Shown here: positions 1 to 28,484 of the stretch, piece by piece
Numbering within the stretch: position 1 is the stretch's first letter
Layout: each line of letters opens with the position of its first letter
IMG/VR virus record: IMGVR_UViG_3300021364_000126
Span: 1 to 28,484 of that record
DNA: 28,484 nt
Direction: 5' to 3' (one strand)
DNA from: a virus
Made by a program: the position numbers and the translations under genes
The notes under the pieces: model-generated
What the model was told of the DNA's origin: nothing
The model's input: the letters and a program-made list of their open reading frames with translations, nothing else
Databases searched by the model: none

Positions 1-10
1 AAAGCTCCTA
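1..10 (-). promoter_or_regulatory. Ribosome binding site for a gene beyond the left edge
   Basis: The minus strand ends in TAGGAGCTTT after the terminator. AGGAG at 5-9 is the same Shine-Dalgarno core that precedes the major capsid gene (1033-1037). It implies a start codon within a few bases outside the window. The tail-side gene open at the right edge (26172-28484) would be the natural candidate if the genome is circularly permuted. Confidence 0.5.
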
Positions 11-42
11 CAAAAGAAAAGGAAGGGGGTCTTGCGACCCCC
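8..42 (-). terminator. Rho-independent terminator after the major capsid gene
   Basis: Read on the minus strand, a 7-bp perfect stem GGGGGTC/GACCCCC (25-31 with 36-42) closes a GCAA tetraloop of the stable GNRA class. A pyrimidine tract, TTCCTTTTCTTTT, follows. It lies about 10 bp past the stop of the major capsid gene. The U-tract is interrupted by C, so termination may be partial and allow some read-through to the gene that starts beyond the left edge. Confidence 0.85.
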
Positions 43-51
43 CAGGAATCA

Positions 52-1026
52 TTACTCTGCGATTGCGAGTACGAAACCAGCTTCAGGACGATATACCTGA
101 ACACCGTACAGGCAGTCAGCCGTGTACAGAGTTGAGAGGTATTCCTGCTTGTACTGAGTCTGTGAACGAACAGCTTGCTGTTCTGCCATGACAATAGCGT
201 CAGTGTGGAACAGAAGAGCCGCACGAGTATCGATAGAAGACGCAGTGTTGTCAGCCGCCGCCTCGATAGTTCGGCAGTTAGCTGAAACGTAGATGTCTAC
301 ACCGTACAAGTTTCCGATAAGACCGGAGTTCACAGCTTGACCAGTTACGAAATCAGAAGACACGTAACGATCAATACCCATGATGGTGTTACGAACAGAA
401 GGAGGAATAACAAGCGAACGTCCGTCCATAGGTACGTTGTTGTCATCAAGCTTCTGGATCATGTCGCGGAAGAAAGCATCAGTGAACACGTCAGCCGCTA
501 CCATAGTGTCGTCGGTGTACTGAGTAGTAGTACCGCCGTCATTAAAGAAGCAACCAGTGTGCTGATAGTCAGTAGCCGCTGGGCTAAATACAACAGTGCC
601 ACCATCACCAAAACCAGTACCCGCCGCGTGAAGGTCATTATCAACCTGCACTGAAAGCGCGTAACCCGCATCTTCAGTGTAGAACTGACGGAGGCTAGAA
701 AGAGCCTGAACTTCTACGATGTCTTCGATAAGACGTGAGTACTCGAAGTGACGGTCGATATCAACTGTCAATTCGCTTTCGGTGTTTGCGATGATAGTAA
801 CCGCAGTGTCAGCCGCTTTAGCATTCGCATCGCCACGAGTGGGCTTTGGAATGTGAAGCTTGTCGCCTTTCTTACCTGTCATGGCAAGCTTTTTGACAAG
901 CGGAGCCATCTTCAGGTTCTTTTGATAAGCGGCGATAATTTCATCACTCCAGATCTCTGGAATAAACGTAGCCGCTTCTGTCTTCGCGGTATTACCAGCC
1001 GCGCCTGGATAAGTTGCAGTAGCCAT
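52..1026 (-). CDS. Major capsid protein
   Basis: 324 residues, the expected size for an HK97-fold coat protein of a podovirus. The N-terminal half has the typical run of a helical arm (FIPEIWSDEIIAAYQKN), a basic loop (TGKKGDKLHIPKP) and an acidic strand-rich domain. The C-terminal half contains the long spine-helix-like stretch and conserved-looking text such as LVIPPSVRNTI. It lies directly downstream of the scaffold gene and last before a strong terminator, which is the usual place for the most expressed head gene. A clean AGGAG lies 6 nt before the ATG. The call rests on sequence style plus position; no single catalytic motif exists for this family. Confidence 0.88.
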   Translation of the reverse strand: MATATYPGAAGNTAKTEAATFIPEIWSDEIIAAYQKNLKMAPLVKKLAMTGKKGDKLHIPKPTRGDANAKAADTAVTIIANTESELTVDIDRHFEYSRLIEDIVEVQALSSLRQFYTEDAGYALSVQVDNDLHAAGTGFGDGGTVVFSPAATDYQHTGCFFNDGGTTTQYTDDTMVAADVFTDAFFRDMIQKLDDNNVPMDGRSLVIPPSVRNTIMGIDRYVSSDFVTGQAVNSGLIGNLYGVDIYVSANCRTIEAAADNTASSIDTRAALLFHTDAIVMAEQQAVRSQTQYKQEYLSTLYTADCLYGVQVYRPEAGFVLAIAE

Positions 1027-1043
1027 GTCAATCTCCTATAGGA

Positions 1044-1859
1044 TTATTTGACTCGACCCTCTGCGTATGCCTGAAGGATTTCACCTGACAGGGCTTGGTA
1101 ACGCTCGGGGTCAGTTTTCATCAGTTTAATGATGTCGGCCCTGCGATACTGTTTTCTTGCGGTTGACTCTGCACTGCCTCGAGCTTTACCTGTATTAGCC
1201 GCCCGTAGTTGTTGCTTACGCACCTGTTTTTCAACATTAGCGGTTTGCTGAGCAACTACCTTTCTTTCTTTCCAGAGAGAAAAGAGTTCATCAGCCGCGT
1301 CAGCATTATACTGTTGGTCGGCCTCTACAAATAATTGAGTCCTAATCTTTGAAGCTGATATCCACTCTGCGAACTTAGGATCTTTAAGAATTGTTTGCAT
1401 ATCTGGGTGTTTGTTGCCCAAGGATGCTAACGCCGCTTGTTTCCTATAGTCCTCAGTGTATCTTTCAGCCTCCCTAATCTTAGGATGGTTCTCAATTGCC
1501 CTATTAACAGCCCCTTGAGGATCCGTAAAATAATCAATATCGCTTTCAGGCTCAACATTCTGTTGAGGTGCTGGCGATGGTGTTTGAGTCGTAATGTACT
1601 CATCCACTATCTTACGAAGCTCCCCGACCTCGTTAGAGTGCCGACTCATCACCTTTTCAACTTCTTGGTGCATCTGAACAACTTCTTTCAGAGATTTACC
1701 TCGGTATTGCTCTGGAATATCGTCTTCAGTGTCGGTCTCTACCGCGTCTTGAGTCTGCTCAACGGCTTCAGCCTGCTGAGTCTCTTCGGCTTCGTTTTCG
1801 ATGTTTTCCGCATTGCCCTCTTCTTCGAGGTGAGGATCAACCATCGTTGCTCTAGACAT
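1044..1859 (-). CDS. Capsid assembly scaffolding protein
   Basis: 271 residues, very acidic at the N-terminus (many Glu, Gln and Asp to about residue 50), then a helical coiled-coil-like segment (roughly 55-95, with EVVQMHQEVEKVM). A Pro/Gln linker follows, and the tail is basic and helical, rich in Lys and Arg (about 205-271). Acidic N-terminus, helical middle and basic C-terminus is the usual plan of podovirus scaffolds, whose basic C-terminal helix binds the coat protein. It sits between portal-side genes and the major capsid gene, with only 17 bp to the capsid start codon. No enzyme motif is visible. It could carry a protease site, but I see none. Confidence 0.8.
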   Translation of the reverse strand: MSRATMVDPHLEEEGNAENIENEAEETQQAEAVEQTQDAVETDTEDDIPEQYRGKSLKEVVQMHQEVEKVMSRHSNEVGELRKIVDEYITTQTPSPAPQQNVEPESDIDYFTDPQGAVNRAIENHPKIREAERYTEDYRKQAALASLGNKHPDMQTILKDPKFAEWISASKIRTQLFVEADQQYNADAADELFSLWKERKVVAQQTANVEKQVRKQQLRAANTGKARGSAESTARKQYRRADIIKLMKTDPERYQALSGEILQAYAEGRVK

Positions 1860-1861
1860 AA

Positions 1862-2092
1862 TTAAACTCCGTTTGGAGATTTACGTTTTCTGCCACCTTC
1901 TTCATGTTCCCGTACCCACTTCATGTGGCGACCTGGAAAGTCCCCACTATGACCGTCGAGTACGCACTTAGGCGCTGACAGCATTTTAGTAGCATTAGCA
2001 CCACAACCGCACCTACTGGTTGTAATGCCTTTGCTTACCATCTCTTCAAATACATGACCGTTTTCACAACGGAAGTCATATATCTTATACAT
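1862..2092 (-). CDS. Small zinc-ribbon protein, FmdB-like
   Basis: 76 residues. The start MYKIYDFRCENGHVFEEMV and the following CGCGA give a CxxxH...CxC pattern (C9, H13, C28, C30). It resembles the FmdB/DUF1178 type of zinc ribbon often found as a single small gene in phage head modules. The C-terminal third is basic (GGRKRKSP) and could touch nucleic acid. Its 5' end overlaps the preceding gene by 8 bp and its stop is 2 bp before the scaffold start, so it is translated within the head operon. The role in the phage is unknown. Confidence 0.7.
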   Translation of the reverse strand: MYKIYDFRCENGHVFEEMVSKGITTSRCGCGANATKMLSAPKCVLDGHSGDFPGRHMKWVREHEEGGRKRKSPNGV

Positions 2093-2339
2093 CTAACTCT
2101 TCTTGCCCTTCCGCTTCGGCTTGGTCTCGCGCCGCAGTAATTGTTGCTTCTAAGTTGATTACTGTAGCTAGAGCGGCAACCTGGCCTTTGCGATAGAACA
2201 ACTCCTCCTGATCTTTAACTGTTTGAAGGTCTGCTAACTGTCTTGCATTGTTAGCCAGTTCTTCTGTCAACTGCTTAAATCCAGCGTGGTTAAACAGTTC
2301 GTTGTAGTTAGTAAAGTACTCCTCAAGTTCAGGTGTCAT
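2085..2339 (-). CDS. Small helical protein of the head operon, unknown
   Basis: 84 residues, acidic and almost entirely helical in appearance, with Leu/Ala heptad-like spacing over about 15-75 (QLTEELANNARQLADLQ, then AALATVINLEATITAARDQ). It looks like a short coiled-coil dimer. Position between the small basic proteins and the Zn-ribbon gene suggests a head assembly or packaging accessory, but no family is recognised. The upstream sequence offers GAGAGATAGGA close to the ATG. It overlaps the next gene by 8 bp. Confidence 0.7.
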   Translation of the reverse strand: MTPELEEYFTNYNELFNHAGFKQLTEELANNARQLADLQTVKDQEELFYRKGQVAALATVINLEATITAARDQAEAEGQEELDV

Positions 2340-2394
2340 ATTCCTATCTCTCTTTTGTTGATTATGTGCCTTGTAGCACGGTTTTTAAAAAATG

Positions 2395-2685
2395 TCAGGC
2401 ATTTCTCGTAGTTTTTCTGCGCTTACCTGATGCCGTTACAGCATGAGCAATACGCTTTGGCCCTGTCTTACGCCTAGCTGATGACTCTTTTTCAGCCTTA
2501 GTCATTTTAGCTACTACTGCTTTTGGCCGACAAGAAGGATAAGGACGATCGCTATTTTTAGCAGACTTACGACCACAAGGCTTGCCTGTTTTGACGTCAA
2601 TCCACTCTTCTTTAAACCACTTAGTTAAGCCGCTAGAAGGTTTCTTTTTAGTAACCCGCCTACGACTTTGATTTGCTCTAGGCAT
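2395..2685 (-). CDS. Small basic protein, DUF5872-like
   Basis: 96 residues and strongly basic. The core GLTKWFKEEWIDVKTGKPCG followed by RPYPSCRPK is characteristic of DUF5872-type proteins, found in many phages and large viruses. The N-terminus (SRRRVTKKK) and C-terminus (GKRRKTTRN) are unstructured Lys/Arg-rich tails. Two cysteines (in KPCGR and PSCRP) could bind metal. The family has no established function; DNA condensation or packaging of a basic virion protein is a reasonable guess. Its start overlaps the stop of the 56-residue gene upstream by 8 bp, indicating translational coupling. Confidence 0.75.
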   Translation of the reverse strand: MPRANQSRRRVTKKKPSSGLTKWFKEEWIDVKTGKPCGRKSAKNSDRPYPSCRPKAVVAKMTKAEKESSARRKTGPKRIAHAVTASGKRRKTTRNA

Positions 2686-2848
2686 AAGTACCGCCTCTAC
2701 GTTGATACTCTTTAGTCAGCCAGCCAGAAGCATAAGCACTAGGCCAAACATCAAACTTGCGTTTAGCCTCTGCTTTAACGCGAGCATACAATGCTTTGTT
2801 TTTAGGCACTGGCTTTTTACTAGCTGACTTTTTCTTTCTAGTAGCCAT
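2678..2848 (-). CDS. 56-residue basic protein with a WPSAYASGW motif
   Basis: Reading the minus strand from the ATG at 2846-2848 gives a 56-residue protein ending at the TAG at 2678-2680. It has a Lys-rich head (MATRKKKSASKKP) followed by ALYARVKAEAKRKFDVWPSA and a Tyr/Arg-rich end (KEYQRRGGTY). The KRKFDVWPSAYASGWL block is a recurring signature in small phage and giant-virus proteins next to DUF5872-type genes, which supports its reality. A weak AAGGG precedes the ATG and it overlaps the next gene by 8 bp. Function unknown; charge and context suggest nucleic-acid binding. Confidence 0.75.
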   Translation of the reverse strand: MATRKKKSASKKPVPKNKALYARVKAEAKRKFDVWPSAYASGWLTKEYQRRGGTYA

Positions 2849-2850
2849 AA

Positions 2851-2910
2851 CTACTTACCCTTTGGCTTCTTTACTTTTCTTTTCTTTTTGTTGCCGTACA
2901 TACCAGGCAT
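2851..2910 (-). CDS. Nineteen-residue Lys-rich microprotein
   Basis: From ATG 2908-2910 to TAG 2851-2853 the minus strand encodes MPGMYGNKKKRKVKKPKGK. A strong Shine-Dalgarno, TGAGGAGAG, lies 4 to 7 nt upstream, and the frame fills the gap between two small basic genes with only 2 bp left before the next ATG. Ten of 19 residues are Lys or Arg. It is far below usual gene-calling limits; the ribosome site and the tight spacing are the evidence. It could instead be a leader peptide that couples translation of the next gene. Confidence 0.55.
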   Translation of the reverse strand: MPGMYGNKKKRKVKKPKGK

Positions 2911-2925
2911 AACACTCTCCTCAGT

Positions 2926-3108
2926 TTATTTACCAAACATCATTACAGTAAACGATTCCATCTTGCCAACATCTTCTGGCTTGTCTTTTGCATCGTACTT
3001 AGTAGGAATGCCTTGATCTTGCATTTCCTTAATACGACGCTTAGACGATTCGCACATAGAGTAATACTCAAGAGGTGTGTAACTAACCGTGTGATCTTTG
3101 TCTTTCAT
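2926..3108 (-). CDS. Small protein of unknown function in the basic-protein cluster
   Basis: 60 residues, mixed charge, mostly helical (MKDKDHTVSYTPLEYYSMCE then RRIKEMQDQGIPTKYD). The ATG overlaps the stop of the upstream gene by 4 bp (ATGA), typical of translational coupling in this operon, and the sequence before it supplies GGAGGCAAG as ribosome site. No recognised domain. Location among DUF5872-like genes suggests a minor head component, but nothing in the sequence proves it. Confidence 0.65.
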   Translation of the reverse strand: MKDKDHTVSYTPLEYYSMCESSKRRIKEMQDQGIPTKYDAKDKPEDVGKMESFTVMMFGK

Positions 3109-3257
3109 TTCTTGCCTCCATGTACTTTTTGAACTGCAAAGTCTGCTGACTTAGATGCACCCTTGTGTGGTTTGTAACCACCCGCAGGATCTTTCATCAA
3201 CTTATACTCTTTACCGGACTTCATCCAGTGATAACCGTCAGGCGCTTTAACTTTCAT
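3105..3257 (-). CDS. Small basic phage protein (50 residues), start revised
   Basis: The frame is open further upstream, but the ATG at 3255-3257 is preferred. It lies 4 nt after the stop of the upstream gene, follows GGTGA, and avoids a 65-bp overlap. The product begins MKVKAPDGYHWMKSGKEYKL and continues to a basic tail rich in Lys and Gly (ending KVHGGKK). The PDGYHWMKSGKEYKLM segment looks like a short beta hairpin common in small phage proteins. Function unknown; likely co-expressed with the other small basic proteins. Confidence 0.7.
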   Translation of the reverse strand: MKVKAPDGYHWMKSGKEYKLMKDPAGGYKPHKGASKSADFAVQKVHGGKK

Positions 3258-3261
3258 ATCG

Positions 3262-3546
3262 TCACCATTTGACCTTGTCAGCCCAATATGCGGCAGAACA
3301 CTTACCTTTTGCAATGTTCTTTGCATGACGGGCTTTAAATGATTTGCGTCTAGCCTTTTCTTTGGCGGTTTTAGGATTTTTACCAGCCCCGCTTACACCC
3401 TGTTGACCAAAACGAATTGTTCTAATAGAACCATCTTCACATTTTGCAACGACAACGTGCGATTTAGTGGGATGGTTGGGGGTTCTCTTCGGCTTGTTGT
3501 ACCCGCTTACGCCTACGCGTTCGAGGCGCGGATCCTTCTTGCTCAT
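3262..3546 (-). CDS. Conserved small basic phage protein ending KCSAAYWADKVKW
   Basis: 94 residues, very basic. A central strand pair (HVVVAKCEDGSIRTIRFGQQ) leads into GVSGAGKNPKTAKEKARRKS and the terminal block KGKCSAAYWADKVKW. The RRKSFKARHAKNI...AYWADKVKW text recurs in small proteins of many phages and viruses, near DUF5872-type genes; no function is established. It starts by ATGA overlap with the portal stop. Its first 83 bp are also covered by an alternative coiled-coil frame (3464-3655). Confidence 0.8.
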   Translation of the reverse strand: MSKKDPRLERVGVSGYNKPKRTPNHPTKSHVVVAKCEDGSIRTIRFGQQGVSGAGKNPKTAKEKARRKSFKARHAKNIAKGKCSAAYWADKVKW

Positions 3547-3655
3547 TGGTTAAAGCCTCCACCTTGGACTGGAGTTCTTGGACTTGGCGTCGGAGCGGCT
3601 CCACTTGGGCGTTGAGCCTGTTCAGTATCATTTGGAATTCTCTGTCGGTTAGCAT
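3464..3655 (-). CDS. Overprinted coiled-coil protein (63 residues)
   Basis: The frame runs from ATG 3653-3655 to 3464, lies entirely inside the 3' end of the portal gene (113 bp) and the 5' end of the next gene (83 bp), and uses the third reading frame. The product starts MLTDREFQMILNRLNAQVEP and continues as a Leu/Val heptad coiled coil (QVQELQSKVEALTNEQ) with a basic tail (RTRRRKRVQQ). AAGGA sits 7 nt before the ATG. Regular heptads and a good ribosome site argue for a real gene; the portal tail here is low-complexity Pro/Gly/Gln, as expected if this frame is constrained. It might be a chance ORF. Confidence 0.5.
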   Translation of the reverse strand: MLTDREFQMILNRLNAQVEPLRRQVQELQSKVEALTNEQEGSAPRTRRRKRVQQAEENPQPSH

Positions 3656-5555
3656 TCTCTTTTCCTTGGATTTGTTTCTCTTTAATTAAGCGATCAGCAA
3701 CCTGCATACGACGCTCAAACTCTTTGTCGTCTTGGTCGCCTTCACGCAAGTTTCGTGTAACAGCGTTAATTCTGTCAATCTCAAGCTCTTGCGGTACAAC
3801 TGCCGCTTCAGCCGCAAGCTTTTGCGCTCTGGCTGAAGACTCTTGTGCCTGTGCAGACAGGGCCGCAGTTTGTGATTGCTGGAACTGCAATTGTGCTTGT
3901 TGAGCCGCCATTTGCATTTGCTGTGCTTCAGGGTTGGGTTGCATAGCTTGAGCCATTGCCGCCAATAGTTCCTCACGATTAGACAGGTTCATGTTGTCTA
4001 CAACCGACTGGATTAAGGTTGTATAGAGTGGTGAGTCTTTGCCCATAGTCTGCAATAACTGTACCAACTGAGTAACTTCGTACTCCCTAGCAATAATCCC
4101 TAGCGTACTGCTCGCATTGAACTTGTAGTCCGCTACTGGGTAGTTTTCAGGATCAAACTGCATATACCGATGTGCGGCTTTCTTAACAAACGGAATCAGG
4201 AAAGATTGTTGGAAGTTAATAAGGGTGCGCTTATGACGCTTAATAAGAGCGCCAAGAGACATACTAATACCTGCCGCCGTTGACTCCCCATTAACTTGTC
4301 CAGCGATGCCAGCAGAATCAACTGCGCCGGTGGCTTGTTGAACCATCTGTTGTAACGCTCCGGCTTGCGCGAACGTAATCTGGCTAACCTGACCAAAGTT
4401 AAACGGTTGAAGTACTTCACGGGGATCTCCATTCGTAAGAATCATCTTGCCAGGACGGACTTCTGGCTTTGCACCTCGTGGCAATCGAGTTGCATCAAGC
4501 GCCATCATTGGGTGAATCGTTAAGCTCAGTGCATCAATACGCGCTCTAAGCTCTGTATCCAAAGCCTTTTGACTGTTATAGCCCTTTTCACAGACGCCTC
4601 TTCCCCAAAAACGTCCAGGCACTACATCCCACGGGAATGCTACGACAGGTCTATCGCCCATCATGTACGGATTGGCTTCCGCTTTTAAAAGTGTGCCACC
4701 GTTAGCAACAACAATAACGGCTTCTACGTACTTGCCTTCCTCTTCAACTTCCTCATCCATTGCTTCGTTAAGAAGCTCTCTAGGAACGAGGCCGTAGTAT
4801 TTAGTGAGTCGAACCTTGTCATCGTTGTAGATCGTAATGTCTTGATCGGGTTCGAGGTCAGTATCGGGAGCCGCAGATCCTACATAGGTATCACGGTATA
4901 CACCTTGCTCTTGAAGTAGCTCGACTTGATGCTTACTGACAAACTCATCAATGCAAACACCCATAGCCTCTTCAACGCTAGTGGCTACAGGGTCAATCAA
5001 GAAGTTCTGAGGTAGGACAGGGCGTAGCTTTACTTTGACGCGATCTTGGACGTTGACACCTACAGCTTGAAGATCCCCATCCATAATCGGTTGAGTGGCA
5101 GGTGCCATTTCTTTCATTTCTTCAATGACGATTTCACCAATGCCTGTACCGAATACGGCGGCATTGATAAGGCATTCCGCAACAGACTTGCGAATCATGC
5201 AATCTTCGAAGTCTTCGGTAAGTTTGTTTCTTAGGAAAAGAACGTCTTCCCTAGAGGTGTCGCCTAAATTATCGGAGACATCAAACCACTTTCCCCTACC
5301 GAATGTAGCTTCTTCCAGCTCTGCCACGTTGGATTCAACAGCTTGCTGTAAAGCAGGAGAAATAATACGGCTACGCTCACTCCGACGCTCGCTATCAGCA
5401 GGATCCCAAATCCCACGCCAAAGCCGATAGTATTCTTCAAAACGCGCTTCATAGTTAGATTCATAATAATCCCGCCAGTTTTCGCACTTTGTTATCACCC
5501 AATCCTCTACGGATTGTTCAGCCATCAAAGGATCCTGCTCGTATATCTCGTCCAT
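3543..5555 (-). CDS. Portal protein
   Basis: 670 residues, right for a podovirus portal (head-to-tail connector, twelve copies at one vertex). The N-terminus (YESNYEARFEEYYRLWRGIW and RSRIISPALQQAVESNVAE) and FGTGIGEIVIEE are typical portal text. A central segment RFWGRGVCEKGYNSQKALD matches the conserved portal core, followed by the clip and wing helices. Residues about 540-620 are Gln/Ala-rich coiled coil (MQMAAQQAQLQFQQSQ), like the barrel of P22-type portals. The C-terminal 40 residues are low complexity and overlap another frame. It lies one base downstream of the large terminase gene, as usual. Confidence 0.9.
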   Translation of the reverse strand: MDEIYEQDPLMAEQSVEDWVITKCENWRDYYESNYEARFEEYYRLWRGIWDPADSERRSERSRIISPALQQAVESNVAELEEATFGRGKWFDVSDNLGDTSREDVLFLRNKLTEDFEDCMIRKSVAECLINAAVFGTGIGEIVIEEMKEMAPATQPIMDGDLQAVGVNVQDRVKVKLRPVLPQNFLIDPVATSVEEAMGVCIDEFVSKHQVELLQEQGVYRDTYVGSAAPDTDLEPDQDITIYNDDKVRLTKYYGLVPRELLNEAMDEEVEEEGKYVEAVIVVANGGTLLKAEANPYMMGDRPVVAFPWDVVPGRFWGRGVCEKGYNSQKALDTELRARIDALSLTIHPMMALDATRLPRGAKPEVRPGKMILTNGDPREVLQPFNFGQVSQITFAQAGALQQMVQQATGAVDSAGIAGQVNGESTAAGISMSLGALIKRHKRTLINFQQSFLIPFVKKAAHRYMQFDPENYPVADYKFNASSTLGIIAREYEVTQLVQLLQTMGKDSPLYTTLIQSVVDNMNLSNREELLAAMAQAMQPNPEAQQMQMAAQQAQLQFQQSQTAALSAQAQESSARAQKLAAEAAVVPQELEIDRINAVTRNLREGDQDDKEFERRMQVADRLIKEKQIQGKENANRQRIPNDTEQAQRPSGAAPTPSPRTPVQGGGFNQ

Positions 5556-5556
5556 A

Positions 5557-6810
5557 TTAGTATCCCGCCACTATGTCTAAGATGTCGTGGTCGTCTATTT
5601 CGTATTCGTAGTCATAAGCTACTTGAGCCAATTGGTCAATGTACGCCAAAGCGTCCACCAAGTCGTCATGGGTCAAAGGATCAGGGAATTGGAAGAGTTG
5701 GTCAAGGAATCTTACGTTCCAATCACCCTTGTTTAATGTGACATAGCCGTTTTCAAAACGACCCTGTAGCGCCCACATGACCCGATCGGTCTTCTTTTTG
5801 TTACCGTGGGTAAGTTCTTGCACCCGAAAAAACGTGCCGTACTTTTTTTGTAGGTCAGTTAGTGGAGACATAACCGCTTGCTTGGCTATACCCCTTTCAA
5901 TACCGACTGATACAGGTTTGTAGTCTCTTACGGCTTGGAAGATTTTGATCGCGGTTTCGTCGAGCGTCCACCTGCCGTGGATGATGTTTTCGACGTACCA
6001 GCCTTCTTCCGAGACGTTGACGACGGCAATTGCCGTTTCGTCGAGCTTTTGGTTTTTGGTGCGCTTTTTGTTGACTTCTTCGAAACCGGCGAGGTCGATG
6101 GCGATGTAGTAGTCTCCGGTCGGATCTTTATCAGCTTCGACCCGAATCCAATCTTCTTTAAACATTTCTGACCCACGAGCTTCAAACGACGCCATAAATT
6201 CTTGACGAAACGCATAACTAGACATACTCCTCTTGGCGATATCAATTTCATTTTTGTCCAATAGTGGATTGTCATAAGAAGTAAAGTGCCAGGCACAGTA
6301 CGTCGGATCATCCCCTAACTCCGCATATTTGTACAGTTCGTAAAAATGGTTCCTGCCCATAGGCGTCCCAATAAACATGGCACAGCCCTTTTGGTCGGCC
6401 AAAGCAGGTCTTAGGATTTGCTCGAATACTTCGGGCTTCATATCCGCGTATTCGTCTAGAACAAGGAACTTTAGCGAGACACCTCGCATGGTTTCTGGTC
6501 GGTCGGCACCTTTGAGGCTGATGGTTGCTCCGTTGACCAGTTTGATTTGTAGATTATTGATGTGACTACCAGCGATAACAGGATGACCAAGCTCAAGAAG
6601 GGTTTGCCACATGATGTCTCTGGCCTGTCCTTGGGTTGGTGCGACATAAAATACATGACCCCTATCAGCTTGAAGTGCATTAACAATCAACATCCATGCC
6701 GCAAGACGGGACTTTCCCGTCCGTCTACCAGCGGCTACGATTTTAAAACGAGTATCGTCTGACCAAACCTGCTGTTGCCACGGCAGTAGTTCGATGTTTA
6801 AGTCAGTCAA
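5557..6810 (-). CDS. terL: Terminase large subunit (packaging ATPase and nuclease)
   Basis: 417 residues with the whole two-domain plan. The ATPase has Walker A AAGRRTGKSR (about 27-35), Walker B KFLVLDEYAD with D119/E120, and the coupling motif FIGTP (146-150). The RNase H-like nuclease has three acidic positions: D239 in YIAIDLAG, E305 in VGIERG, and D383/D386 in HDDLVDALAY. It cuts and pumps phage DNA through the portal. The start is a TTG (6808-6810) overlapping the upstream TGA; no ATG or GTG lies before Walker A and the frame is closed upstream, so TTG seems forced. It is short, but all motifs are intact. Confidence 0.95.
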   Translation of the reverse strand: MTDLNIELLPWQQQVWSDDTRFKIVAAGRRTGKSRLAAWMLIVNALQADRGHVFYVAPTQGQARDIMWQTLLELGHPVIAGSHINNLQIKLVNGATISLKGADRPETMRGVSLKFLVLDEYADMKPEVFEQILRPALADQKGCAMFIGTPMGRNHFYELYKYAELGDDPTYCAWHFTSYDNPLLDKNEIDIAKRSMSSYAFRQEFMASFEARGSEMFKEDWIRVEADKDPTGDYYIAIDLAGFEEVNKKRTKNQKLDETAIAVVNVSEEGWYVENIIHGRWTLDETAIKIFQAVRDYKPVSVGIERGIAKQAVMSPLTDLQKKYGTFFRVQELTHGNKKKTDRVMWALQGRFENGYVTLNKGDWNVRFLDQLFQFPDPLTHDDLVDALAYIDQLAQVAYDYEYEIDDHDILDIVAGY

Positions 6811-7148
6811 AAGTTCAACCTTGGTGTTGCAGTTACCAGCTCAAAAGAAATAATACTTACAAATGTAGATCCTGCTTCTGGCGTCAGACTTAAGGTGTCA
6901 CCTTCCTTTGCTACAAGAAATTCACCGTACTGACCGCCAAACTCCAGGAAATCTCCTGACCCTACGTTTTTTCCAGACAGAAAATCAATGTTGACACTAT
7001 TATGAACCCAACGAGCATCAAGGTTTTTACTACTACCTGTAGTATTTGAGATAAACAGGTAGGTAACAATGGCATCGTAGCCTGTTGGTACGTCTAATAT
7101 CGTGTTACTTGACCCTGCGGTTAGGGCATCACCGTGAGAAAACTTCAT
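6807..7148 (-). CDS. Small beta-rich protein between lysin and terminase, unknown
   Basis: 113 residues from the ATG at 7146-7148, which overlaps the lysin stop as ATGA; a GTG 12 bp upstream is possible but less likely. The product (MKFSHGDALTAGSSNTILDV, then IVTYLFISNTTGSSKNLDAR and GQYGEFLVAKEGDTLSLTPE) alternates short hydrophobic strands with Gly/Ser/Asn turns, like a jelly-roll or Ig-like sandwich. Such small sandwiches in phage structural operons are often head decoration, neck or tail-tip proteins. No family is recognised, so this is only structural impression. Its TGA overlaps the TTG start of the large terminase. Confidence 0.7.
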   Translation of the reverse strand: MKFSHGDALTAGSSNTILDVPTGYDAIVTYLFISNTTGSSKNLDARWVHNSVNIDFLSGKNVGSGDFLEFGGQYGEFLVAKEGDTLSLTPEAGSTFVSIISFELVTATPRLNF

Positions 7149-7489
7149 GCGTATGTCCACAAAACGGGGGTTGTTGTACGGGTATCTACGTGTACAAATG
7201 TTTTGGCAACACCTATGCCATTAAATCGTAGAGCAACCGCCATCTTTACGATTTTCATACGTTCTGTGCCGTTAGATACCGCAATATCAGCCGCGATACC
7301 TTGGTTATGGGTGCCAGGAACTTCCTTTCGAGCCTCGTTGGGGTGGGTTTCATCCCTGTAACCCGATGTAATTTTAAAGGGAAAGCCACATAGCTCACGC
7401 AACTGATCTAATTTCTCCAGAAATGCGTCATCCATTTCGTTCTTGTTGGTATGCGTACAGTTAAACTCTTCTAACTTAAAGTACTTCAT
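7145..7489 (-). CDS. Endolysin, peptidase M15 (D-Ala-D-Ala carboxypeptidase type)
   Basis: 114 residues from the ATG at 7487-7489, preceded by GGAGAG; the frame is open upstream but that part is the shadow of the small terminase gene. It carries the full M15A zinc site: FKITSGYRDETHP, then HNQGIAADI (H61, D68; HxxGxAxD) and FVHVDTR (H100, D102). Members are zinc peptidases that cut peptidoglycan cross-links, and small phage versions act as lysins. There is no signal peptide, so a holin would be needed; the small membrane proteins at 8450 or 10479 are candidates. Lying between the two terminase subunits is an unusual place. Confidence 0.88.
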   Translation of the reverse strand: MKYFKLEEFNCTHTNKNEMDDAFLEKLDQLRELCGFPFKITSGYRDETHPNEARKEVPGTHNQGIAADIAVSNGTERMKIVKMAVALRFNGIGVAKTFVHVDTRTTTPVLWTYA

Positions 7490-7961
7490 CTGACTCTCCA
7501 TCAATGATGGTAGGTTGGATAGTGTTAGGATCGAAGTCACCCATAGCAGAGCCAACATCCTTAACATCTGCAGTGCCAACCCCAGTAATGTTGATCTGAA
7601 TAGCAGATTTGCCGCCATTTTGCACGATATCTTTTTCAAATGCCGCTACAGGCAGGATTCTATCCATGACTAACTTCCATGCGGCAGACTGATTTTTGTG
7701 ATCATTGTCTAACGCGGCATCAAAGATAGTATCTAAGACTAGTTTGGATTTAGGAGAGGCCAGCATACGAGCCTTGTACTCGTTGATCTTGGCGGCATCA
7801 CCCTTAGGACGGCCTGGTTTACCCCTGCCACCTTTAGAATGAGCGGCTAATGCTTGTCTACTGGGTTTAGTGCGCTTTTTTTCTTCTTTTATCTGCGCTT
7901 TACGACGTTGCTTGTAAGTCAAACTGTCGTCTTCGGGTACTTCTACTCTCTTGTCTGTCAT
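7476..7961 (-). CDS. terS: Terminase small subunit (DNA recognition)
   Basis: 161 residues. The N-terminal 60 are strongly basic and Gly/Pro-rich (KQRRKAQIKEEKKRTKPSR, GGRGKPGRPKGDA) and likely contact DNA. A helical core follows (EYKARMLASPKSKLVLDTIF and KNQSAAWKLVMDRILPVAAF), with a strand-rich acidic tail. This order recurs in small terminases of podoviruses, which form rings that pick the packaging site and feed DNA to the large subunit. It is the first gene of the minus-strand head operon. No clear Shine-Dalgarno precedes the ATG (poly-T instead), hinting at weak or leaderless-type initiation. Confidence 0.75.
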   Translation of the reverse strand: MTDKRVEVPEDDSLTYKQRRKAQIKEEKKRTKPSRQALAAHSKGGRGKPGRPKGDAAKINEYKARMLASPKSKLVLDTIFDAALDNDHKNQSAAWKLVMDRILPVAAFEKDIVQNGGKSAIQINITGVGTADVKDVGSAMGDFDPNTIQPTIIDGESDEVL

Positions 7962-7999
7962 AAAAAAATTGGGCTGTACTTATCCAACCCGCCCTCCCT

Positions 8000-8028
8000 A
8001 TCCTATATATATATTACGGACTCTACAA
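8000..8028 (-). promoter_or_regulatory. Candidate promoter for the head and packaging operon
   Basis: On the minus strand, TTGTAG (8023-8028) lies 17 bp before TAGGAT (8000-8005), embedded in an alternating TA tract (8004-8015) that would melt easily. Transcription would start about 30 bp upstream of the small terminase ATG. Both hexamers are imperfect, so this is a location guess based on the first gene of the operon and the AT-rich dip, not a strong consensus. Confidence 0.25.
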
Positions 8029-8192
8029 CCCCCACTTTACCTGATAAGAATGCTAATGCAAAACAGTTATAAAAACATGAGGTGAATCAAGGACTTGGAA
8101 TAAGGTCAAAATGACTTTTTTTTGTGGTTGGGTGGGAACAGACGACGACGACATACGCGCAACACCCCCCCGTCCCCGAAAAAATCCCAACA

Positions 8193-8242
8193 ATTGGCAC
8201 TCGGTATGCCAATAGATTGTGGCACGGTGTATGCCAATAGAT
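8193..8242. repeat. Tandem operator-like dyads, two copies
   Basis: Copy A has perfect 7-bp arms ATTGGCA/TGCCAAT with a 7-bp spacer (8193-8213). Copy B keeps GGCA...TGCC (8221-8235), with degenerate outer bases. The 22-bp units GGCACnnnGTATGCCAATAGAT match at 19 of 22 positions and are spaced 25 bp. This is the look of paired repressor sites; the protein is unknown and no obvious repressor gene lies next to it. Confidence 0.7.
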
Positions 8243-8276
8243 GAGGTGAGAATGTGAGGTGTGTGGATGGATGTGG

Positions 8277-8323
8277 TACCCCATAGGCTATACCCCTAGA
8301 GCATACCCATAAGCCATACCCAA
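8277..8323. repeat. Iteron-like array of four TACCC motifs
   Basis: TACCC occurs at 8277, 8291, 8304 and 8317, with spacings of 14, 13 and 13 bp. Three copies share a wider (G/C)(C/A/T)ATACCC frame. On the opposite strand the copies read GGTATGGC, GGTATGCT, GGTATAGC and GGGTACC. These resemble the GGTATGCC core of the neighbouring dyads, so one protein could bind all six sites in two orientations. Confidence 0.5.
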
Positions 8324-8346
8324 CAAACCGAGCTGGCAGAATCCTT

Positions 8347-8376
8347 TTGTCACAATTGTCACAAACACCAAATAAT
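8347..8376 (+). promoter_or_regulatory. Candidate early promoter with doubled TTGTCACAA
   Basis: TTGTCA (8347-8352) lies 18 bp before AATAAT (8371-8376). The nonamer TTGTCACAA is repeated at once (8347-8355 and 8356-8364). The 12-mer CAATTGTCACAA (8353-8364) recurs exactly at 11964-11975 within a second promoter candidate. An alternative start further on is TTGCAA (8390-8395), 16 bp, TAATGT (8412-8417). Either would drive the plus-strand early operon starting at 8450. Confidence 0.4.
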
Positions 8377-8449
8377 CCCCCCATTATCCTTGCAACTATC
8401 CACACATGGAGTAATGTGTATACATCAACAACAAACAAGGGATCTACAA

Positions 8450-8596
8450 ATGGCAAACGCGATATTTACTTTCTCTATCTACTTACTGGGCGTTTTAGTT
8501 TTGTCGGTGGTGTTGCTACCACTCACGCAAATCGCGCCATCCTTTTTGGTCGGTATTGTGGCGGGGTCTCTCGCTACTGCCGCCACACAGCTCTAA
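8450..8596 (+). CDS. Small membrane protein (48 residues), first early gene
   Basis: The ATG at 8450 follows AAGGGA with 7 nt spacing; earlier in-frame starts lie in the promoter area. The product has two hydrophobic segments: FTFSIYLLGVLVLSVVLLPL (7-26) and a Gly/Ala-rich one (about 31-47, FLVGIVAGSLATAATQL). Only a few residues are polar and none form a catalytic motif. A two-helix peptide of this size could be a holin, a superinfection-exclusion protein or a membrane toxin; being first in an early operon favours an early host-takeover role. Function not recognised. Confidence 0.65.
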   Translation: MANAIFTFSIYLLGVLVLSVVLLPLTQIAPSFLVGIVAGSLATAATQL

Positions 8597-8620
8597 TCAA
8601 ACGGAAACGAGGATCAAACA

Positions 8621-8860
8621 ATGTCATACGTTGAAATCAAAATTGCACAGCTAAACAACCGCGCTATGTATTCAGTATCTGAACGCATCAATGGCGGAGA
8701 GTGGTCAATTCTAGACTACGGGGTAAGCATTAAATCCGCTGACAAATTTGCGGATGAGATGTGCATGGGATACGAGCTGTGGGATGGCCAGATGATCGCT
8801 AACCATACAGTGAAATGCTTTTACGAATGGTCAGATGGCCGACGTACCTACAAGTACTAA
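8621..8860 (+). CDS. Hypothetical early protein, 79 residues
   Basis: Begins MSYVEIKIAQLNNRAMYSVS and contains strand-like segments with a helix in the middle (KSADKFADEMCMGYELWDG) and an aromatic C-terminus. It has the feel of a small alpha/beta fold with a four-stranded sheet. GAGGATCAAAC precedes the ATG, nearly the same ribosome site as the next gene. No family recognised. It sits in a run of early genes, so host takeover or DNA metabolism is possible but unproven. Confidence 0.65.
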   Translation: MSYVEIKIAQLNNRAMYSVSERINGGEWSILDYGVSIKSADKFADEMCMGYELWDGQMIANHTVKCFYEWSDGRRTYKY

Positions 8861-8882
8861 TCAACTAAAAGAGGATCAAACC

Positions 8883-9092
8883 ATGTTTAAAGGTACTTTC
8901 CAGTCTGAGGTAATTTACGAAGTAGAAAATGACGAGCTTGGTGTCCTGGCTCAAGTAGCTACCAGCTCTAACATTATGTGGAAATTTAAGGTAACCGTTC
9001 ACGATGTCGACGAGTGCGAGATCGTCGGGACTAAATCCTTTAAAACAAAAAGCGAAGCTGAAGCATACGCTGACCGTTGCATCATAGGTTAA
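8883..9092 (+). CDS. Hypothetical early protein, 69 residues, start revised
   Basis: The ATG at 8883 is chosen because GAGGA sits 7 nt upstream and it starts after the previous stop; the longer frame overlaps that gene. The product (MFKGTFQSEVIYEVENDELG, then SSNIMWKFKVTVHDVDEC, ending KSEAEAYADRCIIG) is a beta-sheet with a C-terminal helix. The layout strand-strand-strand-FKTKSEAEAYAD-helix resembles many small phage proteins of unknown role, and roughly mirrors its upstream neighbour, so the two may be distant duplicates. Confidence 0.65.
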   Translation: MFKGTFQSEVIYEVENDELGVLAQVATSSNIMWKFKVTVHDVDECEIVGTKSFKTKSEAEAYADRCIIG

Positions 9093-9105
9093 AGCCTAGC
9101 CGATC

Positions 9106-9143
9106 GGGCACCTACGGGTGTCCTTTCGGGTGCGCTTTGCACC
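9106..9143 (+). promoter_or_regulatory. Two RNA hairpins, first with UACG loop
   Basis: Stem GGGCACC/GGTGTCC (9106-9112 with 9117-9123, one G-U pair) closes TACG, the extra-stable UNCG loop in C(UACG)G context. A second stem GGTGC/GCACC (9129-9133 with 9139-9143) follows. GCACC of the first stem could also pair with GGTGC of the second. There is no T tract, so this looks like an mRNA stability or translation element rather than a terminator. Confidence 0.55.
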
Positions 9144-9172
9144 ATCAACCCAACAAAAGAGAGAGTTAAACA

Positions 9173-9364
9173 ATGCGACATATCACATTAACAGGATACT
9201 ACGCCGGAGAGACTGTTTGCGGCGCACAAAAAAATATTGAGGGCGATACATACGCCCACGTCGGCGATTGGCTGGATAAGCCAGAAAACCTGGCTGATTT
9301 ATGTCCAGCTTGTCGAGAGGTTTGGGATGACGTTTCAAGCGATGATGAGGTGTCACCATGCTAG
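9173..9364 (+). CDS. Small Cys-containing phage protein (GYYAGETVCG type)
   Basis: 63 residues starting MRHITLTGYYAGETVCGAQK, with CPAC at 44-47 and an Asp-rich tail. C16, H29, C44 and C47 could form one zinc site. Proteins with an H-x-TLTGYYAG-x-x-x-CG start and a later CxxC recur in phages, without a known role. AGAGAG precedes the ATG. The stop overlaps the next start by 7 bp, so it is translated with the 247-residue Cys-rich gene and may act with it. Confidence 0.7.
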   Translation: MRHITLTGYYAGETVCGAQKNIEGDTYAHVGDWLDKPENLADLCPACREVWDDVSSDDEVSPC

Positions 9365-10101
9365 GTAAAAAGACATCCCCCAAATCATTACCCAAACGAC
9401 GCGGATTTATTCTATACCAGGGGCCATCGGTACTGGACGGTGCACCGATTGTGGTTATCGCTACGCTGTCCACGTCTAACGTAAAAACTGGCGACGCTAT
9501 ACAGACCTGGATACTGCGCGACGATATCAATCCGGTTGAAGCTACAAAGACTGGAGACGATTCATCGATATGTGGAAGCTGTCCGCATCGTCACTTCAAT
9601 AATGGCGCGTGTTATGTGAGCGTTTACCAGGCACCAAACCAAATTTGGAAAAGCTATAAGCGCGGATTGTATGAACAATATGATCACAAGCTACACGCAG
9701 ACTACTTTCGGTCGCGTGTTGTGAGATTAGGCGCGTATGGTGATCCTGCGGCAGTACCCTTTGAGGTGTTTCACATTATCGCCAGACTAGCCCGCGCACA
9801 TACCGGCTACACACACCAGGCGAACCACAAAAACTTTGATCAGCGTTATTTCACGTTATGCCAGGTATCAGCAGACTCCCCCAAACAAGCGACCAAATAC
9901 CAAAAGCAAGGCGCAAAGACTTTCCGCGTGGCAATGGAAGGCGACGGGTTATTGCCTGGTGAGATCGAATGCCTGGCAGACTCCGATGGCATTCAATGCG
10001 TAGACTGCAAGCTATGCGACGGGGTATCACAAAATATTGCGATCGCTGTACATGGATCGCGTTCCAATAAATTCAACACTGCAATCATTGCGAGAGGTTA
10101 A
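9358..10101 (+). CDS. Conserved Cys-rich phage protein (DUF7227/gp88-like), possible metal or Fe-S protein
   Basis: 247 residues. A first cysteine cluster CGSCPHRHFNNGACYV (C72, C75, C85) is followed by RVVRLGAYGDPAAVP, a helical part with HTGYTHQANHKNF, and a second cluster QCVDCKLCDG (C214, C217, C220). The combination CGSCP...GACYV with RLGAYGDPAAVP matches a phage family I associate with DUF7227 and the mycobacteriophage gp88 type, recalled rather than searched. Six clustered cysteines fit an Fe-S cluster or zinc sites. Substrate unknown. It overlaps its upstream gene and lies 2 bp before the ASCH-like gene, so the three look like one unit. Confidence 0.7.
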   Translation: MLGKKTSPKSLPKRRGFILYQGPSVLDGAPIVVIATLSTSNVKTGDAIQTWILRDDINPVEATKTGDDSSICGSCPHRHFNNGACYVSVYQAPNQIWKSYKRGLYEQYDHKLHADYFRSRVVRLGAYGDPAAVPFEVFHIIARLARAHTGYTHQANHKNFDQRYFTLCQVSADSPKQATKYQKQGAKTFRVAMEGDGLLPGEIECLADSDGIQCVDCKLCDGVSQNIAIAVHGSRSNKFNTAIIARG

Positions 10102-10103
10102 TC

Positions 10104-10466
10104 ATGGGTATCGGCATCAATATCAGATCAACAAAGAACCGGCGCTATGCTCTCGATATCGCGCAAGGATTTAAAACACTAGAGACGCGAAATAGTGATT
10201 CACTACGCGCCTATATCGGAGAGCGGGTCGGTTTAATCGAGACGGGTAGAGGTAGAGCAATGCTCGTGGGATTCGCCACCGTAGGCGATCCGATAGAGGT
10301 CAGCTCCACCGATTTTGACGATCATTATGCGAGCCATTTAGTGGCGCCAGGCGATGATTTTTATCCTGAACCTGGATCATCTAAACAATGCTATCCAATG
10401 CTAAATGCTGAACCGTGCGAGCCACGCGCTATTTATTCATTCGGCATTCGTTCTAGAAAAATATAA
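10104..10466 (+). CDS. ASCH/PUA-like domain protein
   Basis: 120 residues. The stretch GFKTLETRNSDSLRAYIGER followed by VGLIETGRGRAMLVGFATVG has the ASCH order: G-K-x-x-E-x-R motif, then GE-R-x-G strand and a central strand pair. ASCH domains belong to the PUA-like superfamily and bind modified bases or RNA; some hydrolyse N4-acetylcytidine. Here the domain spans residues 10-80, with an Asp/Pro-rich extension. Location after the Cys-rich gene and in a phage that also has a TGT/DpdA-like gene makes a role in base modification thinkable. No direct proof. Confidence 0.6.
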   Translation: MGIGINIRSTKNRRYALDIAQGFKTLETRNSDSLRAYIGERVGLIETGRGRAMLVGFATVGDPIEVSSTDFDDHYASHLVAPGDDFYPEPGSSKQCYPMLNAEPCEPRAIYSFGIRSRKI

Positions 10467-10478
10467 AGGGGGTTAATT

Positions 10479-10637
10479 ATGAATAAAACAGACATCATTC
10501 TGGCCGCTATCACTGCGGCCCTACTGTTAACCGGCGCAATGTTAGCGCTTAATTTTGAATGGCTGGGAGCGTTCGCGTTCCTTGCCGGCGGAATCTTGGG
10601 CTTATTCAGCCTTGAAGCTATCAATGGAGGACTTTAA
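10479..10637 (+). CDS. Small two-helix membrane protein (52 residues)
   Basis: ATG 10479 follows AAGGGGG with 6 nt spacing. The protein is MNKTDIILAAITAALLLTGA followed by a short NFEW turn, a second hydrophobic segment (LGAFAFLAGGILGLFSL) and a short tail. Two transmembrane helices joined by a tight loop, and length, fit a class II-like pinholin or a small exclusion protein. Its GGAGG near the stop serves as ribosome site for the next gene. Function not proven; position away from the lysin gene is a point against a simple holin call. Confidence 0.65.
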   Translation: MNKTDIILAAITAALLLTGAMLALNFEWLGAFAFLAGGILGLFSLEAINGGL

Positions 10638-10639
10638 TC

Positions 10640-10834
10640 ATGGATGAATTATTTGGCTTTACTGTCATCGACCGCGATGGCGGCGAGTTGTTCACGTCAG
10701 ACCCTGAATACCCCAGCTACAAGGAAGCAGAGCGCGCCGGAGATCATTCGCTATGCGATTTGAATGGCGGCAGTCTCGAAGTATGGCTATGGGATGACAG
10801 CTTGGAAGACATCAGCAAAACATGGGAGGTGTAA
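10640..10834 (+). CDS. Hypothetical acidic protein, 64 residues
   Basis: Starts MDELFGFTVIDRDGGELFTS, rich in Asp/Glu with several Trp (EVWLWDDS). GGAGG at the end of the upstream gene lies in Shine-Dalgarno position. It seems a small alpha/beta protein. No family recognised. The stop is 2 bp before the next ATG. Confidence 0.6.
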   Translation: MDELFGFTVIDRDGGELFTSDPEYPSYKEAERAGDHSLCDLNGGSLEVWLWDDSLEDISKTWEV

Positions 10835-10836
10835 AA

Positions 10837-11070
10837 ATGTCAGTAGAAATAGAAACGGGCGTGCCGGTGCCTACGCAGAAAGTCGGCAAGTTAGGACGCT
10901 GGAAAGAGATCGCCCAGGGTATGGAGGTAAACGGCCCTGGCGTACTCCTGAAAGGCGAGACAGCACGAAGCAATGCGGCCCGAAGTCTACGCACTGCGGC
11001 GACCACACTAGGCCACAAGGTCAAATCACAAACGACTGCCGAAGGTGTGGTGGTCTGGAGGGTGGAATGA
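10837..11070 (+). CDS. Small phage protein with IPxP...WKEIAQGMEVNGPG pattern
   Basis: 77 residues from ATG 10837, with a near-perfect GGGAGGTG upstream. Text ETGVPVPTQKVGKLGRWKEI, then GMEV and an Ala-rich helix (ARSNAARSLRTAATTLG), then KSQTTAEGVVVWRVE. This order (short Pro strand, R-x-W-K, MEV-G, Ala helix, TR-strand ending VWRV) is common in small phage proteins near replication genes, perhaps the DUF7303 type; function unknown, possibly DNA binding. It overlaps the next gene by 4 bp. Confidence 0.65.
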   Translation: MSVEIETGVPVPTQKVGKLGRWKEIAQGMEVNGPGVLLKGETARSNAARSLRTAATTLGHKVKSQTTAEGVVVWRVE

Positions 11071-11957
11071 TGTCGCAAGATATGACGCGATGGGCGGCAG
11101 AGTGTTACGCACAATTGGGTTTAGATATGGCGGATGAGCATTCAATTAGTTCAGGGCCATATTGCGATTTTAAAACAAAAGAGCAAAGAGATAGCTTTAT
11201 TGAAGCCACAATGGTCATGCTTTTTAATTCAATGAAGTTTGTATTGCCCGAAGAGGTGTCGCTAGGTGATGAGCCTAGCTTAAAAATTGACTTTGATGAT
11301 TTTTTAAAGATCGTCAGAGAAAACCCTATGCCTTATGAGTTTGTTGCTTTGTCATGCTTTTCAGCCTTTGTTGATGGAGACAAAGGCCCAGCTTGTTTTC
11401 TCTATTGGCACGATGAAGAGAAAAGAGAGATAACTATAAATGCTTTCATTAAGCCGAGTGAAAATAGCGGGGCTTTTTTAAAACTTCCATTGTTCGTTAC
11501 ATTGGACATAGACAAAGGTGAATATCGACTATATAGCACCATAAGCGAAGCCGTTGCAAAGCAAGACTTTAGGCGAAAAATTAACGGAGAAGACGAGCTT
11601 GACGCTTTGGCTAAATCATCAGCCACACAAGCGATGCAGGCGCTTGGAGCGCTATTAACACTTTTATCTTGCTCCAACGTCAGCGAGAGAGAAATACCGA
11701 TAAGCAAGCTGAAGCGCGATCGCCTGAAGAAGAAAAAGCTACCCGTGTTTGAGCATAAGACTCTGTATATCGAGGATGTTCGGAGTGCGCGGGTAGATCG
11801 TGGCGGCACGTCATCACCTAGAAGGCAACACCATAGACGCGGACACATACGGCGATTGTCTAACGGCAACCAAGTGTGGGTGCGGCCCTGCTTGGTGGGA
11901 GATCCTTCACTGGGATTTGTGTCCAAAGACTACGTGCTACGCGGCAACAGACGATGA
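11067..11957 (+). CDS. 296-residue protein with C-terminal RGHIRRL...VWVRP domain
   Basis: The ATG at 11067 overlaps the upstream TGA (ATGATG), so this start is chosen over a long upstream extension that is only a shadow. Residues 1-225 are mixed helix/strand and unrecognised. The final 65 residues (starting about LPVFEHKTLYI, then SPRRQHHRRGHIRRLSNGNQ, VWVRPCLVGD, GFVSKDYVLR) match a short basic block I recall at the C-terminus of many phage proteins of unknown function. DNA composition changes: the body is AT-richer with Lys/Phe-rich codons, the end GC-richer and Arg-rich. A mosaic or fused gene is possible. Confidence 0.65.
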   Translation: MMSQDMTRWAAECYAQLGLDMADEHSISSGPYCDFKTKEQRDSFIEATMVMLFNSMKFVLPEEVSLGDEPSLKIDFDDFLKIVRENPMPYEFVALSCFSAFVDGDKGPACFLYWHDEEKREITINAFIKPSENSGAFLKLPLFVTLDIDKGEYRLYSTISEAVAKQDFRRKINGEDELDALAKSSATQAMQALGALLTLLSCSNVSEREIPISKLKRDRLKKKKLPVFEHKTLYIEDVRSARVDRGGTSSPRRQHHRRGHIRRLSNGNQVWVRPCLVGDPSLGFVSKDYVLRGNRR

Positions 11958-11966
11958 CCGTCTCAA

Positions 11967-11995
11967 TTGTCACAATGCACAGACATCACTATCTA
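11967..11995 (+). promoter_or_regulatory. Candidate promoter for the 12040-13290 gene group
   Basis: TTGTCA (11967-11972), a 17-bp spacer, TATCTA (11990-11995). It lies in the small gap after the 296-residue gene and 45 bp before the next ATG. The upstream half sits in the 12-mer CAATTGTCACAA (11964-11975) that also occurs in the early promoter candidate at 8353-8364, suggesting common control of both units. Confidence 0.5.
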
Positions 11996-12039
11996 ACCTA
12001 AGTAAACTTTATTAAACATCAACGAAAGAGGGTAACAAT

Positions 12040-12207
12040 ATGACTACACCAAGATATGCCTACGGCGAAATGGGTGAGCAGGTGCGCGATGCTGTCGATC
12101 ACTTCGTTCATTCCGAAAAACAAAACATCCTCGCACTAATCTACTGGTGCGAACGTGTCGGGATGGACTCCGATGAAATCATTGATCTACTAAAAGAGGA
12201 GCTATAG
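12040..12207 (+). CDS. Small acidic helical protein (55 residues)
   Basis: From ATG 12040, preceded by GAGGG, to TAG at 12205. It reads MTTPRYAYGEMGEQVRDAVD and continues as one long amphipathic helix with KQNILALIYWCERVGMDSDE and IIDLLKEEL. This is the style of small phage antirepressor or host-inhibitor proteins, but nothing specific is recognised. The next ATG follows after 2 bp. Confidence 0.6.
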   Translation: MTTPRYAYGEMGEQVRDAVDHFVHSEKQNILALIYWCERVGMDSDEIIDLLKEEL

Positions 12208-12209
12208 CC

Positions 12210-12539
12210 ATGAGGTTTAGTGATAAGTACATCAGCGAACTCTGCCCTGAGTTAGGCAAGTGGGAAGTCCAGCTACTGAAGAACCATCTACTGGATATGC
12301 ACCACCCGAACGACATCTACGACCAGCTAGTACGCACGACCTCTCGCGGTTTGTTTCCTGAGCTGTACCGATGGAGAGCATCCAAGGCGCATGAGGCCAT
12401 TCAGGAGGCCGTAGAATTGCTTCAGAGAGTCGATCAGATTCTGGCTAACGTACCGGATGCCTCAGATGAAGTAGCCCGTACACAGCTAGAGATACGCAAT
12501 AACGTCGTGTACCTTCAAAGAGAAAACGGGGGTAAATGA
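12210..12539 (+). CDS. Hypothetical helical protein, 109 residues
   Basis: Begins MRFSDKYISELCPELGKWEV; the rest is helical with a C-terminal segment (AHEAIQEAVELLQRVDQIL and VARTQLEIRNNVVYLQREN) that could form a coiled coil. Four-base ATGA overlap with the next gene. A dimeric adaptor-like protein is possible. No homologous family comes to mind. Confidence 0.6.
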   Translation: MRFSDKYISELCPELGKWEVQLLKNHLLDMHHPNDIYDQLVRTTSRGLFPELYRWRASKAHEAIQEAVELLQRVDQILANVPDASDEVARTQLEIRNNVVYLQRENGGK

Positions 12540-12733
12540 TGGAGCGGCTATACCCTGAGACGCTGTTGCAAATCTACTTCAACAAGTGCAAGTTCGATGA
12601 TGAGCGGCCCACAGTTGAAGGGTTAAACAAGTTCGCTGAAGAGATCGCCGGATGCTACAAGTCCGGCCCTCATTACGAGACCATAACGGACTACATAAAA
12701 CGGAGGCAGGGCGATGAACCTACCCAGAGATAA
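12536..12733 (+). CDS. Hypothetical protein, 65 residues
   Basis: Two adjacent ATG codons (12536 and 12539) open the frame; the first overlaps the upstream TGA. The protein reads MMERLYPETLLQIYFNKCKF and ends in KRRQGDEPTQR, short and mixed-charge. It overlaps the following gene by 20 bp, whose GGAGG lies inside this one. Unknown function. Confidence 0.6.
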   Translation: MMERLYPETLLQIYFNKCKFDDERPTVEGLNKFAEEIAGCYKSGPHYETITDYIKRRQGDEPTQR

Positions 12734-13016
12734 AGCACTGATCAATATCGTAGCGCTTGTACATGACGACGCTGACGACTTCATGGGCGCACAGATCGAC
12801 GACTTCGACAGAGATACAGGTGTCGCGTCACTGATCGTTAATCTCGATGAGATCGAAGCAGAGATGAACACGCGCCAAGAGGTCTACACCGATGAGGCAT
12901 GGGGCCAGGTTGCGGTATTCCGCGAGGAATGGATCGACGTGATTAGCTGTACATGGAACGGTTACAGCATCATTAACTTTGAAGATGTATGCGAGAGGTT
13001 AAACAATGAAGTTTAA
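12714..13016 (+). CDS. Acidic hypothetical protein, 100 residues
   Basis: Strongly acidic at 17-50 (VHDDADDFMGAQIDDFDRDT, then DEIEAEMN) and with a Trp-containing sheet near the C-terminus (EEWIDVISCTWNGYSIINFE). The negative surface could mimic DNA, as in some phage inhibitors of host nucleases, but that is inference from charge alone. GGAGG lies 7 nt upstream of the ATG. Overlaps the next gene by 11 bp. Confidence 0.6.
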   Translation: MNLPRDKALINIVALVHDDADDFMGAQIDDFDRDTGVASLIVNLDEIEAEMNTRQEVYTDEAWGQVAVFREEWIDVISCTWNGYSIINFEDVCERLNNEV

Positions 13017-13290
13017 AGCGCCAAAAGAACTACCGATGGATTCGCTGGAGCAGTCCCTTCAGATGTTAAGAGACATCAAGGTAGTCAATGAAGTAGATCA
13101 GAAGCCAGAACTAGGATCGTGCGAGTTCTACATGAACGACTATCTCGACATGATCGAGCGTGATTACAAGCACGGTTGGTCTGATTGTATGAAGAATCGC
13201 TCGAATCTATGTACGTCTGATGCGTATATGCAGGGTTATCAAGACTGCAAGTACGAAAAACAGTACATAAGAGAGCATGGTGACTGCTAA
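13006..13290 (+). CDS. Hypothetical protein with Tyr/Cys-rich C-terminus, 94 residues
   Basis: Starts MKFKAPKELPMDSLEQSLQM and has a C-terminal half rich in Tyr and Cys (KHGWSDCMKNRSNLC, then MQGYQDCKYEKQY). Four cysteines may coordinate metal. GAGAGGTTAAACA before the ATG repeats the ribosome site pattern of other early genes. It is the last clear gene of this plus-strand unit before the convergent 13368 gene. Unknown function. Confidence 0.6.
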   Translation: MKFKAPKELPMDSLEQSLQMLRDIKVVNEVDQKPELGSCEFYMNDYLDMIERDYKHGWSDCMKNRSNLCTSDAYMQGYQDCKYEKQYIREHGDC

Positions 13291-13332
13291 GATGATGCAG
13301 TCTGAGGCATTCTCTTGCCTGTTGGCCGGTTG

Positions 13333-13360
13333 GCCGCGTTCCGGTAGACAGAATCGCGGC
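13333..13360. terminator. Weak hairpin between convergent genes
   Basis: GCCGCG (13333-13338) and CGCGGC (13355-13360) form a perfect 6-bp GC stem around a 16-nt loop, in the 77-bp gap between convergent genes. There is no T tract on either side. It might slow polymerase or bind a protein, but terminator function is only a guess. Confidence 0.25.
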
Positions 13361-13367
13361 ACCCTAT

Positions 13368-13550
13368 CTAACCAGCAGATCTTTCTAACGCACCATCAAT
13401 AGCGGCCCTTGTCGTAAAGGGTTTCTCGCTGGCATCCTTGAAGTAATTAACGCCCTGCTCATCCAAGATACGGATCAGCTTTGGCACCTGGTACACCTTG
13501 AAGATGTCAAACAGGTCGCGGTAGTACAGGTATTCAGTTTGCTCTGTCAT
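13368..13550 (-). CDS. Small winged-helix-like protein (60 residues)
   Basis: Reads MTEQTEYLYYRDLFDIFKVY, then IRILDEQGVNYFKDASEKPF and TTRAAIDGAL. The helix, helix, Gly-x-Asn-Tyr-Phe turn and terminal TTRAAI helix resemble the DUF4224/excisionase-like fold used by small phage DNA-binding proteins. AGGAG sits 6 nt upstream. It lies behind a strong terminator (13562-13586), so it must depend on read-through or its own promoter. It might regulate the cluster; DNA binding is inferred. Confidence 0.6.
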   Translation of the reverse strand: MTEQTEYLYYRDLFDIFKVYQVPKLIRILDEQGVNYFKDASEKPFTTRAAIDGALERSAG

Positions 13551-13561
13551 TTTAATCTCCT

Positions 13562-13586
13562 AAAAAAGCCCCGCACTGGACGGGGC
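13562..13586 (-). terminator. Strong rho-independent terminator inside the recombination cluster
   Basis: On the minus strand GCCCCG (13581-13586) pairs with CGGGGC (13568-13573) around a 7-nt loop, followed by six U (13562-13567). It lies between the SSB-tip gene and the 60-residue gene and stops most transcripts from the annealing-protein promoter. Confidence 0.88.
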
Positions 13587-13592
13587 AATGGA

Positions 13593-13616
13593 CGTTGGTA
13601 CGGAACCAGACCAACG
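13593..13616 (-). promoter_or_regulatory. Second hairpin just ahead of the terminator
   Basis: CGTTGGT (13593-13599) and ACCAACG (13610-13616) are a perfect 7-bp inverted repeat with a 10-nt loop, 8 bp after the stop of the SSB-tip gene. Without a T tract, it may protect the mRNA 3' end or help the terminator that follows. Confidence 0.55.
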
Positions 13617-13624
13617 GACTTAAC

Positions 13625-13894
13625 TCACCAGGGGATGTCGTCGCTTTGTGTTGGCGCTTCCGCCTTAGGCGCGGTGGGCTTCCACATATCACGCTCAGCA
13701 TACAGCTTTCCACCCTGAGATTGCTTGATGTCGATGTTGATCCATTCAAGGCTTGGGTCTGCCTTCTTCTGTGCGGCAACCCATGCGCCAAACTCATCGA
13801 GCTTGAGAGAGATCTTCTCTTTTACCCAGTCTGGTGTGCCTTCTGACTTGCTCTTGATGATCATGCCATCAACAAATACTTTCTCATCACTCAT
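13625..13894 (-). CDS. Recombination partner with an SSB-like acidic tip (DDIPW)
   Basis: 89 residues. A compact N-terminal domain (MSDEKVFVDGMIIKSKSEG, then SLEWINIDIKQSQGGKLYAE and RDMWKP) is followed by a Pro/Ala linker and the ending QSDDIPW. Bacterial single-strand binding proteins end in DDIPF, the tip that recruits many partner proteins; DDIPW is a near match. The N-terminal text recurs in small phage proteins next to annealing proteins. It sits 2 bp after the annealing-protein gene. I infer a role in ssDNA handling, perhaps as a mimic of host SSB; OB fold is not certain from sequence. Confidence 0.7.
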   Translation of the reverse strand: MSDEKVFVDGMIIKSKSEGTPDWVKEKISLKLDEFGAWVAAQKKADPSLEWINIDIKQSQGGKLYAERDMWKPTAPKAEAPTQSDDIPW

Positions 13895-13896
13895 GG

Positions 13897-14502
13897 TTAC
13901 TCTCCCATTACTTTTCTTGCGGCATTGAACTCATCGGATTTGAGCGCGGCACGTTCAGCCGTAGTAAATGCCCCGCCCTTTGAGGGAGCCAGCCACAAGG
14001 CTTGCTTGTCCTCGGTTGAAATCTCACCCCATGCTTCAGCTACGTTCTCCCACTTAGGCTCATCCATGTTGATGTATTCCTTGATGAAGTAGATAGAGGC
14101 TGAGTTGTTACGCCATGCTTCATTGTGAGCTATCAGCTTTTCCATTTCTTCATTGGAACCCTGGCTATTCTGTTGGCTAATAGCGTTGGCTACCTCATCC
14201 GCTGAAGCTATCTCAGAACCACCCAGCCCGAAGAACGCTAAGGCTCTTCCTACTGCGCTGGTCTCTGCATTCTCTAACGCTGAAGTACGGTTGATCTTGC
14301 TGGCTGTCCTAACCTCTTCGGCATAGCCTGTAGCAATTACCTGAGGCCCCATAGATATCGTTGCTTTCATAACAACCAAGGTATCGTTAGCCTCAACCAG
14401 CTCTGTCTGAATAGTGAAGTCGGGATGCTTCTCCCTGAACTCCTGAATACGCAAGGCTACGGTCTTGTATTCCTTGCCATGAATCTTAACGGTTCCTGTC
14501 AT
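13897..14502 (-). CDS. Single-strand annealing recombinase (Erf/Rad52-like)
   Basis: 201 residues. The conserved block KINRTSALENAETSAVGRAL followed by AFFGLGGSEIASADEV (about 88-124) is the signature of phage Erf/Sak-type annealing proteins; the N-terminus (KEYKTVALRIQEFREKHPDF) is the typical strand-helix start. These proteins form rings on ssDNA and anneal homologous strands during phage recombination and replication. The C-terminal 70 residues are variable helical, ending AARKVMGE. It leads a minus-strand operon with its SSB-tip partner. AGGAGAGAG lies close before the ATG, and a palindromic operator overlaps its probable promoter. Confidence 0.8.
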   Translation of the reverse strand: MTGTVKIHGKEYKTVALRIQEFREKHPDFTIQTELVEANDTLVVMKATISMGPQVIATGYAEEVRTASKINRTSALENAETSAVGRALAFFGLGGSEIASADEVANAISQQNSQGSNEEMEKLIAHNEAWRNNSASIYFIKEYINMDEPKWENVAEAWGEISTEDKQALWLAPSKGGAFTTAERAALKSDEFNAARKVMGE

Positions 14503-14535
14503 CTCTCTCTCCTTTGTTGTGTTGAGATGTAATGG

Positions 14536-14564
14536 AGTGTACTAAAGTTGTATAAAGATGTAAA
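14536..14564 (-). promoter_or_regulatory. Promoter of the annealing-protein operon
   Basis: On the minus strand TTTACA (14559-14564), a 17-bp spacer, and TACACT (14536-14541). The first hexamer lies inside the palindrome at 14556-14569, so binding there would block the promoter. A perfect TTGACA for the plus strand lies at 14601-14606, but no good second hexamer was seen at the right distance. Confidence 0.4.
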
Positions 14565-14577
14565 CATCTGTAAACAT
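14556..14577. promoter_or_regulatory. Operator-like palindrome and direct repeats
   Basis: AGATGT-AA-ACATCT (14556-14569) is a perfect dyad. TGTAAACAT occurs twice (14559-14567 and 14569-14577), one helical turn apart, and AGATGTAA appears again at 14525-14532. This lies in the 161-bp gap between the divergent annealing-protein and helicase genes and overlaps the minus-strand promoter. Confidence 0.6.
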
Positions 14578-14663
14578 TTGCAACAGCAGTCAGATCATGT
14601 TTGACAGTTGGGCAAAACTAAGCCAAAGTTAAAGGCTTTCTGGGCCAAAAAAAGGAGACACCA

Positions 14664-15818
14664 ATGCAGGATGATTGGGCAATGTACTGCGAAGAACTAA
14701 ATAAAATTCAAGTAAACCCCACTCAAGTACCCACCCCGCACATAAACGGAGCAACGCACCAAAACGGAACGTCTACAGCATTATCAAAACTCATGTTCGC
14801 GGCAGTCAATGACCGCATCGAAGAGATGGAAGAGCGCCTTGCCAAAGAGCGAGACGTGATACCAGGCATGATTACGACCGGCACAGTCACCCTTGTGTAC
14901 GCACCTAGCGGCGCAGGTAAAACAGTATGGATACTGGGCAACCTCTTCCAGAGTATTCGGAATAACCTGATAAAAGGCTCCGACGTGATCTATTTCAACG
15001 AAGACGACGGTGCTAAGGGTGTACTCCAGAAGGCGAAGATGGGCAGGAAGCACGGGATGACCATGATCACCTTGGCTAACTCGCCAGATCCTTTGCTGAG
15101 AAACACCGAAGATGCGTTACGCCTACTCAGTGCGATACGCGAAGAGGGTCATGCCGATGGCAAGATCGTCATCTGTGACACCCTCAAGAAGTTCGCGCCA
15201 GTGCTGAACAAGGGCGATATGCGGGACGTGCTACACGTCTTCCGTGAGTTCGCGGCGGCAGGTGGTACGGTCATCTTGTTGGGCCACTGCAACAAGCACC
15301 GAAGCATGGACGGTCGCTTGATCTACGAAGGCGTAGGGGATCTGAAGTCAGACGTTGACAATATGTTTGGCCTTGACCCAGTGAACGATAAGTTCGCCGC
15401 CTATCAAGAACTTTTAGTAATCAATGAAAAGGATCGGAGCCAGATTAGCTTCGAGGGTGGATTTAAGTACAAGCAAACTAGCGCAGTTGTTCACTACGAA
15501 GAGTCAGTGGATTCTGTGCAGTTTATGAGTACCGATGACATCAGCGAACTAAAGGAAAAGCAGAGAGCGCAAATCAACATCGGCAAGGCCCTATCCAAGT
15601 ACGAAGATGAGTACATCCTGCTGAGTAGTGTGATGAAAGAAGGCAAGCTATGGGCGCAGTCAGAGTTGTTTGATCTGTTAAGTGACCATGAGGTGAATCC
15701 TAACGGCTGTACAAAGAAGATGCTTCGTAACTGCATCGACCTGCTGAAGGGAAACAACCTAACACTGGAGCGCAGAGGGGCGCACGGTAAGAAGTTTTAT
15801 AGATGGAACCCAATGTAA
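14664..15818 (+). CDS. RecA-fold replicative helicase-like ATPase (RepA/AAA_25 type)
   Basis: 384 residues. Walker A YAPSGAGKTVW (79-89), a following acidic strand VIYFNEDDGAKG, Walker B KIVICDTLKKF with D172, and ILLGHCNKH (204-212) as the third conserved strand, then GVGDLKSDVDNMF. This is the order of RepA-like hexameric helicases and AAA_25 ATPases of phages and plasmids. Residues 305-384 form a separate winged-helix-like tail (AQSELFDLLSDHEVNPNG, GCTKKMLRNC). It probably opens the phage origin or loads the fork; no primase or polymerase gene is present in the window, so host enzymes would do the synthesis. AGGAG precedes the ATG. Confidence 0.85.
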   Translation: MQDDWAMYCEELNKIQVNPTQVPTPHINGATHQNGTSTALSKLMFAAVNDRIEEMEERLAKERDVIPGMITTGTVTLVYAPSGAGKTVWILGNLFQSIRNNLIKGSDVIYFNEDDGAKGVLQKAKMGRKHGMTMITLANSPDPLLRNTEDALRLLSAIREEGHADGKIVICDTLKKFAPVLNKGDMRDVLHVFREFAAAGGTVILLGHCNKHRSMDGRLIYEGVGDLKSDVDNMFGLDPVNDKFAAYQELLVINEKDRSQISFEGGFKYKQTSAVVHYEESVDSVQFMSTDDISELKEKQRAQINIGKALSKYEDEYILLSSVMKEGKLWAQSELFDLLSDHEVNPNGCTKKMLRNCIDLLKGNNLTLERRGAHGKKFYRWNPM

Positions 15819-15828
15819 GGAGAGAAGT

Positions 15829-16071
15829 ATGAAGCGTAACGATGAAATTTTATTAGCGTATAGAAAAGAGAGAGAAAGGTTTTACCTAAAGGCGGTTGAT
15901 GTTTTGCTTAAAGCAAAGCCATCAATGCCTCTTGATGACATTTATCTCGAAGCTAAAACTGAAGCTAAATGTATGTGGCTTACTTTTGCTGAGAGCTTAG
16001 AGGAATCGCAGGAAGAGTTTGAGCAATCGAGATGGTATGCAGGTTATTTTTATGAGGATGAAGATGAATAG
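15829..16071 (+). CDS. Small acidic helical protein (80 residues)
   Basis: Starts MKRNDEILLAYRKERERFYL and ends in a Tyr/Glu/Asp-rich tail (GYFYEDEDE). Helical throughout, with repeated charged pairs; no family recognised. GGAGAG lies before the ATG, and it is 10 bp past the helicase gene. Its base composition is AT-richer than the helicase. Its last bases overlap the start of the next short frame. Confidence 0.65.
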   Translation: MKRNDEILLAYRKERERFYLKAVDVLLKAKPSMPLDDIYLEAKTEAKCMWLTFAESLEESQEEFEQSRWYAGYFYEDEDE

Positions 16072-16207
16072 AATGCCCAGAATGCCCCGCCAGCCCCTAA
16101 AGCCCTTGTTTAACCCCCCACCTCTAGCGGGATTACCACCTAACCCGCCCCCTAAAACTAAGGCATTGGGGGATTTCTGGGCAAACTGGGCAAACTGGGC
16201 AAACTGA
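16064..16207 (+). CDS. Pro-rich short frame ending in WAN repeats
   Basis: The frame from ATG 16064 (GAGG with 6-nt spacing) gives 47 residues: MNRMPRMPRQPLKPLFNPPP, a Pro-rich centre (AGLPPNPPPK), and the end FWANWANWAN. The ends are simply translations of tandem 9-bp DNA repeats (AGAATGCCC at the left, GGGCAAACT at the right). A DNA element whose repeats happen to keep a frame open seems as likely as a protein. The overlap with the previous gene is 8 bp. I give it low confidence as a coding sequence. Confidence 0.3.
   Translation: MNRMPRMPRQPLKPLFNPPPLAGLPPNPPPKTKALGDFWANWANWAN
16070..16205. repeat. Element bounded by inverted sets of 9-bp tandem repeats
   Basis: AGAATGCCC occurs twice in tandem (16070-16087). 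GGGCAAACT occurs three times in tandem (16179-16205). Reverse-complemented, the right unit is AGTTTGCCC, 7 of 9 identical to the left, so the two sets face each other across about 90 bp. Between them lies a smaller inverted repeat GCGGG/CCCGC (16127-16131 and 16144-16148). Position downstream of the helicase gene fits iterons or binding sites for a replication protein. Confidence 0.75.
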
Positions 16208-16218
16208 ATGGAGATGAT

Positions 16219-16611
16219 ATGAAAACACGAATAGATCATTACCCAAAATTTGCGCGAATGGTTGGTGAAGCAAGGCCAAATACAAGCCACAAAAGCAAAC
16301 TGACGCGAGAGCAAATGCTTGCAAGGAGAAAGCTACATGACATTGCTTGTTACAAGTGCGGCAGAAAATGCAAGGTTCCTTTGGGAAAATTAAATGCAAT
16401 GCTTACAAACTATCAAAGCAAAGGAACAGACAATCAAGGCAACCACTTTTGTTGTTCAACGTGCATAAAGTCTGGACTGTCTGAAGTCAGAGAAGCAACG
16501 ATCAACACGGCGGATTCCAGAAAGCTCAAAGAGGCAATCAAATTACTTAAAAAATCTAAAAAATTTAAAGCCGCTGAACTGCTAGAAAAAAAACTAGAGG
16601 AAAAGACCTGA
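16219..16611 (+). CDS. Zinc-finger protein with Lys-rich helical tail (130 residues)
   Basis: Cysteines and histidine are placed as CYKCGRKC (C44, C47, C51) and HFCCSTC (H76, C78, C79, C82), a treble-clef or zinc-ribbon-like site. The tail from about 100 is a basic helix pair (KLKEAIKLLKKSKKFKAAEL). No catalytic HNH signature is visible (no H-N-H spacing), so a DNA-binding or adaptor role is more likely. GGAGATG lies before the ATG. It overlaps the next gene by one base (TGATG). Confidence 0.65.
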   Translation: MKTRIDHYPKFARMVGEARPNTSHKSKLTREQMLARRKLHDIACYKCGRKCKVPLGKLNAMLTNYQSKGTDNQGNHFCCSTCIKSGLSEVREATINTADSRKLKEAIKLLKKSKKFKAAELLEKKLEEKT

Positions 16612-17036
16612 TGACAGACCCTGCACATCGCTGGATAGTCGATAACAAAAACAAGCTGAAGTTCTTTATTAGCTTCGTTAAGAAGCAATATGAGGATGGC
16701 AAGCACGTCATGTACTCGATCAAGAACACCACACGTAGTGACCGGCAGAACAACGCCATGCACTTGTGGTTCAGGCAGATAGCCATCGAGCTAAACGATG
16801 CTGGCTACTGGGTACGACATCCCTTCAGTGATAACTTTGAGATACCGTTTACTGAGGTACTGGTAAAGGAGATGCTCTACAAGCCCACTGCAAAGGCCAT
16901 GTTCAACAAAGAGACCACCACCAAGCTTACCCCTGCTGAGCTATCAGAGACCGCTGAGGTGCTAATTAGGTGGCTCTCAGAGAACAAACAGATCTATGTG
17001 CCATTCCCTCAACAACTAAAGGATGAATTGAAGTGA
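16611..17036 (+). CDS. NinB-like recombination protein
   Basis: 141 residues. The centre NTTRSDRQNNAMHLWFRQIA followed by IELNDAGYWVR and VKEMLYKP, and a late WLSE...VPFP segment, resembles the NinB/Orf family (R-S-x-x-Q-N-x-x-x-W core), which includes lambda Orf, a mediator that binds ssDNA and SSB and helps recombinases. Length is right for the family (about 140-150). A NinG-like gene two genes downstream supports a nin-type recombination region. Conserved aromatic and RQN residues are intact. Confidence 0.65.
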   Translation: MTDPAHRWIVDNKNKLKFFISFVKKQYEDGKHVMYSIKNTTRSDRQNNAMHLWFRQIAIELNDAGYWVRHPFSDNFEIPFTEVLVKEMLYKPTAKAMFNKETTTKLTPAELSETAEVLIRWLSENKQIYVPFPQQLKDELK

Positions 17037-17299
17037 ATAAGAATTTTTATAAGCACGTTTTTTATGCGGAATGCCCAGACAATGGAGTTCCAATTCGCTA
17101 CCTGTTAACGATTGAATCTTATCGAATGATTAACGTATTCGATATTCAAACCAGAACCGAAAGCATGACCTCTGGATACCAAGAAGATTTGGCCGATGCT
17201 TTGTTTCAAAGCTTTGGCGAGAAGCAAATGCTGGAAGCTTACCATCACGGCTTTTTTATAAGGACAGTAAGAAGCGAACAGGATGAGGATCTATCATGA
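17033..17299 (+). CDS. Hypothetical protein, 88 residues, GTG start
   Basis: The frame opens with GTG overlapping the upstream TGA (GTGA). Product is NKNFYKHVFYAECPDNGVPI, a strand pair (LLTIESYRMINVFDIQTR) and an acidic helical end (EAYHHGFFIRTVRSEQDEDL). Small alpha/beta protein, unknown family. It is coupled to the TGT/DpdA-like gene by ATGA overlap, so it may be an accessory to it. Confidence 0.6.
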   Translation: MNKNFYKHVFYAECPDNGVPIRYLLTIESYRMINVFDIQTRTESMTSGYQEDLADALFQSFGEKQMLEAYHHGFFIRTVRSEQDEDLS

Positions 17300-18045
17300 T
17301 TCACTATCATGGAGGCCCCATAACGCCAGACACCTGCGCGATCAGAGCATGGAAGAGTAGACACGCATTCGTTAGCTTTGCCAGGCCAGATCAGCTCGGT
17401 CTTGCGACAGAGATTTGTCAGTCTTTTGGCTTAGACAACGGAGCTTTTACTTTCTGGAAAACAGGGGAGCCTATCGACTGGTCTGGATATTATGAGTTTA
17501 TTGATCGCTGGAAAAATCATCCTCGCTTTGACTTTGCAATCATACCCGACGTAATTGATGGAGGCTCTCGGGCAAACGATGAGTTGCTGGCGGCATGGCC
17601 TCACGGCAACTATGTTGGTGTTCCTGTTTGGCATATGAATGAGCCAGAGGATCGGTTTATAAGGCTATGCAATACGTACCCTAGAGTCGCCATTGGATCG
17701 TGCGGCGAATACGATGTACGCAATCCTGGCAAATGCGTCAGCAGAATGAGAGACGTTATACGCCACGTTGTTGACGATAACGGACAGCCAATAGCAAAGC
17801 TTCACGGCCTTAGAATGCTTAACAAGTCCGTGTTTAAGTACCTTCCTTTGTCGAGCGCAGACTCCACAAACGTAGCAAGAAACATAGGGATAGACAGCAA
17901 ATGGGCTGGATCGTATAGCCCAAAATCAAAAGAGACCAGAGCAAGCATTCTGGTGGAAAGAATAGAGTCTATTAACTCAGCCAGCGCACTTCATTGGGAT
18001 GAGGAAAAAGACAGGGTAGACGTACAGCTATCGTTTGAAATATAG
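17296..18045 (+). CDS. dpdA: TGT-like base-exchange enzyme, DpdA type
   Basis: 249 residues with the (beta/alpha)8 order of tRNA-guanine transglycosylases. FGLDNGAF (D47) corresponds to the LTDSGGYQ active-site motif, IIPDVIDG (D85) to the base-recognition strand, KLHGLRML (168-175) to the later glycine motif, and LSSADSTNVARN (D189) to the nucleophile region with following ARN. The zinc-binding C-terminus of tRNA enzymes is not seen. Known DpdA proteins are phage or genomic-island relatives that put 7-deazaguanine (preQ0) into DNA; start HYHGGPITP and short length agree. No preQ0 synthesis genes are visible in the window, so substrate would come from the host or from genes outside. Motif assignment is by eye. 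Confidence 0.72.
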   Translation: MIHYHGGPITPDTCAIRAWKSRHAFVSFARPDQLGLATEICQSFGLDNGAFTFWKTGEPIDWSGYYEFIDRWKNHPRFDFAIIPDVIDGGSRANDELLAAWPHGNYVGVPVWHMNEPEDRFIRLCNTYPRVAIGSCGEYDVRNPGKCVSRMRDVIRHVVDDNGQPIAKLHGLRMLNKSVFKYLPLSSADSTNVARNIGIDSKWAGSYSPKSKETRASILVERIESINSASALHWDEEKDRVDVQLSFEI

Positions 18046-18058
18046 CTTGGAGATCAAG

Positions 18059-18484
18059 ATGAAGTTAAAAAGAACAGCGGCAGATCATTGGTTCAGTAGA
18101 TGCGTCAGGCTACGCAATGACTTCAAGTGCCAGGGGTGTGGCGCACAGTACGAGTCAAACAGTACGGGACTGCATTGCTCTCACTACTTTAGCCGGTCAA
18201 AGAAGGGCATACGGTACGATGCAATGAATGCCTTTGCTCACTGCTACGGCTGTCACCAGAAGTACGGTAGCAACCCTGATTACTTTGTCCGTCACTATAT
18301 TGACACCTATGGCGAAGGTGCCTTGGAGTTGATTAGGGAAAAGGCAGAGGACATCAACCTTGGTAAGAGGATGAACAAGGAACAGAAGCTAATCGCTAAA
18401 CACTATAAAACTGAGGCCGCACGTATGGAGAACGAACGAGCCTCAGGGGTAGCGGGATGGTTAGAGTTTGTTAGTTGGGACTAG
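18059..18484 (+). CDS. ninG: NinG-like recombination protein (zinc, HNH-like), start revised
   Basis: 141 residues. The ATG at 18059 has GGAG 6 nt upstream; a TTG 24 bp earlier is less likely. Motifs follow the C-terminal half of lambda NinG (Rap): RLRNDFKCQGCGAQY, then HCSHYFSRS, RYDAMNAFAHCYGCHQKYG, and a helical end. The CxxC, H, and C-x2-C-H set fits a zinc-bound endonuclease; lambda Rap cuts branched DNA. The N-terminal third of lambda NinG is absent, as in many short forms. The stop codon shares CTAG with that of the opposite-strand gene. Confidence 0.72.
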   Translation: MKLKRTAADHWFSRCVRLRNDFKCQGCGAQYESNSTGLHCSHYFSRSKKGIRYDAMNAFAHCYGCHQKYGSNPDYFVRHYIDTYGEGALELIREKAEDINLGKRMNKEQKLIAKHYKTEAARMENERASGVAGWLEFVSWD

Positions 18485-21090
18485 TCGTCAGTTAACAGTC
18501 GTTCGCCGGTAGTCATGCGAAGGATTCTGTCGATGTTAGCCAAGCCAGGAGCGTATGTCTGAGCAGTGCGAAGCAATGGCTCCATTACATCTTCTTCTCC
18601 AGACAACACCCTTTCTCCTGCCGTTAACATACCAGTGCCTGTACGACTGATAGCCTGTAACGGAGCAGGGCTGATGCTTACAGTCTGTCCACCAAACTCC
18701 TGCGCTCGTATGTTGACAGCACCACTACTAATGTTAGAAGCAAGCTGATTCATTGTCCCTGAAGCGATACCTTCTGGTGTAAGCACATCCGCAATGTCTT
18801 TGTTCTTGCTGAGATCCAGCGTTTTTCGAGCATCATCCCAAACGCCAGCCACAACCCCAAACAGTGCTACATACTTTCCTGTCTGAATCATTGCAGTCTT
18901 TGCGGCCTCAGCACCTTCCTTAGTATTGATGCCCTTCTCTGCAACGGTAGCTAGGTTCAAGCCAACCTCAGTTCGGATGTTATTCATTTGCCGGTTCATG
19001 TACGACAACATACTGTACATCATGCGAGCGTTTGGATTGTCGTTGTAGGCACGAGGCATTGCGCTGGCACTAACTGGTTGCCATTTGTTCATAGCCGCAC
19101 CAGCAAAGTTCAAGACATAGCCAAGCTCATTCTTATCTAGTGAGCCGCCTTCTTTCATCTTCTGCAATGCGCTGACTGTACTATCAAACTCAGACTGCGA
19201 CAGCCCCCTCATTCCGTCGTGTCGCTTTAGCTTTTCGATAGACTTTGCGTCACCCTTCTTGGCTAGGTTTACTGCTCGCTGAACAGCCGTATTGGACAGC
19301 ATCTCCTGACCCATACGGTTTACTTTTTCTACGCCTGAGACGCGATACAGAGCCTTACCAAGGATGTCTACGCCACGGCCCACAAGCTGTGGTGCCTTGA
19401 TGTAGTTGATTACCTCAGCGTTCTTTATGGTTTCCTTGCTAATCGTGTTAGCCACTTCGCCATAGAAGTTCTGACCAAGGCCAAGCTGTTCGTTTGATAC
19501 CCACTTGCTAGGACTTGCGCCGGTGGTGATTTTTGAAATCGTAGGAAAGGTTTCGATGATCCCGCGTGGCACTGTCTGCGCCCAAGCCTTGATGCCATTC
19601 TGAAAAACTGGAGCCGTTACACCTTCAATAATGTTCAGCACAGCGTTCATGGGGTTAGCCAGTAGCGCAGTAGATACCGCTCTTCTTGATACAGCACCTA
19701 CCGCATCGCCACCTATCTTAGAAGTAATTAGTGTAGATCGGAGAGCATCCTGTAGGTTACTGCGAATAGCTTCGGCATTGCCCGCCTTCCCTAGCTCTTT
19801 TTCTGCGGCATCATCAATCTTCTTGAAGATGATATCAATTCGGCTTTTTGGACTGTTTAAGTCTTCGATGCCTAGACCTTTTATATCAATGTTGAATCTA
19901 GTTCCCACGGCCCTTGCCATAGAAACATCTTTTGCGTATTGCTTAAGCGCTTCGACAGGATTTGCGTAGTCATTTACTCCGAAGGCTTTTTTGTCTTTGC
20001 CTATGACAATCGTTGGCATGTAGTCGCCGTCAGGAAACTTTACGAGATCTTTGTCCTGAATTCGTTTTACTTGATCTCTCATCAACTGAACGGCCTTCTT
20101 CTCTTCGGCAGTTCTTGCCACCGCCGTCGCCTGATCCCAAGAGACGGCCTTATCATCAAGGCTCTTGTTTATCTGAAGGAGCATCTTTTTTAGTGCTGGG
20201 TTTTCTTCAAAGACTTTGTACGCGCTAACAAAATCATCGCCATTAAAAACGGTATCGACTTCATGTAAGTCATGGCGAACCATAATCTCAGAGTCTTCAA
20301 TGAGACGAGCGGCTCTGGCACCTACGTTCTTGGCTGTCCACTCTTTGGTTCCTAAAAGGATATTGCCTATCGTTCTTGAGGCCTTACCCATGTCGTCTTT
20401 AACACCATCGCCATCAAGGATGGTAGTGTTGGTTCGCTTTTGTAAGCTGGCATCAAAAGCAGACCCACCTCTTCCTGCGCGGCCTACATTCGCAAAGCCC
20501 TCTTCGCCGCCAATAAATCCGCCTTCTTTGCCTACACGCTGACGTTTAGCTTGTTTAGTTGCGGCGGCAATCTCATCAGCATTACGAGTTAACAAGGAGG
20601 CTCCAGCGCCAAGACCAGCACCGAGGCCAGCCCCCAGTGCGGCACCTTCTAAACGACCCTCATCTCTACCACTTAGATAGCCATAGGCGGCACCTTCAGC
20701 GGCACCAAGGGTAGCCACTTTGAAAGCCCTATCTAACTTACTGCCTGTCTGTGCAATCTTGGCAAGACCAGCGCCAGGCACAAACAAACCAGCGCCAAAA
20801 CCGACAGCGGTAATTAATTTGGATGCTCCAGGATTGGCTCTTTCAAAGGCGTCTAGCTCTGCGCGAGACTGTTGTATGCCTTGATTATAGGTATCAGCTT
20901 CGCCAGAAAGAACGCGAACAGCGGCATCTAGCTCGTCACCCACACCTAAAGCAGACTCTAAGAAGTCAACAGCACCGGAGCGAACAGCGCTGTACTCAGG
21001 CTCAGGAGTGAAATCAGAACCCACATCCCAAGGCGCTTTTGGCCTACCTATTGATGTTCTTTTAGGTGAAACACTCCAAGGATTTTTCAT
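18481..21090 (-). CDS. Large internal virion/ejection protein (869 residues)
   Basis: Last gene of the minus-strand virion block. N-terminal 30 residues are Pro-rich, then come glycine-zipper hydrophobic stretches: KLITAVGFGAGLFVPGAGLA (91-110) and GAALGAGLGAGLGAGASLL (149-167), suited to enter a membrane. Long helical regions follow, and the rest is soluble alpha. Gly-zipper membrane pieces in a large protein behind tail genes are typical of podovirus ejection proteins, which form a channel for DNA entry; T7 gp16 or P22 gp16 are analogues in role. No lytic transglycosylase motif was found. The call is by layout, not homology. Confidence 0.68.
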   Translation of the reverse strand: MKNPWSVSPKRTSIGRPKAPWDVGSDFTPEPEYSAVRSGAVDFLESALGVGDELDAAVRVLSGEADTYNQGIQQSRAELDAFERANPGASKLITAVGFGAGLFVPGAGLAKIAQTGSKLDRAFKVATLGAAEGAAYGYLSGRDEGRLEGAALGAGLGAGLGAGASLLTRNADEIAAATKQAKRQRVGKEGGFIGGEEGFANVGRAGRGGSAFDASLQKRTNTTILDGDGVKDDMGKASRTIGNILLGTKEWTAKNVGARAARLIEDSEIMVRHDLHEVDTVFNGDDFVSAYKVFEENPALKKMLLQINKSLDDKAVSWDQATAVARTAEEKKAVQLMRDQVKRIQDKDLVKFPDGDYMPTIVIGKDKKAFGVNDYANPVEALKQYAKDVSMARAVGTRFNIDIKGLGIEDLNSPKSRIDIIFKKIDDAAEKELGKAGNAEAIRSNLQDALRSTLITSKIGGDAVGAVSRRAVSTALLANPMNAVLNIIEGVTAPVFQNGIKAWAQTVPRGIIETFPTISKITTGASPSKWVSNEQLGLGQNFYGEVANTISKETIKNAEVINYIKAPQLVGRGVDILGKALYRVSGVEKVNRMGQEMLSNTAVQRAVNLAKKGDAKSIEKLKRHDGMRGLSQSEFDSTVSALQKMKEGGSLDKNELGYVLNFAGAAMNKWQPVSASAMPRAYNDNPNARMMYSMLSYMNRQMNNIRTEVGLNLATVAEKGINTKEGAEAAKTAMIQTGKYVALFGVVAGVWDDARKTLDLSKNKDIADVLTPEGIASGTMNQLASNISSGAVNIRAQEFGGQTVSISPAPLQAISRTGTGMLTAGERVLSGEEDVMEPLLRTAQTYAPGLANIDRILRMTTGERLLTDD

Positions 21091-22686
21091 CTACTCACCT
21101 GCTGTTCTTCGGTTTATCTCAGCTTCAATCCGGCTCATATAGTTCTTAAACCCACCGCTAGGATTTTCAGTAATCAACATTAGCTCTTCTGTTGTTATTG
21201 CACTTAGATCACCGCCTAATTGTCTAAATGCTTTACCTACTTTTTTGCGTGTTGATGCAAGATCAATAGCCTCTCCTATCCTGCCTGCTACGGCCCTTAC
21301 AGGAACCCCAACAGTTACATCAAGTCCAGCCCTATACTTCTTGCCCGCCTGGGGAATCTCTTCCTCTGTTGCAAGGCGATAGTTTTCTGGGTCTGTAAAG
21401 TCTCCACCCAAATAAACAAAGGCTCCCTCTTCAGAATCAATTACCTCGCCAACCTCATAAGGCGATCCCGTATCGTCTTTAAAGCCTAGCTCTGCGGCTT
21501 TTTCTGGATCGTACTGATTGATTATTCGTAACTGAGTGTCGATGTTTTCTTCTCTAAGCTGTTGCTCTGCCACGATATAGTCTTCACGAGTAGGCTCACC
21601 ATCTCGCTCCTTCGTAATCTGTTTTGCTCTTCTTTCTCTATCGATATCCCTTACAGGCTGAAGCATATCTATCTCAGCCTTTCTTATTATTGCCCTTTCT
21701 TCTGCGGCAATTCTTCTGTTTTCTGTAATTTCTGAAGACCACAGCGCGTTTGCAATGCCAGACATTCTTGAGCGAATTGCTTTTTCAGCGGCTTGCGCTC
21801 TAGCTAAAGCGTTTGTGTTGCCAGACCATTGAGTCTCATCGCTCCAACCTTTGATGGCCTTTTTGTACTCTCTGATTTCAGGGGCCATCGCTTCTTCCGC
21901 GCCCTCTGGAAGCTCAGCAATTATCTTGTCTAGCTCTGCTTCTGACATTGGCGCTGTGTTAAGAGCAATAGATCTTTTGTTAAATTTATTAACGGTTTCG
22001 TTGTTTCTGATAGCGCCCGTAATGTATTGATTGGCTATCGTTGCAAATTCAGGCGGCACTTTATTTATTACGGCATCAAGCTGATCTTTGTCGCCAGATT
22101 GAATGGCTCTTTGAATTTCATCTTGGTTGTCGCGAATGTACTGTTGCTCGCGCATGGCAAGATCTGCCTCTTCAAACCTGAACCGATTAACTTGATCCTG
22201 TCTGTACCCTTGCTCGATCTCTGGGTTATCAAGAAGCTGGTTCTTGCGTAACGTCAAAGACTCTTTTAACTCTGACTTCTGCTGTTCTGATATATCTGTT
22301 CGCGCATCAAGCCCATCAAGCACATTGTCAATCTGAGATACCGCAGTGATATCACGCTTCAACCCAGCCTGCTTTGCGGCAGGCATCATGCCTCGTAGTT
22401 GAGTTATACGAGAATCAATGGCCTGCTTTTCCTGAAGCGTAGGAGCGGCATCCCTAAGCTTTTCTAAGCCCTTAATATTTACTGCAAGGGCATTAGGGTC
22501 TCCGCTAAATCTTGAGGCTAAAGCTTGATCGGTAGCTTTGCTTAGTTGGTCAAAGCGTTGCATCGCGCCACGCTCCTGCTCCAAACGACCTCGAAGACCG
22601 CCAAGCTCACGAGCGGCAGTAAACAAACCTTCCTGATAAGAAGGCTGAGTCATTGACCGTAAAAATGATTCTGAAAACTTAGCCAT
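21091..22686 (-). CDS. Coiled-coil internal virion protein (531 residues)
   Basis: Helical almost throughout, with Glu/Arg/Gln/Leu heptads (FTAARELGGLRGRLEQERGA, LREENIDTQLRIINQ) up to about residue 400, then a short beta-rich part (EEGAFVYLGGDFTDPENYRL) and a helical end. It directly precedes the 869-residue gene with no gap. Abundant coiled coil matches the middle ejection protein of podoviruses that coats or forms the internal core. No enzyme motif seen. AGGAGG lies before the start, so expression should be good. Confidence 0.65.
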   Translation of the reverse strand: MAKFSESFLRSMTQPSYQEGLFTAARELGGLRGRLEQERGAMQRFDQLSKATDQALASRFSGDPNALAVNIKGLEKLRDAAPTLQEKQAIDSRITQLRGMMPAAKQAGLKRDITAVSQIDNVLDGLDARTDISEQQKSELKESLTLRKNQLLDNPEIEQGYRQDQVNRFRFEEADLAMREQQYIRDNQDEIQRAIQSGDKDQLDAVINKVPPEFATIANQYITGAIRNNETVNKFNKRSIALNTAPMSEAELDKIIAELPEGAEEAMAPEIREYKKAIKGWSDETQWSGNTNALARAQAAEKAIRSRMSGIANALWSSEITENRRIAAEERAIIRKAEIDMLQPVRDIDRERRAKQITKERDGEPTREDYIVAEQQLREENIDTQLRIINQYDPEKAAELGFKDDTGSPYEVGEVIDSEEGAFVYLGGDFTDPENYRLATEEEIPQAGKKYRAGLDVTVGVPVRAVAGRIGEAIDLASTRKKVGKAFRQLGGDLSAITTEELMLITENPSGGFKNYMSRIEAEINRRTAGE

Positions 22687-22696
22687 GATTAGCCTC

Positions 22697-23989
22697 CTAA
22701 ATTTTTAAAAGGTTTCTAATGCCGCCGCCTATGTTGCCAAGGCCGCCAGCAATTGTACTAAACAAACCGCCTAAGCTTGAGCCACCGCCACTTGGAGCCG
22801 CTGAGGCCGCACGCTGTTGGTTAATCAAACCTGATATCACATTGCTACCAATACCGCCAAGCAAATTAGCTCTAGCTTGCTCTGCTATTAATTGCGCTTC
22901 AAGGCCAGACAGTGCAGTCTCACCAAAGAGTCCGGTACCAAACTGTTGCGCTTGTTGTGCAAGCTCCTGCTGAATCAAACCAGGCTGAGTAGCCGCTACT
23001 AACTGCTGTGTTGGCAAGTAACCAGCACCCAAGAACTGACCGCCTAGAGCCGCTTGCTGTGCTTGTTCTGCTTGCGCTTGTTGCATCGCAGTCAACATAG
23101 ACCGATCACGAGCCTCACGCTCCGCTGTGCTTAACGCTAGGAGTTCTGGTGTAGCGCCACCAAAGGCCGCTGAGGACGTTCCTAATCGCCCCTGAGCCGC
23201 TAAACGCTCTTCGAGTGCTAGACGTTGCCTTTCTTCTTCAGGACGCTGTGCGGCCCGTATACGCTCAAATATAGCTTGTTCACGATCTACAGTAGGTTGC
23301 ACTGCCTGACCGAAGAATCCGCCAGCACCGCCCAACAACTGTTGCTGTAGTACTTGCTCTTCAGGGGAAAGAGTCATGCCAATCTGAAGACCCTCAGTAG
23401 GCGTGGGCGCAGGCATTGGCATTGTTTGGGTAGGCTGTATAGCTTGTCCCATACCAACCGGCTGACCAACAAATTCTCTTGCTGGTTTTTGCATGGCAAC
23501 ATCGCCCATTATATCAGGAAACAACATCATTGATGGCTGACCTATAGGCTGTGGTATTTCGGCAGGCATACCAGAGGTTGGAGGCATAGGCTGTCTTATG
23601 CTGGGCTGACCACCCATGCGTGCAGTAAACATAGCACCCGTAGGAGTAGTCACCGTAAATGGTTTAAATGTTGATTCTGCTTGTGCGCGCTCCGCAATTT
23701 CCATTGCGCCAGGCACTCTTTGCCCGTCTATGGTTGTGCCTACAATCATTTTCTCGCCAATATCGCTAAGACGGTCATAGGCTTCTTTGGTTAACAAGCC
23801 GCCAGCCAATCCCATTAACGCATTGGGAGAGCTAAGTACTTGTTGCCCAGCCCCCATTAGGCCGCTAAAGATATCGCCTAATCCAGTCCCTATTTGACCA
23901 AGGGCTGATGGTTGTTGAGCGGGATTTGCAATAGTTGCATTGCCCATTCCTGCGCCTAAAGCTCCCTGTCCTGAATTATTAACAACCAT
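22697..23989 (-). CDS. Gly/Gln-rich virion protein, ejection type (430 residues)
   Basis: Gly/Ala-rich start (NNSGQGALGAGMGNATIANP), a hydrophobic segment around 40-70 (GLMGAGQQVLSSPNALMGLA), Pro/Met-rich linker (130-200), Gln-rich helical portion (QAQAEQAQQAALGGQFLGAG), and a Gly-rich hydrophobic C-terminus (LGGLFSTIAGGLGNIGGGIR). Together with the two following genes it looks like the smallest of three ejection proteins. Composition rather than homology supports this. It could also be a tail-tip or core protein. Confidence 0.6.
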   Translation of the reverse strand: MVVNNSGQGALGAGMGNATIANPAQQPSALGQIGTGLGDIFSGLMGAGQQVLSSPNALMGLAGGLLTKEAYDRLSDIGEKMIVGTTIDGQRVPGAMEIAERAQAESTFKPFTVTTPTGAMFTARMGGQPSIRQPMPPTSGMPAEIPQPIGQPSMMLFPDIMGDVAMQKPAREFVGQPVGMGQAIQPTQTMPMPAPTPTEGLQIGMTLSPEEQVLQQQLLGGAGGFFGQAVQPTVDREQAIFERIRAAQRPEEERQRLALEERLAAQGRLGTSSAAFGGATPELLALSTAEREARDRSMLTAMQQAQAEQAQQAALGGQFLGAGYLPTQQLVAATQPGLIQQELAQQAQQFGTGLFGETALSGLEAQLIAEQARANLLGGIGSNVISGLINQQRAASAAPSGGGSSLGGLFSTIAGGLGNIGGGIRNLLKI

Positions 23990-24002
23990 AGTTGTCTCCT
24001 AG

Positions 24003-25526
24003 TTAAAGTAGCTTACCTATCAAAGCCATTACATTAATTTCTTGTAGTGATAAAGGCGATCCATCAATCTCCGATTCCAGACCTACCTGAACACTGGTGC
24101 CATATCCTGTGGTGTTTAAGCTACGTTGGTTAGTTAAAGCACCACCTGTGAACTCTACTGTCGTGTACTCACTTTCACCGTAGAACCCAGTAATCTGCGT
24201 ACCTACCGTAAACTCTGCCGTAGCGTATGTCGTGTCAAAGTCATACGCCCACTTCATAAAGACTGTCGCGTTGTTAGCGCCTACCAATGTAGGCTTTAGT
24301 TTTTTAAGGATCTTAATCCGTGAGCTATCGCCAAAGGTTAAGCTTGGGCTGTAGTACTTAAACCGATAGCCAGATCCGTTATCGCTGTATCCCGTATACG
24401 TGCTAATTCCATCAGTAGTACCGACATAAAGAGTGCCATCATCAAGTCTTGTGTATGCAGTAAAGCCTGTAGAAGGCCAGCGTGTTACTCGATATGAGCC
24501 ATTCTCTAACGTGCCTCGCACATCAAAGCAGTACGTTACGTCTTGCCCTGTAAAAGTCAGTAGATAAAAACCTTCTTCTGGGCTGTATACCGACCTAAAG
24601 AACTCATCTTCGTTTTGTAGTGCGGCAATGATGTCTTTTGTAATGTTGTTAGACAGACTGCTAATCGGCAAAGACTTTTCTTGTATTGTCCGACCAAAAC
24701 TCTTAAGTCCTGTATGCGACAAGAACAGCACGTCTGTGCCGGTGTATTGCACCGTATCTCGATCAACACAGCCAACACCCGCTACGGTATCAGCAAGTGA
24801 CATGGTGGCAGGAGCCTCTGCTCCCTGATACGCAACGATGCTGTGCTTACCAAATATAATGAGTAAGCCGTTGTGTGCCGCCAGCGCAACTATCTCGTCA
24901 TAGCCGTCAGGCCATACCTTTGAGATATCAATATTGCCGCTAGTACCACCAGACCAGTCATGCCCAATAAGTAGGTCAGACCAATAAATAGTAGATTTGT
25001 TGGCGCTAAAATCAGCCGTCCAAAGCCGACCATAGGCCGCTAGAACTTCGTTGCCGTACATGGCACTGGCTACTCCGGCGGCACCGGACACGGTACTTAA
25101 CTTGATTACTGAACCACCGGCATTGTCGTAAACAAGGGGTTCATAGCCACGCTGAAAGAAATAGATCTTGTCGTTGAAATCTACAAGCTTCCAGTTGTCA
25201 GCAGTAATCGTGTAGCTACCAGGCGTCTCATCAACTAGCGTAGTCGTACCACTAATGATCTTGTTATTGCCTACAGAAAAAATCTTAGTGTTACCGGCAT
25301 CATCCCTGAACTCTTTAATAGCTCGCAAAGAATCAGTGCCAAGCACAGTCTTAGTAGTCGTAACAGCCGTATGACCCTTACGTGCGGCAATACGTCCTCG
25401 CTTGTCGATTACAGCGTTATCTGCAATCTCAGCAAAAGACGGATCTTGTGCCAGCGGCGAGTCTTCAGTGTTAACACCTTTAAAGGCCGGAGCTACAAGA
25501 TTGATGCTTTGCAGTTGTTGAGCCAT
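24003..25526 (-). CDS. Tail protein, beta-propeller-like (tubular B or stabilisation type)
   Basis: 507 residues from ATG 25524-25526, one base past the stop of the adaptor gene; the longer frame overlaps that gene and is rejected. The start MAQQLQSINLVAPAFKGVNT with ...EDSPLAQDPSFAEIADNAVI is typical of podovirus tail nozzle proteins. Repeated strand units (IIFGKHSIVAYQGAEAP, LFLSHTGLKSFGRTIQEKS, GTLYVGTTDGISTYTGYS) read as propeller blades. Such proteins sit below the adaptor and seal the tail. Family assignment by pattern; a P22 gp10-like stabilisation factor is an alternative. Confidence 0.72.
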   Translation of the reverse strand: MAQQLQSINLVAPAFKGVNTEDSPLAQDPSFAEIADNAVIDKRGRIAARKGHTAVTTTKTVLGTDSLRAIKEFRDDAGNTKIFSVGNNKIISGTTTLVDETPGSYTITADNWKLVDFNDKIYFFQRGYEPLVYDNAGGSVIKLSTVSGAAGVASAMYGNEVLAAYGRLWTADFSANKSTIYWSDLLIGHDWSGGTSGNIDISKVWPDGYDEIVALAAHNGLLIIFGKHSIVAYQGAEAPATMSLADTVAGVGCVDRDTVQYTGTDVLFLSHTGLKSFGRTIQEKSLPISSLSNNITKDIIAALQNEDEFFRSVYSPEEGFYLLTFTGQDVTYCFDVRGTLENGSYRVTRWPSTGFTAYTRLDDGTLYVGTTDGISTYTGYSDNGSGYRFKYYSPSLTFGDSSRIKILKKLKPTLVGANNATVFMKWAYDFDTTYATAEFTVGTQITGFYGESEYTTVEFTGGALTNQRSLNTTGYGTSVQVGLESEIDGSPLSLQEINVMALIGKLL

Positions 25527-25527
25527 A

Positions 25528-26175
25528 TCAAACCGTCCTAAATACCATCTCTTCTGGGTGTTTTGCCGCATCAATTGCTATGGCGTCTGATAGATACTGG
25601 TTAGCAATTTGGAAGTATTCCGCAGTCGATGTACCGCCTGTCTCGCCACGCTCACGCGCAAGTAACGCTACTGCTAAGTGAATGACGGGTTGAGAAGGAA
25701 TAAGCAGTGAATCATCGTTGGCTGAAAGGTCTGCTTGTCGTTTAACAAGATCAACCCGAATGCTGTACACGCCATCAGGTGTAGGGCCAACCAAGATTTG
25801 AGTATCGCCGTTACCGTCTAGACCGTTGTAGGTAAAGTACTTAGGCGCACCTTCAGAAGCATTGGCAATGTACAGTGCATCGTTGAACCAATCTTTAGTC
25901 TGATACTCCATAAAGCAGTTCTGAGTATCATTGAGCATTGACATGACTTTTACGTTGTCGCCACCACCTGTTAGTGAATAGGTGTTGTCCGAAGCAGTCG
26001 TTGAGATCGTGAGTGTTTCTCGAAGTGCAGACCAGTCTGCCGCCTGACCTACCAAGGTCTTAGCATCGTTAATAAAGTCACCCACCATTTTGTTGTAGGT
26101 AGTACTTGTAACGGATGTGGTCTCTTCCTCTCGAAGACGACGCAGTACGCTATTCATTAAGTTTAAATATGTCAT
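25528..26175 (-). CDS. Head-tail adaptor (tail tubular A/gp4-like)
   Basis: 215 residues. N-terminal helices (MTYLNLMNSVLRRLREEETT, GDFINDAKTLVGQAADWSAL) followed by a beta domain (LTISTTASDNTYSLTGGGDN, LVGPTPDGVYSIRVDLVK) and a helical end (IHLAVALLARERGETGG). This helix bundle-beta-helix plan is that of the T7 gp11/P22 gp4 adaptor that binds under the portal. It is followed by the tail protein and preceded by an ATGA overlap with the long Pro/Ala-rich gene. Confidence 0.75.
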   Translation of the reverse strand: MTYLNLMNSVLRRLREEETTSVTSTTYNKMVGDFINDAKTLVGQAADWSALRETLTISTTASDNTYSLTGGGDNVKVMSMLNDTQNCFMEYQTKDWFNDALYIANASEGAPKYFTYNGLDGNGDTQILVGPTPDGVYSIRVDLVKRQADLSANDDSLLIPSQPVIHLAVALLARERGETGGTSTAEYFQIANQYLSDAIAIDAAKHPEEMVFRTV

Positions 26176-28484
26176 ACGCTTCTAGCGCCTCCAGTAAACA
26201 TTCCAATCCGTAACGGGTCAGCCAACTTACGTCGTGTTAAACCTCGCTGGAACTTCTCAAACTTTTGGGGTTGGATAGGTGTAGCCGCCGCTATCTGACC
26301 AGGCAACATGGCTTGCTGTCCCGCAAGACCTAATAAACCTGCACCTAAACCTTCTCCAATACCTGCAATGCCTTCTCCAAGACCTTCAAGGCCGCGACCA
26401 ATGCCACTAACGTCTGATGTTAAGCTACCAAGTTGTGTGCCTAGATCTCCGATCTGTCCGCCTAGCTCACCAAACTGTTCTTCAGTGCTTTGCTGGAAAG
26501 CCTGCTGTGCTTCTGCTTGGCTAATCTGACCAGCTTGCAAAGCTTCGATATCGACGTTTACGTCAGAAAACAACTCGTTAACAGTGCCGCCAAACTCTTC
26601 GAACTGCTGACGGGTATTGGCATCCAACGCTTCAATGTCACCTTGAGCGCCAATAATTGCTTGCTGAAGGTTGCGACGTTCTTCTGTTGCTTGCTCTTGA
26701 CCTGTAGCAATACCGGCAATAGATGACTCTAGCTCAGACCTAACATCACTAATGTTGGTGCCTAGTTGGTTAAGTTGGTTATTTAACGCGCCCTCTACAG
26801 TAGATAGCTGTCGCAGTGTGCTAGCTTCTACGCCTGTAATCTGTTGTAGCAATCGAGCCTCTGCTTCTGTTAGCTGACGCGCTTGACCTTGAGCTTGTGC
26901 GGCTAATGCGTTTTCAAGACTTCTTTGTACGTCTTCAACTTCTTCACCTGTTGCAAAACCTGCGCCAGCAATAGCGCGGTTAACATCTTCGATTGTTGCT
27001 GACTCTGGGAAGTCGATGCCAAAGATTGCGTTTTCAACAATGTTGTTTACATCCTCTGTGCTTAATCCTTCGGGGAATTGAATGTTTGCAATGGCATTGT
27101 CAACGATTCCGCTAACTTCACTAGCTGTCATTCCTTCTGGGAACTCAATGTTTCCAATAGCTTCGTTAACAACACCGCTAACCTGCTCAGGAGTCATGCC
27201 TTCAGGAATTGCTTCTACTGCTCTGCTAACAATACCTTCAACATCTTCGGCTGTTACTGATGGCTGTTGTGTTGGCACAGTACCTAACTGACTACTTACC
27301 TCAGTAATGATGTCACTGTACTGCGGGAAGTTTTGTTGCAAATATTCAGGTGTGGCACCGCGTAACAATGCTTGCTCAATCAATCCGCGAGCATCGCCTA
27401 TTAAACTGCCTTGCTCATACGCTTCCCCAGCAGGTACGCCTGTTCCGCTTCCTGTTCCAACGCCTGTTGTTGATGGCGCTGAGCTTTCGGGCGTTGTACC
27501 CGTCGCTGTACCAGGAGCAGGAGGAGGCGGCGCAGATACACTTGGTGCAGGCGCAGGAGCCGCCGCAGGTGGTGCCCCTGAGGGTGGAGCGGGTGCGGGT
27601 GCGGGGGCTGGCGCAGGGGCTGGAGGAAAATATTCCTCAAACATACTAGTAGTAATTGGTGCCTCTTCCTGTGGTGTTGGCGCAGGGGCCGGAACTGGCG
27701 CAGGAGCCGGAGCGGGTGCTGGCTGTGGCGCAGGCTGTGGCGCAGGCTGTGGTGCCGGAGTTGGTGCCGGAGTAAAGCTAGGCTGATCTTGGCGCGTAGG
27801 ATCTGGCGATGGCGATGCAGTGCCAGCCTCTCCAGATGTTTGGTCTTGTTCTTGTTGCTCTACGGGTTCTACAGGTTCTAACTCGGGCGGAGGCTCAGGC
27901 GTTAACTCTGGCTCTACTTCATACTCAAACGGATCTACTTCTACTTCCAAATCAAGAGGAGTCTCCGGAGCCTCTTGAACATCGAGCAAGATATCTTTAA
28001 TTTCTGCTGAAACATCACTAGTATCCATTGGGTCTAAAAGAGGGTTGTCTTCCGAAAAAGTTGGAGGTGGTACAAACTCTTGGTTTCCAACAAAATTAAG
28101 ATCTAACAAAGCATCTTGATCAAGACTTGAATGAAGACCGGAAGTTACATCCCCGCCTCCTGAAATTAATATGTAAGCACCTGCTGAGTCTTGAGCCAAA
28201 ATTAAATCATTAGCGTTTAAAAGATCACTTAATCCTTGAAGGCTTTGAGTGGTTCCGTCTGCTGATACTGTTTCGCCTATTAAAATTGCCAGAGCATCAT
28301 TAGGTATGCCGTGAACAGACAAACCACCTTCTGCATTCCATGTGTTTTTATCATTAACAAACTGAGCAAGAATTTGCTCAGGCGTAGCATCTGGACTAAT
28401 TCCTACAGGGAATCCAGCATCGTTGTAATAAACGCCATTAATTAACTCGTCACCTTCAAATGGATTTCTTATCCCCGTGTCACG
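26172..28484 (-). CDS. Very long Pro/Ala-rich, coiled-coil virion protein, 5' end outside window
   Basis: The frame is open from its stop at 26172 to the right edge: about 770 residues without a start. A TTG at 28320-28322 is in frame but the sequence continues upstream with no stop (RDTGIRNPFEGDELINGVYY and on), so the gene extends further. Order: unknown N-terminal part, acidic Pro/Glu region, Pro/Ala repeats (PAPAPAP, about 27505-27780), Ser/Thr/Gly linker, four to five 22-residue repeats (26975-27258), coiled coil (26480-26930), Gly-rich segment, and a basic end KFQRGLTRRKLADPLR. Likely a tail fibre, core or tape-like virion protein. No receptor-binding domain recognised. Confidence 0.65.
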   Translation of the reverse strand, partial: RDTGIRNPFEGDELINGVYYNDAGFPVGISPDATPEQILAQFVNDKNTWNAEGGLSVHGIPNDALAILIGETVSADGTTQSLQGLSDLLNANDLILAQDSAGAYILISGGGDVTSGLHSSLDQDALLDLNFVGNQEFVPPPTFSEDNPLLDPMDTSDVSAEIKDILLDVQEAPETPLDLEVEVDPFEYEVEPELTPEPPPELEPVEPVEQQEQDQTSGEAGTASPSPDPTRQDQPSFTPAPTPAPQPAPQPAPQPAPAPAPAPVPAPAPTPQEEAPITTSMFEEYFPPAPAPAPAPAPAPPSGAPPAAAPAPAPSVSAPPPPAPGTATGTTPESSAPSTTGVGTGSGTGVPAGEAYEQGSLIGDARGLIEQALLRGATPEYLQQNFPQYSDIITEVSSQLGTVPTQQPSVTAEDVEGIVSRAVEAIPEGMTPEQVSGVVNEAIGNIEFPEGMTASEVSGIVDNAIANIQFPEGLSTEDVNNIVENAIFGIDFPESATIEDVNRAIAGAGFATGEEVEDVQRSLENALAAQAQGQARQLTEAEARLLQQITGVEASTLRQLSTVEGALNNQLNQLGTNISDVRSELESSIAGIATGQEQATEERRNLQQAIIGAQGDIEALDANTRQQFEEFGGTVNELFSDVNVDIEALQAGQISQAEAQQAFQQSTEEQFGELGGQIGDLGTQLGSLTSDVSGIGRGLEGLGEGIAGIGEGLGAGLLGLAGQQAMLPGQIAAATPIQPQKFEKFQRGLTRRKLADPLRIGMFTGGARSV
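26975..27258 (-). repeat. Tandem 22-residue protein repeats
   Basis: Four to five units with consensus T-x-E-x-V-x-x-I-V-x-x-A-I-x-x-I-x-F-P-E-G. Examples are TPEQVSGVVNEAIGNIEFPE and TASEVSGIVDNAIANIQFPE. Each ends in PEG or PES, about 66 bp per unit, and units differ at many third positions, so duplication is old. Helix-turn repeats of this type may make a rod. Confidence 0.75.
27505..27780 (-). repeat. Pro/Ala low-complexity linker with short DNA repeats
   Basis: The reading frame gives PAPQPAPQPAPAPAPAPVP type text in two blocks separated by EEAPITTSMFEEYFPP. At DNA level GGCTGTGGCGCA-like 12-mers repeat (27719-27750). It should be stiff and extended in the protein, and variable in copy number between relatives through slippage. 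Confidence 0.8.

Follow-up and report, generated by a model that had tools for sequence, protein, structure and literature searches.

Genes and repeats at the helicase locus

The window analysed here, by which we mean the whole stretch of DNA under study, comprises 28,484 bases of an incomplete IMG/VR virus record. It encodes a major head protein, a portal and a large terminase, the last of which lies 9 kb from the repeat arrays described below. The gene at 14664–15818 (+ strand) encodes a helicase of 384 amino acids, in which Pfam, PHROG and structural models place a RecA-fold ATPase core (AAA_25) ahead of a predicted C-terminal winged helix. The protein matches Pfam AAA_25 with E = 1.8e-9 and PHROG 6357; AAA_25 is its only match in Pfam, nothing close was found in NCBIfam and no solved relative was found by sequence. 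Compared by Foldseek, an AlphaFold2 model of the ATPase core resembles the folds of RecA, Rad51, KaiC and T7 gp4. The C-terminal domain (residues 311–384, codons at 15594–15815, + strand) was modelled with a mean pLDDT of 89 and an H-H-E-H-H-E-E pattern, and its Foldseek matches are mainly winged-helix proteins, none of them below E = 0.001; this high-confidence model predicts a winged helix, which we propose as the reader of the repeats. Arg355, encoded by the CGT codon at 15726–15728 (+ strand), lies in the predicted recognition helix (residues 351–361). The 384-residue protein has only AAA_25 and the winged helix, and no primase domain was found in it.

Divergent from the helicase gene, the gene at 13897–14502 (− strand) matches a PHROG family without an assigned function and by eye resembles the ERF-type single-strand annealing proteins. 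The interval between the two genes (14503–14663) carries TGTAAACAT-like repeats, including a 10 bp tandem at 14559–14577, which recur in close relatives and are probably the operators of an early regulator. No iterons were found upstream of the helicase gene, where a promoter and these operator-like repeats lie instead. Downstream of the helicase, PHROG identifies NinB-like, NinG-like and queuine-enzyme-like genes; the last of these (17296–18045), inside the replication/nin region, matches a family annotated as queuine tRNA-ribosyltransferase with E = 6.5e-88. Pfam, PHROG and NCBIfam recognised no other replication initiator, primase or polymerase in the early region; several open reading frames (ORFs) there have no match, and such genes could conceal another initiator.

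Two small ORFs, at 15829–16071 and 16219–16611, flank the arrays in the window, and many relatives have other genes or none in these places. The first, an 80-residue ORF on the + strand between the helicase gene and the arrays, has no Pfam or PHROG match and is missing in most relatives. Cargo genes are thus gained and lost on either side of the array element.

The element itself occupies positions 16070–16205. Read directly, two exact units of AGAATGCCC (16070–16087, + strand) face three exact units of GGGCAAACT (16179–16205, − strand); the reverse complement of the latter, AGTTTGCCC, and the left unit disagree at 2 of their 9 bases. Exactly this arrangement had been described in an earlier, sequence-only reading of the same DNA. 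The window holds four exact 9-mer tandems, compared with a mean of 0.085 in 400 dinucleotide shuffles of the window, and none of the 400 shuffles contained two tandems 150 bp or less apart. The earlier reading also placed a 90 bp core between the arrays; within this stretch, degenerate units extend both arrays inward in the 9 bp register. These are CGCCAGCCC and CTAAAGCCC on the left (16088–16105, + strand) and, as reverse complements, AGAAATCCC and CCAATGCCT on the right (16161–16178, − strand), and better-preserved units occupy these positions in relatives. The arrays accordingly number about four and five units, and the core that they enclose (16106–16160), about 55 bp long, contains C/G tracts including CCCGCCCCCTAAAA at 16144–16157. 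Likewise, the element had been placed just after the helicase-like gene, and it is indeed nearby, but in the window the 80-residue ORF intervenes. A coding role for the open WAN frame that runs through the repeats was rejected, as array lengths and positions vary freely among relatives; the frame is a by-product of the 9 bp period.

Conservation, covariation and exchange of the arrays

With the helicase protein as the query, 134 relatives were identified, of which the best 80 were fetched. Facing arrays of period 9 lie 3′ of the helicase gene in 80 of these best 80, sometimes with one gene in between. They were detected automatically in all but a few loci; four (L117, L118, L120 and L128) were read by eye and later parsed. 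The earlier reading had named absence of the repeats from relatives with conserved flanks as an argument against it; this was checked, and every fetched helicase-bearing relative carries the element. In most relatives the left array starts right at the helicase stop codon, and a gene-sized gap separates the two in 10 of 81 loci, the window included. Exact matches to a 21-base pattern taken from the right array were found in 45 IMG/VR stretches, 39 of which also have the left array; the helicase directly adjoins the arrays in all 39, and the remaining six are unrelated coincidences. In a second, more distant clade (36 loci with 23 distinct C-termini), TTTTAGGGGGCGGCCCCCAAAAA-like cores are flanked by three units on either side. 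Pattern counting recovered both arrays in 35 of its 36 loci, and the last one, L234, has a longer core by sequence. When nine genomes were scanned, each had one place only with arrays on both strands; two of the nine had one further weak two-site cluster on a single strand. Terminal repeats of 141 and 127 bp in two of the nine are consistent with complete records of 33–34 kb.

No cultured relatives were found by DNA or protein, except for Campylobacter matches of 25% identity, and the contig sets suggest that the phages are probably marine. A scan of a genome collection with the exact pattern returned nine contigs, in which inspection by eye only revealed no facing left array upstream of the repeats. 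In L048 (Burkholderia), a seven-fold tandem of TGGGC[G/A]AAC occurs at about position 5442, with no facing array in the stretch read. The mention, in the earlier reading, of similar 9-mer runs near primase or helicase genes of other proteobacterial elements found no direct confirmation; the nearest documented parallels are the rep-ori systems of PICI/SaPI, PLE, P4 and pRN1. Two further observations concern the arrangement of the element. Contig 3300046167_000364 (58 kb; L030 and L036) carries two different helicase–array modules and is either a chimeric assembly or two joined phages. Relative to the helicase, the two arrays have changed places in L086, L097, L117, L118, L120 and L121, which have AGTTTGCCC to the left and GGGCATTCT to the right; L086 has an inverted core too, so that the element is inverted as a whole, as in its kin.

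The type of repeat covaries with the C-terminal domain of the helicase. At base 6 of the unit, most loci have G, and 18 have C, A or T instead. Among 66 distinct proteins, residue 355 is Arg in the 53 with G at base 6 and Leu in the 13 with another base, with no exception; this pattern was first spotted by eye and counted afterwards. Residues 329, 336 and 355, all within the predicted winged helix, separate the two repeat classes perfectly in the same 66 proteins, and no column of the ATPase core does so. The second clade has Arg355 in 36 of 36 loci. Residue 348 (Gly versus Glu/Asp) was also considered as a further determinant of specificity, acting on GTTGGCCC units, and was rejected, as the NPNE proteins of the second clade have mixed units.

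Pairwise alignments indicate how this covariation may have arisen. In the pairs L064/L060, L068/L069 and L088/L096, identity drops to about 40–85% over a segment that runs from the codons of the winged helix through the right array, whereas the flanks are mostly 88–100% identical. The exchange boundary lies close to the start of the winged-helix codons, which are inside the exchanged block. The pairs L063/L067 and L071/L075 exhibit the same pattern less cleanly, with an extra gene or with lower and noisier flank identity. The proposed reader domain and the arrays have thus been swapped as one block between otherwise near-identical phages. Owing to this block exchange, the tree of the ATPase core shows about nine changes of repeat type, at least six of them on well supported branches, whereas the tree of the C-terminal domain shows a single one. 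Six independent pairs could be compared on the ATPase-core tree, and residue 355 tracks the repeat type in all six (p = 0.031, which is the minimum possible for this number of pairs). However, the Leu355 domain arose once and was then passed on; the exchanges are therefore independent, but they are not independent tests of the residue rule. The rule relating residue to base rests on essentially one transition, to which residues 329 and 336 are equally linked. Physical adjacency alone could also carry domain and arrays together. Nevertheless, domain and repeat type also match in the 10 loci where a gene separates helicase and arrays, and they match over the Arg-type clades, which argues for a functional link between the two.

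A putative origin and competing explanations

Conservation, a single site per genome, covariation of domain and repeat type, and co-exchange as one block all tie the arrays to the helicase. The iteron-type site suggested by the earlier reading is therefore strongly supported as a binding site of the protein encoded at 14664–15818, and plausibly as an origin. We consider it likely that the element is a replication origin, read through its 9 bp iterons by the phage's own self-loading RecA-fold helicase. The step from binding site to origin is suggested by the nature of the proposed reader, a RecA-fold helicase of the replicative class in an early region that yielded no further recognisable initiator, primase or polymerase, though several ORFs there have no match. 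Known cases point the same way: the iterons of SaPI/PICI lie 3′ of the initiator gene, and the origin of pRN1 is at the same place.

On this basis, we infer the following sequence of events. The arrays would be iterons bound by the winged-helix domain of the helicase encoded upstream, so that helicase and arrays would form a self-contained replication module with the origin directly 3′ of the initiator-helicase gene. Using their C-terminal domains, helicase subunits would bind the 9 bp units in both arrays, presumably with residue 355 contacting a base, and would thereby be concentrated and assembled into rings in opposite orientations on either side of the core; two oppositely directed assemblies are suggested by the inverted arrangement of the arrays. 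The core would then melt, the two helicase rings would depart in opposite directions, and host primase and polymerase would be recruited to the opened core, so that the origin would fire bidirectionally.

The composition of the core bears on how it might be opened. The elements have a median GC content of 0.56, and a G5 or C5 run is present in 64 of 65 distinct elements. No AT-rich unwinding element was found at elements of the window type, where the AT maximum nearby equals the background. The core of the second clade is a near-perfect dyad, TTTTAGGGGGCGGCCCCCAAAAA. In L153–L187, which belong to this clade, a conserved AT-rich stretch, TTGATTTCATTGACATTTTTATTT, directly follows the right array; it may be an unwinding element or, equally, a promoter. 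GC skew tracks gene direction and gives no location for an origin. Both the missing AT-rich element and this uninformative skew weaken the case for an origin. A more detailed proposal, which we advance tentatively and hold with somewhat less than even confidence, is that a RecA-fold (RepA/DnaB-like) helicase loads itself through its own winged helix on inverted arrays around a G/C-tract core that has no AT-rich unwinding element. Swaps of reader and address would have switched specificity many times, perhaps allowing escape from origin-directed competitors, and Arg or Leu at residue 355, on the recognition helix, would set G or not-G at one base of the unit.

An unlikely alternative is that the arrays do bind the helicase and yet constitute a regulatory or incompatibility site for copy control or autoregulation, in the manner of P4 crr, with the true origin elsewhere. 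All evidence of the binding type fits such a site equally well, and a core without an AT-rich unwinding element suits it. Phage P4 provides a precedent, as it has more than one iteron site. The nine genomes, however, have just one two-array site each, and the place upstream of the helicase gene is taken by a promoter and operator-like repeats rather than iterons. Moreover, in SaPI/PICI and pRN1 the location 3′ of the initiator gene is that of the origin (PMC6092414, PMC4234260).

It is less probable that pairing of the arrays in the helicase transcript forms an RNA element, such as an attenuator, a processing site or a structured leader. Predicted folding is strong, with z = −2.6 for the window and a median z of −5.3 over 65 elements, but facing arrays fold by construction. 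Elements of the non-G type avoid G at base 6 on both sides, but only about a third of the nested partners could pair at that base (11 of 40 by script, or 13 of 40 with the register of L069 corrected by hand). In L086 and its relatives the element is inverted as a whole, no Rfam match at the gathering score was found in the window, and no terminator was found at the arrays. In addition, a difference between AGAAT and AGTTT is kept between the two arrays in many relatives. The frequent lack of pairing at base 6, this conserved difference and the inversion in L086 favour a reader of duplex DNA over a helix.

A site of recombination or packaging (a hot spot or a pac site) or a mobile repeat is less probable still. 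The block is often exchanged, cargo genes vary on both sides of it and the NinB/NinG-like recombination genes lie downstream; every exchange, however, includes the winged-helix codons together with matching arrays, the terminase is 9 kb away, and an array away from a helicase was seen only in the six unrelated coincidences. The small mobile repeat that the earlier reading had entertained is likewise not supported: each scanned genome has a single two-array site, which stays beside the helicase even though it is exchanged along with the codons of the winged helix. Tandem repeats that arose by chance and serve no function have a negligible probability; other short 9 bp tandems do occur in the window, but the absence of a facing pair from all 400 shuffles and its conservation in all 80 fetched relatives already refute this explanation.

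Relation to known replication modules

The putative origin shares the general features of iteron-type origins, in that tandem units lie beside the gene of the candidate initiator and match it in type. It differs from the lambda O type, in which the iterons are inside the initiator gene, because the arrays here are 3′ of the gene. Its arrangement resembles the rep-ori of SaPI/PICI, where iterons on the 3′ side of the rep gene are read by the C-terminal domain of the Rep protein and two iteron sets flank a core, reportedly bound as two hexamers (PMC7581432, PMC6092414). The present element similarly has two sets of putative iterons around a core 3′ of the candidate initiator gene, with a small ORF between gene and arrays in the window. 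Nevertheless, there are clear differences. The SaPI and SCC helicases are of the DUF927 or Primase_Cterm/D5 type rather than RecA-fold AAA_25, PICI cores are AT-rich rather than marked by G/C tracts, and PICIs are satellites, whereas the carrier here has its own head and packaging genes. In its working, then, the element would resemble a rep-ori of the PICI type, a group from which it is set apart by the family of its helicase, the composition of its core and its carrier.

Other systems share single aspects. In the PLE satellites of Vibrio, RepA varies in its DNA-binding domain in step with the iterons of the origin; the two have been exchanged many times as a unit, and only cognate pairs replicate (PMC8263062, PMC7145576). 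Unlike the present helicase, the PLE initiator belongs to the RepA_N family, has an N-terminal reader and no helicase domain, and acts on three iterons of about 30 bp (PMC8263062, PMC7145576). In the alpha protein of phage P4 (ori/crr), as is proposed here, repeats at the origin are read by a winged helix at the C-terminus of a helicase, but the protein has a Toprim-type primase too and a different type of helicase (cited in PMC4234260). ORF904 of pRN1 ends in a winged helix, and the origin, with an inverted-repeat structure, lies directly downstream of the replication gene; it differs in having an SF3 helicase with a prim-pol, no iterons and a required stem-loop (PMC4234260). The RepA-type helicases of RSF1010 and GP46 of phage sk1 belong to the same broad class of RecA-fold hexameric helicases, for which AAA_25 has been named as a related family without known function (PMC8965321). 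In RSF1010, unlike in our proposal, a separate protein, RepC, reads the iterons, and GP46 has no described origin-reading domain (PMC8965321). A replicon of the RSF1010 type would also have a separate primase; neither this nor a separate iteron-binding initiator was recognised in the early region, where several ORFs have no match. Searches of the open-access literature yielded no description of this array arrangement with an AAA_25 helicase.

The origins of uncultured phages are rarely located. Here, sequence alone has pointed to where replication probably starts and to the probable reader, and it has supplied a candidate residue for specificity along with a set of natural swaps. A plan similar to that of SaPI/PICI, built with an unrelated helicase and carried by a phage, would suggest convergence. 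No free-standing copies of the winged helix, as an origin-directed nuclease might have, were found in the fetched loci, where only truncations at contig edges occur. The repeated swapping of reader and arrays resembles the PLE case, for which an origin-directed nuclease has been proposed as the driver (PMC8263062).
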